From Pseudomonas hormoni (GTDB lineage: Bacteria; Pseudomonadota; Gammaproteobacteria; Pseudomonadales; Pseudomonadaceae): DNA of 64,000 nt. Below are positions 1-64,000 of this stretch, in pieces; the stretch's first letter is position 1; every line of letters starts with the position of its first letter. The DNA is taken from the NCBI RefSeq assembly GCF_018502625.1, contig NZ_CP075566.1, forward strand, positions 4,388,001 to 4,452,000, read 5' to 3'. The position numbers and the translations under genes are program-made. The notes beneath the pieces were generated by a model. It saw only the letters and a program-made list of their open reading frames with translations, was not told where the DNA came from and searched no databases.

Positions 1-1
1 C

Positions 2-484
2 GCCGCGCACAAGCGCATGGTCGAGATGCTGAACAAGGGTGAAACCCTGCCGGTAGACCTCAAAGGTCGCTTCATCTACTACGTCGGCCCGGTTGATCCG
101 GTGCGCGAAGAAGTGGTGGGCCCTGCCGGTCCGACCACCGCCACGCGGATGGACAAGTTCACCCGTCAGATCCTCGAGCAAACCGGCCTGCTGGGCATGA
201 TCGGCAAATCCGAGCGCGGCCCGACCGCAATCGACGCGATCAAGGACCACAAGGCCGTTTACCTGATGGCCGTCGGCGGCGCGGCTTACCTGGTGGCGCA
301 AGCGATCAAGAAATCCCGTGTGGTGGCATTCGCCGAACTGGGCATGGAAGCGATCTACGAGTTCGACGTGAAAGACATGCCGGTCACCGTTGCCGTTGAT
401 AGCAAGGGTGAATCGGTACACATCACCGGTCCTGCCATCTGGCAGAAAAAGATCAGTGAAAGCCTGGCGGTAGAAGTGCAGTAA
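2..484 (+). CDS. class I (iron-sulfur) fumarate hydratase, C-terminal part
   Basis: The gene enters from the left edge and only its last 160 or so codons are present. The visible part matches the C-terminal beta domain of class I fumarases, oxygen-sensitive [4Fe-4S] enzymes that interconvert fumarate and malate in the TCA cycle. Recognisable stretches are GPAGPTTATRMD near the middle and GKSERGPTAIDAIK, followed by the long hydrophobic GGAAYLVAQ segment typical of the family. The cluster cysteines would lie upstream, outside the window. The stop at 482-484 is followed directly by a strong terminator. A tartrate dehydratase beta subunit is the main alternative, but such subunits are normally separate short proteins, and the reading frame here is open to base 2. 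Confidence 0.9.
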   Translation, partial: AAHKRMVEMLNKGETLPVDLKGRFIYYVGPVDPVREEVVGPAGPTTATRMDKFTRQILEQTGLLGMIGKSERGPTAIDAIKDHKAVYLMAVGGAAYLVAQAIKKSRVVAFAELGMEAIYEFDVKDMPVTVAVDSKGESVHITGPAIWQKKISESLAVEVQ

Positions 485-502
485 GCGCTTCGGCTGACAA
501 AG

Positions 503-540
503 AAAAGGCGACAGTGGTCATGCTCCTGTCGCCTTTTTTA
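503..540 (+). terminator. rho-independent terminator after fumarase
   Basis: The arms AAAGGCGACA and TGTCGCCTTT enclose a loop of about 13 nt and are followed by a T run, 20 nt after the fumarase stop codon. Confidence 0.9.
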
Positions 541-557
541 TTGCCACGCATCCCTCC

Positions 558-674
558 CGTAGGAGCGAAGCTTGCTCCGGGCGGCGTTCCGACGAAGGAC
601 GTGAACGATTACGCGTTTATCCTGATTAAACGCGTCGGTCTCGAGTCCTTCGCGGGCAAGCCTCGCTCCTACAA
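558..674. repeat. REP doublet (GTAGGAGCGAGGCTTGCCCGCGAAG family)
   Basis: Two inverted copies of the Pseudomonas REP-like unit lie at about 558-585 and 647-674. The right copy is a good match to GTAGGAGCGAGGCTTGC followed by CCGCGAAG. The left copy is diverged (AGCGAAGCTTGCTCCGGGCG). Together they form one REPIN-like element between the fumarase terminator and the histidine-kinase gene. Confidence 0.8.
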
Positions 675-733
675 GGAATGGGGAAGCCCATGTTATGGTG
701 CGGCCCCTCCGTAAACATTGTGTAATGCCCGGC

Positions 734-2500
734 ATGTCTGAGTCTTCTCGCACCCTGCGCCTGACGCTGTACACCTTTCTTATCCTCGCCGGTGCAGCCC
801 TCGCCGCCACCTGGGCCATCCGCCACGCAGAGCGTCAGGCCCTGGTGGAGGACGCGGCCCGCGCCAATCAGCAACTGGGCTTGTACGCCACGTCCCTGCA
901 CACCCTGATCGAACGTTACCGCGCCCTGCCTGCCGTGCTGGCGCTGGACCCGGAGTTGCGTTCGGCGCTTAACGGTCCGGTGACGCCTGAGCAACAGGAC
1001 GTGCTGAATCGCAAACTGGAAAAGATCAACGGTGCCGCGCAATCCTCGACCCTGGAACTGCTCGATCACACCGGCCTCGCCGTGGCGGCGAGCAACTGGC
1101 GTTTGCCCAGCAGTTACGTTGGCCACAACTACGGTTTTCGTCCCTACTTCAGCCAGACCCGAACCCACGGCACCGGGCGCTTTTATGCGGTGGGAGTGAC
1201 CAGCGGGATTCCCGGTTACTTCCTGTCCAGCGCCGTCACGGGTGACGACGGGCAGTTTCTCGGCGCGATGGTGGTGAAACTCGAGTTTCCGGAACTGGAA
1301 CGCGAATGGCGTCAGGGCAGCGATACGCTGCTGGTCAGCGATGCACGCGGAATCATCTTCATCGCCAATCAGCCGGGCTGGCGCTATCGCCAATTGAAAC
1401 CACTGAGCGACAGCGATCACGTCGAGCTCAAGGCCACCCGCCAATACGACAAGCAACCGCTGACGCTGCTGGACTATCAATCGCTGCGCCGCTTCGACGA
1501 CAACAGTGAGCTCGCGCGGGTCGATGGCCCGGATGGCAAAACGGATTACCTGTGGGAATCCCTGCCGCTGACCACCGAAGACTGGACACTGCACCTGCTG
1601 CGCCGCCCGCAGGTGGCGTTCGAAGACAGTCGCAACGCCGCACTCGCCGCTGCCGGCCTGTGGCTGACGCTGGTGTTTCTGCTGCTGTTTCTCAACCAGC
1701 GCTGGCGTCTGGCGAAAATGCGCCAGCGCAGTCGCGAAGAACTTGAACAACTGGTGGAGGAACGCACTCGCGATTTACGCACGGCGCAGGACGGTCTGGT
1801 GCAATCGGCCAAACTCGCGGCCCTCGGCCAGATGTCGGCGGCGCTGGCCCATGAAATCAATCAACCGTTGACCGCCCAGCGCATGCAGCTTGCGACGCTG
1901 CGGCTGTTGCTCGATCACGGCCGGGTCGACGACGCCTACAAGGCACTGAAACCGGTGGACGACATGCTGACGCGCATGGCCGCCCTCACCGGCCACCTGA
2001 AAACCTTCGCCCGCAAAAGCCCCAGTGGCTTGCGCGAGCGTCTGGACCTGGCGGCGGTGGTGGACCAATCGCTTGAGCTGCTCGACACTCGCCTGCGCGA
2101 TGAACAGGTCAGCACGGTGCTGCACCTGACGCGCCCGGCGTGGGTGCGCGGCGATGCGATTCGTCTGGAACAGGTGCTGATCAATTTGCTGCGCAATGCA
2201 CTGGATGCGATGCAGGATAAACCCTGCAGACGCCTGGAAATTCGCCTCGAAGCCGACGAACAACTGTGGCGCCTGAGCGTCATCGACAACGGCAGTGGCA
2301 TCGCCGAAGAAAACCTGGCGAAAGTCTTCGATCCGTTTTTCACCACCAAACCGGTGGGCGATGGCCTGGGCATCGGTCTGGCCGTATCCTTTGCCATTGT
2401 TCACGAATCGGGCGGACGCCTGAGCGCCGACAATCACGACAACGGCGCGGTGTTCACACTCACCCTGCCCATCGACCCAGAGGCGCCTGGCGTATGCTGA
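734..2500 (+). CDS. DctB/MifS-type sensor histidine kinase
   Basis: Membrane sensor kinase of about 588 residues. An N-terminal membrane helix (about residues 9-30) precedes a periplasmic double-Cache sensing region, then a second membrane helix (about 300-320) and a short coiled coil. The HisKA H-box with [10 protein letters not shown] puts the phosphorylated histidine at about residue 373. The HATPase domain shows N-box [11 protein letters not shown]1 DNGSGI and G2 GLGIGLAVS. The family phosphorylates a sigma-54 activator in response to C4- or C5-dicarboxylates. It overlaps the activator gene by 7 bp and lies upstream of kgtP, so 2-oxoglutarate or a related acid is the likely ligand; this resembles MifS/MifR of P. 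aeruginosa. Starts at 725 or 695 are also in frame; no start has a clear ribosome binding site. Confidence 0.88.
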
Positions 2501-3819
2501 ATTCAGTGATGGTGGTCGACGACGAAAGCAGCATCCGCAGCGCCGTCGAACAATGGCTGAGCCTGTCGGGTTTCGAGGTGCAACTGTTCAGCCGCGCCGA
2601 TGAATGCCTGGCGCGACTGCCAGCGCATTACCCCGGCGTGATCCTCAGCGACGTGCGCATGCCCGGCATGACCGGGCTGGAACTGCTGGCCGAAGTTCAG
2701 CGCCGTGATGCCGACTTGCCGGTGATTCTGCTGACCGGCCATGGCGACGTGCCGATGGCCGTCGATGCGATGCGCGATGGCGCCTACGACTTTCTCGAAA
2801 AACCTTTCAGCCCTGAAACCCTGCTTGGCAGCCTGCGCCGTGCGCTGGACAAGCGCCGACTGGTGCTGGAAAACCGCGCCTTGCATGAGCAGGCCGACAA
2901 CCGCGCCAAACTCGACGCGACGCTGCTCGGTGTGTCCCGTGGCCTGCAGACCCTACGTCGGCAAGTGCTGGACCTGGCGGCGTTGCCGGTCAACGTGTTG
3001 ATCCGTGGTGAAACCGGCAGCGGCAAGGAGCTGGTTGCCCGTTGCCTGCACGATTTCGGGCCGCGCGCCGGCAAGCCGTTTGTCGCGCTCAATTGCGCGG
3101 CGATTCCCGAACAGTTGTTCGAGGCCGAGCTGTTCGGTCACGAGAGCGGCGCGTTCACCGGCGCTCAGGGCAAACGCATCGGCAAGCTCGAATACGCCGA
3201 TGGCGGCACGCTGTTTCTCGATGAAATCGAAAGCATGCCGCTGGCCCAGCAGGTGAAATTGTTGCGGGTGTTGCAGGAACAGAAGCTTGAGCGGTTGGGT
3301 TCCAATCAGAGCATTCGCGTGGACTTGCGGATCATCGCTGCGACCAAACCCGATCTGCTGGATGAGGCGCGGGCCGGGCGTTTTCGCGAGGATCTGGCCT
3401 ATCGGCTGAACGTCGCCGAGTTGCGCTTGCCGCCGTTGCGTGAGCGGCGTGAAGACATTCCGTTGCTGTTCGAGTCGTTTGCGCAAAGCGCTGCCGAACG
3501 ATTGGGGCGCACATTCCCGCCGCTGAGCGGCCCGCAGTTGAGCCATTTGCTGAGCCACGACTGGCCGGGCAATGTGCGTGAACTGGCGAATGTGGCCGAG
3601 CGGCAGGTGTTGGGGCTGGGTGAGCCCGCACCTGCGGGCGTCGATCCGGGGCAGTCGCTGGCAGCGCAGCAGGAAGCGTTTGAAGCGCATTGCCTGCGCG
3701 CGGCGTTGACCCGACACAAGGGCGATGTGAAGGCAGTGCTTGAAGAGCTGCAACTGCCGCGTCGTACGTTCAATGAAAAGATGCAGCGGCATGGGTTGAG
3801 CAGAGAGATGTTTTTGTAG
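2494..3819 (+). CDS. DctD/MifR-type sigma-54-dependent response regulator
   Basis: Response regulator and enhancer-binding protein of 441 residues. The receiver domain has the acidic pair DD at 9-10, phospho-acceptor Asp53 in LSDVRMPG and a conserved EKPF. The AAA+ domain follows, with Walker A GETGSGKE near residue 172 and an intact GAFTGA loop near 219 for contact with sigma-54. A Fis-type helix-turn-helix ends the protein (PRRTFNEKMQRHGL). All activator functions therefore look intact. Its ATG overlaps the end of the kinase gene, so the two are translationally coupled. The natural target is the kgtP promoter about 230 bp downstream, which has a -24/-12 element and two matched palindromic sites. 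Confidence 0.92.
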   Translation: MLNSVMVVDDESSIRSAVEQWLSLSGFEVQLFSRADECLARLPAHYPGVILSDVRMPGMTGLELLAEVQRRDADLPVILLTGHGDVPMAVDAMRDGAYDFLEKPFSPETLLGSLRRALDKRRLVLENRALHEQADNRAKLDATLLGVSRGLQTLRRQVLDLAALPVNVLIRGETGSGKELVARCLHDFGPRAGKPFVALNCAAIPEQLFEAELFGHESGAFTGAQGKRIGKLEYADGGTLFLDEIESMPLAQQVKLLRVLQEQKLERLGSNQSIRVDLRIIAATKPDLLDEARAGRFREDLAYRLNVAELRLPPLRERREDIPLLFESFAQSAAERLGRTFPPLSGPQLSHLLSHDWPGNVRELANVAERQVLGLGEPAPAGVDPGQSLAAQQEAFEAHCLRAALTRHKGDVKAVLEELQLPRRTFNEKMQRHGLSREMFL

Positions 3820-3832
3820 CGTTTGGACGGGC

Positions 3833-3930
3833 CTCTTCGCGGGCAAGCCTCGCTCCTACAGGTTTCCAGTCGCTCGGAAACATTGCAAACGACACAAATC
3901 CTGTAGGAGCGAGGCTTGCCCGCGAAGGGG
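3833..3930. repeat. REP doublet
   Basis: Inverted pair of the GTAGGAGCGAGGCTTGC/CCGCGAAG family: reverse unit at about 3835-3861, forward unit at about 3902-3928. It fills the gap just after the response regulator. Confidence 0.85.
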
Positions 3931-3961
3931 CCGGTACAAACAATACAAACGCACAAGCCAG

Positions 3962-4012
3962 ATAAGCGATTATCCGCTCACCCTCAATTTCCAATAAGCG
4001 GATTTCCGCTCA
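3962..4012 (+). promoter_or_regulatory. two activator-binding sites upstream of kgtP
   Basis: Two 19-bp copies of the pattern ATAAGCG-N5-CCGCTCA lie at 3962-3980 and 3994-4012. Each has the dyad AGCG/CGCT. They start exactly 32 bp apart, about three helical turns, and lie about 40-90 bp upstream of the sigma-54 promoter. This is the usual geometry for an enhancer-binding protein; the adjacent DctD/MifR-type regulator is the obvious candidate. Confidence 0.7.
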
Positions 4013-4052
4013 AAAAATACCCCTCCCCCCTCTAAACCGGCCCTCTCTCGAT

Positions 4053-4067
4053 TGGCACACCTCCTGC
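4053..4067 (+). promoter_or_regulatory. sigma-54 promoter of kgtP
   Basis: TGGCAC-N5-CTGC matches the consensus TGGCAC-N5-TTGC with one mismatch and the correct GG-to-GC spacing. It is 64 bp upstream of the kgtP start. Confidence 0.85.
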
Positions 4068-4130
4068 TATAGCCCCCGCAGGCTGCGTTTTAACGCGCTC
4101 CACAAAAACAATTAAACGAAGGATCCTTCA

Positions 4131-5453
4131 ATGGATAACTCCAACGCCCTGCCCCTTGGGTCGGCTGCCGTGCCGGCTAAAGAAAGAACCACCGCCAGTC
4201 GCATCAAATCGATTTTCAGCGGCTCGGTCGGCAACATGGTCGAGTGGTACGACTGGTACGTCTACGCCGCCTTCTCCCTGTACTTCGCCAAGGCCTTTTT
4301 CCCCAAAGGCGACACCACCGCCCAACTGCTGAACACCGCCGCGATCTTCGCCGTGGGCTTCCTGATGCGCCCGATCGGTGGCTGGCTGATGGGCCTCTAC
4401 GCCGACAAGGCTGGTCGCAAGAAAGCGCTCATGGCTTCGGTGTACCTGATGTGTTTCGGCTCGCTGGTGATCGCCCTGAGCCCGGGTTATGAAACCATTG
4501 GCATCGGCGCGCCGATCCTGCTGATTTTCGCTCGTCTGCTGCAAGGCCTGTCGGTCGGTGGCGAGTACGGCACCTCGGCCACCTACCTCAGCGAGATGGC
4601 GACCAAGGACCGTCGCGGTTTCTTCTCCAGCTTCCAGTACGTGACCCTGATCTCCGGCCAGCTCATCGCTCTGGGCGTGCTGATCGTGCTGCAAAACTTC
4701 CTGACCACCGAAGAGCTGTATGCCTGGGGCTGGCGCATCCCGTTCGCCATCGGCGCACTGTGTGCCGTGGTCGCGCTGTACCTGCGTCGTGGCATGGAAG
4801 AGACCGAGTCGTTCACCAAGGTCAAGAAAGAGAAAAAAGAAAGCGCGATGCGCACCTTGATGCGCCACCCCAAGGAACTGATGACCGTGGTCGGCCTGAC
4901 CATGGGCGGCACCCTGGCGTTCTACACCTACACCACGTACATGCAGAAATACCTGGTGAACACCGTCGGCATGAGCATCTCCGACTCCACCACCATTTCC
5001 GCTGCCACGTTGTTCCTGTTCATGTGCCTGCAACCGATCATCGGCGGGCTGTCGGATAAAGTCGGCCGCAGGCCGATCCTGATTGCCTTCGGTATCCTCG
5101 GCACGCTGTTCACCGTGCCGATCCTGACCACCCTGCACACCATCCAGTCGTGGTGGGGCGCGTTCTTCCTGATCATGGCGGCGCTGATCATCGTCAGCGG
5201 CTACACCTCGATCAACGCGGTAGTAAAAGCCGAGCTGTTCCCGACTGAAATCCGCGCACTGGGCGTTGGCTTGCCATATGCGCTGACCGTGTCGATCTTC
5301 GGCGGCACCGCTGAATACATCGCGCTGTGGTTCAAGAGCATCGGCATGGAAACCGGTTACTACTGGTATGTCACCGCGTGCATTGCCGTGTCGTTGCTGG
5401 TGTACATCACCATGAAAGACACCCGCAAGCATTCGCGGATCGAGACGGACTGA
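4131..5453 (+). CDS. kgtP: MFS alpha-ketoglutarate permease
   Basis: Twelve-helix proton symporter of 440 residues in the metabolite:H+ symporter branch of the MFS. It imports 2-oxoglutarate or a related dicarboxylate through the inner membrane. It aligns along its whole length with E. coli KgtP as I recall it: the NMVEWYDWYVY start, RPIGGWLMG, GLSVGGEYGTSATYLSE in helix 4-5, YTTYMQKYLVNT in helix 7 and a second-half SDKVGRRP loop. An AAGGATCC ribosome binding site precedes the ATG. A sigma-54 promoter and two activator sites lie upstream, and a strong terminator follows. It is thus a single-gene unit likely switched on by the adjacent two-component pair. Confidence 0.92.
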   Translation: MDNSNALPLGSAAVPAKERTTASRIKSIFSGSVGNMVEWYDWYVYAAFSLYFAKAFFPKGDTTAQLLNTAAIFAVGFLMRPIGGWLMGLYADKAGRKKALMASVYLMCFGSLVIALSPGYETIGIGAPILLIFARLLQGLSVGGEYGTSATYLSEMATKDRRGFFSSFQYVTLISGQLIALGVLIVLQNFLTTEELYAWGWRIPFAIGALCAVVALYLRRGMEETESFTKVKKEKKESAMRTLMRHPKELMTVVGLTMGGTLAFYTYTTYMQKYLVNTVGMSISDSTTISAATLFLFMCLQPIIGGLSDKVGRRPILIAFGILGTLFTVPILTTLHTIQSWWGAFFLIMAALIIVSGYTSINAVVKAELFPTEIRALGVGLPYALTVSIFGGTAEYIALWFKSIGMETGYYWYVTACIAVSLLVYITMKDTRKHSRIETD

Positions 5454-5473
5454 GTCCGCCAGCGCAACAAAAA

Positions 5474-5510
5474 CAGGGGCAGACCTTCGCAGGTCTGCCC
5501 CTTTTCTTTT
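5474..5510 (+). terminator. terminator after kgtP
   Basis: An 11-bp perfect stem GGGGCAGACCT/AGGTCTGCCCC with a four-base loop is followed by TTTTCTTTT, 20 bp after the kgtP stop. Confidence 0.95.
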
Positions 5511-5524
5511 GAATAGACACAAAA

Positions 5525-5621
5525 CCTGTAGGAGCGAGGCTTGCCCGCGAAGGCGGTGTGTCAGTCAACCACGATGTTGAACTTCAGGCCGCCTTCGCGG
5601 GCAAGCCTCGCTCCTACAGGG
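5525..5621. repeat. REP doublet
   Basis: Forward unit at 5527-5552 and reverse unit at 5591-5619 of the GTAGGAGCGAGGCTTGC/CCGCGAAG family, facing each other across about 38 bp. Confidence 0.88.
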
Positions 5622-5695
5622 ATAGCGGCGACTGGAAATTAGGTGGTCGTCCTTGCACTATTGGCGCATCCAGAATTCAGCTCAGGAATCCCTCC

Positions 5696-6325
5696 ATGCC
5701 CGACGACATCCACTACTACGAACCCGCCAACGGCCACGGCCTGCCGCATGACCCGTTCAACGCCATCGTCGGCCCGCGCCCCATCGGCTGGATTTCTTCG
5801 CAGGATGCCAACGGCCGCCTGAACCTGGCGCCGTACAGTTTCTTCAACGCGTTCAACTACATTCCGCCGATCATCGGGTTTTCCAGCGTCGGGCGCAAAG
5901 ACAGCCTGAACAATATCGAGCAGACCGGCGAATTCGCCTGGAACCTGGCGACCCGGCCACTGGCCGATCAGATGAACCAGAGCTGCGCGATGGTCGGGCC
6001 GGAGGTCAACGAGTTCGAATTGTCCGGGCTGACGCCTGTGGCGTCGAAAGTCATTCAGGTGCCACGGGTTGCCGAAAGCCCGGTGTCCTTCGAGTGCAAG
6101 GTCACGCAGATCATCCAGTTGCAACGCGCCGACGGCAATGTGGTGCCGAGCTGGCTGATTCTCGGCGAAGTGGTGGCCGTGCACATTGCCAAGTGGCTGT
6201 TGAAAGATGGCGTGTACGACACCGCCGCGGCAGAACCGATTCTGCGCGGCGGCGGGCCAGCGGACTATTTTCAGCTGGGGCCTGAGGCATTGTTCAAGAT
6301 GTTCCGCCCGGGAGCGGTCAAGTAA
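5696..6325 (+). CDS. flavin reductase-like domain protein (DIM6/NTAB family)
   Basis: Cytoplasmic protein of 209 residues with the FMN-binding split-barrel fold of flavin reductase-like proteins. Typical features are the early VGPRPIGWISS strand, the NLAPYSFFNAFNYIPPIIGFSS stretch (flavin contact and dimer face) and the NIEQTGEFAWNLAT turn. Members bind FMN and in some cases reduce it with NAD(P)H for a partner monooxygenase; many have no assigned role. The start at 5696 is chosen over the longer frame from 5558 because that extension reads through the REP element and because AGGAAT lies 6 nt upstream. No obvious oxygenase partner is adjacent, though an ABM-type monooxygenase is encoded about 300 bp away on the other strand. 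Confidence 0.85.
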   Translation: MPDDIHYYEPANGHGLPHDPFNAIVGPRPIGWISSQDANGRLNLAPYSFFNAFNYIPPIIGFSSVGRKDSLNNIEQTGEFAWNLATRPLADQMNQSCAMVGPEVNEFELSGLTPVASKVIQVPRVAESPVSFECKVTQIIQLQRADGNVVPSWLILGEVVAVHIAKWLLKDGVYDTAAAEPILRGGGPADYFQLGPEALFKMFRPGAVK

Positions 6326-6556
6326 TTACCAGATCAGTTCGCCGTCTTCGCCGACGCCCTTGAGGTGCGTCAGTTGCAGGGCGGCAGCCTCGTCCGCTTC
6401 TTTGGCGGTCTTGAAGGTTTGTTCTTCCAGCAATTTGTTGAAGCGCGGTGCGCCCGAGCCACCGATGGCTTTGGTGGCAATCGCCGCGTAGTAACCGCCC
6501 TCGCGGGGGACTACGGCGGATACGGCTTCGAAGGTTTCAAAGGCTTTGCGTGCCAT
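6326..6556 (-). CDS. conserved small protein of unknown function
   Basis: Short protein of 76 residues, converging on the flavin reductase-like gene with no gap. I do not recognise a named family. It begins MARKAFETFEAVSAVV, has a central Gly/Tyr-rich stretch (REGGYYAAIATKAIGG) and a helical, acidic C-terminal half; no signal peptide or membrane helix is seen. The even codon use and the fit between two genes support it as real. An AGGATC sequence precedes the start. Confidence 0.65.
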   Translation of the reverse strand: MARKAFETFEAVSAVVPREGGYYAAIATKAIGGSGAPRFNKLLEEQTFKTAKEADEAAALQLTHLKGVGEDGELIW

Positions 6557-6597
6557 GTCGCGGATCCTGGCTGATGGAAAGTCGAGCCATTAAACCC

Positions 6598-6951
6598 TCA
6601 ACCCGCCATTTTGTGTACCCAGGACTGGGTCTGGCCCAGCGCCTGGACGGCCGACACCTCTTTGAAGGTATGAAAATCCAGGCTGTTGACCACCAGTTCC
6701 TGCACCAGCTCGGCGAAAACCTCCATGGCCGGGGTGCTGAAATAGGCAGTCATGGCTTGCTGATGGGTCCAGAAACCGGACACCAGCCACAATTCGGGAT
6801 CGCATTGCGAATGCTGCAGGGAAAAACTCAGGCAGCCTGGCGCAGTGCGCGACGGTTCGATCAAGGCGCTGAGACGCGCACCGAGTTCCGCCGAACGCCC
6901 GGCGCGGGCGCGGACAAAGGCCATATGACTGACGGGGATCTGCGTAGACAT
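6598..6951 (-). CDS. antibiotic biosynthesis monooxygenase (ABM) domain protein
   Basis: Small protein of 117 residues with one ABM (YgiN-like) ferredoxin-fold domain. Typical features are the first strand ending in FVRARAGRSAEL, CLSFSLQHSQCDPELWLVSGFW in the middle and FHTFKEV near the end. Members are cofactor-free quinol monooxygenases or small dimeric proteins of unknown role. The ATG at 6951 is preferred because GGGAGGG lies 7 nt upstream; the longer frame starts with TTG at 6957. It is 41 bp upstream of the 76-residue gene on the same strand, so the two may be co-transcribed. Confidence 0.82.
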   Translation of the reverse strand: MSTQIPVSHMAFVRARAGRSAELGARLSALIEPSRTAPGCLSFSLQHSQCDPELWLVSGFWTHQQAMTAYFSTPAMEVFAELVQELVVNSLDFHTFKEVSAVQALGQTQSWVHKMAG

Positions 6952-7285
6952 GTTCAACCCTCCCAGGTACTCGAGTGGCAGCCGTGGGACGGGCTGCGAC
7001 AGGATCCAAGGTTAAGCGCCCGCACGCTGCCCCGTTAGTCGATTCCTGCCGGCTTGTTGCACAATCCTGCGAAGCTGCCTTCAGCACCTGTAACAATGTG
7101 TAAAACCTGTCACGGGGCTGAAACACGAGGTTCGAGCAAGTTTTCCCTGCGCTAAGCAGCCAGAGCCACCCGCCTGCGCAACCCCGTGCAGAATCAGGCA
7201 AGCTTTTCGCAGGATGTGTCTACCGCTGCGCCTTGCACAAATTTAAGCTCAGCTCATTCCCACTGCTTCGCCGAGGATGCCCTGC
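6952..7285. other. divergent intergenic region
   Basis: About 330 bp between the ABM gene and the AraC gene, which read away from each other. It must hold both promoters. I see a short hairpin near 6978-6998 (GCAGCC/GGGCTGC) but no element I can name. Confidence 0.4.
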
Positions 7286-8215
7286 ATGTCGTCGCTCGAT
7301 CACTTTCAAGCCCCGCTGGACGCCGACATGGAGAAACAGCGCGCAGAACTGGCGGCCATCATTCGTCGCAACACCACGGAGGATGGCAATTATGCGACCG
7401 CCGTCGGCTCTCTGTTTTTGGGCAAACACAGCAAGTCCCATGACTTCGCGCCGGTGCTGGCGCAACCGGCGTTGTGCATCATGGCGCAGGGGCGCAAAGA
7501 GGTCAGGCTGGCCGACGAATTCTTCAATTACGATCCGCTGAATTATCTGGTGGTGTCGGTTTCCATGCCCCTGAGCGGGCGGATCGTGAACGTCACGTCG
7601 GAAGAACCGATCCTCTCGGTACGGCTGGACATCGACCCGGCGGAAATCACCGCGCTGATTGCCGACGCCGGCCCGCTCGGCGTGCCGACCCGCCCTACCG
7701 GTCGCGGTTTGTATGTCGAACGAATCGACACGGCGATGCTCGACGCGGTGCTGCGCCTGGCGCGACTGCTGGACACACCGAAAGACATCGCCATGCTCGC
7801 ACCGTTGATTCGTCGGGAGATTCTCTATCGGTTGTTGCGCAGTCAGCAGGGCTATCGGTTGTACGAAATTGCCATCGCCAACAGCCAGAGCCACCGCATC
7901 AGCCAGGCGATCAAGTGGCTCAACGGCAATTACGAGCAGCCGCTGCGCATCGATGATTTGGCCAAGGAAGTGAATTTGAGCGTGTCGACGCTGCATCACC
8001 GGTTCAAGGCCATGACGGCGATGAGTCCGTTGCAGTATCAGAAGCAGTTGCGCTTGCAGGAAGCGCGGCGGTTGATGCTGGCGGAAGGGCTGGAAGCGTC
8101 GGCGGCGGGGTATCGTGTCGGGTATGAAAGCCCGTCGCAGTTCAGCCGGGAGTACAGCCGGTTGTTCGGGGCGCCGCCGTTGCGGGATTTGGCGCGGTTG
8201 CGGTTGACCGTGTAA
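7286..8215 (+). CDS. AraC-family transcriptional regulator (AraC_N type)
   Basis: Regulator of about 309 residues. The N-terminal two thirds match the AraC_N ligand-binding domain (about 10-170), with QPALCIMAQGRKEV and YLVVSVSMPLSG. The last 100 residues carry two helix-turn-helix units, including the signature AAGYRVGYESPSQFSREYSRLFG. Members with this layout often control a nearby oxidoreductase or exporter gene in response to a small molecule. Here the divergent ABM monooxygenase is the likely target. ATG at 7286 is preferred to 7277 because GAGG lies 9 nt upstream. Confidence 0.85.
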   Translation: MSSLDHFQAPLDADMEKQRAELAAIIRRNTTEDGNYATAVGSLFLGKHSKSHDFAPVLAQPALCIMAQGRKEVRLADEFFNYDPLNYLVVSVSMPLSGRIVNVTSEEPILSVRLDIDPAEITALIADAGPLGVPTRPTGRGLYVERIDTAMLDAVLRLARLLDTPKDIAMLAPLIRREILYRLLRSQQGYRLYEIAIANSQSHRISQAIKWLNGNYEQPLRIDDLAKEVNLSVSTLHHRFKAMTAMSPLQYQKQLRLQEARRLMLAEGLEASAAGYRVGYESPSQFSREYSRLFGAPPLRDLARLRLTV

Positions 8216-8231
8216 CAGGATTCACACAAAC

Positions 8232-8324
8232 CCTGTAGGAGCGAGGCTTGCCCGCGAAGGGGTCATCGCGGTCTATCTGAATGACCGCGTTATCGTTTTT
8301 CGCGGGCAAGCCTCGCTCCTACAG
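8232..8324. repeat. REP doublet
   Basis: Forward unit at about 8235-8260 and reverse unit at about 8299-8323 of the GTAGGAGCGAGGCTTGC/CCGCGAAG family, lying between convergent genes. Confidence 0.88.
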
Positions 8325-8338
8325 GTACGGTGGTGTTT

Positions 8339-9394
8339 TCAGGCGCCGAGCACTCGGCAAGCTTCGGCCGGCAATGTCACCGACACCGGGTTGCCAATGC
8401 TCAACCCAAACCCCTGACACGGTGTGCTCAACGCCGTAAACGACACGCCCGAACACTCCACGGTCGTCTCGATCGTCGCACCGATATCCCGCACGAACGT
8501 CACCTTGCCCAGCAACCGATTCCCCGCCGTCGCTTGCGGGTGCGACAGTTGCAGGTCTTCAGGGCGGATCAGCATTTTCACCTTCTCGCCGACCACAATG
8601 CTGCTGCAGATTGGCACTTCCAGCGAATCGCCACCGGGCAAGCCCACCTTGCCGTTGCCCAGCGCCGTGGCCGGGAAGATGTTGCCCGAGCCGATGAAGT
8701 CCGCGACGAATTCGTTCGCCGGATGACGATAAATCTCGATCGGCGTGCCGACCTGCTGCACGCGATGCTCACCCAGCACCACGACGATATCGGCCATGGT
8801 CATGGCCTCACGCTGGTCGTGGGTCACCATGATGGTGGTGATGTTCAGGCGCTGTTGCAGTTGACGGATTTCCACCTGCATCGACTCGCGCAGCTTGGCG
8901 TCCAGCGCCGACAGCGGTTCATCCAGCAGAAGGATTTTCGGGTGGTTGGCAATCGCCCGGGCAATCGCCACACGCTGGCGCTGGCCGCCAGACAATTTCG
9001 CCACCGGGCGATCAATCATTTCCTGCAACTGAATCAGTTCCAGCAATTCCACCACCCGCGCCTGCTGATCAGCCTTGCTGACCCCGCGCAGTTTCAGCGG
9101 ATAAGCGATGTTCTCCCCCACGGTCATGTGCGGGAACAGCGCCAGGGATTGAAACACCATGCCGAAATTGCGCTGATGCGCCGGCGTGTGACCGATGTCT
9201 TCACCGTCCAGGCGAATCTCGCCGCCGGTCAGGGTTTCAAGCCCGGCAATCATTCGCAGCAGCGTGGTTTTGCCGCAACCGGACGGGCCGAGGAAACACA
9301 CCAGTTTGCCTTCCGGCAAATGCAGGTTCACATCCTTTACCGCGCAGGCCGAGCCGTAATGTTTCTCGACGTTTTCCAGAATCAGACCAGACAT
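8339..9394 (-). CDS. ABC transporter ATP-binding protein, PotA-like
   Basis: ATPase of 351 residues driving the import system encoded upstream. Walker A GPSGCGKTT, signature LSGGQRQRVAIAR, Walker B ILLLDEPLSALD and the H-loop VTHDQREAMT are intact. The C-terminal 110 residues form the TOBE/OB-fold regulatory region typical of spermidine/putrescine-type ATPases. The start at 9394 is chosen because GAGGTGATT lies just upstream; the longer frame would read into a palindromic intergenic repeat. It is the last gene of the minus-strand decarboxylase-transport unit, about 160 bp after the permease gene. Confidence 0.92.
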   Translation of the reverse strand: MSGLILENVEKHYGSACAVKDVNLHLPEGKLVCFLGPSGCGKTTLLRMIAGLETLTGGEIRLDGEDIGHTPAHQRNFGMVFQSLALFPHMTVGENIAYPLKLRGVSKADQQARVVELLELIQLQEMIDRPVAKLSGGQRQRVAIARAIANHPKILLLDEPLSALDAKLRESMQVEIRQLQQRLNITTIMVTHDQREAMTMADIVVVLGEHRVQQVGTPIEIYRHPANEFVADFIGSGNIFPATALGNGKVGLPGGDSLEVPICSSIVVGEKVKMLIRPEDLQLSHPQATAGNRLLGKVTFVRDIGATIETTVECSGVSFTALSTPCQGFGLSIGNPVSVTLPAEACRVLGA

Positions 9395-9422
9395 ATGAAT
9401 CACCTCAAGAATCAGGATTTTG

Positions 9423-9546
9423 GCTGGAGGTCGCCGAGCGATGATCAGGCAAGGCAAAAGTCTGCGAAGAAGCGGAGTTGACTTTAGTCAATGAGCATTC
9501 TGAGCTGACTTTTAACGCAGCATGATCGAGCGCAGGCACCTCCAGG
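9423..9546. repeat. long imperfect palindrome between permease and ATPase genes
   Basis: An outer arm beginning CTGGAGGT (9424) and ending AAAAGTC (9462) is mirrored by GACTTTTAACG...ACCTCCAG (9506-9545). Matching blocks are CTGGAGGT, GATCA and AAAAGTC. The inner part folds again around TTGAC-TTTA-GTCAA (9478-9491). The whole 124 bp can form one long imperfect hairpin on either strand. It resembles a dispersed Pseudomonas intergenic palindrome rather than a terminator, as no T run follows. Confidence 0.6.
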
Positions 9547-9552
9547 CAGAAG

Positions 9553-10401
9553 CTAGAACGAAACGCCACCTTCACCGACCAGCTTCTCCAGCGCCCAGAT
9601 CAGGACGAAGTCGATCAGCACGATCAGCACGGCAAACGAAAATACGGTGGGGTCGAGCGACGACACGGTGCGGCTGTACATCCAGATCGGCACGGTCATC
9701 ACGTCGATGGTGTAGAGGAAGTAGGTCACGGTGAATTCGTTGAACGAAACGATGAACGCCAGCAGCATCCCCGCCAGAATCCCCGACTTCATCAACGGCA
9801 CCACCACATCGACAATCGCTCGCAGCGGTGAGGCGCCGAGCATTTGCGCGGCCTCTTCGACTTCGCTGCCGATGGAAAGCATCGCCGCGGTGCAGTTTTT
9901 CACCACGAAGGGCAGCGCCAGAATCACGTGGGCAATCACCAGACGCGAGGTGGTCATCTGGAACGGCAGGCTGTCGAACACCAGCAGCAAGGCCAGGCCC
10001 AACACCACCATCGGAAACACCAGCGGCAGCGACATCAGTTGCAACGCCACGGCTTTGCCGCGGAACTCGCAACGGGTCAGCGCGTAGGCCGCCGGCACCG
10101 CGATGATTGTGGCGAAGACCATGGTCAGGCACGCGACCATCAGGCTGGTGGTCATGGCTTTGCCGAGGCTCAGCACATCGCTGGAATCCGGGGATACAAA
10201 GGTGTGCCAGGCGGCCTTGTACCATTGCAGGCTGTAGCTGCTCGGCGGGAAGTCGAGGTTCGACGCACCGCTGAACGACATGACGATCATGGTCAGGATC
10301 GGCAGCACCGCCAGCAGCAGAATGAAGCCCGAGAGAATGCCGGCGAACTTGCCGGTATCACCCGGCAACAGTGAATGACGCTTCTTGATCACAGCGCTCA
10401 T
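9553..10401 (-). CDS. ABC transporter permease, PotC-like
   Basis: Inner-membrane permease of 282 residues with six predicted helices. The binding-protein-dependent transport (EAA) loop is EEAAQMLGASPLRAIVDVVVP, where the coupling helix contacts the ATPase. It matches the PotC/YdcV subunit type. Its start overlaps the stop of the preceding permease gene by 4 bp (ATGA), so the two are coupled and probably form a heterodimer. The substrate is inferred from neighbours to be polyamine-like or guanidino. Confidence 0.9.
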   Translation of the reverse strand: MSAVIKKRHSLLPGDTGKFAGILSGFILLLAVLPILTMIVMSFSGASNLDFPPSSYSLQWYKAAWHTFVSPDSSDVLSLGKAMTTSLMVACLTMVFATIIAVPAAYALTRCEFRGKAVALQLMSLPLVFPMVVLGLALLLVFDSLPFQMTTSRLVIAHVILALPFVVKNCTAAMLSIGSEVEEAAQMLGASPLRAIVDVVVPLMKSGILAGMLLAFIVSFNEFTVTYFLYTIDVMTVPIWMYSRTVSSLDPTVFSFAVLIVLIDFVLIWALEKLVGEGGVSF

Positions 10402-11306
10402 TGCGAAGCCTCCAGCATGCGGCGACGACGGCCGGTGATGTATTCGGACAAGGTCATGATCGCGAGCGTGGTGACGATCAGCACCACACCGGCGGCGGAT
10501 GCGGCGGGCCAGTTCATCAGCGGGGCGATCTGGTCATGGACCATCACCGCCAGCATCGGCACGCGCCGGCCACCGAGCAGCAGAGGCACCACGAAACTGC
10601 TGGCGTTGTAGGCGAATACCAACGTCGCGCCGGTAATGATCCCCGGAAAACTCATCGGCAACACCACCTGACGGAACACCTGAAAACGACTGGCGCCGAG
10701 GGTGGCGGCGGCCTCTTCGTACGTACGGGCGACGCCGCGCATGGCGCTGGCAATCGGCAACACGGCCAACGGGAACGCGGTTTGCACCAGGCCCATCAGC
10801 ACACCGTTCTGGTTGTACAGCAGCATGATCGGTCGCTTGATCAGACCCAGGCCCATCAACGCCTGATTGAGCATGCCGCCCGGGCCGAGAATCACCAGCC
10901 AGCCGTAGCTTTGCAGCAGCAGGTTGACCAGCAATGGCAACAGCACAGCGGCGAGGAAGATTCGGCGCACGAACGGTGAAGTCAGGCGCGACATGGTGTA
11001 GGCCACAGGGATCGCCAGCACCACGGCGATGACTGCGCTGATCAGCGCCAGGCGCAAGGTCAGCAGCAAGGATTTGAGGTAATACGGTTCCAGCAACTGG
11101 GCGTAGCTGGCCAGGCTGAACCCGGTCCATTCCGCACCTTTGGTGCCCACGCTCATGCGCAGCACCAGCAAGCTGGCGGCAATCAGCACGCCCAGAAACA
11201 GCATCGACGGCGAGAGGAAAAACCAGGCACGCGTCGTCGGCGAAACACCCCGATGGGCGCGCGCCGGAGCGGTAACGACCGGATGAGTCAGAGGTTGGTG
11301 TTCCAT
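10398..11306 (-). CDS. ABC transporter permease, PotB-like
   Basis: Permease of 302 residues with a cytoplasmic N-terminal tail and about six membrane helices. The EAA loop EEAAATLGASRFQVFRQVVLP lies near residue 200. It pairs with the following PotC-like permease through a 4-bp overlap. An in-frame start at 11336 exists, but the ATG at 11306 gives the usual length for the family. The gene follows the binding-protein gene after a 204-bp gap that contains a REP doublet. Confidence 0.9.
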   Translation of the reverse strand: MEHQPLTHPVVTAPARAHRGVSPTTRAWFFLSPSMLFLGVLIAASLLVLRMSVGTKGAEWTGFSLASYAQLLEPYYLKSLLLTLRLALISAVIAVVLAIPVAYTMSRLTSPFVRRIFLAAVLLPLLVNLLLQSYGWLVILGPGGMLNQALMGLGLIKRPIMLLYNQNGVLMGLVQTAFPLAVLPIASAMRGVARTYEEAAATLGASRFQVFRQVVLPMSFPGIITGATLVFAYNASSFVVPLLLGGRRVPMLAVMVHDQIAPLMNWPAASAAGVVLIVTTLAIMTLSEYITGRRRRMLEASQ

Positions 11307-11355
11307 AGCAAGGGTCTCGTCAATGGAAAGCAGCAAGACTGAGATAAGGCAAAAA

Positions 11356-11490
11356 CCTGTGGCGAGGGAGCTTGCTCCCGCTGGGTCGCGAAGCGGCCCT
11401 GATCATTCACCGCGTCCGTTCAGATACAACGCGGTGTCAGGTTTTGCGGCTGCTACGCAGCCGAGCGGGAGCAAGCTCCCTCGCCACAAT
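11356..11490. repeat. REP doublet (TGTGGCGAGGGAGCTTGCTCCCGC family) inside an operon
   Basis: Forward unit at 11358-11384 and reverse unit at 11462-11489. It sits between the binding-protein and permease genes of one presumed transcript, so its RNA would fold into a stable stem-loop that could protect the upstream mRNA and lower downstream expression. Confidence 0.85.
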
Positions 11491-11510
11491 CGATCTTCAG
11501 ACCTCAAAAA

Positions 11511-12614
11511 TCAGGAAGAAAAGATTTCCGTGTAACGACGAATCCATTGGTCATGCACGGTGGCCAGGAAGGCGTTGTCGTGCATGATCGCCTTCTCGGC
11601 AATCTGCTCAGGCGTGAGGATGTACGGGCTCTTGCGCGCTTCGGCGGAGATGATCGCCTTGGCGTTGACCGGGCCGTTGTAGATGTCTTCAGCCATCTTG
11701 CCCTGCACCAGCGGGTCCAGAGAGTGGTTGATGAACGCGTAGGTCAGGTCGGTATCGCCCGGACGATTCTTCGGCATCACCGACAGCATCAGGTCGGTAT
11801 AGAAACCTTCCTTCATGCCGAAGGTAGCGCCCAGGCCGTAGGCCGGATCGCGGATCTGTTTCGGGAAGAAGGCCGGGGCGTACAGGCCACCCATGTCCAG
11901 GGAGCCGGTGCGGAACAGCTCGGCGATCTGGTTCGGGTTTTCACCCAGGGTCACCACACGATCCTTCAGCTCGGCGAGTTTCTTGAAGCCCGGCTCGATG
12001 TTGTGCTCGTCACCACCGGCCAGTTTGGCGGCGATGATGATCAGGTCCATGGCCTCGGTCCAGTTCGGCGGCGGCAGGAAGATGTTCGGCGACAGCTCCG
12101 CGTCCCAAAGGGCGGCGTAACTGTCCGGCGCTTCCTTGATGGTGCGGGTGCTGTAGACCAGGCTGTTGCACCAGAGCAGGTATCCGATCCCGTGGCCATT
12201 GGCGCCGGTGCGGTATTTCTCCGGTACATCCACCAGGTTGGGAATGCGGTTGAGGTTGGGTTTTTCCAGCAGGTTGGCGGCGGCCAGACCTTCGGCGCCG
12301 ACACCCGCCAGGGTGATGACGTCGTACTGCGGACGATCACCGCCGGCTTTCAGTTTGGCGACCATTTCCGAGGTACTGCCGGTGCGGTCAGCGATAACCT
12401 TGCAGCCGTACTTGTCTTCGAAGGTGGCTGCGATGTTGCGCAGCGCTGCCAGGCCGGTGTCATCGGACCAGGTCAGCAAACGCAGGGTCTTGCCCTGGAA
12501 TCGAGTGTCGCTGGCATTGGCCTTGACGAAGGGCAAGCTCATGGCCGCCGCTGCCACCGAGGCCACGCCCACGGTTTTGATGAATTGACGTCTGTTTAGA
12601 TCATGCTCGCCCAT
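11511..12614 (-). CDS. extracellular solute-binding protein, PotD-like, Tat-exported
   Basis: Periplasmic binding protein of 367 residues for the adjacent ABC importer. The N-terminus carries a twin-arginine signal (NRRQFIKTVGVASVAAAAM) with likely cleavage after the ANA-S region near residue 34. The mature part resembles spermidine/putrescine-type binding proteins: LRLLTWSDDTGL at the start, FEDKYGCKV, YDVITLAGVG, a WTEAMDLI hinge region and a C-terminal IRRYTEIF. The ATG at 12614 has GGGAGT upstream. Tat export of such a protein is less common than Sec export and suggests it folds before secretion. Confidence 0.9.
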   Translation of the reverse strand: MGEHDLNRRQFIKTVGVASVAAAAMSLPFVKANASDTRFQGKTLRLLTWSDDTGLAALRNIAATFEDKYGCKVIADRTGSTSEMVAKLKAGGDRPQYDVITLAGVGAEGLAAANLLEKPNLNRIPNLVDVPEKYRTGANGHGIGYLLWCNSLVYSTRTIKEAPDSYAALWDAELSPNIFLPPPNWTEAMDLIIIAAKLAGGDEHNIEPGFKKLAELKDRVVTLGENPNQIAELFRTGSLDMGGLYAPAFFPKQIRDPAYGLGATFGMKEGFYTDLMLSVMPKNRPGDTDLTYAFINHSLDPLVQGKMAEDIYNGPVNAKAIISAEARKSPYILTPEQIAEKAIMHDNAFLATVHDQWIRRYTEIFSS

Positions 12615-12786
12615 TACGGACTCCCTTTGTTTTTGTAGGTATAAGGCAGGTCGAAACTGTTGCATCCGCGCGGCCGGATCAGCGTTATCCCTCGTATTTT
12701 CGGGGGCTTGGCTGAACCAGTGAGTTCATCCTGAGGTCGTGCAAAACACCTGACTATCGATAAAAACTCATCGAAGCCATGACACC

Positions 12787-12815
12787 AGCGCATGCCTCGA
12801 TACGAGGCATGCGCT
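12787..12815. repeat. perfect 13-bp inverted repeat
   Basis: AGCGCATGCCTCG-ATA-CGAGGCATGCGCT is a perfect dyad with a 3-nt loop, 17 bp after the aldehyde dehydrogenase stop and within the 217-bp gap before the binding-protein gene. There is no T run on the coding strand, so it looks like an mRNA-stabilising or processing hairpin, or an operator, rather than a terminator. Confidence 0.6.
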
Positions 12816-12831
12816 CACCTTTTTCGTGCCG

Positions 12832-14280
12832 TCAGACGGCGCGAATCACGTGTTTGATTTCCTGGAAAGCCTGCAAGCCCCACGGCCCCAATTCGCGGCC
12901 GATGCTGCTCTGCTTGTAACCACCCCAGGCGGTCTGCGGGAAGATCACTTGCGGCGCGTTGATCCACACAAGCCCCGCCTGCAAAGCGTTGGCGACCCGA
13001 TCGGCCGCCTCGGCGTCGCGCGTCACCACGCTGGCCACCAGACCGAACTGACTGTCGTTGGCCAGGGCAATCGCTTCGGCTTCGGAGGCAAAACTGCGCA
13101 CGCAGATCACCGGGCCGAAAATCTCTTCACACCACAACGCACTGTCGAGGGGCACTTCGGTGAAAATCGTCGGCTGCAAAAAATATCCGCGCGGCAGATC
13201 TACAGGACGATTGCCGCCGCAAATCAGCTTGGCGCCGGCACTCAAACCGCGATCGATGTGGCCGAGCACCCGTTGGTATTGCGCCTGATTGACCAGCGCG
13301 CCCATTTCCACGTTCGGGTCGAACGGGTCGGCGACGCGAATGGCTTCGGCGCGGGCCTTCAGGCGCAGGAGGAATTCGTCGGCCAGTTCATCGGCGACCA
13401 GCACACGGCTGGTGGCCGAACACATTTGCCCGGCGTTGAAGAAACCACCGCCGCAGGCCACTTCCACCGCCAACGCGATGTCGGCGTCCTTGAGCACTAG
13501 CAACGAAGATTTGCCACCCAGTTCGAGGCTCACGCCCTTCACGGTTTCGGCGGCGCGTTGCATCACTTGCACACCGACTGCGTTGCTGCCGGTGAAGGAA
13601 ATCTTGGCGATGCGCGGGTCGGCTGACATCGGCGCACCGACGGCCAGGCCAGTGCCGCAGACCAGGTTGAACACGCCTTTGGGCAAACCGGCCTCGGCGA
13701 TGATCGCCGCCAGTTCCAGCTCCGGCAGTGGCGTCACTTCGGAAGGTTTGAGCACCACGCAGCAACCGGCGGCCAGGGCCGGGGCGAGTTTCCAGGCGGT
13801 AGTAACCATCGGGAAATTCCACGGCACGATCAGGCCGACCACACCACACGGCTCACGGCGCACACGGGCGCTGAAGTCATCGGTGGGCAGCTCGACTGCG
13901 CTGTCCTGTTTCGCATCGAGCCCTTCGGCCAGACCGGCGTAGTACTCGAAGGTAGCGATCACGTCATCAACGTCGATGGCGGCTTCGAACAGCGGTTTGC
14001 CGTTGTTGCTCGACTGCAACTGCATCAACTGCTCACGACCGGCCTGCACGCCGACGGCGATCCTGCGCAGGATCGCGCCACGCTCGGCACCGGTGGTTTG
14101 CGACCAGGCCTTGAAGGCTTCGGTCGCTGCGTTCACGGCTTGATCGACGGCGTTTGCATCGCCGCCATTCACGGTGGTCAGCAGCGCTTCGGTGGCCGGG
14201 TTGATCACGCGCAGATGTTCGCTGCCGGCCGACCATTTTCCGTCAATGAACAGACCATCGAGGGTGGTAGGAAACGTCAT
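12832..14280 (-). CDS. NAD(P)-dependent aldehyde dehydrogenase
   Basis: Cytoplasmic aldehyde dehydrogenase of 482 residues. The catalytic glutamate is in LELGGKSS (about 255-262) and the catalytic cysteine in NAGQMCSAT (about 290). The Rossmann motif FTGSNAVGVQV and the PWNFPM stretch are intact. The family is the betaine/aminoaldehyde group. It overlaps the ThDP decarboxylase gene by 4 bp, so it very probably oxidises the aldehyde that enzyme releases. If the decarboxylase acts like AruI, the product would be 4-guanidinobutyrate; this is inference from context, since several family members are broad in substrate. Confidence 0.9.
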   Translation of the reverse strand: MTFPTTLDGLFIDGKWSAGSEHLRVINPATEALLTTVNGGDANAVDQAVNAATEAFKAWSQTTGAERGAILRRIAVGVQAGREQLMQLQSSNNGKPLFEAAIDVDDVIATFEYYAGLAEGLDAKQDSAVELPTDDFSARVRREPCGVVGLIVPWNFPMVTTAWKLAPALAAGCCVVLKPSEVTPLPELELAAIIAEAGLPKGVFNLVCGTGLAVGAPMSADPRIAKISFTGSNAVGVQVMQRAAETVKGVSLELGGKSSLLVLKDADIALAVEVACGGGFFNAGQMCSATSRVLVADELADEFLLRLKARAEAIRVADPFDPNVEMGALVNQAQYQRVLGHIDRGLSAGAKLICGGNRPVDLPRGYFLQPTIFTEVPLDSALWCEEIFGPVICVRSFASEAEAIALANDSQFGLVASVVTRDAEAADRVANALQAGLVWINAPQVIFPQTAWGGYKQSSIGRELGPWGLQAFQEIKHVIRAV

Positions 14281-15914
14281 TTCGACACCGCCTTCATCCA
14301 CTGGGTCTGATCGATTTCAATCAGGGTTGGCCCTTGGCGATCGGTGGCGCAGCGCAGCGCACTGCGCAACTGATCAACACCGTCGACCGCTTCAGCCGCG
14401 CAGCCCAGCGCCTTGGCGACACCGATGAAGTCCGGGGTGTAGATGTCCACGCCGACCGGTTCGATGGCGCGGTTGACCATGTATTTCTTGATCTCTTCGT
14501 AGCCCTGGTTATTCCACAGCAGGACGATCACCGGCGTGCGCGCTTCAACGGCGCTGGCCAGTTCCGGCAGGGTGAATTGCAGGCCGCCATCACCGATCAG
14601 GCACACCACCGGAGGACGTGCGCCGTTTTCAATGCTGCCACCGAGCCAGGCGCCAATCGCTGCCGGCAAGGCGTAACCGAGGGTGCCGTAACCGGTGGAC
14701 GAGTTGAACCAGCGGCGCGGGCGTTCCGGGTTGAAGGTCAGGTTGCCGGTGTACACCGGTTGGGTCGAATCGCCGACAAACACGGCGTCCGGCAATTCGT
14801 GCAGAACGGTTTCGAGGAAGCGGGTCTGGGCCAGGGTCGGCGCGTCCCAGGTGGCGGCGAGGTCTTCACGCAGACGTGCGGCACGGACCTGGCCCCAATC
14901 GTTGCGGCGCTCGGCCAGCGACTTGTGGGACAGCGCGCTCAACAAGGCTTGGGCAGCGTTGCGCGAATCGGCCACCAGGGCGACTTTCGGCGGGTAGTTG
15001 CGCACGGTCTGGTCAGGGTCGATGTCCACGCGCAGCAGCACGCCGGGAATCTCGAAACCGCCGGCGAAGGTGACGTCATAGTCGGTTTCTGCCAGTTCGG
15101 TGCCGATCGCCAGCACTACGTCAGCTTCAGCCACAAGGGCGCGGGTCGCGACAAGGCTTTGGGTCGAGCCGATCAGCAACGGATGGTTGGATTCGAGCAT
15201 GCCTTTGGCGTTGATGGTCAGGGCCACCGGCGCGTCGAGCAGTTCGGCCAGTTCAGTCAACTCAGCGGCGGCATCGATGGCACCGCCACCGGCGAGAATC
15301 AGCGGGCGCTTGGCGCCGGCGAGCAGGTCGGTCATGCGGCTGATCGCGCTTGGCGAAGCACCGGCACGGTCGATGTTGACCGGCAGGCTGGCGAGCAGGT
15401 CATCGGCCTCTTCGACCAGCACGTCCAGCGGAATTTCAATGTGCACAGGACGCGGGCGACCGGCCTGGAACAGGGCGAAGGCGCGAGCCAATACGCCCGG
15501 CAATTCGGACGCCGACATCAGGGTGTGGGAGAACGCTGCCACGCCGCCGACCAAGGCGCTCTGGTTCGGCAGTTCGTGCAGCTTGCCGCGACCGCCGCCC
15601 AACTGGCTGCGCGATTGCACGCTGGAGATCACCAGCATCGGAATCGAATCAGCGTAGGCCTGGCCCATGGCGGTGGTGATGTTGGTCATGCCAGGACCGG
15701 TGATGATGAAGCACACACCCGGTTTGCCGCTGGTGCGTGCATAACCGTCGGCCATGAAACCGGCGCCCTGTTCGTGACGCGGAGTAACGTGGTTGATGCT
15801 CGAACGGGCCAGCCCGCGATACAGCTCCACGGTGTGAACCCCGGGAATGCCGAACACCTGCTCAACCCCGTAATCTTCGAGTAACTTGACCAATACTTCG
15901 CCGCACGTCGCCAT
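14277..15914 (-). CDS. ThDP-dependent 2-oxoacid decarboxylase, AruI-like (5-guanidino-2-oxopentanoate decarboxylase)
   Basis: Protein of 545 residues in the acetolactate synthase/decarboxylase superfamily. The N-terminal domain has GIPGVHTVELYRGL and the activating glutamate in RHEQGAGFMADGYAR (about 47). The C-terminal domain has the ThDP motif GDGGLQFTLPE ending in WNN (about 435-465). Compared with my memory of P. aeruginosa AruI, the N-terminal motifs are very close. AruI decarboxylates 2-ketoarginine to 4-guanidinobutyraldehyde in the arginine transaminase pathway. The fused downstream aldehyde dehydrogenase and polyamine-type importer fit this, but no AruH transaminase gene is present, so the real substrate could be a related 2-oxo acid. 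Confidence 0.78.
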   Translation of the reverse strand: MATCGEVLVKLLEDYGVEQVFGIPGVHTVELYRGLARSSINHVTPRHEQGAGFMADGYARTSGKPGVCFIITGPGMTNITTAMGQAYADSIPMLVISSVQSRSQLGGGRGKLHELPNQSALVGGVAAFSHTLMSASELPGVLARAFALFQAGRPRPVHIEIPLDVLVEEADDLLASLPVNIDRAGASPSAISRMTDLLAGAKRPLILAGGGAIDAAAELTELAELLDAPVALTINAKGMLESNHPLLIGSTQSLVATRALVAEADVVLAIGTELAETDYDVTFAGGFEIPGVLLRVDIDPDQTVRNYPPKVALVADSRNAAQALLSALSHKSLAERRNDWGQVRAARLREDLAATWDAPTLAQTRFLETVLHELPDAVFVGDSTQPVYTGNLTFNPERPRRWFNSSTGYGTLGYALPAAIGAWLGGSIENGARPPVVCLIGDGGLQFTLPELASAVEARTPVIVLLWNNQGYEEIKKYMVNRAIEPVGVDIYTPDFIGVAKALGCAAEAVDGVDQLRSALRCATDRQGPTLIEIDQTQWMKAVSK

Positions 15915-16074
15915 GTCTTTTGCCCTTTTTGTTCGTTTGAGACGCCGGGCCTGCGCAGTGTTTATGATGAGCGGGCAGGTCCAGGGATGACCTCATTGGA
16001 ACGGGCGACACGTAGCCGCAACAATGGATAAAAAGTCATACTAGCCATGTCTTCACGTCATACCTTGGATCCCA

Positions 16075-16956
16075 ATGAAACAATTGCCTCCCCTGCCGGC
16101 GTTGCACACTTTTCTGATCACCGCGCAGTGCTGCAACTTCACCCGTGCGGCCGAACAGCTGTTCATCACCCAGGGCGCGGTGAGTCGGCAGATCGCCGGG
16201 CTGGAGGAGCATCTGGGTTATGAGCTGTTCATTCGCCAGGCTCGAGGGCTGGACCTGACGGCCGAAGGACGGGAGTGGCTGCCACGGGTGCAGCAGATTT
16301 TCGGCTTGATCGACGAGGCGGTGGAGCAGATCGGCGAGAAGCGCGAAACCCTGCAACTCAAGGCGCCGACTTGTGTGATGCGCTGGTTGTTGCCGCGTCT
16401 TTTGCAGTGGCAACGAGAGCGCCCGGATGTGCCGGTGGAATTGACCACCACGGTCAAGCACGGCGTGGATTTCCATCGCGAGCAATTCGACGCGGCGGTG
16501 ATGTATGGCGCACCGCCGGACAGTGCGTTGACGTCTTATCTGCTGTTCGATGAGCAACTGACGCCGGTGTGTTCACGGCCGATGCTGGACGGGCCGATGG
16601 CGTTGCAGACGCCAGCGGATCTGCAACAGCACTTGTTGCTGCACCCGACGCGGGATGAGCGCGACTGGAATGCCTGGTTGAAAGCGGCGGATCTTCAATT
16701 GAGCAACGTCAGCAAAGGCCAGCATTTCGAGACCCTGGACCTGGCGATGTCGATGGCGTCCCAAGGGACCGGTGTGGCGATCGGCGATTGGTCATTGATT
16801 GGCGACGACCTGAGTGCCGGGCGGCTGGTCATGCCGTTTGAATTGAAGGTGAAAACGGGGTTGGCGTATTACCTGGTGTTCCCGGAGAAACCGGCGCCTT
16901 CGCCGAAGTTGCGCGAATTGATGGGGTGGTTGGTGGAGCAGGCTCAATCGCGTTGA
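16075..16956 (+). CDS. LysR-family regulator, GcvA-like
   Basis: Regulator of 293 residues. The N-terminal helix-turn-helix (NFTRAAEQLFITQGAVSRQIAGLE) is of the GcvA subgroup, starting with LPPLPALHTF. The rest is a type 2 periplasmic-binding fold, with TVKHGVDFHREQFDAAVMYG and GVAIGDWSLIGDDL. It is divergent from the decarboxylase-transport unit across a 160-bp gap, so it most likely controls that unit and itself. The inducer is not known. Confidence 0.88.
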   Translation: MKQLPPLPALHTFLITAQCCNFTRAAEQLFITQGAVSRQIAGLEEHLGYELFIRQARGLDLTAEGREWLPRVQQIFGLIDEAVEQIGEKRETLQLKAPTCVMRWLLPRLLQWQRERPDVPVELTTTVKHGVDFHREQFDAAVMYGAPPDSALTSYLLFDEQLTPVCSRPMLDGPMALQTPADLQQHLLLHPTRDERDWNAWLKAADLQLSNVSKGQHFETLDLAMSMASQGTGVAIGDWSLIGDDLSAGRLVMPFELKVKTGLAYYLVFPEKPAPSPKLRELMGWLVEQAQSR

Positions 16957-16965
16957 GCCCCGAAA

Positions 16966-17127
16966 CCCTGTGGGAGTGAGCCTGTGTGGCGAGGGAGCTT
17001 GCTCCCGCTGGAGTGCGAAGCGCTCCCCTGCAGTGTGTCAGCCACATCGCATTCTCAGATTTTGCGACTGCTTCGCAGCCGAGCGGGAGCAAGCTCCCTC
17101 GCCACAGAGGGTCGCTCCCACAGGGGT
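16966..17127. repeat. nested REP element: one family inside another
   Basis: Outer arms CCTGTGGGAGTGAGC (16967-16981) and GTCGCTCCCACAGG (17111-17124) belong to the TGTGGGAGCGAGC family. Between them lies a complete TGTGGCGAGGGAGCTTGCTCCCGC doublet (16983-17106). The younger doublet appears to have inserted within, or replaced the core of, the older one. Confidence 0.75.
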
Positions 17128-17136
17128 TCGGTTTAA

Positions 17137-17751
17137 TCAGTAACCGACTGTGAACCGCTGACGGGAATGCTTTGGCGCTTCCACTTCATCGATCATCGCA
17201 ATCGCATAGTCGGCGAAGGTAATCCAGCTCCGCCCTTCACTGCTCACCAGCAAATCATCCTTGCCGATCCGAAACGAACCCGTGCGCTCACCTTCGACAA
17301 ACTCCGCCGACGGCGACAGGAAAGTCCAGTCCAGATCCTTTTCCTGACGCAGGTTTTCCAGGAATTGAGCTCCGGCACTGGCCTCGGTTTTGTACTCTTC
17401 AGGGAAACCTTTGCTGTCGATAACGCGAGTACCGTCCGGCAGCAACAGCGAACCGGCACCGCCGACCACCAGCAGACGTTTCACCCCGGCCCGTTTTACC
17501 GGCCCGATGACGGCGCTGGCAGGAAGGGTCGTGAAGTGCGCGGCACTGATCACCACGTCATGACCCGCGACCGCCGCTTGCAGCGCTTCGGCATCAAGAG
17601 CGTCAACGTTCTTGCTGACCACCCCGGCACGCTGGCCGATCTTCGAGGTTTCGCGAGCGATGGCTGTAACGCTGTGACCGCGACGCAGGGCTTCTTCCAG
17701 CAGTTGGCTGCCGGCACGGCCGGTGGCACCGATGATTGCGATTTTGCTCAT
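17137..17751 (-). CDS. NAD(P)-binding oxidoreductase, NmrA/SDR-like
   Basis: Protein of 204 residues with an N-terminal Rossmann motif GATGRAGSQLLEEAL. The fold matches the NAD(P)H-binding group (YwnB/BVR-B-like) with VISAAHF, LLVVGGAGSLLLPDG and a C-terminal ITFADYAIAMIDEVE. Members act as small reductases or redox-linked sensors; no specific substrate can be given. A GGAGAAC sequence precedes the start. It is a lone gene between two REP elements. Confidence 0.83.
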   Translation of the reverse strand: MSKIAIIGATGRAGSQLLEEALRRGHSVTAIARETSKIGQRAGVVSKNVDALDAEALQAAVAGHDVVISAAHFTTLPASAVIGPVKRAGVKRLLVVGGAGSLLLPDGTRVIDSKGFPEEYKTEASAGAQFLENLRQEKDLDWTFLSPSAEFVEGERTGSFRIGKDDLLVSSEGRSWITFADYAIAMIDEVEAPKHSRQRFTVGY

Positions 17752-17811
17752 GATGTTCTCCAGTTGGCTTGGGTGTATCTGAGGTAATCGGGTTTACGTG
17801 GCAAAGGTGCT

Positions 17812-17938
17812 TTTGTGGCGAGGGAGCTTGCTCCCGCTCGGCTGCGAAGCAGTCGTAAACCTGCCAATGCGGTGAGCCTGACACAATGCCGGGGAGCGCT
17901 TCGCACTCCAGCGGGAGCAAGCTCCCTCGCCACAAAAG
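17812..17938. repeat. REP doublet (TGTGGCGAGGGAGC family)
   Basis: Forward unit at 17815-17840 and reverse unit at 17911-17935, with GCTGCGAAGC and GCTTCGCA inner dyads in the spacer. Confidence 0.88.
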
Positions 17939-17963
17939 CTGCTTCAGTTTCAGGTATGGCGGG

Positions 17964-18842
17964 TTACCACTTCATCTCACCCTTGGCGACTTTCGCGCTC
18001 AGCTCCAGCGAGCTTTCTTCGCCCAGGGTCGAGTAGCGTTTTTTCATTGCGGCAATCAACGCCGTAGAGTCTTTGGCCTTGGCGGTTTCTTCGTCGAAAG
18101 CCTTGATGTAATCCGCGGTGAATTTCACCGCGGCCAGGGAGCGCGCGCTCTTGCCCAGGTAATGACCCGGCACGATAGTGTTCGGTTTCAGGGTTTCAAT
18201 GCTGTGCAGCGTAGCCAGCCAGTCGGTGTGGGACTGCGCGGTTTGGGTGTCGGCCATCCACACGTGAATGTTTTCCGCGACGACCACGCCACCCACCACT
18301 GCCTTGATCGACGGGATCCACACAAAGGTGCGATCCGGTTGCTTGCCCTCAAGCCCCACCACCTGCAACTTCTGCCCTTCGAGCATCAGGCTGTCTCCCT
18401 GAAGCACGCCCGGCACAATGGTTCTGGCCGGTACATCGGCGCCCATTTTCGGGCCCCAGAACGCCAGTTTGCCGTCGACGGTTTTCTTGATGTGATCCAC
18501 CGTCGGTTGCGAGGCGAGCACTTTGGCGTGGGGGAACGCAGCGGTCAGGGTGTCGAGGCCGAAGTAGTAATCCGGGTCACCGTGGCTGATGTAAATGGTG
18601 GTCAGTTGCTTGCCACTGGCGCGGATTTTTTCAACCACCTGCTCGGCCTGGGATTTGCCGAACTGCGCGTCCACCAGGATCGCGTCTTTCTCGCCGCTGA
18701 CCAACACCGAGGTCACCGGGAAGATCGCCTTGTCGCCCGGGTTGTAGACATCCAGCGTCAACGTCGCTGCCGCCGCGTTAGCCGCGAAGCCGAGGGTGGC
18801 GGTGGCCAGCAAAATGCGTTTGAGGGAAGTGAAACCGATCAT
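17964..18842 (-). CDS. MBL-fold metallo-hydrolase with altered metal site
   Basis: Exported protein of 292 residues; the first 26 form a Sec signal peptide ending in AAAAA. The rest is a metallo-beta-lactamase fold, with VLVSGEKDAILVDAQFG and VPGHYLG. The usual HxHxDH motif is replaced by H87-G-D-P-D91-Y, so two of the four histidine/aspartate ligands differ. A late PGH remains. It may bind one metal, a different metal, or none. ATG 18842 is chosen because GGAG lies 9 nt upstream; the longer frame lacks a signal peptide. A LysR regulator is divergent from it. Confidence 0.82.
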   Translation of the reverse strand: MIGFTSLKRILLATATLGFAANAAAATLTLDVYNPGDKAIFPVTSVLVSGEKDAILVDAQFGKSQAEQVVEKIRASGKQLTTIYISHGDPDYYFGLDTLTAAFPHAKVLASQPTVDHIKKTVDGKLAFWGPKMGADVPARTIVPGVLQGDSLMLEGQKLQVVGLEGKQPDRTFVWIPSIKAVVGGVVVAENIHVWMADTQTAQSHTDWLATLHSIETLKPNTIVPGHYLGKSARSLAAVKFTADYIKAFDEETAKAKDSTALIAAMKKRYSTLGEESSLELSAKVAKGEMKW

Positions 18843-18956
18843 CTGTTGCTCCGTTGTCCGAGTGCCATGCTTGGCGATGGAGCAGAGCTTAGTTGCACGA
18901 CTCAGTACAAAAAATGCGATGCTGGAACATAGTTTGTTTCTGAAATCGGGCAAATC

Positions 18957-19862
18957 ATGGATCGTCTACAAGCAATGCGGGTGTTCGTCACGGTGGTCGA
19001 CCTCGGCAGCCAGTCGGCCGCCGCCGATCACCTGGAGCTGTCACGGCCGGTGGTTTCGCGGTATCTGGCGGAGCTGGAAGACTGGGTCGGCGCACGCCTG
19101 ATGCACCGCACCACGCGCAAGTTGAGCCTGACTGCCGCCGGCAGCGAGACCCTGCCACGGTGTCGGCAGATGCTCGACCTGTCTTCGGACATGCAGGCTG
19201 CCGTCAGCGAGCCGGACGATGCACCGCGTGGCCTGCTGCGGATCAGCGTCAGCACCTCGTTCGGCCAGGCACAATTGGCCGATGCCATGGCGGCCTACGT
19301 CAAGCGTTACTCCGGCGTCAGCATCGACCTGCAAATGCTCGACCGCACGGTAAACCTGGTGGATGAGCGCATCGATCTGGCGATTCGCACCAGCAACGAC
19401 CTGGACCCGAACCTGATTGCGCGCCGGCTGACGGTCTGCCGCTCGGTGATCTGCGCCGCCCCCGCTTATCTGGACGAGCACCCGGCACCGACGCAGGTCG
19501 AAGACCTGAGCCAGCACAACTGCCTGACGCACTCCTATTTCGGCAAAAGCCTGTGGCATTTCGAGCAGGACGGTGAACCGGTCTCGGTGCCGGTGCAGGG
19601 CAACATCAGCGCCAATGAAGCCAGTACGCTGCTGCGCGCGACGATGGCCGGTGCCGGAGTGGCGATGCTGCCGACTTATCAGGCTGGAGTGCATATCCAC
19701 AGCGGTGAACTGATCCGTCTGTTGCCCCAGGCCGAACCGCGCCGGATGAACATCTACGCGGTGTATGCCTCACGCAAGCACATGCCTGCGGCGCTGCGCA
19801 GCCTGCTGGATTTTCTGGTGCTCAGATTCCCCGAAGAACCAGAGTGGGATATCGGCCTGTAA
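18957..19862 (+). CDS. LysR-family transcriptional regulator
   Basis: Regulator of 301 residues with the winged helix-turn-helix QSAAADHLELSRPVVSRYLAELE at residues 19-41 and a C-terminal effector domain of the CrgA-type subgroup (RGLLRISVSTSFGQ, ERIDLAIRTSNDLDPNLIARRL). It reads away from the MBL-fold gene across 114 bp, so that gene is its likely target. The ribosome binding site is weak. Confidence 0.87.
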   Translation: MDRLQAMRVFVTVVDLGSQSAAADHLELSRPVVSRYLAELEDWVGARLMHRTTRKLSLTAAGSETLPRCRQMLDLSSDMQAAVSEPDDAPRGLLRISVSTSFGQAQLADAMAAYVKRYSGVSIDLQMLDRTVNLVDERIDLAIRTSNDLDPNLIARRLTVCRSVICAAPAYLDEHPAPTQVEDLSQHNCLTHSYFGKSLWHFEQDGEPVSVPVQGNISANEASTLLRATMAGAGVAMLPTYQAGVHIHSGELIRLLPQAEPRRMNIYAVYASRKHMPAALRSLLDFLVLRFPEEPEWDIGL

Positions 19863-19870
19863 CCCGATCA

Positions 19871-19967
19871 CCCTGTGGGAGCGAGCCTGCTCGCGATAGC
19901 GGTGGATCATCCAATAATGGTGTTGACTGACACACCTCTATCGCGAGCAAGCCCGCTCCCACAGGGA
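19871..19967. repeat. REP doublet (TGTGGGAGCGAGCCTGCTCGCGATAG family)
   Basis: Forward unit at 19873-19901 and reverse unit at 19936-19965. This is the third of the three families in the window. Confidence 0.87.
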
Positions 19968-20079
19968 TATCAATGTTCTGAATATCGGGCTACATGCACA
20001 GAACACGTGACTGGCAACTCACTGCCGCTGACCTATGCTGAAAGTAGTACCGAAGGGTATTCGTTCAGAGGTCAACGCC

Positions 20080-20256
20080 ATGAACATCAAAACAAGAAGA
20101 TACCTCGCGATTTTCATCACCTGCGCGGCCACGCTGGCGCTGTATGGCACGGCGGCTTGGCGCGTCGAGCAGTTACGGCAACTGCCCCGTGAATACGCGA
20201 GCTGCAACTTCGAGCGCTGCATCCCCCACAACGCGACCCTCAACGCCCTTCGGTAA
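20080..20256 (+). CDS. small single-pass membrane protein, unknown
   Basis: Short protein of 58 residues: a basic start (MNIKTRRY), one hydrophobic helix (about 8-24, with FITCAATLALYGTAAW), and a short tail with two cysteines (SCNFERC). I do not recognise the family. It could be a small inner-membrane protein or a periplasmic peptide with a disulfide. AGAGG lies 9 nt before the ATG. Supported only by its signal-anchor pattern and fit between genes. Confidence 0.5.
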   Translation: MNIKTRRYLAIFITCAATLALYGTAAWRVEQLRQLPREYASCNFERCIPHNATLNALR

Positions 20257-20265
20257 CGAAGGGGA

Positions 20266-21162
20266 TCAGGCCTCGTTGTCCTGATCGGCCTTCAAGCGGT
20301 CGCGAAAAGCCTTGGGCGAGATCCCCACCCGGCGTCGGAACAGACGCGTGAAGTTGGTCGGATCGGAAAAACCCAACACATCAGACATTTCGTAAATGGT
20401 CATGCTGGTGTAGGTCAGCAAACGCTTGGCCTCCAGCAATTGCCGCTCGTGCATGATCTGCAACGCCGGTTGCCCCGCCAGTTCACGGCAGGTGCCGTTG
20501 AGGTGCGACACAGAAATCCCCAGCCGATGCGCCAGGTCCTCGACCTTGACGTGTTGGCGATACGTCTCTTCCACCAGCTGGATATACCCGTTTAGGTATT
20601 CCCGCGCACGCTGCGGACGTTGACTCGCGGAGCGACGTTGAAGCGCCTGACGGCTGACCCACACCATGATCACGCTGACCAGCGAATGCATGAGCATTTC
20701 CCGGGCCGGTTGATGGCCGGTGTATTCGTTTTGCAACGCGGAAAACAAACTGTTGAGGTACTCACCGTCATTGCCGGCCGGATAACTTTCGGCCTGGGCC
20801 AGGGCATTCACCGAATTGCCCAGTTGCGCCTGAAGGTGGGCGACCAGCGGCGCGGCCAGGGTCACGACAAACCCTTCGACATCCTCGGAAAAACGATAAC
20901 CGTGCACCGATAACGGCGGCAGAACCAGCATCGCCGGTTCGCTCAGTTGCGTGCGTTTGCCTTCGATTTCAAGCTCTGCCTGACCTTTGAATACGAAGAG
21001 CAACTGGCACAAATCGGCGTGGCGATGGGGTTTGATTTCCCACTGATGTTCGCGGCTGCGTTTGGAAATGGTTTCGCAGTGCAACAAGTCCGGGGTCGGC
21101 CAGTCCAGGCTTTCACCGTAAAGCTTGAACACCGGTATCGAAGGCAGGTCAGGCTTGTTCAT
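20266..21162 (-). CDS. pobR: AraC-family activator of pobA
   Basis: Regulator of 298 residues. The N-terminal half is a cupin-like sensor (HRHADLCQLLFVFKGQAELEIEG). The C-terminal part has two helix-turn-helix units with the signature MSDVLGFSDPTNFTRLFRRRVG. AraC-type PobR proteins bind 4-hydroxybenzoate and activate pobA. The divergent neighbour is pobA, 179 bp away, which makes the assignment firm. ATG 21162 is used; the longer frame runs into the shared promoter region. Confidence 0.9.
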   Translation of the reverse strand: MNKPDLPSIPVFKLYGESLDWPTPDLLHCETISKRSREHQWEIKPHRHADLCQLLFVFKGQAELEIEGKRTQLSEPAMLVLPPLSVHGYRFSEDVEGFVVTLAAPLVAHLQAQLGNSVNALAQAESYPAGNDGEYLNSLFSALQNEYTGHQPAREMLMHSLVSVIMVWVSRQALQRRSASQRPQRAREYLNGYIQLVEETYRQHVKVEDLAHRLGISVSHLNGTCRELAGQPALQIMHERQLLEAKRLLTYTSMTIYEMSDVLGFSDPTNFTRLFRRRVGISPKAFRDRLKADQDNEA

Positions 21163-21164
21163 AA

Positions 21165-22535
<1,371 letters not shown>

Positions 22536-22614
22536 CCTCCTACCGACTTACACTGGCGAGCATCCCCGCTCGCCCTTGCCTCTTGCGGGACCTTTACTGC
22601 TCGCAGGTTCTCCC

Positions 22615-24132
22615 GTGACCAATCTCAACCAGCCTGAAACGCCCAAACCGGCCATTCGCAGCGTGTTGATCGCCCTGATGCTGGCGATCTTTCTCGGCGC
22701 GCTCGACCAGACCATCGTCGCCGTATCGATGCCGGCCATTTCCGCGCAGTTCAAGGACGTCAGCCTGCTGGCCTGGGTGATATCCGGCTATATGGTGGCG
22801 ATGACCGTGGCGGTGCCGATCTACGGCAAACTGGGCGACCTCTACGGTCGGCGCAAGTTGATGCTGTTCGGCATGGGGCTATTCACGCTGGCTTCGTTCT
22901 TCTGCGGCATGGCGCAAAGCATGGAGCAGCTGGTGCTGGCGAGGATTGTCCAGGGCATTGGGGCCGGCGGGATGATTTCGGTCAGCCAGGCAATCATCGG
23001 CGACATCGTGCCGCCTCGCGAACGGGGTCGCTATCAAGGTTACTTCAGCAGCATGTACGCGGTGGCCAGCGTGGCCGGCCCGGTGCTCGGCGGTTACATG
23101 ACCGAATACCTGTCGTGGCGCTGGGTGTTTCTGATCAATCTGCCACTGGGTCTGGGCGCGTGGCTGGTGGCCAATCGCACGCTGGTGGGGCTGCCCGTGC
23201 CGCAGCGCAAGCCGATCATCGATTACCTCGGCACGCTGTTGATGATCATCGGTCTGACGGCCTTGTTGCTCGGTATCACTCAGGTCGGCCAGGGCCATTC
23301 GTGGCGTAGCGCTGAAGTGCTGGGATTGCTGGGCTGTGCGGTGGTCGTCCTGGCAGTGTTCGTCCGGCATGAGCGCCGTGCGCGGGAGCCGTTGCTGCCC
23401 ATGCACCTGTTCGCCAACCGCAACGCGATCCTGTGCTGGTGCACGATTTTCTTCACCAGTTTCCAGGCGATCTCGCTGATTGTGCTGATGCCTTTGCGCT
23501 TCCAGAGCGTGACGGGCGCCGGTGCCGACAGTGCCGCGCTGCATCTGTTGCCACTGGCCATGGGTTTGCCGATCGGAGCGTATTTCGCCGGGCGCCGGAC
23601 CTCGGTGACCGGGCGCTACAAACCGATGATCCTCACCGGTGCCATCCTGATGCCGATCTCGATTCTCGGCATGGCGTTCAGCCCGCCCCAGGCAATGGTG
23701 CTCAGCAGTCTGTTCATGGTGCTCAGCGGTATCGCCTCTGGCATGCAATTCCCGACGTCATTGGTCGGGACACAGAATTCAGTGGAACAACGGGACATCG
23801 GCGTCGCGACCAGCACCACCAACCTGTTCCGCTCCCTGGGCGGTGCGGTGGGTGTGGCGTTGATGTCGGCGCTGTTGCTGGCGTTGCTGCAAGACTCGAG
23901 TTTCGCCCATCTGGCCGGCTCGACGCTGACTGCCGAGGGCAGCTCGGGGAATGTCTTGCTGGACGGATTGAACGCCGCAGCGGGGGATGCGCAAAACGCC
24001 TTGCGCGCAGAGCTGCTGCTGACCTTCCGGCATTTGCTGATGGTCAGTGCGACGGTGTCGCTGCTGGGGTTGGCGGCGGCAATTGCCATGCCGAACCAGG
24101 TGTTGCGGGGGCGGGAAGACAAGGTTCGGTAG
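22615..24132 (+). CDS. DHA2-family MFS drug/aromatic exporter
   Basis: Transporter of about 505 residues with 14 predicted helices. Motif D1 is LGALDQTIVAVSMPAI in helix 1, motif A is GKLGDLYGRRKLM, and motif C lies in GPVLGGYMTEYLSWRWVFLINLP. These mark the EmrB/QacA (DHA2) group, proton-driven exporters. No ATG lies near the conserved start, and the GTG at 22615 with AGG 8 nt upstream gives the right N-terminus; the longer frame from 22408 overlaps pobA. It follows pobA by 80 bp on the same strand and may export aromatic acids, though this is only suggested by position. Confidence 0.88.
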   Translation: MTNLNQPETPKPAIRSVLIALMLAIFLGALDQTIVAVSMPAISAQFKDVSLLAWVISGYMVAMTVAVPIYGKLGDLYGRRKLMLFGMGLFTLASFFCGMAQSMEQLVLARIVQGIGAGGMISVSQAIIGDIVPPRERGRYQGYFSSMYAVASVAGPVLGGYMTEYLSWRWVFLINLPLGLGAWLVANRTLVGLPVPQRKPIIDYLGTLLMIIGLTALLLGITQVGQGHSWRSAEVLGLLGCAVVVLAVFVRHERRAREPLLPMHLFANRNAILCWCTIFFTSFQAISLIVLMPLRFQSVTGAGADSAALHLLPLAMGLPIGAYFAGRRTSVTGRYKPMILTGAILMPISILGMAFSPPQAMVLSSLFMVLSGIASGMQFPTSLVGTQNSVEQRDIGVATSTTNLFRSLGGAVGVALMSALLLALLQDSSFAHLAGSTLTAEGSSGNVLLDGLNAAAGDAQNALRAELLLTFRHLLMVSATVSLLGLAAAIAMPNQVLRGREDKVR

Positions 24133-24149
24133 AACGACCGCATAACGGT

Positions 24150-24218
24150 TTTCGCGGGCAAGCCTTGCTCCTACTAGTACAGTGCAATCCTGTAGGAGCG
24201 AGGCTTGCCCGCGAAAGC
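24150..24218. repeat. REP doublet
   Basis: Reverse unit at about 24151-24173 and forward unit at about 24191-24215 of the GTAGGAGCGAGGCTTGC/CCGCGAAA family, with a short spacer, between convergent genes. Confidence 0.85.
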
Positions 24219-24239
24219 GTCATCCCATGCGATAGAGAA

Positions 24240-25088
24240 TCAAGGGCTGTAATACCCGACAGCCACCAGAAAATGCCCGACCTTTTTCAGGTACGCATGC
24301 TTGTCCTCGACCTTGCCGGTCACCGGGTTTTTCCACCGATATTCGTATTCGCCGTAATCCTGTTTGGCCATCAGCGCCAGAATCGGCTCACCCACCGGCT
24401 TGCCTTCTGGGTCCTTGATCTTGCCGAAATCGGTATTGATCAGCCGCAGGTTGGTGCCGTGGGCGACATAACGCTGGGTGTCCAGGTCGACGACGAACAC
24501 ATACAGGTCATCCTGCAAATAACCGCCCTTGAGTGAGTTGATGGCAGTGAGCGTGCCCTTCTCATCCTTGGCCAGGTCAGTTGCCGCTTTGTTCAGCAAC
24601 GCCATCGCCTGTTCCGCCGACGCCCGTGGCAGGTAATAACCCACTGCCAGAATCCGCTGACCGATCCGTTGGTAGAACACATGCTTGCGCTCGACCTTGC
24701 CGTCTGACCAGTTCTGCCAGCGATATTCCGCCTGCTGGATGCCATTGCCTTCCGGTACTTTCAACGCATCCTTGAAGGCTTTCTGCAAATCCGGCCCGAG
24801 CACGTCAGACACATCACGCCCGATCAACGCCGAAGACGGCCCGCCGCTGGCGAGCATCACGCCTTTGGTGTCGAGCACAAACACGTAGCGATCCTTGTCG
24901 ACAAACTCGCCCTGGCGGCTGAAGGCCGCGAATGCCTTGTCACCGTTATCGTGGTAGTAGGCCAGGGCTTTTTCCAGCAAGGCGATGGCGGCCTGGCTGT
25001 CATCCTTCTCGGTTCCGGCAGCTTGAGCCTGGCCCAGACACAACAACAGCATCCCGCCCAGCAGGGCCAACCTGTGCAAAAACCCCAT
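24240..25088 (-). CDS. periplasmic protein with two Cache domains, no output domain
   Basis: Exported protein of 282 residues. A Sec signal peptide (GGMLLLCLGQAQAAG) is followed by two similar sensor units. The first has DRYVFVLDTKGVMLASGG and ends VFYQRIGQRILAVGYYLP; the second has DLYVFVVDLDTQRYVAHGT and ends AYLKKVGHFLVAVGYYSP. These are tandem single-Cache (sCache_2) domains, which bind small organic ligands. No membrane, kinase, HAMP or methyl-accepting part follows. It may present a ligand to a membrane receptor or be a free binding protein. It is a lone gene. Confidence 0.82.
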   Translation of the reverse strand: MGFLHRLALLGGMLLLCLGQAQAAGTEKDDSQAAIALLEKALAYYHDNGDKAFAAFSRQGEFVDKDRYVFVLDTKGVMLASGGPSSALIGRDVSDVLGPDLQKAFKDALKVPEGNGIQQAEYRWQNWSDGKVERKHVFYQRIGQRILAVGYYLPRASAEQAMALLNKAATDLAKDEKGTLTAINSLKGGYLQDDLYVFVVDLDTQRYVAHGTNLRLINTDFGKIKDPEGKPVGEPILALMAKQDYGEYEYRWKNPVTGKVEDKHAYLKKVGHFLVAVGYYSP

Positions 25089-25189
25089 TGCGCATCCCTC
25101 GTTCTTGTCAGTGTTTCAAGAGCGTAGACGGCTTGGGGATATGTACGAACATTCAGGGAACGGTGTGAGGGTTGGGGAGCTGAGGTTTT

Positions 25190-25335
25190 TGTGGCGGGGG
25201 AGCTCGCTCCCGCCGGCCGATCCGCGTCCGGGCGCAGCAGACGCAAATCAGGCACCACGGATTATCTGAAAATCCGCGGTGGATGGCTTTGGGGCGGCTT
25301 CGCCACCCAGTGGGAGCAAGCTCCCTCGCCACAAG
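25190..25335. repeat. REP doublet (TGTGGCGAGGGAGC family, diverged)
   Basis: Forward unit at about 25190-25216 (GTGGCGGGGGAGCTCGCTCC) and reverse unit at about 25311-25334. The two arms have both drifted from consensus. Confidence 0.75.
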
Positions 25336-25350
25336 TATTCGCGTGCCGGG

Positions 25351-26229
25351 CTATTGCGCTCGGGTACGCAACTGCTGCTGCAAATTCTGAATCTGCGCCT
25401 GCAGGGTGTTGATGTTGCGTGTGACCGAAGCACGGAAAGCGTCGAACTCGGCGGTGTTGGACGAGGCTGGCCCGGCGGCCGGGCGGTTGTCCTGCTCGCT
25501 TTTGAGCACGATCATGTCTTGTTCCAGACGCTCGATGGCGGCGCTCGGGTTGCCTTGTTTCTTCAGTGCGACGATGTCGGCGCCGAGGCTTTTCAGCTGT
25601 GCGTCGAATTTGTCAGTGTCCGCCGGGGCGCTCTTCAGCGCGGCCAGTTCGCCGCTCAAGGCTTTGACCTGGGCCTGCAATTGCGTGTTGGCGGTCTGGT
25701 GCTCGGTGTTCTGGGCGGTGGCTTGCGCCAGGCGCTTGTCCAGATCGGTGGTTTGCGCGGTCATTTGCGCCAGGCGCTTATCCAGGTCTGAGGTCTGGCC
25801 GACAACGCCTTGCTGCTGCTTGCTCTGATCCTGGAGCTTGCTTTCCAGCTGCTTGATCTGCAGTTTCAGCGCTTCGCTGTCGCTGGTGACGTTGGTCTGG
25901 CTGGCGACGACCTTGCCGGAAATGTCCTGCAAGCGCCCCGCCGCATCCTCACTGATGCGCGCGAAACTTTCCTGGGTCGCCACCAGTTGCTGTTCCATCA
26001 GCGATATCTGCTGAAAGCTCCACCAGGCAAGGCCGGCGAACGCAAAAAACAAGGCGCCGACCAGTGCCCACAACGGGCCGGTGCTGGCAGCCTTGACCTT
26101 GACCACCGGCGGGGTGCGCGAATGCACGGCGGTGCGGGCGGTGGGCACAAAATCATCGTCGTCGAGGCTGTCGGCACGCAGGCTCGGTACATCGTCGAAG
26201 TCGTCGTTGGCATCGTTACGCATGGACAT
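25351..26229 (-). CDS. single-pass membrane protein with long coiled coil
   Basis: Protein of 292 residues. An acidic cytoplasmic N-terminal tail (about 1-50, rich in Asp) leads into one membrane helix (PLWALVGALFFAFAGLAWWSF, about 52-72). The remaining 220 residues are Gln/Ala/Lys-rich heptads, with near-repeats of DLDKRLAQ (TSDLDKRLAQMTAQ, TTDLDKRLAQATAQ). It would form a periplasmic coiled coil anchored in the inner membrane. I recognise no enzymatic domain. Such proteins are often conserved in Pseudomonas without a known role; envelope organisation is a guess. Start at 26223 is also possible. Confidence 0.75.
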   Translation of the reverse strand: MSMRNDANDDFDDVPSLRADSLDDDDFVPTARTAVHSRTPPVVKVKAASTGPLWALVGALFFAFAGLAWWSFQQISLMEQQLVATQESFARISEDAAGRLQDISGKVVASQTNVTSDSEALKLQIKQLESKLQDQSKQQQGVVGQTSDLDKRLAQMTAQTTDLDKRLAQATAQNTEHQTANTQLQAQVKALSGELAALKSAPADTDKFDAQLKSLGADIVALKKQGNPSAAIERLEQDMIVLKSEQDNRPAAGPASSNTAEFDAFRASVTRNINTLQAQIQNLQQQLRTRAQ

Positions 26230-26345
26230 TGAGTCAACCTTTGTGGAACGCGGTGATGGCTTGATGCGGCGAAGTATAAACCTGTCAGCCCCATCGATTG
26301 ACCCTTGATTCCCGGACTCGGTTCAGTATCGGGACTGCCTGTGTG

Positions 26346-27338
26346 TCAGCGAATGTCCTGAGCCTTCCACCAGCCGCAGAATTCATCGAGGGCAGTCCAG
26401 AGACTGACTTTCGGATCGTAGTCCAGATAATGCCGCGCGCGGCTGATGTCCAGGGTGAAATTTTTGTTCATCACCTGCATGCCCAGGCGCGACAGGGTTG
26501 GCTCGGGACGACCCGGCCACAGCTTGCACACGCCCTCGTTGAGCGCCGCCACGGTGTAGGCCAGGCCGTAGGAACGGTAGCGGGTCACTTGTGGGACATC
26601 CATCTTGCGCATCACGTAATTGACCACGTCCCACAACGGAATCGGCGTTCCGTTGCTGATGTTGTAGGCCTTGCCCAACGCCGATCCGCCGGCCAGCAAA
26701 CTGCTGAGCAACGCTTCGTTGAGGTTTTGTACGCTGGTGAAATCGACTTTGTTCAAACCGTTGCCGACGATGGCCAGCCGCCCCTTGCGTTGCATCTTCA
26801 GCAGACGCGGGAAGATGCTCATGTCGCCCGCACCGGTCACGAAGCGCGGGCGCAGGGCCAGGGTTTCGAGGCCGAATTCCTGGGCACCGAAGACCTTTTG
26901 CTCGGCCAGGTATTTGGTCGCGGCGTAGGGATGTTTGAAGCGCTTGGGGACCTGTTCTTCGGTCAACCCGAGGTGATCGCGGCCATCGAAGTAGATCGAC
27001 GGCGAGGACAAGTGCACCAGCCGTCGGACACGCTGTTTCAGGCAGGCTTCGACGATGTTTTCGGTGACCTGCACGTTGCCCTGATGAAAGTCCTGATAAC
27101 GTCCCCACACACCGACAGCCCCGGCGCAATGCACCACGGCTTCGACGTCGGAACACAGGTTGCGCGCCAGTTCCGGGTCGCTCAAGTCGCCCTGAATGAA
27201 CTCGGCGCCACGGCGTACCAGGTGTTCGACGCTTTCGGCCCGGCGACCGTTGACCCGCACGTCCAGGCCCTGCTCCAGGGCGAAACGCGCAAAGCGTCCG
27301 CCGATGAAGCCGCTTGCGCCGGTGACCAGAATCTTCAT
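26346..27338 (-). CDS. NAD-dependent epimerase/dehydratase (extended SDR, 3-beta-HSD-like)
   Basis: Enzyme of 330 residues with the extended-SDR nucleotide motif TGASGFIG (6-13), the CAGAVGVWG stretch after strand 4, a serine at LVHLSSPSIYF and the catalytic pair Tyr-x-x-x-Lys in HPYAATKYLAEQ. This is the 3-beta-hydroxysteroid dehydrogenase/isomerase-like group. Bacterial members act on sterols, sugars or lipid precursors; substrate cannot be told here. GGAG lies 7 nt before the ATG. It is transcribed alone and converges with nothing close by. Confidence 0.86.
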   Translation of the reverse strand: MKILVTGASGFIGGRFARFALEQGLDVRVNGRRAESVEHLVRRGAEFIQGDLSDPELARNLCSDVEAVVHCAGAVGVWGRYQDFHQGNVQVTENIVEACLKQRVRRLVHLSSPSIYFDGRDHLGLTEEQVPKRFKHPYAATKYLAEQKVFGAQEFGLETLALRPRFVTGAGDMSIFPRLLKMQRKGRLAIVGNGLNKVDFTSVQNLNEALLSSLLAGGSALGKAYNISNGTPIPLWDVVNYVMRKMDVPQVTRYRSYGLAYTVAALNEGVCKLWPGRPEPTLSRLGMQVMNKNFTLDISRARHYLDYDPKVSLWTALDEFCGWWKAQDIR

Positions 27339-27392
27339 GTAGTGCTCCGAATATTTCGTTTTGCGTAGTGCGTGAGGTCTTGACGCTGCCGG

Positions 27393-28286
27393 TCAGTCCC
27401 ACGGCACCAGCCATTGCTTCGACGAACGCACTAATTGATCGGTCAGCAACCCCAGCAACTGACCGCCATTGCGCCAATGATGCCAGTACAGCGGCACATC
27501 GATGGGCTTATCTGGCAAAAGCTCGCGCAAAACCCCGCGCTCAAGTTGCTCGCGCACCTGCAACTCAGGCACCAGCCCCCAGCCGAGACCGGCTTCGGTC
27601 AGGCGAATGAAGCCTTCGGATGACGGGCACAAATGGTGTTCGAAACCGCCGTCTACGCCGAGGGACGCGAGGTAACGATGTTGTAGGAAATCGTCCGGGC
27701 CAAAGACCAGCGCCGGGGTTTTCGCCAGCAGGTCAGCGCGCACGCCTTCAGGAAAATGCCGCGCGATGAATGCCGGACTGGCCAGCGCTCGATAACGCAT
27801 GGCACCCAGTAACACGCTGCGTGCGCCGGCGACCGGACGCTCGCTGGCGCAAATGCACGCAGCCACTTCGCCAGCGCGCATGCGTTTGAGGCCAACCGTT
27901 TGGTCTTCAACGACCAGATCCAGCAGCAAGTATTGCTCGGCGCAGAAATCACTGACGGCTGCGGCCCACCACGTGGCGAGGCTGTCGGCATTCAGGGCGA
28001 TGCGCAGACGTTCCGGCAGGCCTTCTTCATCCAGCGCCGGAACCAGGCTTTGCAGGTCCCGTTCCAGCAAGCGCACCTGCTGCACATGGTTGAGCAAACG
28101 TCGGCCGATTTCAGTCGGCGCCGGCGGCGTCATCCGCACCAGCACCGGCTGGCCGACCCGCGCTTCCAACAGTTTGATGCGCTGGGAGATCGCCGATTGT
28201 GACAAGCCGAGTACTTGGGCGGCCCGTTCAAAACCGGCCTGTTCGACCACCGCGGCCAACGCAGAAAGCAATTTATAGTCGAACAT
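27393..28286 (-). CDS. argP: LysR-family regulator ArgP
   Basis: Regulator of 297 residues matching ArgP/IciA/LysG: the start DYKLLSALAAVVEQAGFERAA with helix-turn-helix LGLSQSAISQRIKLLE, and the effector domain with LPERLRIALNADSLATWW. ArgP senses lysine and arginine and activates the amino-acid exporter gene. Here the divergent two-gene unit encodes an ACT-domain protein and a LysE-type exporter, as expected for its target. AGGAAAAC precedes the ATG. Confidence 0.9.
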   Translation of the reverse strand: MFDYKLLSALAAVVEQAGFERAAQVLGLSQSAISQRIKLLEARVGQPVLVRMTPPAPTEIGRRLLNHVQQVRLLERDLQSLVPALDEEGLPERLRIALNADSLATWWAAAVSDFCAEQYLLLDLVVEDQTVGLKRMRAGEVAACICASERPVAGARSVLLGAMRYRALASPAFIARHFPEGVRADLLAKTPALVFGPDDFLQHRYLASLGVDGGFEHHLCPSSEGFIRLTEAGLGWGLVPELQVREQLERGVLRELLPDKPIDVPLYWHHWRNGGQLLGLLTDQLVRSSKQWLVPWD

Positions 28287-28382
28287 CAGTTTTCCTAATG
28301 AGCGATCAGCATGATTGGTTTTTCTTATACCGCTTGTGGACGGAGAATGGCCAGCAAGAACTCTTGAACAAGGAACATCGAC

Positions 28383-28784
28383 ATGGCTGGCGAAACTTCA
28401 TTGGCAACGCTTCTACGAAGCATGAGCCCGCAACTCAACGCCGGCGAGTATGTGTTCTGCACGTTGCGCGACGGCCAATTGCCGCCGGGTCTTGAGATCG
28501 TAGGCAGTTTTCGCGAGCAGGAAGGCCTGACGGTGATTCTGGAACGTTCCCACGCTGAACGAGCAGGTTTCAGCTTCGACTACGTTGCCGCCTGGATCAC
28601 GCTGAATGTGCATTCGGCGCTGGAAGCCGTCGGCCTGACCGCCGCCTTCGCCACGGCATTGGGTCAGGCCGGCATCAGCTGCAACGTCATCGCCGGTTAT
28701 TACCACGACCATTTATTCGTCGGCCAGACCGATGCCGAACGCGCCCTGCAAGTGCTGCGGGATCTGGCAGCGAACGCGGAGTAA
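28383..28784 (+). CDS. ACT-domain protein (COG3602 type)
   Basis: Small cytoplasmic protein of 133 residues with two ACT-like units. The first part includes LNAGEYVFCTLRDG and GLTVILERSHAE; the second has WITLNVHSALEAVGLTAAFATALGQAGISCNVIAGYYHDHLFV, the classic ACT beta-alpha-beta-beta pattern. ACT domains bind amino acids. It lies between argP and the exporter gene, 6 bp before the latter, so it is probably co-transcribed and may sense the exported amino acid. AAGGAA lies 7 nt before the ATG. Confidence 0.84.
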   Translation: MAGETSLATLLRSMSPQLNAGEYVFCTLRDGQLPPGLEIVGSFREQEGLTVILERSHAERAGFSFDYVAAWITLNVHSALEAVGLTAAFATALGQAGISCNVIAGYYHDHLFVGQTDAERALQVLRDLAANAE

Positions 28785-28790
28785 AAACCT

Positions 28791-29390
28791 ATGTGGCAAA
28801 GCTATGTAAACGGCCTGTTGGTGGCCGCGGGGCTGATCATGGCGATCGGCACTCAGAACGCGTTTGTGCTGGCCCAGAGCCTGCGGCGGGAACATCACCT
28901 GCCGGTGGCGGCGCTCTGCGTGACCTGCGATGCGTTGCTGGTGGCTGCCGGCGTGTTCGGTCTGGCAACCGTGCTGGCGCAAAATCCGACATTGCTGGCC
29001 ATTGCCCGTTGGGGTGGTGCGGCGTTTTTGCTGTGGTATGGCAGCCAGGCGCTGCGTCGAGCCTGTTCGAAGCAAAGCCTGCAACAGGGTGAAAACCAGA
29101 CGGTACGGTCACTGCGCGCGGTGATGCTCAGCGCTTTGGCGGTGACATTGCTCAACCCGCACGTTTATCTGGATACGGTGTTGCTGATCGGCTCCCTCGG
29201 TGCCCAACAAACCGAGCCTGGTGCTTATGTCGTGGGCGCGGCCAGTGCGTCTTTGCTGTGGTTTTTCACCCTGGCGCTGGGCGCCGCATGGCTGGCGCCG
29301 TGGCTGGCTCGGCCAAGTACCTGGCGAATCCTTGATCTGTTGGTGGCAATCATGATGTTTACAGTCGCGTTTCAATTAGTCGTCTCCTGA
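28791..29390 (+). CDS. argO: LysE/ArgO-family amino-acid exporter
   Basis: Inner-membrane exporter of 199 residues with about six helices. The LysE signature is clear: [22 protein letters not shown] near the start, the [12 protein letters not shown] helix and the [17 protein letters not shown] motif in the second half. It exports basic amino acids (arginine or lysine). The divergent ArgP regulator fixes the pairing. GGAG overlaps the end of the ACT-domain gene, so translation is probably coupled. Confidence 0.87.
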
Positions 29391-29566
29391 TTATTCCAAA
29401 AGGCTCTGGAACCTCTATTCCACACAGTTGTTGCGTGGTTATGCCGCACCCCCGGTGCTATGATCCGGTTCGATGCGCCGCAAAGAGTACAAACTCCCCG
29501 GCGCTTGTCTGGCCGCCCGTGATCGGCCTTGCGACCACCGCAACTGACCTGATTAGGAGAATCATC

Positions 29567-30163
29567 ATGGCTTTCGAATTGCCGCCGCTGCCTTACGCAC
29601 ACGATGCCCTGCAGCCGCACATTTCCAAGGAAACCCTGGAATACCACCACGACAAGCACCACAACACCTACGTCGTGAACCTGAACAACCTGGTGCCAGG
29701 CACCGAGTTCGAAGGCAAGACACTGGAAGAGATCGTCAAATCTTCCTCGGGCGGTATCTTCAACAACGCCGCTCAAGTCTGGAACCACACTTTCTACTGG
29801 AACTGCCTGGCGCCAAACGCCGGCGGTCAACCAACCGGCAAACTGGCTGAAGCGATCAATGCTTCCTTCGGTTCGTTCGACAAGTTCAAAGAAGAATTCA
29901 GCAAAACCTCCATCGGCACCTTCGGTTCCGGTTGGGGCTGGCTGGTGAAAAAGGCTGACGGTTCCCTGGCCCTGGCCAGCACCATCGGCGCCGGCAACCC
30001 GCTGACCAGCGGCGACACCCCGCTGCTGACCTGCGACGTCTGGGAACACGCTTACTACATCGACTACCGCAACCTGCGTCCGAAGTACGTAGAAGCGTTC
30101 TGGAACCTGGTCAACTGGAAATTCGTGGCTGAGCAGTTCGAAGGCAAAACCTTCACCGCTTAA
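29567..30163 (+). CDS. sodB: iron superoxide dismutase
   Basis: Cytoplasmic Fe-SOD of 198 residues, the normal size. Metal ligands are His27 ([10 protein letters not shown]), His74 (WNHTFYW), Asp157 and His161 ([13 protein letters not shown]). The glutamine of [11 protein letters not shown] and the alanine/glycine pattern around GWGWLV favour iron over manganese. ATG 29567 has TAGGAGA 8 nt upstream. A strong terminator follows. Regulation by iron through Fur and small RNAs is usual in the genus but no site is clear here. Confidence 0.97.
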
Positions 30164-30177
30164 GCTCGACGCCAGAT

Positions 30178-30206
30178 AAAAAACCCGGCTTTTGCCGGGT
30201 TTTTTT
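30178..30206 (+). terminator. terminator after sodB
   Basis: AAACCCGGC-TTTT-GCCGGGTTT stem with a long T run, 14 bp after the sodB stop. Confidence 0.95.
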
Positions 30207-30254
30207 ATGGGTTCTAGAAACCCTACAGAATTCGAGTACAACCGAAGAATATCT

Positions 30255-30820
30255 GTCGGCAGTCAGGCCGCCATCGCTGGCAGGCCAGCTCCCACAGGAT
30301 CCAAGGGTATCAGCAAAAAAACGGTCGGCTGTCAGGCCGCCTTCGCGAGCAAGCTCGGCTCCTACAAGAGCGGATCGGCATACCACCAACCAAACCACGA
30401 GGCCGAGCGTTAGCTCGCCTTGCGCTTTTGATTTTGATCTGCCCGCCCCTTCGGGAGGCCGAGTGGAGGTTCTGCGCAGTGGGCAGCCCGGCATGGATGC
30501 CGGGCTAGCCGCCCCCGGCCATGGATGGCCGATGGCGGCGGGCCCACGGAGCAGGACCGGAGCGAGGGGCCGGACGCTGGGGCAAGACTTTTTGGTTACT
30601 TTTGGCTGGGCCGGCATTCCGGGCGTTTGTCAAAAGTGACTCGCCGTAAGGGCGAAACCGTAAGTGGCCGTTACCGCAGAAATGGATATGTACACCCGAT
30701 ACAAAATGGTCGGCTATCAGGCCGCCATCGCGGGCAAGCCACGCTCCCACAGGGTCAGGGGACATTCACAAAATCGAGTTTGCTGTCAGGCCGCTTTCGC
30801 GAGCAGGCTCGCTCCCACAA
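30255..30820. repeat. four direct copies of a REP unit
   Basis: Copies at 30255-30298, 30323-30366, 30709-30752 and 30781-30820 share the frame CAGGCCGCC...TCGCGAGCAAGC...CTCCCACAGG and all point the same way, unlike the inverted doublets elsewhere in the window. Confidence 0.75.
30385..30690. repeat. GC-rich hairpin-dense intergenic element
   Basis: Perfect or near-perfect stems follow one another: GCCCGGCAT-GG-ATGCCGGGC (30484-30503), GGCCAT-GG-ATGGCC (about 30517-30530), CGCCC-TTCG-GGAGG near 30445 and TCGCC-GTAA-GGGCGA near 30641. A longer pairing is possible between TACTTTTG (about 30597) and CAAAAGTG (about 30632). I recall very similar sequence at many intergenic sites in Pseudomonas, where it gives rise to spurious proline-rich ORFs. 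Function unknown. Confidence 0.6.
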
Positions 30821-31121
30821 TTGAACGGTGTACGTCCGCAGAAACCAGGCCGATTTCCCACAATGAAACCAGCCTTCACCCCCTTGCCCCACCGCCATAG
30901 CCGTCTAACATCAACCCAATGGAAAATATCTCCACCCTCCCCTCAAGTTGAAGGACTCGACTACCGACACAGTACAAATAGGGCAAATACTCCAGGCAAC
31001 AGCATTTCGGCCAACCCACAGGCAAATTCCCCTGTGTTTGATTGTCCCTTTGACTGCCATCACGGGATTGCCAATACTCATGGCAACTTGATGCTACCTG
31101 CACGGAACAAGGAATGACTCT

Positions 31122-33173
31122 TTGAAGCTGGAACTCAAGAACAGCTTGTCGGTAAAGTTGCTCCGGGTCGTGCTCCTGTCGGCATTGATCGTCGGCGTGG
31201 TCTTGAGCTGCGCGCAGATCGTTTTCGATGCCTATAAAACACGCCAGGCCGTGGCCAGCGATGCCCAGCGCATCCTCGACATGTTCCGTGACCCCTCGAC
31301 CCAGGCCGTCTACAGCCTGGACCGGGAGATGGGCATGCAGGTGATTGAAGGCCTGTTCCAGGACGACGCTGTGCGCCAGGCCTCCATCGGTCATCCCAAT
31401 GAAGCCATGCTCGCGCAAAAATCCCGTGACTTGCAGCAATCCAGCAGTCGCTGGCTGACCGACCTGATCCTGGGCAAGGAACGCACCTTCACCACTCAAC
31501 TGGTGGGTCGCGGTCCATACAGCGAGTATTACGGCGACCTGAGCATCACCCTCGACACCGCCACCTACGGGCAAGGATTTATCGTCAGTTCGGTGATCAT
31601 CTTCATTTCCGGCGTATTGCGGGCCCTCGCCATGGGGCTGGTGCTGTATCTGGTCTATCACTGGCTGCTGACCAAACCGTTGTCGCGGATCATTGAGCAC
31701 CTCACCGAAATCAACCCGGACCGCCCGAGCGAGCACAAGATTCCGCAGCTCAGGGGCCACGAAAAAAACGAATTGGGCATCTGGATCAACACCGCCAACC
31801 AGTTGCTCGAATCCATCGAACGCAATACGCACCTGCGCCACGAAGCGGAAAACAGCCTGCTGCGCATGGCCCAGTACGACTTCCTCACCGGTCTGCCGAA
31901 CCGCCAGCAATTGCAGCAACAACTGGACAAGATTCTCGTCGACGCTGGCAAGTTGCAACGACGGGTCGCGGTGCTATGTGTCGGCCTCGATGACTTCAAG
32001 GGCATCAACGAACAATTTAGCTATCAGACCGGCGACCAGTTGCTGCTGGCCCTGGCCGATCGCCTGCGCGCCCACAGTGGTCGCCTCGGTGCCCTCGCCC
32101 GTCTTGGCGGCGACCAGTTCGCCCTGGTTCAGGCCGATATCGAACAACCCTACGAAGCGGCCGAACTGGCCCAGAGCATTCTCGATGACCTCGAAGCGGC
32201 GTTCGCCCTCGATCATCAGGAAATTCGCCTGCGCGCCACCATTGGCATCACCCTGTTCCCCGAGGACGGTGACAGCACCGAGAAGTTGCTGCAAAAGGCC
32301 GAGCAGACCATGACCCTGGCCAAGACTCGCTCGCGCAATCGTTACCAGTTCTATATCGCCAGCGTCGACACTGAAATGCGTCGCCGTCGCGAGTTGGAAA
32401 AAGACCTGCGCGACGCCCTGGCCCGCGACCAGTTCTACCTTGTCTACCAACCGCAGATCAGCTACCGCGATCATCGGGTAGTCGGCGTCGAAGCATTGAT
32501 TCGCTGGCAGCATCCCGAGCATGGGCTGGTGCCGCCGGACCTGTTCATCCCGCTGGCCGAGCAGAACGGCACCATCATTGCCATCGGCGAGTGGGTGCTG
32601 GATCAGGCCTGCAAACAATTGCGCGACTGGCATGACCAGGGTTTCACCGACCTGCGCATGGCCGTGAACCTGTCCACCGTCCAACTGCACCACGCCGAAC
32701 TGCCGCGAGTGGTCAACAACCTGCTGCAGATGTACCGCCTGCCACCCCGCAGCCTGGAACTGGAAGTCACCGAAACCGGCCTGATGGAAGATATAAGCAC
32801 CGCCGCCCAGCACCTGCTGAGCCTGCGTCGCTCCGGCGCGCTGATCGCCATCGACGACTTCGGCACCGGATACTCATCGCTCAGTTATCTGAAAAGCCTG
32901 CCGCTGGACAAGATCAAGATCGACAAGAGCTTCGTTCAGGACCTGCTCGATGACGACGACGATGCGACTATCGTTCGGGCCATCATTCAGTTGGGCAAGA
33001 GCCTGGGCATGCAGGTCATTGCCGAAGGCGTGGAAACCATCGAACAAGAGGCCTACATCATCTCTGAAGGCTGCCATGAAGGTCAGGGCTACTTCTACAG
33101 TAAACCGCTGCCGGCGCGAGAACTCGGCGCCTACCTGAAACAGGCCCAGCGCAGTAACGCAGCAATCCTCTGA
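31122..33173 (+). CDS. membrane GGDEF-EAL protein (c-di-GMP phosphodiesterase)
   Basis: Protein of 683 residues. A membrane helix (about 10-32) and a second one (about 150-185) bracket a periplasmic sensor region. A degenerate GGDEF domain follows (about 250-410), where the signature reads GGDQF, then an EAL domain (about 425-680) with EALIRW, NLSTVQL, ELEVTETGLM, DDFGTGYSSLSYL and KIDKSFV intact. Net activity is therefore expected to be c-di-GMP breakdown, with GGDQF perhaps binding GTP. The start is TTG at 31122 with AAGGAA 8 nt upstream; an ATG at 31114 opens only a three-codon frame. Confidence 0.9.
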   Translation: MKLELKNSLSVKLLRVVLLSALIVGVVLSCAQIVFDAYKTRQAVASDAQRILDMFRDPSTQAVYSLDREMGMQVIEGLFQDDAVRQASIGHPNEAMLAQKSRDLQQSSSRWLTDLILGKERTFTTQLVGRGPYSEYYGDLSITLDTATYGQGFIVSSVIIFISGVLRALAMGLVLYLVYHWLLTKPLSRIIEHLTEINPDRPSEHKIPQLRGHEKNELGIWINTANQLLESIERNTHLRHEAENSLLRMAQYDFLTGLPNRQQLQQQLDKILVDAGKLQRRVAVLCVGLDDFKGINEQFSYQTGDQLLLALADRLRAHSGRLGALARLGGDQFALVQADIEQPYEAAELAQSILDDLEAAFALDHQEIRLRATIGITLFPEDGDSTEKLLQKAEQTMTLAKTRSRNRYQFYIASVDTEMRRRRELEKDLRDALARDQFYLVYQPQISYRDHRVVGVEALIRWQHPEHGLVPPDLFIPLAEQNGTIIAIGEWVLDQACKQLRDWHDQGFTDLRMAVNLSTVQLHHAELPRVVNNLLQMYRLPPRSLELEVTETGLMEDISTAAQHLLSLRRSGALIAIDDFGTGYSSLSYLKSLPLDKIKIDKSFVQDLLDDDDDATIVRAIIQLGKSLGMQVIAEGVETIEQEAYIISEGCHEGQGYFYSKPLPARELGAYLKQAQRSNAAIL

Positions 33174-33175
33174 AT

Positions 33176-33310
33176 CTGTGGCGAGGGAGCTTGCTCCCGC
33201 TGGGTGGCGAAGCCGCCCCAAACCCTGCACCCACGGTTCTGACAGAAAAACCCAGTCGATCTGATTGCGACTGCTGCGCAGTCGAGCGGGAGCAAGCTCC
33301 CTCGCCACAA
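33176..33310. repeat. REP doublet (TGTGGCGAGGGAGC family)
   Basis: Forward unit at 33178-33204 and reverse unit at 33284-33309, between the GGDEF-EAL gene and the imelysin cluster. Confidence 0.87.
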
Positions 33311-33367
33311 GGTTGCGCCAGCCAACCATCGTGTGAATAAGAAATATTTCCAGCTACAACCCTTTAC

Positions 33368-33394
33368 ACATAATGCGAAAGATTTGCATTATGT
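33368..33394 (+). promoter_or_regulatory. Fur-box-like perfect inverted repeat before imelysin gene
   Basis: ACATAATGC and GCATTATGT are perfect 9-bp arms around GAAAGATTT. The core 33372-33390 (AATGCGAAAGATTTGCATT) is a 9-1-9 dyad similar to a Fur box. It lies 57 bp upstream of the imelysin start, where an iron-responsive operator would be expected. Confidence 0.6.
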
Positions 33395-33450
33395 CGCAGT
33401 TTTGCGCCTTGCTGCGCCATTCCACCCCCTCTCGAAGCAGGATGTTCGCC

Positions 33451-34794
33451 ATGATTCGTATGCCTCTGGCTACCGCCAGTCTGTTGGCCATCGCTATTTC
33501 CCTCGCCGGTTGTGGCGAAGGCAAAGACAAAGCTGCCGCTCCAGCGCCTACTCCAGCCGCTACGACCACAGCCCCGGCTGTGGCGCCTGCTGCCGCCAGT
33601 AAAGTCGATGAAGCCGCTGCCAAAGCCGTTGTCGCACACTATGCCGACATGGTTTTCGCCGTTTACAGCGATGCCGAATCCACTGCGAAGACCCTGCAAA
33701 CCGCCGTCGACGCCTTCCTCGCCAAGCCGAACGCCGACACCCTGAAAGCCGCCAAGGCGGCCTGGATCGCTGCTCGCGTTCCTTACCTGCAGAGCGAAGT
33801 GTTCCGCTTCGGCAACACGATCATCGACGACTGGGAAGGTCAGGTGAACGCCTGGCCACTGGACGAAGGCCTGATCGACTACGTCGACAAATCCTACGAG
33901 CACGCACTGGGTAACCCGGGTGCCACGGCCAACATCATCGCCAACACTCAGGTTCAGGTCGGCGAAGACAAGATCGACGTCAAAGACATCACCCCGGAAA
34001 AACTTGCCAGCCTGAACGAGCTGGGCGGTGCCGAGGCCAACGTTGCCACCGGTTACCACGCCATCGAATTCCTGCTCTGGGGCCAGGACCTGAACGGCAC
34101 CGGCCCTGGCGCCGGCAACCGTCCAGCCTCCGATTACCTGGAAGGCAAAGGCGCCACTGGCGGTCACAACGATCGTCGCCGCGCCTACCTGAAGTCTGTG
34201 ACCCAGCTGCTGGTCAGCGACCTGGAAGAGATGGTCGGTAACTGGAAGCCGAACGTGGCCGACAACTACCGCGCCACCCTGGAAGCGGAACCAGCTGAAT
34301 CCGGCCTGCGCAAAATGCTGTTCGGCATGGGCAGCCTGTCCCTGGGCGAACTGGCGGGCGAGCGCATGAAGGTTTCCCTGGAAGCCAACTCCCCGGAAGA
34401 CGAACACGACTGCTTCAGCGACAACACCCACAACTCGCAGTTCTACGATGCCAAAGGCGTTCGTAACGTGTACCTGGGCGAATACACCCGTGTCGACGGC
34501 ACCAAAATGACCGGCGCCAGCCTGTCGTCCCTGGTGGCCAAGGCCGACCCGGCTGCCGACACCGCGCTGAAGGCCGACCTGGCTGCGACCGAAGCCAAGA
34601 TGCAGGTCATCGTCGATCACGCGAACAAGGGTGAGCACTACGACCAGCTGATCGCCGCCGGCAACACTGCCGGCAACCAGATCGTCCGTGATGCTATCGC
34701 TTCCCTGGTCAAACAGACCGGTTCGATCGAAGCCGCCGCTGGCAAACTGGGCATCAGCGACCTGAACCCGGACAACGCTGATCACGAGTTCTGA
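33451..34794 (+). CDS. imelysin-family lipoprotein (IrpA/IcmP-like)
   Basis: Outer- or inner-membrane-anchored periplasmic lipoprotein of 447 residues. The lipobox is LAGC at about residue 20-23, followed by an Ala/Pro/Thr linker. The imelysin domain (peptidase M75 fold, about 60-440) shows the GxHxxE motif in GYHAIEFLLWGQ. Members are iron-regulated and linked to iron uptake; protease activity is reported for some and doubted for others. The ATG at 33451 has AGGA 8 nt upstream and gives a clean signal peptide. It heads a cluster like PA4370-PA4373. Confidence 0.9.
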   Translation: MIRMPLATASLLAIAISLAGCGEGKDKAAAPAPTPAATTTAPAVAPAAASKVDEAAAKAVVAHYADMVFAVYSDAESTAKTLQTAVDAFLAKPNADTLKAAKAAWIAARVPYLQSEVFRFGNTIIDDWEGQVNAWPLDEGLIDYVDKSYEHALGNPGATANIIANTQVQVGEDKIDVKDITPEKLASLNELGGAEANVATGYHAIEFLLWGQDLNGTGPGAGNRPASDYLEGKGATGGHNDRRRAYLKSVTQLLVSDLEEMVGNWKPNVADNYRATLEAEPAESGLRKMLFGMGSLSLGELAGERMKVSLEANSPEDEHDCFSDNTHNSQFYDAKGVRNVYLGEYTRVDGTKMTGASLSSLVAKADPAADTALKADLAATEAKMQVIVDHANKGEHYDQLIAAGNTAGNQIVRDAIASLVKQTGSIEAAAGKLGISDLNPDNADHEF

Positions 34795-34814
34795 TCAACG
34801 CTGGCTGAGTGACT

Positions 34815-34846
34815 GAAGAGGCGACCTGCGGGTCGCCTTTTTTATG
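34815..34846 (+). terminator. terminator after first imelysin gene
   Basis: AGGCGACC-TGCG-GGTCGCCT with a following T run, about 20 bp after the stop. The next genes of the cluster therefore need read-through or their own promoter. Confidence 0.9.
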
Positions 34847-34862
34847 CCTACCACACACCGCC

Positions 34863-35067
34863 TTTGTAGGAGCAAGGCTTGCCCGCGATGAGGCCGTGTC
34901 AGCCAACATAGATGCTGAATGCAAGACCGCTATCGCGAGCAAGCTCGGCTCCTACAGGGACTTGCGCTGAACCTGTAGGAGCGGGGCTTGCCCGCGAAGG
35001 CGACGTCACATTCAACGATAGTGGTGACTGATACACCGCTTTCGCGAGCAAGCTTTGCTCCTACAGG
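34863..35067. repeat. two REP doublets in tandem
   Basis: One doublet at 34863-34957 and a second at 34971-35067, both of the GTAGGAGC(A/G)AGGCTTGC family, separated by only about 13 bp. They lie between the first imelysin gene and the di-haem gene. Confidence 0.82.
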
Positions 35068-35109
35068 TGATCGCGGTTTGCGGGAAACCCTGCCCCACAT
35101 CAACCAAAC

Positions 35110-35127
35110 GATAATTCCTCTTATTCA
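35110..35127 (+). promoter_or_regulatory. possible weak Fur-type site
   Basis: GATAATTCCTCTTATTC has an AT-rich dyad character reminiscent of a Fur box and lies about 60 bp upstream of the di-haem gene. The match is partial, so this is tentative. Confidence 0.3.
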
Positions 35128-35185
35128 ATCCCCACTGCCCTGTTAGACTTTGCGCCCTTGTTTTGCTCGTCTTGCAGGATGTCTG

Positions 35186-36613
35186 ATGCCCTCGCTGCCT
35201 CTTCGCTTGTCCGCACTGTTTCTGGCCCTGGGCCTGAGTGCCTGCGATGACGCCCCGCGTTTTACCGAAGCCGAACCCGGTGAAGCCCGGTCCGGCGGCG
35301 CCGCGACCGTGCGCAAGACCGATCAGAATGCCTTTTCCCTGCCCTCCGCCAACCTGCCGCCCTCCCGGCGTGTGGACTTCAGCGTCGGCAACAGTTTCTT
35401 CCGCAACCCCTGGGTGATCGCCCCGTCGACCACCACCGCCCGGGACGGCCTCGGCCCGTTGTTCAACACCAACGCCTGCCAGAACTGCCACATCAAGGAC
35501 GGCCGCGGTCACCCGCCCACGCCTGATGCGCAGAACGCCGTGTCGATGCTGGTGCGTCTGTCGATAGCCGATGCCCCGGCCTACGCCAAAATCATCGAAC
35601 AGCTCGGTGTCGTCCCCGAGCCGGTCTACGGCGGGCAATTCCAGGACATGGCCATCCCCGGTGTGCTTCCGGAAGGCAAGGTGCGGGTCGACTACACGCC
35701 AGTGCCGGTCCGCTTCAAGGACGGCACCGAGATCGAATTGCGCAAACCCAGCCTGAACATCACCCAGCTGGGCTACGGTCCGATGCACCCTGATACCCGT
35801 TTTTCGGCCCGTGTCGCCCCGCCGATGATTGGCCTCGGCCTGCTTGAAGCCATCCCCGATGAGGCGATCCTGGCCAATGCCGAGGCTCAGGCAAAGGATA
35901 AAAACGGCATCGCCGGACGCCCGAACCGGGTCTGGGATGACGCCCAACAGAAAACCGTCCTCGGACGATTTGGCTGGAAGGCCGGGCAGCCGAACCTCAA
36001 TCAACAAAACGTTCACGCGTTTTCGGGTGACATGGGCCTCACGACCAGCCTGCGACCGATAGATGACTGCACCGACGCTCAAACCGCCTGCAAGCAGGCC
36101 CCAAGCGGCAACGGCCCGGACGGCGAACCGGAAGTCAGCGACAACATTTTGCGTCTGGTGCTGTTCTACAGCCGCAACCTGGCCGTACCCGCCCGCCGCG
36201 ATGTCGGCACGCCTGAAGTGTTGGCCGGCAAGACTCTGTTTTTCCAGGCTGGCTGCCAGTCCTGTCACACGCCGAAATACACCACCGCCGCCAACGCGGC
36301 AGAACCTGAACTGGCCAATCAAGTGATTCGCCCCTACAGCGATCTGCTGCTGCACGACATGGGCGACGGACTGGCCGACAACCGCAGCGAATTCCAGGCC
36401 AGTGGCCGCGACTGGCGCACCCCGCCGTTGTGGGGCATCGGCCTGACGCAGGCGGTCAGTGGCCACACCCAATTCCTGCATGACGGCCGCGCCCGCAATC
36501 TGCTCGAAGCCGTGCTCTGGCATGGCGGCGAGGCGCAGGCCGCGCAGCAACAGGTTTTGTCTTTCAACGCCGAGCAGCGCGCAGCGTTGCTGGCGTTTTT
36601 GAATTCTCTTTAA
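35186..36613 (+). CDS. di-haem oxidoreductase family lipoprotein (DUF1111)
   Basis: Periplasmic lipoprotein of 475 residues with lipobox LSAC at about 17-20. Two CxxCH c-haem sites are seen: NACQNCHIKDG in the N-terminal third and AGCQSCHTPKY in the C-terminal third. This is the so-called thiol oxidoreductase or di-haem (DHOR/DUF1111) family, related to cytochrome c peroxidases. In this cluster it may change the iron redox state for the imelysin partners. AGGA lies 8 nt before the ATG at 35186; the longer frame starts upstream of the signal peptide. Confidence 0.9.
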   Translation: MPSLPLRLSALFLALGLSACDDAPRFTEAEPGEARSGGAATVRKTDQNAFSLPSANLPPSRRVDFSVGNSFFRNPWVIAPSTTTARDGLGPLFNTNACQNCHIKDGRGHPPTPDAQNAVSMLVRLSIADAPAYAKIIEQLGVVPEPVYGGQFQDMAIPGVLPEGKVRVDYTPVPVRFKDGTEIELRKPSLNITQLGYGPMHPDTRFSARVAPPMIGLGLLEAIPDEAILANAEAQAKDKNGIAGRPNRVWDDAQQKTVLGRFGWKAGQPNLNQQNVHAFSGDMGLTTSLRPIDDCTDAQTACKQAPSGNGPDGEPEVSDNILRLVLFYSRNLAVPARRDVGTPEVLAGKTLFFQAGCQSCHTPKYTTAANAAEPELANQVIRPYSDLLLHDMGDGLADNRSEFQASGRDWRTPPLWGIGLTQAVSGHTQFLHDGRARNLLEAVLWHGGEAQAAQQQVLSFNAEQRAALLAFLNSL

Positions 36614-36640
36614 ACACTTATAAAGAATCGGGAGCCCGAC

Positions 36641-37705
36641 ATGTTCCGTCCCAAGTTGTTATTCACCAGCCTTGCCGCACTCGCCCTCGGCGCCTGCTCA
36701 CCGCAGGACCCGCAGGCTGTCACGTCGGCAGCCATCGCCAAGTCGGTAATCCTGCCGACCTACACGCGCTGGGTCGAAGCCGACCGCCAACTGGCTGTCA
36801 GCGCCCTGGCCTACTGCGAAGGCAAGGAAAACCTCGACACCGCCCGCGCCGACTTCCTGCACGCGCAGAAAGCCTGGGCCGAGCTGCAGCCGCTGCTGAT
36901 CGGTCCGCTGGCCGAAGGCAATCGCGCCTGGCAGGTGCAGTTCTGGCCGGACAAGAAAAACCTTGTCGGCCGTCAGGTCGAGCAATTGGTCGACGCCCAG
37001 CCGCAGATCGATGCTGCCGCCCTGGCCAAATCCAGTGTTGTGGTTCAAGGTCTCTCCGCCTACGAATACATCCTGTTCGACAGCAAGCCGGACGTGGCCA
37101 ACGACGCGCAAAAAGCCAAGTACTGCCCGCTGCTGAAAGCGATTGGCGAGCGCCAGAAACTGTTGGCCGAAGACATTCTGAAAAGCTGGAACAACACCGA
37201 CGGCATGCTCGCGCAGATGAGCAAATTTCCGAACCAGCGCTACGCCGATTCCCACGAAGCCATCGCCGATCTGCTGCGCGTGCAAGTCACCGCCCTGGAC
37301 AGCCTGAAGAAAAAACTCGGTACGCCGATGGGCCGCCAGACCAAAGGCGTGCCGCAACCGTTCCAGGCCGATGCATGGCGCAGCCAGTCTTCCCTGACCG
37401 GCCTCGAAGCCAGCCTCGCCGCCGCCAAAACGGTCTGGGAAGGTGTCGACAACAAAGGCTTGCGCGGTTTGTTGCCGAGCGAGCAGAAACCGTTGGCCGA
37501 CAAGATCGACGCCGCTTATGCAGCGTCCCTGAAACTGTTCGCCAGCAACCAGCGCTCGTTGACCGAAATGCTCAACGACGATGCCGGTCGCCAGCAGCTC
37601 AACGACATCTACGACAGCCTCAACGTCGTCCATCGCCTGCACGAAGGCGAGCTGGCCAAGGCGCTGGGCATCCAACTGGGCTTCAACGCCAACGACGGTG
37701 ACTGA
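36641..37705 (+). CDS. second imelysin-family lipoprotein
   Basis: Lipoprotein of 354 residues with lipobox LGAC at about 16-19. The imelysin domain fills the rest, with the motif region GLSAYEYILFD, in which the His of GxHxxE is replaced by Ala. It follows the di-haem gene by 27 bp (GGGAG upstream of ATG) and overlaps the DUF1513 gene by one base. The altered motif suggests the two imelysins in this cluster have different roles. Confidence 0.88.
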   Translation: MFRPKLLFTSLAALALGACSPQDPQAVTSAAIAKSVILPTYTRWVEADRQLAVSALAYCEGKENLDTARADFLHAQKAWAELQPLLIGPLAEGNRAWQVQFWPDKKNLVGRQVEQLVDAQPQIDAAALAKSSVVVQGLSAYEYILFDSKPDVANDAQKAKYCPLLKAIGERQKLLAEDILKSWNNTDGMLAQMSKFPNQRYADSHEAIADLLRVQVTALDSLKKKLGTPMGRQTKGVPQPFQADAWRSQSSLTGLEASLAAAKTVWEGVDNKGLRGLLPSEQKPLADKIDAAYAASLKLFASNQRSLTEMLNDDAGRQQLNDIYDSLNVVHRLHEGELAKALGIQLGFNANDGD

Positions 37706-37719
37706 TGAGGGCGAGTGCC

Positions 37720-38817
37720 ATGCTGCGACGACAGGCTCTGACGTTAGGTAGTTTGCTGCTGGGAGCAGTGACACTGGGCGGCTGGACGCTGTTCAAGCAA
37801 AAGGACAAGAGCCCGCTGTTGCTCTCGGCGCGGGACGATACGGACGGCAAGCATTACGCCGTCGGATATCGGCTGGACGGTACACAGGTGTTCGCCACCC
37901 GGGTCGGTCAGCGTTGCCACGACATCATCAATCACCCGACGCTGCCGATTGCGCTGTTTGTCGCCCGTCGCCCAGGCACCGAGAGCTACCTGATCGACCT
38001 GCGCGACGGCACGCTGTTGCAAACCGTGGCCTCGCAACCGAACAGGCATTTCTACGGTCACGCGGTGATTCACCACAGCGGCGAATGGCTGTACGCGACC
38101 GAAAACGACACGTCCGATCCAGGTCGCGGCTTGCTCGGTGTGTATAAGTTTGAAGGCGAGCGCCTCGTGCACAGCGGCGAAATTTCCACCCACGGCATCG
38201 GTCCGCATCAGGTGTCGTGGATGCCCGATGGCGAAACCCTGGTGGTGGCCAACGGCGGCATTCGCACCGAGGCGGAAAGCCGGGTCGAGATGAACCTAAA
38301 CGCCATGGAGCCGAGCCTGGTGCTGATGCAACGCGACGGTACTTTGCTGAGCAAGGAAACCCTCGCCCAGCAGATGAACAGTGTGCGGCATCTGGGGATC
38401 GCCAGTGACGGCACCATCGTCGCCGGTCAGCAATTCATGGGCCCCTCCCATGAATCTTCGGAACTGTTGGCCATCAAGCGGCCCGGTCAACCGTTCGTGG
38501 CGTTCCCGGTGCCTGAGCATCAGTTGCAGGCGATGGGGCATTACACCGCCAGCGTCGCGGTACACAGTGACTTGCGGCTGGTCGCGTTGACCGCGCCACG
38601 GGGCAATCGCTTTTTCATCTGGGACCTGGACAGCGGCGAAGTGCGCCTGGATGCGCCGCTTCCCGATTGCGCCGGGGTCGGTGCAGTGGCTGACGGCTTT
38701 GTTGTGACGTCGGGTCAAGGGCGTTGCCGTTACTACGATTGCCGCCAGACAGATTTGGTTGCAAAACCGCTGGAGCTGCCTGCGGGGCTCTGGGATAACC
38801 ACCTGCATCTCATCTGA
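37720..38817 (+). CDS. DUF1513 beta-propeller-like periplasmic protein
   Basis: Exported protein of about 365 residues. The start MLRRQALTLGSLLLG carries a twin-arginine-like signal. The rest is a repeated strand-rich pattern with HQVSWMPDGETLVVANGGI and ASVAVHSDLRLVALTAPRGN, matching DUF1513, a family found beside imelysin and di-haem genes. It may bind cofactor or metal, but no activity is known to me. ATG 37720 has GAG-rich sequence upstream; 37705 overlaps the preceding stop and is an alternative. Confidence 0.87.
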   Translation: MLRRQALTLGSLLLGAVTLGGWTLFKQKDKSPLLLSARDDTDGKHYAVGYRLDGTQVFATRVGQRCHDIINHPTLPIALFVARRPGTESYLIDLRDGTLLQTVASQPNRHFYGHAVIHHSGEWLYATENDTSDPGRGLLGVYKFEGERLVHSGEISTHGIGPHQVSWMPDGETLVVANGGIRTEAESRVEMNLNAMEPSLVLMQRDGTLLSKETLAQQMNSVRHLGIASDGTIVAGQQFMGPSHESSELLAIKRPGQPFVAFPVPEHQLQAMGHYTASVAVHSDLRLVALTAPRGNRFFIWDLDSGEVRLDAPLPDCAGVGAVADGFVVTSGQGRCRYYDCRQTDLVAKPLELPAGLWDNHLHLI

Positions 38818-38843
38818 CATCACCTCCCCGGTGGTGGATTACC

Positions 38844-38938
38844 TTGTGGCGAGGGAGCTTGCTCCCGCTGGGCTGCGCAGCGGCCCTAAAAAATGGGACT
38901 GCTACGCAGTCCAGCGGAAGCAAGCTCCCTCGCCACAG
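38844..38938. repeat. REP doublet (TGTGGCGAGGGAGC family)
   Basis: Forward unit at 38845-38872 and reverse unit at 38912-38937, separating the imelysin cluster from the RND genes. Confidence 0.85.
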
Positions 38939-39054
38939 TTATTTTGTTCGCCGCATTGCATGCCCGCCTGTGAAAAGTGCCAGTTGGATTCACCCTCCCA
39001 CTCAGAGTAATGTGCCCGCCTGTCTCACCTGATTTTCTCCAAGGAACTGGAAAT

Positions 39055-40203
39055 ATGCTGCGTCGCCGCATGCTGATCATGTTGGGTGTTGTTCTGCTGA
39101 TCGTGCTGGTCCTGGCCGGTTACAAAGCCTTCTCCATCTACACGATGGTGCAAGGTTTCTCCGCGCCGAAACCGCCGATAAACGTTGCCGTGGCCACTGC
39201 CATCGAACGGCCCTGGCAAGCCCGCCTGCCTACCGTCGGCACGCTCACGGCGCTGCAAGGCGTGGACCTGAGCCTGGAGACCGACGGCACCGTCATCGAT
39301 TTGCAGTTCGAGTCAGGGCAGAAGGTCAAGGCCGGCCAACCCCTCCTGCGCCTCGACAGCGCCGTGGAAAGTGCCTTGCTGGAAACCGCCCAGGCCGACC
39401 TCGGGCTGGCCCAGCTCGATTACGGTCGCGGTAGCCAACTGGTTGGCAGCCAGGCCATTTCCAAAGGTGAATTCGACCGACTTTCGGCGGTGCTGAAAAA
39501 GAGCAAAGCCACGGTCAATCAACTCAAGGCTGCGCTCGGCAAAAAAAGCATCGTTGCGCCCTTCAGCGGGACCATCGGCATTCGTCAGGTCGACGTTGGC
39601 GACTATCTTGCCAGCGGCACCATGATTGCCACCCTGCAAGACCTCGGCAGTCTCTACGTCGACTTTTTCGTGCCCGAGCAGTCGGTGCCGAAGATCGCCA
39701 TCGGCCAGCCGGTTGAAATCGTCGTCGCGGCCTACCCGGCGCAGACCTTCCCCGGCACCATCAGCGCGATCAATCCCAAACTCGAAAACAGCACGCGCAA
39801 CATGCAGGTCCGCGCGACCTTGGCCAACCCCGACGGAAAGCTGCTGCCAGGCATGTTCGCCAGCCTCCAGGTCATGTTGCCCGACCCGCAGCCGCGCATC
39901 GTCGTGCCGGAAAGCGCGATCACGTACACGCTGTACGGCAATTCGCTGTACGTCGTCGCACAGAAAAAAACCGAAGACGGCAAAGTGGAAAAAGACGCCA
40001 AGGGTGAACCGATCCTGATCGCCGAACGCCGTTTCATCGAAACCGGCGAACGCCGCGACGGTGTGGTGATGATTACCAAAGGTGTGCAGAACGGCGAAAA
40101 GGTGATCACCGCCGGCCAGATCAAACTGGACAACGGCGCACACATTGCCATCAGCGACGACAAGACTTTAGTCGAGCAGAACAGCCCGCCGCGCGCGGAC
40201 TGA
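39055..40203 (+). CDS. RND efflux periplasmic adaptor subunit
   Basis: Membrane fusion protein of 382 residues. An N-terminal membrane anchor (about 6-26) is followed by a barrel-sandwich (lipoyl-like) region, QGVDLSLETDGTVIDL with FESGQKVKAGQPLLRLDS, a helical hairpin (about 95-150) and the return half IVAPFSGTIGIRQVDVGDYLASG. Beta-barrel and membrane-proximal domains follow, with GLPGMFASLQV-like text LLPGMFASLQV. It links the RND pump to an outer-membrane channel. AAGGAACTGG precedes the ATG. The pump gene follows 13 bp downstream. Confidence 0.92.
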   Translation: MLRRRMLIMLGVVLLIVLVLAGYKAFSIYTMVQGFSAPKPPINVAVATAIERPWQARLPTVGTLTALQGVDLSLETDGTVIDLQFESGQKVKAGQPLLRLDSAVESALLETAQADLGLAQLDYGRGSQLVGSQAISKGEFDRLSAVLKKSKATVNQLKAALGKKSIVAPFSGTIGIRQVDVGDYLASGTMIATLQDLGSLYVDFFVPEQSVPKIAIGQPVEIVVAAYPAQTFPGTISAINPKLENSTRNMQVRATLANPDGKLLPGMFASLQVMLPDPQPRIVVPESAITYTLYGNSLYVVAQKKTEDGKVEKDAKGEPILIAERRFIETGERRDGVVMITKGVQNGEKVITAGQIKLDNGAHIAISDDKTLVEQNSPPRAD

Positions 40204-40216
40204 TCAAGGAATCCCC

Positions 40217-43200
40217 ATGGCTTTTACCGACCCGTTCATCCGCCGCCCGGTGCTCGCCTCCGTGGTCAGCCTGCTGATTGTGCTGCTGGGCTTCCAGGCC
40301 TGGAGCAAGCTGCCGCTGCGCCAGTATCCGCAAATGGAAAACGCCCTGATCACGGTGACCACCGCGTACCCCGGGGCCAACGCCGAGACCATCCAGGGCT
40401 ACATCACCCAGCCGATGCAACAGAGCCTGGCGAGCGCCGAGGGCATCGACTACATGACCTCGGTCAGTCGCCAGAATTTCTCGGTGATCTCGATCTACGC
40501 GCGCATCGGTTCCAACAGCGATCGCTTGTTCACCGAGCTGCTGGCCAAGGCCAACGAGGTGAAAAACCAGCTGCCTCAGGATGCCGAAGACCCGGTGCTG
40601 AGCAAGGAAGCCGCCGACGCCTCGGCGCTGATGTACATCAGTTTCTTCAGCAAGGAACTGAGCAACCCGCAGATCACCGACTACTTGTCGCGGGTCATCC
40701 AGCCCAAACTCGCAACCCTGCCGGGCATGGCCGAAGCCGAGATTCTCGGCAACCAGGTGTTCGCCATGCGCCTGTGGCTGGACCCGGTGAAGCTCGCCGG
40801 TTTTGGCTTGAGCGCCAGCGATGTGACCGATGCCGTGCGCAAGTACAACTTCCTCTCCGCCGCTGGCGAAGTGAAAGGCGAGTACGTGGTCACCAGTATC
40901 AACGCCAACACCGAGCTCAAATCCGCGGAAGCCTTCGCCGCGACTCCACTCAAGGTCGATGGCGACAGCCGCGTGCTGCTCAGCGATGTCGCGCGGGTGG
41001 AAATGGGCGCGGAAAACTACGACACCATCAGCTCCTTTGGTGGCACGCCCTCGGTGTACATCGGCATCAAGGCCACGCCCGGTGCCAACCCGCTGGACGT
41101 GATCAAGGAAGTGCGCAAGATCATGCCGGACCTTGAGGCCCAGCTGCCGCCGAACCTCAAGGGTGAAATCGCCTACGACGCCACGCTGTTCATCCAGGCC
41201 TCGATCGACGAAGTGGTGAAAACCCTGTTCGAAGCGGTGCTGATCGTGATCGTCGTGGTGTTTCTGTTCCTCGGTGCGCTGCGCTCCGTGGTGATCCCGG
41301 TAGTGACGATTCCGCTGTCGATGATCGGCGTGATGTTCTTCATGCAGATGATGGGCTACTCAATCAACCTGCTGACCCTGCTGGCGATGGTGTTGGCCAT
41401 CGGCCTGGTGGTGGACGACGCCATCGTGGTGGTGGAAAACATCCACCGGCACATCGAGGAAGGCAAAACCCCGCTGGACGCCGCCATCGAGGGTGCCCGG
41501 GAAATCGCCATGCCGGTGGTCTCGATGACCATCACCCTTGCAGCGGTCTATGCGCCCATCGGTTTCCTCACCGGTCTCACGGGGGCGCTGTTCAAGGAGT
41601 TCGCCCTGACCCTGGCCGGGGCGGTGGTGATCTCCGGTATCGTCGCCCTGACCCTGTCGCCAATGATGTGCGCCTTTTTGCTGCGCCACGACGAAAACCC
41701 CAGCGGCCTGGCCCATCGCCTGGACCTGATTTTCGAAGGTCTCAAGCGCCGCTACCAGAACATGCTGCACGGCACGCTCAACACCCGCCCGGTGGTGCTG
41801 GTGTTTGCGGTGATCGTGCTGTGCCTGATTCCGGTGCTGCTCACCTTCACCAAGTCGGAACTGGCACCGGATGAGGATCAGGGCATCATTTTCATGCTGG
41901 CCAACGCCCCGCAGCCAACCAACCTCGATTACCTGAATACGTACACCGACGAGTTCATCACCATCTTCAAGGCGTTTCCCGAGTACTACTCCTCGTTCCA
42001 GATCAACGGCTTCAACGGTGTGCAATCGGGGATCGGCGGCTTTCTGCTGAAACCGTGGAACGACCGCGACCGCACGCAAATGCAGATCCTGCCCGAGGTG
42101 CAGAGCAAACTGGAAAGCATTCCAGGGTTGCAGATTTTCGGCTTCAACCTGCCTTCCCTGCCGGGCACCGGCGAGGGGCTGCCGTTTCAATTCGTGATCA
42201 ATACCGCCAACGATTACGAGTCGCTGCTGCAAGTGATGGACCGGGTGAAAAAACGCGCGATGGAGTCCGGCAAGTTCGCCTTCGTCGACGTCGACCTGGC
42301 GTTCGACAAGCCGGAAGTCGTGGTCGATATCGATCGCGCCAAGGCCGCGCAGATGGGTGTGTCGATGCAGGATCTGGGCGGCACACTGGCGACGTTGCTG
42401 GGTGAGGCGGAAATCAACCGTTTCACCATTGAAGGCCGTAGCTACAAAGTGATCGCGCAGGTTGAACGGCCGTTCCGGGACAACCCCGACTGGCTGAACA
42501 ACTATTACGTGAAAAACACCAAGGGAGAACTGCTGGCCCTGTCGACCCTGATCACCGTGTCCGACCGGGCCCGCCCGCGGCAGTTGAATCAGTTCCAACA
42601 GCTCAACTCGGCAATCCTGTCCGGGGTGCCACTGGTGAGCATGGGGGAAGCCCTCGACGCGGTGCGTCAGATTGCCCGGGAAGAGGCGCCGGCGGGTTTT
42701 GCCGTCGACTATGCCGGGGCATCGCGGCAGTACGTTCAGGAAGGCAGCGCGCTGTGGGTGACGTTTGCCCTGGCACTGGCGATCATTTTCCTGGTGCTGG
42801 CGGCTCAGTTCGAAAGTTTCCGCGATCCGTTGGTGATTCTGGTGACGGTGCCACTGTCGATCTGTGGCGCGTTGATCCCGCTGTTCCTCGGCTGGTCGAG
42901 CATGAACATCTACACCCAGGTCGGGCTGGTGACGCTGATCGGGCTGATCAGCAAGCACGGGATCCTGATCGTCGAATTCGCCAATCAGCTGCGCAAGGAA
43001 AAGGGCCTGACGCCGCGCGAGGCGGTGGAAGAAGCAGCGGCCATACGCCTGCGCCCGGTGTTGATGACCACCGCGGCAATGGTATTCGGCATGGTGCCGT
43101 TGATCATTGCCACGGGCGCGGGCGCTGTCAGCCGGTTCGACATCGGCACCGTGATCGCTACGGGGATGTCGATCGGGACGCTGTTTACGTTGTTTGTGTT

Positions 43201-43255
43201 GCCGTGTGTTTACACGTTGTTGGCTAAACCCGATAAACCCAAAGAACACGCATAA
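40217..43255 (+). CDS. RND multidrug efflux permease (HAE1 type)
   Basis: Inner-membrane proton/drug antiporter of 1012 residues with the classic 12-helix RND layout and two large periplasmic loops. It has the N-terminal FIRRPVLASVVSLLIVLLG, motif D-like LAIGLVVDDAIVVVENIHRH in helix 4 with the paired proton-relay aspartates, and GLVTLIGLISKHGILIVEFANQL in helix 10 with its lysine. It belongs with the adaptor in one operon. No outer-membrane factor is encoded nearby, so it probably borrows one, as MexJK does. Substrates cannot be told from sequence alone. Confidence 0.94.
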   Translation: MAFTDPFIRRPVLASVVSLLIVLLGFQAWSKLPLRQYPQMENALITVTTAYPGANAETIQGYITQPMQQSLASAEGIDYMTSVSRQNFSVISIYARIGSNSDRLFTELLAKANEVKNQLPQDAEDPVLSKEAADASALMYISFFSKELSNPQITDYLSRVIQPKLATLPGMAEAEILGNQVFAMRLWLDPVKLAGFGLSASDVTDAVRKYNFLSAAGEVKGEYVVTSINANTELKSAEAFAATPLKVDGDSRVLLSDVARVEMGAENYDTISSFGGTPSVYIGIKATPGANPLDVIKEVRKIMPDLEAQLPPNLKGEIAYDATLFIQASIDEVVKTLFEAVLIVIVVVFLFLGALRSVVIPVVTIPLSMIGVMFFMQMMGYSINLLTLLAMVLAIGLVVDDAIVVVENIHRHIEEGKTPLDAAIEGAREIAMPVVSMTITLAAVYAPIGFLTGLTGALFKEFALTLAGAVVISGIVALTLSPMMCAFLLRHDENPSGLAHRLDLIFEGLKRRYQNMLHGTLNTRPVVLVFAVIVLCLIPVLLTFTKSELAPDEDQGIIFMLANAPQPTNLDYLNTYTDEFITIFKAFPEYYSSFQINGFNGVQSGIGGFLLKPWNDRDRTQMQILPEVQSKLESIPGLQIFGFNLPSLPGTGEGLPFQFVINTANDYESLLQVMDRVKKRAMESGKFAFVDVDLAFDKPEVVVDIDRAKAAQMGVSMQDLGGTLATLLGEAEINRFTIEGRSYKVIAQVERPFRDNPDWLNNYYVKNTKGELLALSTLITVSDRARPRQLNQFQQLNSAILSGVPLVSMGEALDAVRQIAREEAPAGFAVDYAGASRQYVQEGSALWVTFALALAIIFLVLAAQFESFRDPLVILVTVPLSICGALIPLFLGWSSMNIYTQVGLVTLIGLISKHGILIVEFANQLRKEKGLTPREAVEEAAAIRLRPVLMTTAAMVFGMVPLIIATGAGAVSRFDIGTVIATGMSIGTLFTLFVLPCVYTLLAKPDKPKEHA

Positions 43256-43260
43256 CTCCC

Positions 43261-43352
43261 CTGTGGGGGCGAGCCTTCTCGCGAATGCGGTGTGTCATTC
43301 AGCTTTGATGTTGACTGATGCACCGCTTTCGCGAGCAGGCTCGCTCCCACAA
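43261..43352. repeat. REP doublet (TGTGGGAGCGAGC family)
   Basis: Forward unit at 43262-43288 (diverged, GTGGGGGCGAGCCTTCTCGC) and reverse unit at 43324-43351. Confidence 0.82.
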
Positions 43353-43383
43353 TGAATCAATGTGAAGGCCAGAAGTCCGCGCA

Positions 43384-43419
43384 ATAAAAAAGGCCTCGCA
43401 TTTGCGAGGCCTTTTATTT
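43384..43419. terminator. bidirectional terminator
   Basis: AAAAAAGGCCTCGCA-TT-TGCGAGGCCTTTTATTT serves the plus-strand RND genes and the minus-strand inaA operon that converge here. Confidence 0.92.
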
Positions 43420-43433
43420 GGGCTTCAATCTGG

Positions 43434-43661
43434 TCAACTCTGCGGCCTCAGTCCTTGAGAAAGCCCGAACATGAACAGCAATAAATCATGATCGGGTTGG
43501 GTTGCAACGGATGCTTTCGCAACCCGCGGCATCGGACAACGCGCGTCCCCGTTCACTGAACTGAGGACTTGCGTGCGGGGCTGCTCCCAAGCCGCCACCG
43601 CCAGCGAAGCAACTGCCAAGGCTCCTATCAAGAACAAACCTCTAGCAATTTCGAGTTTCAT
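43434..43661 (-). CDS. small secreted protein at the end of the inaA operon
   Basis: Protein of 75 residues with a Sec signal peptide (RGLFLIGALAVASLAVAAWEQ, about residues 7-27) and a 48-residue mature part with one cysteine. I do not recognise a family. Its ATG is 2 bp after the inaA stop and AAAGG lies 9 nt upstream, so it is co-translated with inaA. Because that operon has a ColR-like site in front, this is probably a small envelope protein of the ColRS response. Confidence 0.65.
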   Translation of the reverse strand: MKLEIARGLFLIGALAVASLAVAAWEQPRTQVLSSVNGDARCPMPRVAKASVATQPDHDLLLFMFGLSQGLRPQS

Positions 43662-43663
43662 TG

Positions 43664-44377
43664 CTATAAACCTTTGATAGCGCTGCCAAACGCCGTCTCA
43701 TAAAGGTAGACGAGTTTCTGCCAGTCCGTCGTGCTGAACGACGAGTGGCGACGCAGTTGCTTCAGGTCATGGGACGCGGCGCGACGGGCGGTCAAACGCT
43801 GGCGGCCTTTCTCCAGATCGATCAAAGCAATGTCGACTTTCGCCGCCTCTCCCTCACCGGTAACCCGGACGAAGACGTGCTTCATGTAAAGGCAACTGTG
43901 CTGCCACCGCGCCTTGTGCATGCGCACCAGGTTATCGGCCAGCTCCTTCAGCACACAATCATGCACCGCCTCACCATGGCGCTCGCGACCACCGCCTTCG
44001 TACCAGTGCTCGATTTCCTCAAAACCGTCCAGTGCCTTGGTCACCAGCAATGCGCGCCACTTGTGAACAGGATCGCGTTGCGCACCACAGAAAACGATTT
44101 CCGGAACACCTACGCCGACCAGACTCAATCCGATGAGCGCGTCCCGTTCGCGCAGCACCGTCGGCCGACCGAACGGGTGCAGCCAACTGCGATAGACATG
44201 CCCGGTCTGACGCTTGGCGTAGAACAGCTGTCCATCATTGTTCCTGACTCGCTGTACGCCACTTTCACCACCGCGACGAACGTTGGGCTCTTCTACCCAT
44301 TCGCCGCGCTGGTTCCAGAAATGGTCAAAACGATCCTGAGAAGCGACGTCCGTATCTGCTGCACATTGCACTGCCAT
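43664..44377 (-). CDS. inaA: lipopolysaccharide core kinase, InaA/WapQ family
   Basis: Cytoplasmic protein of 237 residues with the reduced protein-kinase-like fold of LPS heptose kinases. GGGESGVQRV near 35 is the nucleotide loop, followed by FYAKRQTGH with the lysine; HKARWQHSCLYMKHVFV is the catalytic loop region and IALIDLEKGRQ the metal-binding DxEK. Members phosphorylate core LPS heptose or related sugars. It follows the methyltransferase gene with a 3-bp gap. In P. fluorescens WCS365 the equivalent gene (wapQ) lies in a methyltransferase operon under ColRS control. Confidence 0.88.
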   Translation of the reverse strand: MAVQCAADTDVASQDRFDHFWNQRGEWVEEPNVRRGGESGVQRVRNNDGQLFYAKRQTGHVYRSWLHPFGRPTVLRERDALIGLSLVGVGVPEIVFCGAQRDPVHKWRALLVTKALDGFEEIEHWYEGGGRERHGEAVHDCVLKELADNLVRMHKARWQHSCLYMKHVFVRVTGEGEAAKVDIALIDLEKGRQRLTARRAASHDLKQLRRHSSFSTTDWQKLVYLYETAFGSAIKGL

Positions 44378-44380
44378 CTG

Positions 44381-45049
44381 TTACCTCTTGCGTAATACGT
44401 AAACCCGCCACATGGCATAGAGCGGGATAAAATCCAGTTGTTCCTGAATTCGGAACCCCGCCTGCTCGAATTCCTTTTCGACCGTAGCAGCCGGTAACAC
44501 AAAACGATTTTGGTAACCTTCCTGCTCACGCCCTTTCTCCAGGCGCTTGCGTCTCCAGGCCTTGAAATTGCCGTCAACCCATAACGAAAGGATCACGCTG
44601 TCGCGGGTGACGCGCTCGAATTCTCGCAGAATGGCCAGTCGATGCTCGGCTTCACCAATGTGGTGCAGTAAACGCATGCAAAAAATGCTGTCGACGGCGT
44701 TATCAGGAAGGGCGATGTCGAATGCAGAAGTGTGCAAGGGTTGTACCCTTTTCACGACTTCGGCAGGTTGCGCCTGTAGAGCGATCTTGAGCATCGACTC
44801 GGAGTTGTCGGCACCGATGATCACACGGTTGGATTTTTCCGCCAGCAACGGCCAGAAACGCCCGGCACCGCAGGGTAGATCGAGGACCAGACCGGGTTCA
44901 CCCACCAACGCCAGCGCTTGTCGCGCCAGCTGCTCGTCACGCCAGTGGGACAGTCGGCGGCCAAGGCCATCCTGATGTTTGCGCAGATATTCCTGAGCGT
45001 GTTGATCGTCGTATTTTTCGGAAAAATCAAGTTTGATCGGGCTGGCCAT
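44381..45049 (-). CDS. class I SAM-dependent methyltransferase (ColRS-linked)
   Basis: Methyltransferase of 222 residues with motif I LVLDLPCGAGRFWPLL (about 55), acidic end of strand 2 IIGADNS (about 76) and post-motif LPDNAVDSIFCMRLLHHI. The 222-residue length agrees with the open reading frame of 222 codons described after colS in P. fluorescens WCS365. The start at 45049 is used; the longer frame from 45136 would cover the ColR-like site. It heads the operon with inaA and the small secreted protein. Substrate unknown; an LPS or envelope compound is likely from context. Confidence 0.86.
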   Translation of the reverse strand: MASPIKLDFSEKYDDQHAQEYLRKHQDGLGRRLSHWRDEQLARQALALVGEPGLVLDLPCGAGRFWPLLAEKSNRVIIGADNSESMLKIALQAQPAEVVKRVQPLHTSAFDIALPDNAVDSIFCMRLLHHIGEAEHRLAILREFERVTRDSVILSLWVDGNFKAWRRKRLEKGREQEGYQNRFVLPAATVEKEFEQAGFRIQEQLDFIPLYAMWRVYVLRKR

Positions 45050-45120
45050 CACCAAGGACTCCTGAGCTGCTGATGACAACCACCTTAGGTAGCGGCGTGT
45101 CAGCGTCAGGTCATGCCTTC

Positions 45121-45136
45121 GTGAAAAAAACGTCAT
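45121..45136 (-). promoter_or_regulatory. ColR-box-like site before the methyltransferase operon
   Basis: On the minus strand ATGACGTTTTTTTCAC fits the ColR consensus I recall, YYNASNNYTTTTTCAC, at all but the first base. It lies 72 bp upstream of the methyltransferase start, in the gap after colS. Confidence 0.6.
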
Positions 45137-45211
45137 GTAAAACCCCGAGTTATTTCAAGGTTTTACATGACCAAAATGATGGCTGAGGGCCACACATTTC
45201 CAAACGATCGA

Positions 45212-46495
45212 TCAGTTCACAGGCGACGAACCAAGTTCCACCTGAAACCGGCAACCATGGGGCTCCATGTTGGTCAGACTGACGCTCCACCCCTGGTTTT
45301 CGCAAATCCGCTGCACCAGCGACAGGCCCAGTCCCAGGCCTTCGCCGCGTTTCTCGTTACCCCGCACAAAAGGCTCGAACATCGCTTCGCGTTTTTCTTC
45401 GGGAATGCCCACGCCACTGTCTTCGACCCTGAAACCCGCAGTCGTCAGGGTCAAGCGAATGAAGCCTCGTTCGGTGTAATGCAGTGCATTGCGCAACAAG
45501 TTGCCCATAACCGCGTGCAGAAGCGTGGCGTTGTAGCAGGTGCTGGCCGGATTGCCCGGTTCGAACATCAGCGACAGCCCTTTGGCCTCGATTGGTTCGC
45601 GCCACAGATTGAGCAGCCCGTCGGCGACCTGAGTCAGCGACTGTTGCGGCGCCATGCCGGCGTCTTCACGTTGGGCACGGGCCAGCATCAGGAAGGTCTG
45701 CACCAGCTCGCGCATCTCTTCGCAGGCACGGGCGATTCGCTCGACCTGAGCCCGACCGCGCTGGTCGATACCGGGGTTTTCCAATAACAGCTCACAGGAA
45801 CTGGCCAGTACCATCAACGGGGTGCGTAATTCGTGACTGACGTCACTGGTGAACAAGCGCTCCCGGGTCAATGCCTGGCGCAGGCGCCCTAGGGTGGCGT
45901 CGAAGGCCACGGCCAGCTCGCCCACTTCATCGGCGGCATAGTCCGGTGCCAGCGGCGGCGCCAACCCCAGCAACTGGTCGCGGTGGCGCACCTGACGGGC
46001 CAGCCGCACAACAGGCGCCATCACTTTGCGCGCCAGTATCCAGCCGAGGAATACCGCCAACGCCAGACTCAGGACGAACCCCACCAGCACCACAGCAAAC
46101 AACACCCGCTCACGTTCTTCGAAATCACTCTGGTCCTGCAGCAACACATAACGCCGGCCATCGACGACTTCGACCATCGCGTGGTACGACAGCTGCTCCC
46201 GGAACACTTCATGGAAACCCGGGTCGAGATGGCGCAAATCCTTGGGCAACTCGAAATCGCCCGGCCCACCGCTGAAATAGAACAGCTGGTCCGGCTCGGG
46301 GCGATGGCTCCAGTCAGACACGCTGTCCATCAACAGCAGGCGTTGCAAATCACCACCGAGGCCTGCCGAAATCAGTTTTTCTTCCACCAGGTGCACGGTC
46401 GCGACAATGCCCATGGCGAAGGCCCCGGCGACCAGGGCGCTCATCAGCGCAAAGGCGATGATGATCCGTTGAGCAAGGCTCTGTTTAAACTCCAT
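45212..46495 (-). CDS. colS: sensor histidine kinase ColS
   Basis: Membrane kinase of 427 residues: helix 1 (about 9-33), a periplasmic loop of about 96 residues, helix 2 (about 131-152), HAMP, HisKA with SDVSHELRTPL and HATPase with NLLRNALHY, DSGVGIPEE and GLGLGLSLV. The loop retains Glu38, Glu96, Glu126 and Glu129, which are the positions I recall as needed for Zn/Fe sensing in P. putida ColS, including the ExxE pair (EERE, 126-129). Its ATG at 46495 overlaps colR by 11 bp. The neighbours (colR, methyltransferase, inaA, PAP2) confirm identity. Confidence 0.93.
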   Translation of the reverse strand: MEFKQSLAQRIIIAFALMSALVAGAFAMGIVATVHLVEEKLISAGLGGDLQRLLLMDSVSDWSHRPEPDQLFYFSGGPGDFELPKDLRHLDPGFHEVFREQLSYHAMVEVVDGRRYVLLQDQSDFEERERVLFAVVLVGFVLSLALAVFLGWILARKVMAPVVRLARQVRHRDQLLGLAPPLAPDYAADEVGELAVAFDATLGRLRQALTRERLFTSDVSHELRTPLMVLASSCELLLENPGIDQRGRAQVERIARACEEMRELVQTFLMLARAQREDAGMAPQQSLTQVADGLLNLWREPIEAKGLSLMFEPGNPASTCYNATLLHAVMGNLLRNALHYTERGFIRLTLTTAGFRVEDSGVGIPEEKREAMFEPFVRGNEKRGEGLGLGLSLVQRICENQGWSVSLTNMEPHGCRFQVELGSSPVN

Positions 46496-47168
46496 CACGG
46501 CCCTCGGCCAAGCGATAACCCACACCGTGCACGGTTTGCAGCAAAGGCTTGGCGAACGGTTTGTCGATCACCTGACGCAACTGGTGGACGTGGCTGCGCA
46601 GGCTGTCGCTGTCCGGACAGTCATCGCCCCACAGCGCCTCTTCGAGAATTTCCCGGCGCAGGACGTGCGGGCTTTTCTGCATCAGCACGGCCAGCAACTT
46701 CAGGCCCACCGGGTTGAGTTTCAGCAAGCGCCCTTCGCGAGTGACTTCCAGGGTATCGAGGTCGTAGTTCAGATCGCCAACCTGCAAGGTACGACGGCCG
46801 CCGCCCTGCGCCCGACGCATCACGGCTTCGATCCGCGCGGCCAGTTCAGACAGGGCAAAGGGTTTGATCAGGTAATCATCGGCGCCGGACTTGAAGCCTT
46901 GCAGGCGGTCGTCCAATTGATCGCGGGCAGTGAGCATGATCACCGGCGTGTCGCGACGGGCGTCTTCGCGCAGGCGTTTGCACAGGGTGTAGCCGTCGAT
47001 GCCGGGCAACATGATGTCGAGCACGATCAAATCGTAGTGCTCGGTGGCCGCCAGGTGCAGGCCTGACAAACCGTCCTGTGCGCAATCCACGGTGTAGCCC
47101 TTGAGCCCCAGGTAATCGGCCAGATTGGCCAGGATATCGCGGTTGTCTTCAACCAACAGAATGCGCAT
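46485..47168 (-). CDS. colR: response regulator ColR
   Basis: OmpR-type regulator of 227 residues. The receiver has EDNRD at 7-11, phospho-acceptor Asp51 in LIVLDIMLPG, and K101 in DYLIKPF. The winged helix has LTPNPVGLKLL-like text LNPVGLKLLAVLM and RSHVHQLRQVIDKPF with VHGVGYRLAE at the end. It closely matches ColR of other pseudomonads, which answers excess zinc, iron and envelope damage. It is divergent from the PAP2 gene and co-transcribed with colS. Confidence 0.95.
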   Translation of the reverse strand: MRILLVEDNRDILANLADYLGLKGYTVDCAQDGLSGLHLAATEHYDLIVLDIMLPGIDGYTLCKRLREDARRDTPVIMLTARDQLDDRLQGFKSGADDYLIKPFALSELAARIEAVMRRAQGGGRRTLQVGDLNYDLDTLEVTREGRLLKLNPVGLKLLAVLMQKSPHVLRREILEEALWGDDCPDSDSLRSHVHQLRQVIDKPFAKPLLQTVHGVGYRLAEGRDGV

Positions 47169-47285
47169 GGGTACCTCCTCCGTACACAGTAACGGCCGTC
47201 TTGGCCCGCGCAGCTTAAGGCCTGGCGTGGCTCAGGGCTAGGACTGTGTGCAGTTGAAAACTCTGCCAATAAACCTGTTGAGTCG

Positions 47286-47301
47286 TTAACGACTTTTTCA
47301 C
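47286..47301 (+). promoter_or_regulatory. ColR box before the PAP2 gene
   Basis: TTAACGACTTTTTCAC matches the ColR consensus I recall, YYNASNNYTTTTTCAC, at every position. It is 87 bp upstream of the PAP2 start and in the colR/PAP2 divergent region. Confidence 0.65.
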
Positions 47302-47387
47302 TATCGATTCACACAGAGGCGACACAACCGGGTTCAAACTCCGCGCGGCTGCGCTCTCAAGAACATTTAACCGATCAAGGAACTGCC

Positions 47388-48131
47388 ATGGTTTCGACCC
47401 TTGCCCGCCCCGCCTCTCGCCCGCTCAATTTCTGGGTGTGCCTGGGTGTTCCCGCCGTTGCGGCGATCATTCTGGTGCTGCTCGAACTGACGTCCCTGGA
47501 CATGGACCTGGCCACGCTGTTCTATGATCCGGCGGCCGGAGACTTCATCGGGCGCCACAGTTACTTCCTCGAAAACATCCTGCATGACCGCGCCAAGCAA
47601 GTGGTCATCGCCTTCTCGGTGTTCGCGATCTTCGGTTTAATCGGTGCCTTTTTCATCGACAGGCTCAAACCGTTCAAACGGGAACTGGGCTGTCTGGTGC
47701 TGTCCCTGGGCCTGGCGACATCCTTTGTCACGCCGGTCAAAGCGGTGACGGCGGTTCAATGCCCGTGGAGTCTTGAACAGTTCGGTGGTCATGAAACCTA
47801 CAGCGAACTGCTCAGCCCGCGCCCACCCACCGACAAACCCGGTCGTTGCTGGCCCGGCGGGCATGCCGCGACCGGTTTCACGCTGTTTGCGCTGTTCTTT
47901 GTGCTGCGGGATCGGCGTCCGCGTCTGGCACGTAAAGCCTTTATCCTTGCCTTCGCGCTGGGCACGGTGTTTTCCGTGAGCCGGATGATGCAGGGCGCGC
48001 ACTTTTTCTCGCACAACGTATGGACGGCGATTTTCTGCTGGCTGATTTGTCTGGGGTCGTATTACTACATCCTGTATCGACCGGCTTCCAAGGCAGAGAA
48101 GGTCGTCAAAGCAGAACCCATCGGCGCCTGA
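47388..48131 (+). CDS. PAP2-family membrane phosphatase
   Basis: Inner-membrane phosphatase of 247 residues with about six helices. The three PAP2 motifs are present: KAVTAVQCPW with a changed first motif, CWPGGHAATGF (with PGGH in place of PSGH) and SRMMQGAHFFSHN (with Asn in place of the final Asp region). Such enzymes remove or transfer phosphate on lipid carriers or lipid A. It is divergent from colR and has a ColR box 87 bp upstream, so it likely belongs to the ColRS envelope-repair set. AAGGAAC precedes the ATG. Confidence 0.87.
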   Translation: MVSTLARPASRPLNFWVCLGVPAVAAIILVLLELTSLDMDLATLFYDPAAGDFIGRHSYFLENILHDRAKQVVIAFSVFAIFGLIGAFFIDRLKPFKRELGCLVLSLGLATSFVTPVKAVTAVQCPWSLEQFGGHETYSELLSPRPPTDKPGRCWPGGHAATGFTLFALFFVLRDRRPRLARKAFILAFALGTVFSVSRMMQGAHFFSHNVWTAIFCWLICLGSYYYILYRPASKAEKVVKAEPIGA

Positions 48132-48137
48132 GCTGAC

Positions 48138-48228
48138 GCCTTCGCGGGCAAGCCTTGCTCCTACAGGTTCAACGTTGTTCAAACGATCAACGCTGAACCT
48201 GTAGGAGCAAGGCTTGCCCGCGAAGGGG
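48138..48228. repeat. REP doublet
   Basis: Reverse unit at 48139-48165 and forward unit at 48200-48226 of the GTAGGAGCAAGGCTTGCCCGCGAAG family between the PAP2 gene and groEL. Confidence 0.87.
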
Positions 48229-48262
48229 CCCTCATGAACAACACACCTTTATGCCAGGCAAT

Positions 48263-48298
48263 AAAAAACCCCGCCTGCTTTCGCAGACGGGGTTTTTA
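48263..48298 (-). terminator. terminator of groESL
   Basis: AAAAACCCCGTCTGCG-AAAG-CAGGCGGGGTTTTTT on the minus strand, 20 bp after the groEL stop. It also reads on the plus strand. Confidence 0.93.
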
Positions 48299-48317
48299 GT
48301 ACAGGGGTAAGGCTGGC

Positions 48318-49973
<1,656 letters not shown>

Positions 49974-50010
49974 TTAAATACTTTGTAGTAGCGGGAAAAT
50001 GAGCGGGAAA

Positions 50011-50304
50011 TCAGCCTTCGATAACAGCGAGGATTTCGCTCTCGCCGATGACCAGCAGGTCTTCGCCGTCAACTTTCACGGTGTTGCTGCCGGAGTAAGG
50101 GCCGAACACAACCTTGTCACCCACTTTCACAGCCAGCGCGCGCACTTCACCGTTTTCCAGTGCTTTGCCCGGGCCTACAGCCAGGACTTCACCCTGGTTT
50201 GGCTTTTCAGCAGCCGAACCTGGCAGGACGATACCGCCAGCGGTTTTCTTTTCTTCTTCGCTGCGACGGACGACGACGCGGTCATGCAGAGGACGAAGCT
50301 TCAT
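50011..50304 (-). CDS. groES: co-chaperonin GroES
   Basis: Lid subunit of GroEL, 97 residues, full length. The start [14 protein letters not shown], the mobile loop [22 protein letters not shown] and the [17 protein letters not shown] end are typical. It leads the groESL operon. A sigma-32-like promoter lies about 145-170 bp upstream. Confidence 0.99.
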
Positions 50305-50446
50305 TGTCGATCTCTCCTAATTGTGGTTTTCATCGGCCGGTGTATTCCCGGCGGGTTTAACAAATCCGGCGGTGCCGGGTGCGGTTCGTCAAGCGAACCG
50401 CGGAAGTCTGTCTGGCGTGATTGCCAGAAACCTTGCGGTGACCGTT

Positions 50447-50476
50447 ACATAAGGGCGCATAAGCTTATTACAAGGG
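50447..50476 (-). promoter_or_regulatory. sigma-32-like promoter of groESL
   Basis: On the minus strand CCCTTGTAA, 12 bp, then CCCTTATGT. This resembles the heat-shock consensus CTTGAAA-N(13-14)-CCCCATNT. Its distance to groES leaves a leader of roughly 130 nt. Confidence 0.6.
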
Positions 50477-50511
50477 CGCGGATCGAAATTTTTTACATCC
50501 ATGCCCCGAAA

Positions 50512-50539
50512 ACGAACACGGCACCCGAAGGTGCCGTGC
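50512..50539 (-). terminator. possible terminator after fxsA
   Basis: CACGGCACC-TTCG-GGTGCCGTG stem on the minus strand, 13 bp after the fxsA stop. The T run after it is weak (TTCGTTTT). Confidence 0.6.
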
Positions 50540-50551
50540 AGGTGAAACGGT

Positions 50552-51028
50552 TTACTTGGAATCGCGGTGTTCGAACTCGCCTTCGATCACGTTCGGCTCA
50601 CGGCCCAACGGCTGCTGTGGAGCAGGACCGCCCCGTGGCTGAAGATCATCGGCGAACGCACGTTGACGGATCGCCGCCTCTTCGGCGCGCTGGCGCATTT
50701 TATTGGCCAGCAACCGGCGAGAGATCGGCAGCAACATGATCAGACCCAGCACGTCAGTGACGAAGCCCGGCAGAATCAACAGACCACCGGCCAGTGCCAG
50801 CATCAGGCCTTCGAGCATGGTCTGGGCCGGCAGTTCGCCGCGGTTCAGGCTTTCACGCGCACGCAGCGCGGTTGCCAGGCCGGCGATACGCAGCACGAAT
50901 ACGCCGAGCATCGAGCCGAGAATGACCAGCAGCAGGGCCGGAAAAAACCCGATCGCCCCGCTTACCTTGACGAATACGAACAGCTCCAACACCGGAAACA
51001 GCACAAAGAGCAACAAAAAAGGGCGCAT
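50552..51028 (-). CDS. fxsA: FxsA family membrane protein
   Basis: Inner-membrane protein of 158 residues with three or four helices. MRPFLLLFVLFPVLELFVFVKV and GGLLILPGFVTDVLGLIMLLP are FxsA hallmarks. E. coli FxsA affects phage T7 exclusion through the F factor; its own role is unclear. The tail is charged and cytoplasmic. It lies beside groESL, as often seen. ATG 51028 is used since the longer frame adds a non-conserved stretch. Confidence 0.9.
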   Translation of the reverse strand: MRPFLLLFVLFPVLELFVFVKVSGAIGFFPALLLVILGSMLGVFVLRIAGLATALRARESLNRGELPAQTMLEGLMLALAGGLLILPGFVTDVLGLIMLLPISRRLLANKMRQRAEEAAIRQRAFADDLQPRGGPAPQQPLGREPNVIEGEFEHRDSK

Positions 51029-51094
51029 CAAATGGTTCCTCAACGCAAGAATGCCTTGCCAGTGTTCCCTAGATGACGTCGCCATTGCGTGAAT

Positions 51095-51826
51095 TCAAGC
51101 GTCAGCCACTTCATTTTTCGGCCAATGCTCGGCGTGAGCCAGGAAAACCAAGGCTTCACGGACTTGTGTCGGCGTATTACATGGCGCTTGAAACGGTAGC
51201 CAGTAGAGTCCCTGACCGATGCGCAGGTGCATGCCTTCCGTGTCGATCCCGGCCAATTGTGCCGGTTCGGTTTTCGGCAGGCCGGCGAGGTCGACATAGT
51301 GGGCGATGGCTTTGGCGTGATCGGCATTCATGTGCTCGACCATGCTCACTTCCGCCTTGCCCGCGAAAGGATTGGCCAGGGTCAGCTGATCGACCCAGTG
51401 AATCGCGCCGAAACCGCCGATGTAGCGGTGACGCACGGGGTTGAGCACCCAGAAATCGAAATCGTGGGCCTTGTGGTAGCTCTGCGAATCCGGGAAATAG
51501 CGGTAGTAACGCTCGGCCGCTGCTTCGATGGCGGCCTCGTCCTCAAGCTTTTCCGCTTCGGCGAGGTAGGTCAGGCGACCGACGGCTTGCACGTCTTCGG
51601 CCTCACGCTCGCCCACGAACAGTGAGCATTTCGGGTCTTTCTGCAGGTTATGCGTGTGCTGGGCGATGCGGCTGATCAGGATCAGCGGCCGACCCTGCCC
51701 GTCCAGGCAGTACGGAACCACCGAACCAAACGGGAAGCCGGGCATCGCCTTGGAGTGCGTCGAGAGCACTCCACGGTATTCCTTGAGAAGCAATTCTCGG
51801 GCATTCTTGGCCGCTTCAACGCTCAA
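51095..51826 (-). CDS. HugZ-type heme-utilisation/pyridoxamine-oxidase-like protein
   Basis: Protein of 243 residues with an N-terminal split-barrel fold of the pyridoxamine-phosphate oxidase group ([30 protein letters not shown]) and a C-terminal DUF2470/heme-binding part ([19 protein letters not shown]). HugZ proteins bind or degrade heme. The start is TTG at 51826, with TAAGGAG exactly 8 nt upstream. An ATG-started longer form (51961) would add a non-conserved stretch and lacks a ribosome binding site. Confidence 0.84.
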
Positions 51827-51981
51827 TTTATGACTCCTTATATAGAATCCGTCGAAAAAACGGACAGGCGACTGGTGAAAGTTACAGTCCGCCATCGGGG
51901 CAGTTCTCATGTGCACGTCCGGTGCAGATCGAGAGGCTCTCTTGCAGGAAGACCACTCCAACCTGTTACCGGGACATGCGA

Positions 51982-52740
51982 ATGCAACTCACTGACAAAG
52001 TAATCATTATCACTGGCGGTTGCCAGGGTTTAGGCCGTTCCATGGCCGAGTATTTCGCCGGCAAAGGCGCGAAGCTTGCGCTGGTTGACCTGAACCAGGA
52101 AAAACTCGACGACGCCGTTGCCGCGTGCAAGGCCAAGGGTGTCGAGGCCCGCGCCTACCTGTGCAACGTCGCCAATGAAGAGCAAGTGACGCACATGGTC
52201 GCCCAGGTGGCCGAAGATTTCGGCGCGATCCATGGCCTGATCAACAACGCCGGGATCCTGCGCGACGGCTTGCTGCTCAAGGTCAAGGACGGCGAGATGA
52301 CCAAGATGAGCCTGGCTCAATGGCAGGCGGTGATCGACGTCAACCTGACCGGCGTGTTCCTGTGCACCCGTGAAGTCGCGGCAAAAATGGTCGAGCTTAA
52401 CAACAGCGGCGCAATCATCAATATCTCGTCGATCTCCCGTGCCGGCAACGTCGGCCAGACCAACTACTCCGCTGCCAAGGCCGGTGTGGCGGCGGCGACC
52501 GTGACCTGGGCGAAGGAACTGGCGCGCTATGGCATTCGTGTGGCGGGTATTGCGCCGGGCTTTATCGAAACCGAGATGACGCTGGGCATGAAGCCTGAAG
52601 CGCTGGAGAAGATGACGTCCGGGATTCCGCTCAAGCGTATGGGCAAGCCGGAAGAAATCGCTCATTCGGCGGCGTACATTTTCGAGAACGACTACTACAC
52701 CGGTCGGATTCTGGAGATGGATGGCGGGTTGCGGGTTTAA
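51982..52740 (+). CDS. short-chain dehydrogenase/reductase, FabG-like
   Basis: Cytoplasmic NAD(P)H-dependent oxidoreductase of 252 residues. The nucleotide motif is [14 protein letters not shown], followed by NNAG in [10 protein letters not shown], the catalytic Ser in ISSISRAGN and Tyr-x-x-x-Lys in YSAAKAG. The last part, [12 protein letters not shown], is as in FabG. A 3-oxoacyl reductase is possible, but FabG proper is usually next to fabD, which is not here. GGGA lies 8 nt before the ATG. Confidence 0.87.
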
Positions 52741-52754
52741 ACCCCCATAGATCA

Positions 52755-52847
52755 ATGTGGGAGCTAGCCTGCTAGCGATTGCGGGGGTTCAGTCAACATA
52801 TTTGTTGAATGTGAATCCGTTATCGCTAGCGGGCTAGCTCCCACAGT
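52755..52847. repeat. REP doublet with matching GCTAGC variant in both arms
   Basis: Forward unit TGTGGGAGCTAGCCTGCTAGCG (52756-52777) and reverse unit CGCTAGCGGGCTAGCTCCCACA (52824-52845). Relative to the usual GCGAGC core, both arms carry the same changes. Confidence 0.82.
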
Positions 52848-52865
52848 TGATTGTGTTTCAGGCCA

Positions 52866-53960
52866 TCAATCGTCGCTGATGGTGATGTTCGGCATCGCCG
52901 GCGATACCGCTTCCTGCAACACAATCCGCGCGCCGACATGGCGGGCGAGTTCCTGGTAGACCAGCGCAATCGGGCTGTCCGGCTCGGCGATCACCGTTGG
53001 CTTGCCGCCGTCGGCCTGTTCGCGAATGGCCATTGCCAGCGGCAACGAAGCCAGCAGTTCAACGCCATATTGGTTGGCCAGCTTCACACCACCGCCCTCA
53101 CCGAACAGATGCTCGGCATGCCCGCAGTTCGAGCAGATGTGCACGGCCATGTTTTCCACCACGCCCAGCACCGGGATGTTGACCTTGCGGAACATCTCCA
53201 CGCCTTTGCGTGCGTCAAGTAACGCCAGGTCTTGCGGGGTGGTGACAATGACCGCGCCGGCCACCGGCACTTTTTGCGCCAGGGTCAGCTGGATGTCGCC
53301 GGTGCCTGGCGGCATGTCGATGACCAGGTAATCCAGATCGCCCCAGGCGGTTTGTGTCACCAGTTGCAACAGAGCACCGGAGACCATCGGCCCACGCCAG
53401 ACCATCGGCGTGTTGTCGTCGGTCAAAAACGCCATCGACATCACTTCGACGCCATGGGACTCGATCGGCACGAACCACTTCTGATCCTTGACCTTTGGTC
53501 GGGTGCCTTCGGGAATGCCGAACATGATGCCCTGGCTCGGACCGTAAATGTCCGCGTCGAGGATCCCGACCTTGGCGCCTTCGCGGGCCAGGGCCAGCGC
53601 GAGGTTGGCGGCGGTGGTGGATTTGCCCACCCCCCCTTTGCCGGACGCCACGGCGACGACATTCTTGACGTTGGCCAGGCCCGGAATCTGTGCCTGGGCC
53701 TTGTGCGCGGCGATCACGCTGGTGATATCAACGCGGGCGCTGGCGACGCCGTCGAGGCCTTCGATGGCCATTTGCAGCATCTGTGCCCAGCCACTTTTGA
53801 ACAGCCCGGCGGCGTAACCCAACTCCAGCTGGACGCTGACGCGATCACCCTGGATGTCGATGTTACGCACGCACCCGGCGCTGACCGGGTCCTGGTTCAG
53901 GTAAGGGTCGGTGTACTGGCGAAGGACGGCTTCCACCGCTGCGCGATTGACGGCGCTCAT
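52866..53960 (-). CDS. mrp: Mrp/ApbC family iron-sulfur carrier ATPase
   Basis: P-loop NTPase of 364 residues. An N-terminal DUF59 (MIP18-like) region (about 1-85) precedes the deviant Walker A KGGVGKSTTAANLA, DADIYGPSQ and MPPGTGDIQLTL. The C-terminal CSNCGH holds the CxxC cluster-binding cysteines. It carries and inserts Fe-S clusters. It is divergent from metG across 366 bp that holds a REP doublet; mrp next to metG is a widely conserved pairing. Confidence 0.93.
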   Translation of the reverse strand: MSAVNRAAVEAVLRQYTDPYLNQDPVSAGCVRNIDIQGDRVSVQLELGYAAGLFKSGWAQMLQMAIEGLDGVASARVDITSVIAAHKAQAQIPGLANVKNVVAVASGKGGVGKSTTAANLALALAREGAKVGILDADIYGPSQGIMFGIPEGTRPKVKDQKWFVPIESHGVEVMSMAFLTDDNTPMVWRGPMVSGALLQLVTQTAWGDLDYLVIDMPPGTGDIQLTLAQKVPVAGAVIVTTPQDLALLDARKGVEMFRKVNIPVLGVVENMAVHICSNCGHAEHLFGEGGGVKLANQYGVELLASLPLAMAIREQADGGKPTVIAEPDSPIALVYQELARHVGARIVLQEAVSPAMPNITISDD

Positions 53961-54059
53961 GGGCAACTCCGATAGCAAGACTGGAAAATCAGGCGGGTAT
54001 CCTAACCGTTCTGAGCTCGGGGCGGCATGTCACACGATCATTTGTAGCGAACACATTCC

Positions 54060-54193
54060 CGTGGCGAGGGAGCTTGCTCCCGTTCGGCTGCGAAGCAGTC
54101 GCAATCAGACGAACGCGTTCCTTCTGCCGAAACCGGGTTGCAGGGTTTGGGGCGACTTCGCCGCCCAGCGGGAGCAAGCTCCCTCGCCACAAA
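54060..54193. repeat. REP doublet (TGTGGCGAGGGAGC family)
   Basis: Forward unit at 54060-54086 and reverse unit at 54166-54191 in the mrp/metG divergent region; promoters of both genes must lie around it. Confidence 0.86.
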
Positions 54194-54326
54194 AGCACTT
54201 TCACCCTCAAACTGCCTGTTCACAGGTTTGGGCATTCGATGCAACCGGAAACAGGCTGACGGGGTGAAAAATATGCGCCGGCGCTTTATAGTGGCGGACC
54301 TCCGTTTCATCAAGTAGCCGAGCCCC

Positions 54327-56378
54327 ATGTCCGAGCCACGCAAGATCCTCGTCACCAGCGCCCTGCCCTATGCCAATGGTTCGATCCATCTTGGCCACAT
54401 GCTGGAATATATCCAGACCGATATGTGGGTGCGCTTCCAGAAGCACCGCGGCAACCAATGCATTTATGTCTGCGCCGACGACGCTCACGGTTCGGCCATC
54501 ATGTTGCGCGCGGAAAAGGAAGGCATCACCCCGGAACAACTGATCGCCAACGTCCAGGCTGAACACAGCGCCGACTTTGCCGAGTTCCTGGTGGACTTCG
54601 ACAACTTCCACTCCACTCACGCCGAAGAAAACCGTGAGCTGTCGAGCCAGATCTACCTGAAGCTGCGCGACGCCGGGCACATCGCCCAGCGCTCGATCAC
54701 TCAGTACTTCGACCCGGAAAAGAAAATGTTCCTGGCCGACCGCTTCATCAAGGGCACCTGCCCGAAGTGCGGCACCGAAGACCAGTACGGCGACAACTGC
54801 GAAAAATGCGGTGCAACCTACGCGCCGACCGACCTGAAGGATCCGAAGTCGGCGATCTCTGGCGCCACCCCGGTGCTCAAGGATTCCCAACACTTCTTCT
54901 TCAAGCTGCCGGACTTCCAGGAAATGCTGCAGGCCTGGACCCGCAGCGGCACCCTGCAAGACGCCGTGGCCAACAAGATCGCCGAATGGCTGGATGCCGG
55001 CCTGCAACAGTGGGACATCTCCCGCGATGCGCCGTACTTCGGTTTCGAAATTCCTGACGAGCCAGGCAAATACTTCTACGTCTGGCTGGACGCACCGATC
55101 GGCTACATGGCCAGCTTCAAGAACCTGTGCAACCGTACGCCGGAGCTGGATTTCGATGCGTTCTGGGGCAAGGACTCCACGGCCGAGCTGTACCACTTCA
55201 TCGGCAAGGACATCGTCAACTTCCACGCCCTGTTCTGGCCAGCGATGCTCGAAGGCGCCGGTTTCCGTAAACCGACCGGCATCAACGTGCACGGCTACCT
55301 GACCGTCAACGGTCAGAAAATGTCCAAGTCCCGTGGCACCTTCATCAAGGCCCGGACCTACCTGGATCACCTGTCGCCGGAATACCTGCGTTATTACTAT
55401 GCGGCCAAGCTGGGCCGTGGCGTCGATGACCTCGACCTGAACCTCGAAGACTTCGTGCAGAAGGTCAACTCCGACCTGGTCGGCAAAGTCGTCAACATCG
55501 CCAGCCGCTGCGCCGGTTTCATCCACAAAGGCAACGCTGGCGTGCTGGTGGCGGGTAACGCCGCACCGGAACTGACCGAAGCGTTCCTCGCCGCAGCGCC
55601 AAGCATCGCCGAAGCCTACGAGGCTCGCGACTTTGCCCGCGCCATGCGCGAGATCATGGGCCTGGCCGACCGCGCCAACGCCTGGATCGCCGACAAGGCA
55701 CCGTGGTCGCTGAACAAACAGGAAGGCAAGCACGATGAAGTCCAGGCCATCTGCGCCCTGGGCATCAACCTGTTCCGCCAGTTGGTGATTTTCCTCAAAC
55801 CGGTGCTGCCATTGCTGGCCGCCGATGCCGAGGCGTTCCTGAACGTCGCACCGCTGACCTGGAACGACCACGCGACCTTGCTCAGCAACCATCAGTTGAA
55901 CGAGTTCAAACCGTTGATGACCCGTATCGACCCGGTGAAAGTGCAAGCCATGACCGATGCTTCGAAAGAAGACCTGACCGCCAGCCAGACCGACACCGGC
56001 GAAGCGGCACCTGCCGGCAACGGCGAACTGGCCAAGGATCCACTGTCGCCGGAGATCGAGTTCGACGCCTTTGCCGCGGTCGACCTGCGCGTCGCCCTGA
56101 TCGTCAAGGCCGAACATGTAGAAGGTGCCGACAAGCTGTTGCGCCTGACCCTGGACATCGGTGACGAGCAACGCAACGTGTTCTCCGGAATCAAGAGCGC
56201 TTATCCGGATCCGTCCAAGCTCAATGGTCGCCTGACCATGATGATCGCCAACCTCAAGCCACGGAAAATGAAGTTCGGTATCTCCGAAGGCATGGTGATG
56301 GCGGCCGGCCCTGGCGGTGAAGAAATCTACCTGCTCAGCCCTGACAGCGGCGCCAAGCCAGGCCAGCGCATCAAGTAA
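54327..56378 (+). CDS. metG: methionyl-tRNA synthetase
   Basis: Class I synthetase of 683 residues, attaching methionine to tRNA-Met. HIGH-type motif HLGH is in [14 protein letters not shown] (about 14-27), zinc cysteines in CPKCG...CEKCG (about 145-162), and KMSKS in [10 protein letters not shown] (about 333-337). The C-terminal 110 residues form the EMAP/tRNA-binding domain used for dimerisation ([23 protein letters not shown]). Full length. A terminator follows. Confidence 0.98.
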
Positions 56379-56395
56379 GGCTCTGCAGTAAACCG

Positions 56396-56433
56396 ATCCC
56401 ACAGTCGTGCCCGGCGCGACTGTGGGATTTTCA
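56396..56433 (+). terminator. terminator after metG
   Basis: ATCCCACAGTCG/CGACTGTGGGAT, a 12-bp perfect stem with a 9-nt loop and TTTT after it. Confidence 0.88.
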
Positions 56434-56520
56434 TATCTGGCCCACCCTCCTTCCTTGCCGGATAATGCCTAAGCTTTTTAGACCACCCCGTTAAAGAGCC
56501 TTCTTTCTTCCGGCACGATC

Positions 56521-57090
56521 ATGACCGAGATTGTTCTTACGCTTATCAGCGCTGCCCTGATCAACAACTTCGTGTTGCACTGGCCGCTGGGCGTCGATCC
56601 GCTGCTTGGCACAGAGCGCCGTCAGGTGCATGCGCTGGGTATCGCGACGACCTGCCTGATGCTGATCGTCGGCATGCTCGGTCATGCCCTCTATCACTGG
56701 CTGCTGGTGCCGCTGGGGTTGAGTTCGCTGGGCCTGTTCGTGTTTTTACCACTGAGCGTTTTGCTGATCGCGCCGCTGCTGACGCTGCTGCCGAAGCTGT
56801 TTTCCACGCTGTCGTTCGAAGGTCTCTGGCCATTACTTCTGGGCAATGCCAGCGTCCTCGGGCTGGCGCTGATCAACGTGCGGGACGACAAGGGATTTTT
56901 CCACGCCACGGCCCTGAGCCTCGGTGCCGGATTGGGTTTCTGGCTGGTGCTGAGTCTGTTCTGCGACTTGCGCCAGCGCACCCTCGATAACGATGTTCCC
57001 CTGCCCTTTCGCGGCCTGCCGATCGACCTGATCGGCGCCGGTTTGATCGCAGTGGCTTTTCTCGGATTCAGCGGACTGATCAAAACATGA
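56521..57090 (+). CDS. rsxA: Rnf/Rsx electron transport complex subunit A, cysteine-less
   Basis: Inner-membrane protein of 189 residues with about six helices, the usual size. It keeps the RsxA frame: [11 protein letters not shown] near the start, [12 protein letters not shown], and [24 protein letters not shown] at the end. In E. coli RsxA two cysteines, in LGLCP and TNCAVLG, are thought to hold a membrane [2Fe-2S] cluster with RsxE. Here both are replaced, by Asp26 (LGVDP) and Ser111 (NASVLG). The stop overlaps rsxB by 4 bp. See the finding on this operon. Confidence 0.9.
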
Positions 57091-58301
57091 GTCTGATTCA
57101 ACGCATCGACGCGCTTTTGCCGCAGACCCAGTGCGGCAAGTGTGGCCACCCCGGGTGCAAGCCGTACGCCGAGGGCATTGCCAGTGGCGAGCCGATCAAC
57201 AAGTGTCCGCCCGGGGGCAGCGAAACCATCTCGGCACTGGCCCAATTGCTGAAAGTACCGGTGCTGGAACTGGACGTCAGTCGCGGTTCGGCCCCGGCGC
57301 AAATCGCCTACATCCGCGAGGCCGAGTGCATTGGTTGCACCAAATGCATTCAGGCCTGTCCGGTAGATGCCATCGTCGGCGCGGCGAAATTGATGCACAC
57401 GGTGATCATCGACGAATGCACCGGTTGCGACCTCTGCGTGGCGCCTTGCCCGGTGGATTGCATCGAGATGCGGCCGTTGCCGCTGGCCACGGTGTTGCCG
57501 ATTGTCGGTGGCCTGGCGTTCAGTCTTGAAGAACAACAGGCGCGTGCCGCCAAACGCAATCACGCACGGCGCCGTTTTGAACAGCGCAATGCGCGTTTGC
57601 ATCGCGAAGAAGAACAGAAACTCGCCGAGCGCCAGGCCCGGGCACATCGTGCGGCGCAGCACACTGAAGTGACGACGCTCGACCCGGTTCAGGCCGCGCT
57701 GGAAAGGGTCCGTGTGCAGAAAGCGGCGAATGCCGATGCGGCGCTGAAGAAAGCCAAGATCGATCTGGCAATGAGCCGCGCGCAACTGAACAAATCGCTC
57801 AAAGCGTTCGGCCATCCGCCGACCTTCGAACAGCAATCGCAACTGGTTGTCCTGCAACAGCAGTTCGAAGCGTGCGAACAAGCCCTGGCGCAATTGGAAA
57901 GCAGTGCACTGCCTACCGCTGCACCCATTGAGCCAGTAAAGGACGCCGAGCTGAAACGAGCGAAGATCCAGCTGGCCATGCGCCGCGCCGAACTCAAGAA
58001 AGCTCAAACCAGCGAAGCGCCGGCCGAGCAAATCGAAGCCTTGCAATGCGCACTCGGCGACGCCGAAAAAGCCCTCCACACCGCCGAGGCTTCGAGCGAA
58101 CAACCTTTACCTGACCTGGCGCGTGTTGAAAAACGTCCCATCGACAACCAGCTTCGCCAGCTGAAAACCGAATTGGCCTACGCTCGCGCCGACGTCAGCA
58201 AACTCGAACGACGCACCGACACACCCGCCGAACTGATGAACAAGGCGCGCGCCCGTCTCCAGGAAGCCGAGCGTCAGGTGGATGCCTATGTCGCCCCTTG
58301 A
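57087..58301 (+). CDS. rsxB: Rnf/Rsx subunit B, anchorless with C-terminal helical repeats
   Basis: Iron-sulfur protein of 404 residues, about twice the usual 190. An Fe-S domain holds Cys16, Cys19, Cys24 and Cys40, then two 4Fe-4S ferredoxin units: Cys81/84/87/91 and Cys111/114/117/121. The usual N-terminal membrane helix is absent; the protein begins directly at [16 protein letters not shown]. After residue 150 come basic helices and three ~50-residue repeats, each led by (L)K.AK..LA..RA.L, as in [14 protein letters not shown] and [14 protein letters not shown]. These resemble the Ala/Lys-rich tail of some RnfC proteins. rsxC itself is missing. Overlaps rsxD by 14 bp. Confidence 0.88.
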
Positions 58302-59276
58302 ATCGGTCGACGAGCGCCTGCAGCAGGCCATGAAGCTGGTGTTGCTGGCCACCGTGCCGGGCATGCTGGTGTTGTTCTGGTTGTATGGCTGGGGTGTATT
58401 GATCAACCTGATGCTGGCCGGCGTGACCGCGCTGGCCGTTGAAGCGACGGTGTTGCAGTTGCGCAAGCGGGAGCTCAAACCCACCTTGAGCGACGGCAGT
58501 GCACTGGTCAGCGCGACGTTGCTGGCCCTGGCCTTGCCGCCGTATTGCCCGTGGTGGCTGACGGTCTGTGCCGCGGCGTTCGCGCTGGTCGGCAAACAGC
58601 TGTATGGCGGCGTCGGAAAAAATCCGTTCAACCCGGCGATGCTCGGTTTTGCCCTGGTGATGGTGACGTTTCCCCAGCAGATGACCCATTGGCCGTCGTC
58701 CCACGGCATGGACCTGCTCGGTGGTTTGCAACAAGTGTTCGGTTTCAGCCTCAGCCAGACGCCGGATGCCTGGGTCCAGGCCACGGCGCTGGACAGCTTG
58801 CGAATCAACAAAAGCCTGACCATGGACGAACTCTTCGCTGGCAATCCGGCCTTCGGTCACTTCGGTGCGCGCGGCGTGGAGTGGGTCAACCTCGCCTTTC
58901 TGGCGGGCGGCGTGTTTCTGCTGCAACGACGGGTGTTCAGCTGGCACGCACCGGTCGGCATGCTTGCCAGCCTGTTCGTCATCAGCCTGCTGTGCTGGAA
59001 CGGCTCGGGGTCCGATTCCCATGGCTCGCCACTGTTTCATCTGCTCACCGGCGCGAGCATGCTGGGTGCGTTCTTTATCGTGACGGAACCGGTGTCGGGC
59101 GCCAAAACCCTGGCGCCCGACTGCTGTTCGGCGCGGGTGTGGGACTGCTGACTTACTTGATTCGTACCTGGGGCGGTTATCCGGACGGCGTGGCGTTTGC
59201 GGTGCTGTTGATGAACCTCTGCGTGCCGGCGCTGGACCGATTTGTCGCGTCGAGACAGGAGCGTGCTGCGCCATGA
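58288..59276 (+). pseudogene. rsxD: Rnf/Rsx subunit D with a one-base frameshift
   Basis: Inner-membrane flavoprotein subunit. The frame from 58288 encodes the N-terminal part to residue about 275 and then stops at 59149-59151 after the foreign tail [10 protein letters not shown]. The missing C-terminus is intact in the -1 frame: [30 protein letters not shown] and VPALDRF, ending at 59274-59276 where rsxG starts. Adding one C to CCC at 59116-59118 restores LAPRLLFGAG and a product of about 330 residues. The FMN-attachment region reads [10 protein letters not shown] rather than SGAT-type. Either a sequencing error or a real mutation. Confidence 0.88.
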
Positions 59277-59884
59277 ACCGAGCGTCGAGCGTGGTGATTC
59301 TGGTCGTGCTGGCAGGCCTGGGGATTGGCGCAACTTACCTTGTGCAGCAGAGCAGCGCGCCACGCATTGCGACTGAACAGCGCCTGATCGACAGCCGTAA
59401 TCTGCTGGACCTGCTGCCCGCTGACAGTTACGACAATCAACCGCTGGAACAACCGTTGCGCCTCGACGATGCCGTGTTGACCAACAGCACATTGCAAGGC
59501 GGCTACCTGGCGACCAAGGCTGGCCAACCCAGCGTCGTTTTGTTGCGCAGTCAGGCATTGGGTTATACGGGCAGTATCGACTTGTTGATCGCCATCGGCG
59601 CAAACGGCAAGTTGGTGGGGATCAAATCCCTCAAGCAATCAGAGACTCCGGGGTTGGGTGCGCGAATCGCCGACTGGCCGAATGCCTGGCTCAACGCCTT
59701 TGCCGGCAAGTCACGAAACGAACCGGCCGACAATGGCTGGGCGTTGAAAAAGGATCAGGGCCAGTTTGATCAGATCGCAGGGGCGACCATCACTTCAAGA
59801 GCCGTGATCAACGCCATCCACGATGCCTTGCGCTACTTCGATGAACATCGGCAACAGTTGATCGGGAACAGTCCCCATGAATAA
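59273..59884 (+). CDS. rsxG: Rnf/Rsx subunit G, FMN-binding
   Basis: Protein of 203 residues with one N-terminal membrane helix and a periplasmic FMN-binding domain. [33 protein letters not shown] is the conserved core, and [13 protein letters not shown] is the flavin-attachment motif, with Ala in place of the usual first Ser/Thr and Thr retained for the phosphoester link. It overlaps the end of rsxD by 4 bp and rsxE by 8 bp. Confidence 0.9.
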
Positions 59885-60386
59885 GTCATCGACGCTGCAG
59901 AACTCGCTGATGCTCGCACCGCTGATTGGCGCCACCGACTCATGGATGACCGCACTTGGCCTGTGGTTGATGTTCATTGTGGTGATCAGTGCCTACGGCG
60001 TCGGCATGGCGGCCCTGCGACCCCGACTTGTTCCGTCTGCCCGACTGTTTGCCGGCATTTTGCTGGCCGCCACGCTGACCAGTTGCGCGGAAATCGCGGC
60101 ACAAGTCTGGTCACTCAAATGGCATCAGCAGGTGGGAATCTATGCCGGACTCATCGCCTTGCAATGTGTCGTTCTTGATCACACGGGCTTCTTCCAGAGC
60201 GCATTGCGCGACCGTCTTCGCCTCTGTGGCCTGTTCGGCGCGCTGATGGTCGGCTTGGGCCTGTTGCGCGAACTTATCGGCAATGGAGGCGTGCACCTGG
60301 CCACTCTGGTCCCCGGTGGATTCATTCTGCTGGGGCTGGTGATCGCTGCCTGGCAGGCCTGGTCCCGCCCGAATCCCTCACACTGA
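59877..60386 (+). CDS. rsxE: Rnf/Rsx subunit E, short form
   Basis: Inner-membrane protein of 169 residues, against about 230 in E. coli. Family traits are LMLAPLIGATDSWMTALGLW, GIYAGLIALQCVVLDHTGFF and LGLLRELIGNGG. Of the two cysteines that complete the [2Fe-2S] site with RsxA, the first is Ala14 here (LAPL for LCPL) and the second, Cys97, remains. The region between the fourth and fifth helices and the C-terminal tail are shortened. Last gene of the rsx operon, 25 bp before nth. Confidence 0.85.
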   Translation: MNKSSTLQNSLMLAPLIGATDSWMTALGLWLMFIVVISAYGVGMAALRPRLVPSARLFAGILLAATLTSCAEIAAQVWSLKWHQQVGIYAGLIALQCVVLDHTGFFQSALRDRLRLCGLFGALMVGLGLLRELIGNGGVHLATLVPGGFILLGLVIAAWQAWSRPNPSH

Positions 60387-60411
60387 CCGTTTTCGAGGAA
60401 ACGCACTGCCT

Positions 60412-61050
60412 ATGAATGCTGCAAAACGTCTGGAAATTTTCCGTAGGCTGCATGAAGACAACCCGGAACCGAAGACCGAACTGGCCTACTCCTCGCCGTT
60501 CGAATTGCTGATCTCCGTGATTCTCTCAGCGCAATCGACCGATGTCGGCGTTAACAAGGCCACCGCGAAACTCTACCCGGTGGCCAATACGCCGCAGGCG
60601 ATTTATGCGCTGGGCGTCGAGGGATTGTCGGAACACATCAAGACCATCGGCCTGTTCAACAGCAAGGCAAAAAACGTGATCGAGACGTGTCGCTTGCTGG
60701 TGGAACGTCATGCGGGCGAAGTACCGCAGACCCGCGAAGAGCTGGAAGCGCTGCCCGGCGTTGGCCGTAAAACCGCCAACGTGGTGCTCAACACAGCCTT
60801 TCGCCAACTGACCATGGCCGTGGACACCCACATTTTCCGGGTCAGTAACCGTACCGGCATTGCGCCAGGCAAAAACGTGGTCGAGGTCGAGAAAAAACTG
60901 ATGAAGTTTGTGCCCAAGGAATACCTGCTCGATTCCCATCACTGGCTGATTCTTCACGGACGTTACGTCTGCCTGGCCCGCAAGCCCCGTTGTGGCAGTT
61001 GCCGGATCGAAGACCTGTGCGAATACAAGCACAAGACTTCGGACGATTGA
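60412..61050 (+). CDS. nth: endonuclease III
   Basis: Base-excision repair glycosylase/AP lyase of 212 residues for oxidised pyrimidines. The helix-hairpin-helix ALPGVGRKTANVVLN contains the catalytic Lys, MAVDTHIFRVSNR the catalytic Asp, and the C-terminal cysteines C-x6-C-x2-C-x5-C (CLARKPRCGSCRIEDLC) hold the [4Fe-4S] cluster. GAGGAAA lies upstream. Nth next to rsx genes is a conserved arrangement in gammaproteobacteria. Confidence 0.98.
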   Translation: MNAAKRLEIFRRLHEDNPEPKTELAYSSPFELLISVILSAQSTDVGVNKATAKLYPVANTPQAIYALGVEGLSEHIKTIGLFNSKAKNVIETCRLLVERHAGEVPQTREELEALPGVGRKTANVVLNTAFRQLTMAVDTHIFRVSNRTGIAPGKNVVEVEKKLMKFVPKEYLLDSHHWLILHGRYVCLARKPRCGSCRIEDLCEYKHKTSDD

Positions 61051-61092
61051 GGCGCTATTAGGTTTTTTGATTTATCGATTGAAAAAATCTTT

Positions 61093-61121
61093 TTTACCCG
61101 CGGAGAGATTGTCGCTATAAG
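61093..61121 (+). promoter_or_regulatory. possible sigma-70 promoter
   Basis: TTTACC-N17-TATAAG in the gap after nth, about 37 bp before the PA3496-family start; it suggests that small gene has its own promoter. Confidence 0.4.
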
Positions 61122-61157
61122 GGGCGCCAAAGGCAGTCTTAGCCTGGAGTTAACCTT

Positions 61158-61337
61158 ATGAGCACTGGCAAAGAGCAATTGGACGTAGAAGAGGACTTCA
61201 CACCCGTTGAGGCCGATGACGCGGAACCGGTGGTTGAAGTGGCAAAGACCAACCTGAGCAAACGCCGCACGATCGACAACTTACTGGAGGAGCGCCGACT
61301 GCAAAAACAGTTGGCCGATTACGATTTTGACCTATGA
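61158..61337 (+). CDS. PA3496-family small protein
   Basis: Protein of 59 residues: an acidic N-terminal half (DVEEDFTPVEADDAEPVVEV), then a basic helical part with SKRRTIDNLLEERRLQKQL and a final YDFDL. It matches the small family named after PA3496, which follows nth (PA3495) in P. aeruginosa and is listed as a putative envelope integrity protein. There is no signal peptide. GGAG lies 9 nt before the ATG and a clear terminator follows, so it is a real gene despite its size. Confidence 0.85.
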   Translation: MSTGKEQLDVEEDFTPVEADDAEPVVEVAKTNLSKRRTIDNLLEERRLQKQLADYDFDL

Positions 61338-61342
61338 CATCT

Positions 61343-61373
61343 GAAAGCCTCCCGAAACGGAGGCTTTTTTTTA
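61343..61373 (+). terminator. terminator after PA3496-family gene
   Basis: AAAGCCTCC-CGAAAC-GGAGGCTTT followed by a T run, 8 bp after the stop. Confidence 0.93.
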
Positions 61374-61427
61374 AGTGTGAAACCTCGAAAACGCCCATTT
61401 ACCAAGCCCCGTGAAGCGCTGGTGCAG

Positions 61428-62054
61428 TCACACCAGCCCATTGCGTTGAGCCAGCTCGATCAAGTCCACCAAGGATCGCGCATTGAGCTTCAACAACAGG
61501 CGAGTCTTGTAAGTACTGACGGTTTTGTTGCTGAGGAACATTCCATCGGCAATTTCCTTATTGGTCTTGCCTCGGGCCAACTGTTGCAAAACCATCATCT
61601 CCCGCCCCGACAGACGATCCACCATATCGGCTTCACTGGCGTTCCCCAGACTGGAACGCACTGTATGCAGGGCTTGATTGGGAAAATAACTGTAGCCTGA
61701 CAATACAGCCTTTATTGCACTGAGCAACTCAGTGAGATCCTGTTGTTTGCAAACATATCCGGCAGCACCGGACTGCATGCAACGCATCGAAAAATGTCCA
61801 GGCGCCTGGGAAGTCAATATCAGTACTTTCATTGGCATTGCTGCCGAGACAAGGCGCGCAATGACTTCCAGTCCATCCAGCTTCGGTATTCCTATATCCA
61901 GGATGACAATATCCGGCATATGTTCACGAGCCAGTTGTAAGGCATCCACGCCATTATCTGTTTCTGCAATGACTTCGTAGCCATGACGCTCCATCAGCAT
62001 ACGTACCGCAAGACGAATGACGGGGTGATCATCCACGATCAGCACTTTATTCAT
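61428..62054 (-). CDS. NarL/LuxR-type response regulator
   Basis: Response regulator of 208 residues. Receiver: DDH at 8-10, phospho-acceptor Asp53 in IVILDIGIP, and Lys in GYVCKQQD. DNA-binding: LSGREMMVLQQLARGKTNKEIADGMFLSNKTVSTYKTRLLLKL. Members of this BvgA/EvgA-like branch usually serve a sensor kinase encoded apart. No kinase gene is present nearby, so its signal is unknown. ATG 62054 chosen since MNKVLIVDDHP is the usual start. Confidence 0.88.
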   Translation of the reverse strand: MNKVLIVDDHPVIRLAVRMLMERHGYEVIAETDNGVDALQLAREHMPDIVILDIGIPKLDGLEVIARLVSAAMPMKVLILTSQAPGHFSMRCMQSGAAGYVCKQQDLTELLSAIKAVLSGYSYFPNQALHTVRSSLGNASEADMVDRLSGREMMVLQQLARGKTNKEIADGMFLSNKTVSTYKTRLLLKLNARSLVDLIELAQRNGLV

Positions 62055-62066
62055 GGGCAAGTCCAA

Positions 62067-62539
62067 TTTTCGCTGTTCGAATTTTTAGAGCCCGCACAAT
62101 AGCCTAGTCGTTTCACCCATGGCACGCTGCCCCTCTCGGTCACCCACACCGAGAGACATTCCCTACAAACAATACGGAATATTCTTACAAGAAATCTTCG
62201 AGAGCGGCGTGTCGGAAATTTTATTTGCTTTATGACATGCCACTCTTCAACAATTTTTTTGTATCAATCTACAAAAATAAAACCAGAAAAATAAATCAAT
62301 ATCTCTAGCCCGACGAGGCCTGTAGTTGAGCTACTCTTTACGAGAACCTACATTTCAGCGCTTGTGCGACACATTGAAAACACCACACACAAAACTTTAC
62401 AGCAAAAGCACTCCAACAACTCAACCAAGATAAAACAGATATAGGCCAACTATAAATTCACAGTTAACATAAAGATCGCAACACTCAACTATCACCCATT
62501 AACCCAACGAGAAAAGACAAACTTATATGAGTACAAAAC
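62067..62539. other. AT-rich intergenic island
   Basis: About 470 bp that is clearly more AT-rich than the rest of the window (runs of A and T such as CAATTTTTTTGTATC near 62250 and AAAATAAAACC near 62275). I see no gene and no clear repeat or terminator. It contains the promoter of the regulator and perhaps that of the membrane protein at 62540. Confidence 0.55.
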
Positions 62540-63166
62540 ATGATAAAACTCAAACAGAGAATCACCAACCCCATGACAGTCATCGCAATATTCGCAACAC
62601 TGTCTGAAACATCGGCAGCCGTCTCCCTGCCGTTCCTCGATAATAAGGAACGAGAGCTCTATATCTGGTTTTTGATCAGCTTTCCTTTTTATTTGCTTCT
62701 TCTGTTCTTCGCCACCCTCAACTTCAATTATCGATCGCTCTATGCGCCGTCCGATTTTGAGAAGGGAAAGCACTTCATAAAAGTCATGGACAATGCCGAG
62801 CGTCCGGATGTTGCTCAAGGCACGCCTGGCGAAAACGGCGGACGGGAAAACTTCTCGATCCAGCACCACATCGAGTTGCCCGAGCGTCTTGAAGACCTGC
62901 ACATCATTGATGCGCGATGGATGAACAGAAAAAACGAATTCCGCGAGTTTCTGGAAAGGATTCGGTTACCCAAGGGAGATTCGACGCAAGTTGTCGTGTT
63001 TCTCACCAGTGCCGAATCAGAGAATTTACTGAAAGAAAGCGCGATCAAATTTTTCAGACACGTAAAGAAACGCAACGGCGCACCGTTTTGCATTGCTTAC
63101 AATGTGAGCTCACACGACGTGACGGTCATTGATCAACTCGCCAGACTGGCCCACAGCGGTCAGTAG
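62540..63166 (+). CDS. membrane protein of unknown family
   Basis: Protein of 208 residues that I cannot assign. Two membrane helices (about 12-32 and 41-62, the second with YIWFLISFPFYLLLLFF) are followed by NYRSLYAPSDFEKG, a polar linker (about 82-115), and a cytoplasmic alpha/beta part with TQVVVFLTSAESENLL and FCIAYNVSS. The end looks like a small domain of alternating strands and helices. Base composition is lower in GC than neighbours and the upstream region is AT-rich, so it may be acquired DNA. The ribosome binding site is weak. Confidence 0.6.
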   Translation: MIKLKQRITNPMTVIAIFATLSETSAAVSLPFLDNKERELYIWFLISFPFYLLLLFFATLNFNYRSLYAPSDFEKGKHFIKVMDNAERPDVAQGTPGENGGRENFSIQHHIELPERLEDLHIIDARWMNRKNEFREFLERIRLPKGDSTQVVVFLTSAESENLLKESAIKFFRHVKKRNGAPFCIAYNVSSHDVTVIDQLARLAHSGQ

Positions 63167-63263
63167 CGTTTTACGATCGACAGGAGAGCAGCAGGCAGGA
63201 ATGGCGCTTACGAAACAAGAAAGATGAATCGCAATGTCAGAAAGAAAAATCCCTATTTCCAAA

Positions 63264-63297
63264 TTTGTGGCCTTGTCAAAACAAGGCCACAAATTCC
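63264..63297. terminator. 15-bp inverted repeat, probable terminator
   Basis: AATTTGTGGCCTTGT and ACAAGGCCACAAATT are perfect arms around a 4-nt loop, between the unknown membrane protein gene and argG, which converge. There is no long T run on either side, so strength is uncertain. Confidence 0.6.
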
Positions 63298-63315
63298 ATC
63301 AGAGCGTCAGAAACT

Positions 63316-64000
63316 TCAGAAAAGCTTCCGACCCTTGTTCGCCGCAATACGCATGCGCAGGGCGTTCAGCTTGATGAAGCCAGCCGCATCCGCCTGGTTG
63401 TAGGCGCCGCCATCTTCTTCAAATGTCGCAATGTTGGCGTCGAACAACGATTCGTCGGACTTGCGACCCGTGACGATGACGTTGCCCTTGTACAGCTTCA
63501 GGCGCACAACGCCGTTCACGTGTGCCTGGGAAGCATCGATCATCTGTTGCAGCATCAGACGCTCAGGGCTCCACCAGTAACCGGTGTAGATCAGACTGGC
63601 GTATTTAGGCATCAACTCGTCTTTGAGGTGAGCCACTTCACGGTCCAGGGTGATCGATTCGATCGCACGGTGAGCGCGCAGCATGATGGTGCCGCCTGGG
63701 GTTTCGTAGCAGCCCCGGGACTTCATGCCCACGTAACGGTTCTCGACGATGTCGAGGCGGCCGATGCCGTGTTCGCCACCGATACGGTTCAGGGTCGCCA
63801 GCACCGTCGCTGGAGTCATTTCGACGCCGTCCAATGCAACGATGTCGCCGTTGCGGTAGGTCAGTTCCAGGTACTGCGCTTTATCTGGAGCCTTCTCCGG
63901 GGAGACGGTCCATTTCCACATGTCTTCTTCGTGCTCGGTCCAGGTGTCTTCCAGCACGCCGCCTTCATAGGAGATGTGCAGCAGGTTGGCATCCATCGAG
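63316..64000 (-). CDS. argG: argininosuccinate synthase, C-terminal part
   Basis: The gene runs out of the window on the right; 227 codons to the stop are seen. The enzyme joins citrulline and aspartate, with ATP, to argininosuccinate in arginine synthesis. Visible features are [39 protein letters not shown] with the substrate-binding residues, [15 protein letters not shown], and [10 protein letters not shown]. The first half with the P-loop is outside. No sign of truncation. Confidence 0.97.

What the first reader, a model, noticed from the sequence alone, without database searches (positions are those of the whole stretch)
56521..60386. Rsx/Rnf operon without rsxC
The order is rsxA-rsxB-rsxD-rsxG-rsxE-nth with overlapping genes and no room for rsxC. 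RnfC is the NAD(H)-oxidising subunit in described Rnf complexes, so this complex must take electrons elsewhere or work without NADH. The tight gene overlap and retained Fe-S and FMN domains suggest the rest is still selected. This is the strongest candidate for a remodelled system in the window.
Basis: partly seen in the sequence, partly recalled or inferred. Interest (0 to 1): 0.8.

Follow-up and report, generated by a model that had tools for sequence, protein, structure and literature searches.

The report
Rnf-type operon split into two modules
In this Pseudomonas and many relatives, a membrane electron-transfer machine known from many bacteria has lost its NADH-binding subunit and most of the metal site that carries electrons through the membrane, yet its other parts are mostly kept, which suggests it has been rebuilt for another use.

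Summary
The order rsxA-rsxB-rsxD-rsxG-rsxE-nth without rsxC is real; no rsxC was found elsewhere in the genome. Three corrections. (1) RsxC is not wholly gone: its C-terminal tail is fused to an RsxB that has lost its membrane anchor. (2) RsxA and RsxE have lost three of the four cysteines that hold the intramembrane [2Fe-2S] cluster: each is kept in 0 of 113 C-less loci against 18 of 18 canonical loci. The Rnf electron loop cannot run as described. (3) rsxD in the window is frameshifted, whereas 80 of 80 named relatives have it in one frame. Of 149 genomes of the genus, 19 are canonical, 78 have RsxB and RsxD without RsxC, 33 RsxB' alone, 11 RsxADGE alone, 8 neither. Both FMN threonines are kept in 113 of 113 loci; the flavin transferase ApbE occurs in 108 of 108 genomes with RsxD and 9 of 41 without. 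Best reading: two separable modules, a soluble ferredoxin (B') and a flavin-only membrane core (ADGE), probably a one-way half of the Rnf loop. The half-loop is inference. New variant of a known kind.

The parts
56521..57090 (+). rsxA; both intramembrane [2Fe-2S] cysteines replaced (Asp and Ala here)
   Evidence: PF02508 68 bits; aligned to RnfA of 9eri, 7zc6, 8ahx; 0 of 113 C-less loci keep either Cys, 18 of 18 canonical keep both
57087..58301 (+). rsxB' : anchorless RsxB head with Fe-S domains, fused to an RsxC tail
   Evidence: PF04060, PF14697; RnfB model matched from position 35; no hydrophobic stretch upstream in 0 of 101 A-B'-D-G-E and 0 of 33 B'-only loci, present in 17 of 17 canonical
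57477..58292 (+). part of rsxB' homologous to the C-terminal tail of RsxC (about residues 131-402)
   Evidence: 47% identity over 226 aa to RsxC of L126, E 8e-40; tail profile 169-278 bits on 13 of 13 Pseudomonadaceae RsxC, best shuffle 7.3; position
58282..59151 (+). rsxD, first frame (RnfD model 3-274 of 327), ends early by a frameshift; FMN-binding Thr kept, riboflavin-site Asp is Glu
   Evidence: TIGR01946 286.7 bits
59115..59276 (+). rsxD, C-terminal piece in another frame (RnfD model 277-323), to the stop at 59276
   Evidence: TIGR01946 66.5 bits
59273..59884 (+). rsxG, FMN-binding Thr motif kept
   Evidence: PF04205; TIGR01947 158.7 bits over cut-off
59877..60386 (+). rsxE, short; first intramembrane Cys replaced, second kept
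   Evidence: PF02508 48 bits; aligned to RnfE of 7zc6 and 8ahx
60412..61050 (+). nth (endonuclease III), downstream flank of the locus in all layouts read
   Evidence: TIGR01083 281.6 bits
54327..56378 (+). metG, upstream flank of the locus
   Evidence: ORF of 683 aa; metG-...-nth order in other genomes; name recalled, no family search run on it

Best explanation
The operon is a disassembled Rnf/Rsx system. Shown by sequence: RsxB has lost its membrane anchor and carries the RsxC tail (RsxB'); the NADH/FMN core and Fe-S domain of RsxC are gone; RsxA and RsxE lack three of the four ligands of the intramembrane [2Fe-2S] cluster; the flavinylation threonines of RsxD and RsxG are kept, with the flavin transferase ApbE elsewhere in the genome; RsxB' and the RsxADGE core are found apart in 44 of 149 genomes. 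Inferred: RsxB' works as a soluble three-cluster ferredoxin. RsxADGE works as a flavin-only membrane module that keeps only the RsxD-RsxG half of the Rnf loop (riboflavin and FMN in RsxD, FMN in RsxG). It passes electrons one way between the cytosolic side and a periplasmic partner, without NADH at RsxC and without cluster-coupled ion pumping. In the window's own genome the membrane module may be failing, because rsxD is frameshifted.
For: Tail homology with shuffle, reversal and ORF-background controls and a clean joint after the ferredoxin domain. Anchor: 0 of 101 and 0 of 33 versus 17 of 17 canonical. Cluster ligands: RsxA Cys 0 of 113 and 0 of 113, RsxE first Cys 0 of 113, versus 18 of 18 each in canonical loci. 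FMN threonines 113 of 113 in RsxD and in RsxG. ApbE 108 of 108 with RnfD versus 9 of 41 without; 8 supported independent pairs, 5.7 same and 0 opposite on average, median p 0.031. dN/dS 0.035-0.198. B' and D losses not associated (Fisher p 0.30). A, D, G and E all present in 11 of 11 B-less loci. Precedent for a one-way half loop: PMC8238504 and PMC10979944 (passages).
Against: The half-loop, its direction and any periplasmic partner are not shown; no biochemistry. In 78 of 149 genomes both modules are still together, which may mean that they cooperate. RsxE keeps one cluster Cys in 111 of 113 loci and a second Cys in 98 of 113, so some other metal site is not excluded. dN/dS of rsxA, G and E is several times that of metG and nth. 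Repeated loss (33, 11 and 8 of 149), the window's frameshift and a decayed remnant in G065 fit decay too. Nine of 41 genomes without RsxD still have ApbE.
Confidence: 0.55

Rival explanations
1. One complex with new seating: RsxB' uses the RsxC tail to sit where RsxC sat, on the cytosolic face of RsxD, and exchanges electrons directly with the riboflavin of RsxD. Where both are present the two modules work together.
For: Both in one operon in 78 of 149 genomes; the tail comes from RsxC; rsxB' overlaps rsxD; in Rnf the riboflavin of RnfD hands electrons to RnfC (PMC9588780, passage).
Against: B' without RsxD in 33 and ADGE without B' in 11 of 149 genomes; losses of the two not associated.
Confidence: 0.2
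2. A decaying relic: the operon lost its function with RsxC and is eroding, faster in some lineages than others; the window's rsxD frameshift is one more step.
For: Loss of one or both modules in 52 of 149 genomes; 15 changes of RsxD state on the tree; frameshift in the window; a tail remnant between metG and nth in G065; rsxB' split in 2 of 80 named relatives.
Against: dN/dS 0.035-0.198; FMN threonines 113 of 113; rsxD in one frame in 80 of 80 named relatives; ApbE kept with RsxD.
Confidence: 0.2
3. RsxB' is the reducer of SoxR, as the whole Rsx complex is in E. coli, and that is why it is kept.
For: E. coli RsxABCDGE reduces SoxR (PMC12174285, passage); SoxR is present in the window's genome and in 67 of 78 genomes with B' and RsxD.
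Against: SoxR is kept in 17 of 19 genomes without RsxB and in only 18 of 33 with B' alone; 15 of 19 canonical genomes have no SoxR match at E 1e-40.
Confidence: 0.1
4. A normal Rnf complex whose NADH subunit is supplied from elsewhere, for example an unlinked RnfC or NuoF.
For: NuoF shares a 57-bit similarity with RnfC.
Against: No RnfC found in a one-contig, 100% complete genome; the intramembrane cluster ligands and the RsxB anchor are gone as well.
Confidence: 0.03

Closest known systems
Rnf/Rsx complex (RnfABCDGE; E. coli rsxABCDGE-nth; canonical Pseudomonas rsx locus)
   Same: Gene order apart from rsxC, metG-nth position in Pseudomonas, RsxB Fe-S cysteines, FMN threonines of RsxD and RsxG, ApbE
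   Different: No RsxC NADH/FMN core, RsxB without anchor and with the RsxC tail, three of four intramembrane cluster ligands lost, riboflavin-site Asp changed to Glu
RsxB-RsxC fusions in other Gammaproteobacteria (L178 and L179 of one genus, L226 of another; found here)
   Same: RsxC NADH/FMN core missing at the locus, RsxC C-terminal part fused to RsxB
   Different: They keep the RsxC Fe-S domain; L178 and L179 also keep the anchor, all four cysteines and the Asp. L226 is followed by an unrelated ORF, not rsxD; its cysteines were not tested
Orphan anchorless RsxB beside nth or metG in other families (L218-L225; NCBIfam PRK06991 and PRK08764)
   Same: RsxB head without anchor; a short basic tail in 6 of 8
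   Different: No rsxADGE seen in the stretch; the tail is clearly RsxC-like only in L225 (28 bits; z 8.3), suggestive in L218 and L221, not clear in L219, L222, L223, absent in L220 and L224
NQR/RNF-like two-subunit systems (Meheust 2021, PMC8238504; PMC10979944)
   Same: Proposed one-way electron flow by an RnfD/NqrB-like plus an RnfG/NqrC-like subunit instead of the full loop (passages)
   Different: There RnfD is fused to an NAD-binding domain (PF00175) and its FMN Thr is not conserved; here RsxD has no such domain and keeps the Thr, and RsxA and RsxE are kept

Membership tests
Rnf/Rsx complex | RnfC subunit with NADH/FMN site and two [4Fe-4S] clusters | tested here: not met
   None in the operon or found in the genome; only the tail of RsxC remains, fused to RsxB
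Rnf/Rsx complex | RnfB anchored by an N-terminal transmembrane helix | tested here: not met
   Hydrophobic stretch in 17 of 17 canonical, 0 of 101 A-B'-D-G-E and 0 of 33 B'-only loci
Rnf/Rsx complex | Four cysteines of RnfA and RnfE holding the intramembrane [2Fe-2S] cluster | tested here: not met
   Three of four absent in 113 of 113 loci; fourth kept in 111 of 113; canonical 18 of 18 at each
Rnf/Rsx complex | RnfB Fe-S cysteines | tested here: met
   12 cysteines in 101-102 of 102 and 33 of 33 loci
Rnf/Rsx complex | Covalent FMN sites in RnfG and RnfD, with ApbE | tested here: met
   Thr 113 of 113 in each; ApbE in the own genome at 271.6 bits to PF02424 (PRK10461 258.6 bits is under its 498 cut-off)
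Rnf/Rsx complex | Riboflavin-site Asn and Asp of RnfD | tested here: inconclusive
   Asn 113 of 113; Asp replaced by Glu in 112 of 113, the other being the broken G034 copy
Rnf/Rsx complex | Ferredoxin:NAD+ oxidoreductase activity with ion transport | not testable with these tools
   Needs biochemistry
NQR/RNF-like two-subunit system | RnfD/NqrB domain fused to an NAD-binding domain PF00175 | tested here: not met
   Pfam finds only PF03116 in both rsxD pieces
Orphan RsxB PRK06991 (NF005415) | Score over the curated cut-off | tested here: not met
   248.7 against 281 bits, though matched over residues 2-267
NQR (NqrABCDEF) | NqrA and NqrF subunits | not tested
   Not searched; no second RnfD/NqrB match in the own genome

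The most novel reading that the evidence does not exclude
RsxADGE of many Pseudomonas species is a separate class of membrane machine derived from Rnf: a four-subunit core with no Fe-S cluster in the membrane and, in 11 of 149 genomes, no cytosolic Fe-S subunit of its own. It carries two covalent FMNs and passes electrons across the membrane by flavins alone, or uses the RsxA/RsxE alternating-access fold for transport with the flavins as a switch. The same ancestor released a free ferredoxin (RsxB') that kept the RsxC tail and now serves cytosolic partners.
Probability: 0.3. Interest if true: 0.8.

Novelty: new variant of a known kind. Interest (0 to 1): 0.62.

Why it matters
[quoted passage not shown] woodii enzyme (PMC11889175, passage). 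Here is a natural clade that has lost three of them in 113 of 113 loci read, yet keeps both flavin sites and shows purifying selection. That is a natural experiment on what RnfA/E, RnfG and RnfD can do without the Fe-S relay, and on whether halves of Rnf can work alone. It also means that names such as 'RnfABCDGE type electron transport complex' may mislead in most Pseudomonas species of this sample (130 of 149 genomes are not canonical). The tail of RsxC has no known function that I know of (recall); its survival after the rest of RsxC was lost suggests that it has one.

Tried and rejected
RsxC elsewhere: PF13375 and TIGR01945 in the own genome; the hits are a carboxylase-like ORF and NuoF. 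The tail match as mere composition: rejected by 1,500 shuffles, 15 reversed tails and an 18,076-ORF background; against the distant E. coli RsxC tail the window tail is not above its best shuffle (86 against 86, z 3.1), so the homology rests on Pseudomonadaceae RsxC. A programmed frameshift in rsxD: rejected, since 80 of 80 named relatives have one frame. That loss of RsxC entails loss of the cluster: rejected, L178 and L179 lack the RsxC core at the locus and keep all four cysteines. SoxR as obligate partner of B': not supported. One origin of all anchorless RsxB: unresolved; in the head tree the Pseudomonas B' clade (82) groups with one orphan of another family of the same order (L223, 92), the rest is poorly supported. 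The MetG+Nth tree mixes canonical and C-less genomes in one clade of 17 while RsxD separates them; order of events unresolved. A B'-before-A order in L158 and L069 and D-before-A in L134 is an artefact of sorting stop-to-stop frames. No structure prediction and no fold search was run.

Caveats on counts. The 18-19 canonical loci are 12 of the genus, one other genus of the family (L184), four other Gammaproteobacteria (L185-L188), and two extra Rnf loci (L130, L168; not scored for every gene; L168 or L130-type rows explain the one canonical RsxD without the FMN Thr, not checked which). Genus tally: loci were read for 12 of 19 canonical, 22 of 78, 33 of 33, 11 of 11 and 8 of 8 genomes; the other 63 rest on the family matches. 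In one search only 20 candidates per genome were scored, so an RnfB elsewhere in the 11 B-less genomes is not strictly excluded. In one search only 6 candidates per genome were scored, so its RnfC absences are weak. Two ApbE-positive, RnfD-negative genomes (G001, G147) carry NqrB. The anchor test left out L130 and L064, where the motif was not found. MetG+Nth tree: 6 loci left out for too little sequence, 16 of 80 named loci used. RsxD tree: 71 rows, L130, L168, L181 and L216 left out.

Literature: ten searches listed no title or abstract on a C-less Rsx operon, an RsxB-RsxC fusion or loss of these cysteines. Passages only were read in PMC12174285, PMC11889175, PMC9588780, PMC8238504, PMC10979944 and PMC4014512. 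Most subscription papers are not in the library.
Full report
What is there. The window (G000:C1:4388001-4452000 of a 6.48 Mb one-contig genome) holds metG, then rsxA 56521-57090, rsxB 57087-58301, rsxD from 58282, rsxG 59273-59884, rsxE 59877-60386 and nth 60412-61050. The nearest named relatives by RsxD are Pseudomonas (96% to P. migulae NBRC 103157). No rsxC was found in the operon or elsewhere: PF13375 gives one weak place (22.4 bits, 25.9 with neighbours against a cut-off of 25.6, 26 of 26 candidates scored) in a carboxylase-like ORF, and TIGR01945 at most 57 bits against 245.95 (10 of 19 candidates scored), at NuoF.

The window's rsxD is broken. Its first frame covers RnfD model positions 3-274 of 327; positions 277-323 lie in another frame. 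In 80 of 80 named relatives both pieces lie in one frame, so this is not a programmed shift. The only other split rsxD met is G034 (L216), whose metG and RsxB' tail are split too, as in a poor assembly. Against four relatives the window shows a net one-base length difference, inside a short perfect inverted repeat (arms 59097-59104 and 59111-59118, read). Intact copies exist; mutation and sequencing error cannot be told apart here.

RsxC left its tail behind. Residues 180-398 of the window RsxB align to the C-terminal tail of a canonical Pseudomonas RsxC (47% identity over 226 aa, E 8e-40). A profile of RsxB' tails, which covers residues about 131-402 of the window protein, scores 169-278 bits on 13 of 13 Pseudomonadaceae RsxC proteins; the best of 1,500 shuffled tails reaches 7.3 bits and none of 15 reversed tails is reported. 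Among 18,076 ORFs, apart from RsxB, RsxC and two loose tail ORFs of split rsxB' genes (L216, L065), the best is a decayed remnant between metG and nth of G065 (56.8 bits), the next 11.6. The joint lies just after the last ferredoxin CP motif of both parents. A hydrophobic anchor precedes the RsxB head in 17 of 17 canonical loci and in 0 of 101 A-B'-D-G-E and 0 of 33 B'-only loci, while the 12 cluster cysteines are kept in 101-102 of 102 and 33 of 33.

The intramembrane cluster site is mostly gone. Published structures place four invariant cysteines between RnfA and RnfE (Cys25 and Cys113 of RnfA, Cys26 and Cys109 of RnfE; PMC9588780, passage), now taken to hold a [2Fe-2S] cluster (PMC12174285, passage). 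Electrons run from RnfB through that cluster to RnfG, RnfD and RnfC, and variants without it are inactive (PMC11889175, passages). Aligned to solved chains and across loci, the two RsxA cysteines are present in 18 of 18 and 18 of 18 canonical loci but 0 of 113 and 0 of 113 C-less loci; the first RsxE cysteine in 18 of 18 versus 0 of 113; the second in 18 of 18 versus 111 of 113. The riboflavin-site Asp of RnfD is Asp in 19 of 19 canonical and Glu in 112 of 113 C-less loci, the exception being the broken G034. The FMN threonines of RsxD and RsxG and the riboflavin-site Asn are kept in 113 of 113.

It is widespread and modular. Of 149 genomes of the genus, 19 have a canonical RnfC with B and D, 78 have RnfB and RnfD without it, 33 RnfB without RnfD, 11 RnfD without RnfB, and 8 neither; six genomes outside the 19, G022 among them, have a further RnfC of other kinds elsewhere. 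Loci were read for 12, 22, 33, 11 and 8 of these, and they lie between metG and nth wherever the stretch held both flanks. In the 11 B-less loci A, D, G and E are all present. Losses of B' and RsxD are not associated (Fisher p 0.30; independent pairs). C-less RsxD proteins form one clade (48 rows, 100/100), sister to canonical Pseudomonadaceae RsxD (99/97). The MetG+Nth tree mixes five A-B'-D-G-E and two B'-only genomes with ten canonical ones in one clade, so the locus was probably exchanged or sorted; this is unresolved.

It is selected. In the window plus 44 relatives the median pairwise dN/dS is 0.166 for rsxA, 0.035 for the rsxB head, 0.109 for the tail, 0.093 for rsxD, 0.166 for rsxG and 0.198 for rsxE, against 0.048 for metG and 0.026 for nth (Nei-Gojobori, pairs with dS 0.1-1.2). 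ApbE, which attaches the FMN, is present in 108 of 108 genomes with RnfD and in 9 of 41 without, two of the nine carrying NqrB. On the tree, 8 supported independent pairs agree (5.7 same, 0 opposite, 2.3 no difference on average; median p 0.031, range 0.016-0.25). The own genome has ApbE (271.6 bits to PF02424).

Beyond the genus. In a class-wide sample of 239 genomes RnfD passes its cut-off in 148 and RnfC in 136 (few candidates scored). Three loci in two other families hold another solution: RsxB fused to the RsxC ferredoxin domain and tail, without the RsxC NADH/FMN core at the locus (L178 and L179 of one genus, L226). L178 and L179 keep the anchor, all four cysteines and the Asp and are followed by D, G, E and nth; L226 is followed by an unrelated ORF. 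Orphan anchorless RsxB proteins lie near nth or metG in eight further loci (L218-L225); two have no tail, and of the six tails only that of L225 is clearly RsxC-like.

How it most likely works. Shown by sequence: a protein with the cysteines of three [4Fe-4S] clusters, no anchor and a long tail; and a membrane core with two FMN sites and without the four-cysteine cluster. Inferred: the core can no longer take electrons from RsxB across RsxA/RsxE, so only the RsxD-RsxG half of the Rnf loop is left; it would carry electrons one way between the cytosolic face and a periplasmic partner, as proposed for the two-subunit NQR/RNF-like systems (PMC8238504, PMC10979944, passages). RsxB' may serve it where both are present, perhaps from the seat of RsxC, but must also do something alone. 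SoxR does not explain it: SoxR is found in 17 of 19 genomes without RsxB and in only 4 of 19 canonical ones.

Membership and novelty. By tested features it is not a member of the Rnf complex as defined (RnfC, RnfB anchor and cluster ligands not met), though it descends from one and may work in part like one. Ten literature searches listed no description of it (see Tried and rejected). I rate it a new variant of a known kind: surprising to specialists because of the lost invariant cysteines, and directly testable.

Noticed in passing
L178:4247-5221, L179:3037-4053, L226:3650-4588: RsxB fused to the RsxC ferredoxin domain and tail, without the RsxC NADH/FMN core, in other gammaproteobacterial families; looks like an independent, intermediate kind of fusion.
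   Followed up: partly
L191:2251-2742 (- strand; G065): Between metG and nth of a genome with neither RsxB nor RsxD, an ORF with a remnant of the RsxB' tail (56.8 bits): a trace of decay.
   Followed up: no
L216 (G034:C1:5640000-5650000): metG, the RsxB' tail and rsxD are all split by frame changes in this assembly, as if it carried many sequence errors.
   Followed up: no
L064 and L065 (Pseudomonas mandelii 6A1; Pseudomonas sp. TH31): rsxB' is split into two frames in these 2 of 80 named relatives.
   Followed up: no
window 59097-59118: A perfect 8-base inverted repeat with a 6-base loop at the rsxD frameshift (read); such places are prone to slippage or to sequencing error (recall).
   Followed up: no
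149 genus genomes: SoxR is rare in canonical Rsx genomes (4 of 19) and common in the others (102 of 130), the reverse of what the E. coli role of Rsx would suggest.
   Followed up: partly
G093:C31:165793-168888, also G021, G057, G072, G103: A second, different RnfC-RnfD locus (RnfC about 373-387 bits) with ApbE close by in genomes that also carry the C-less or B-less rsx locus.
   Followed up: no
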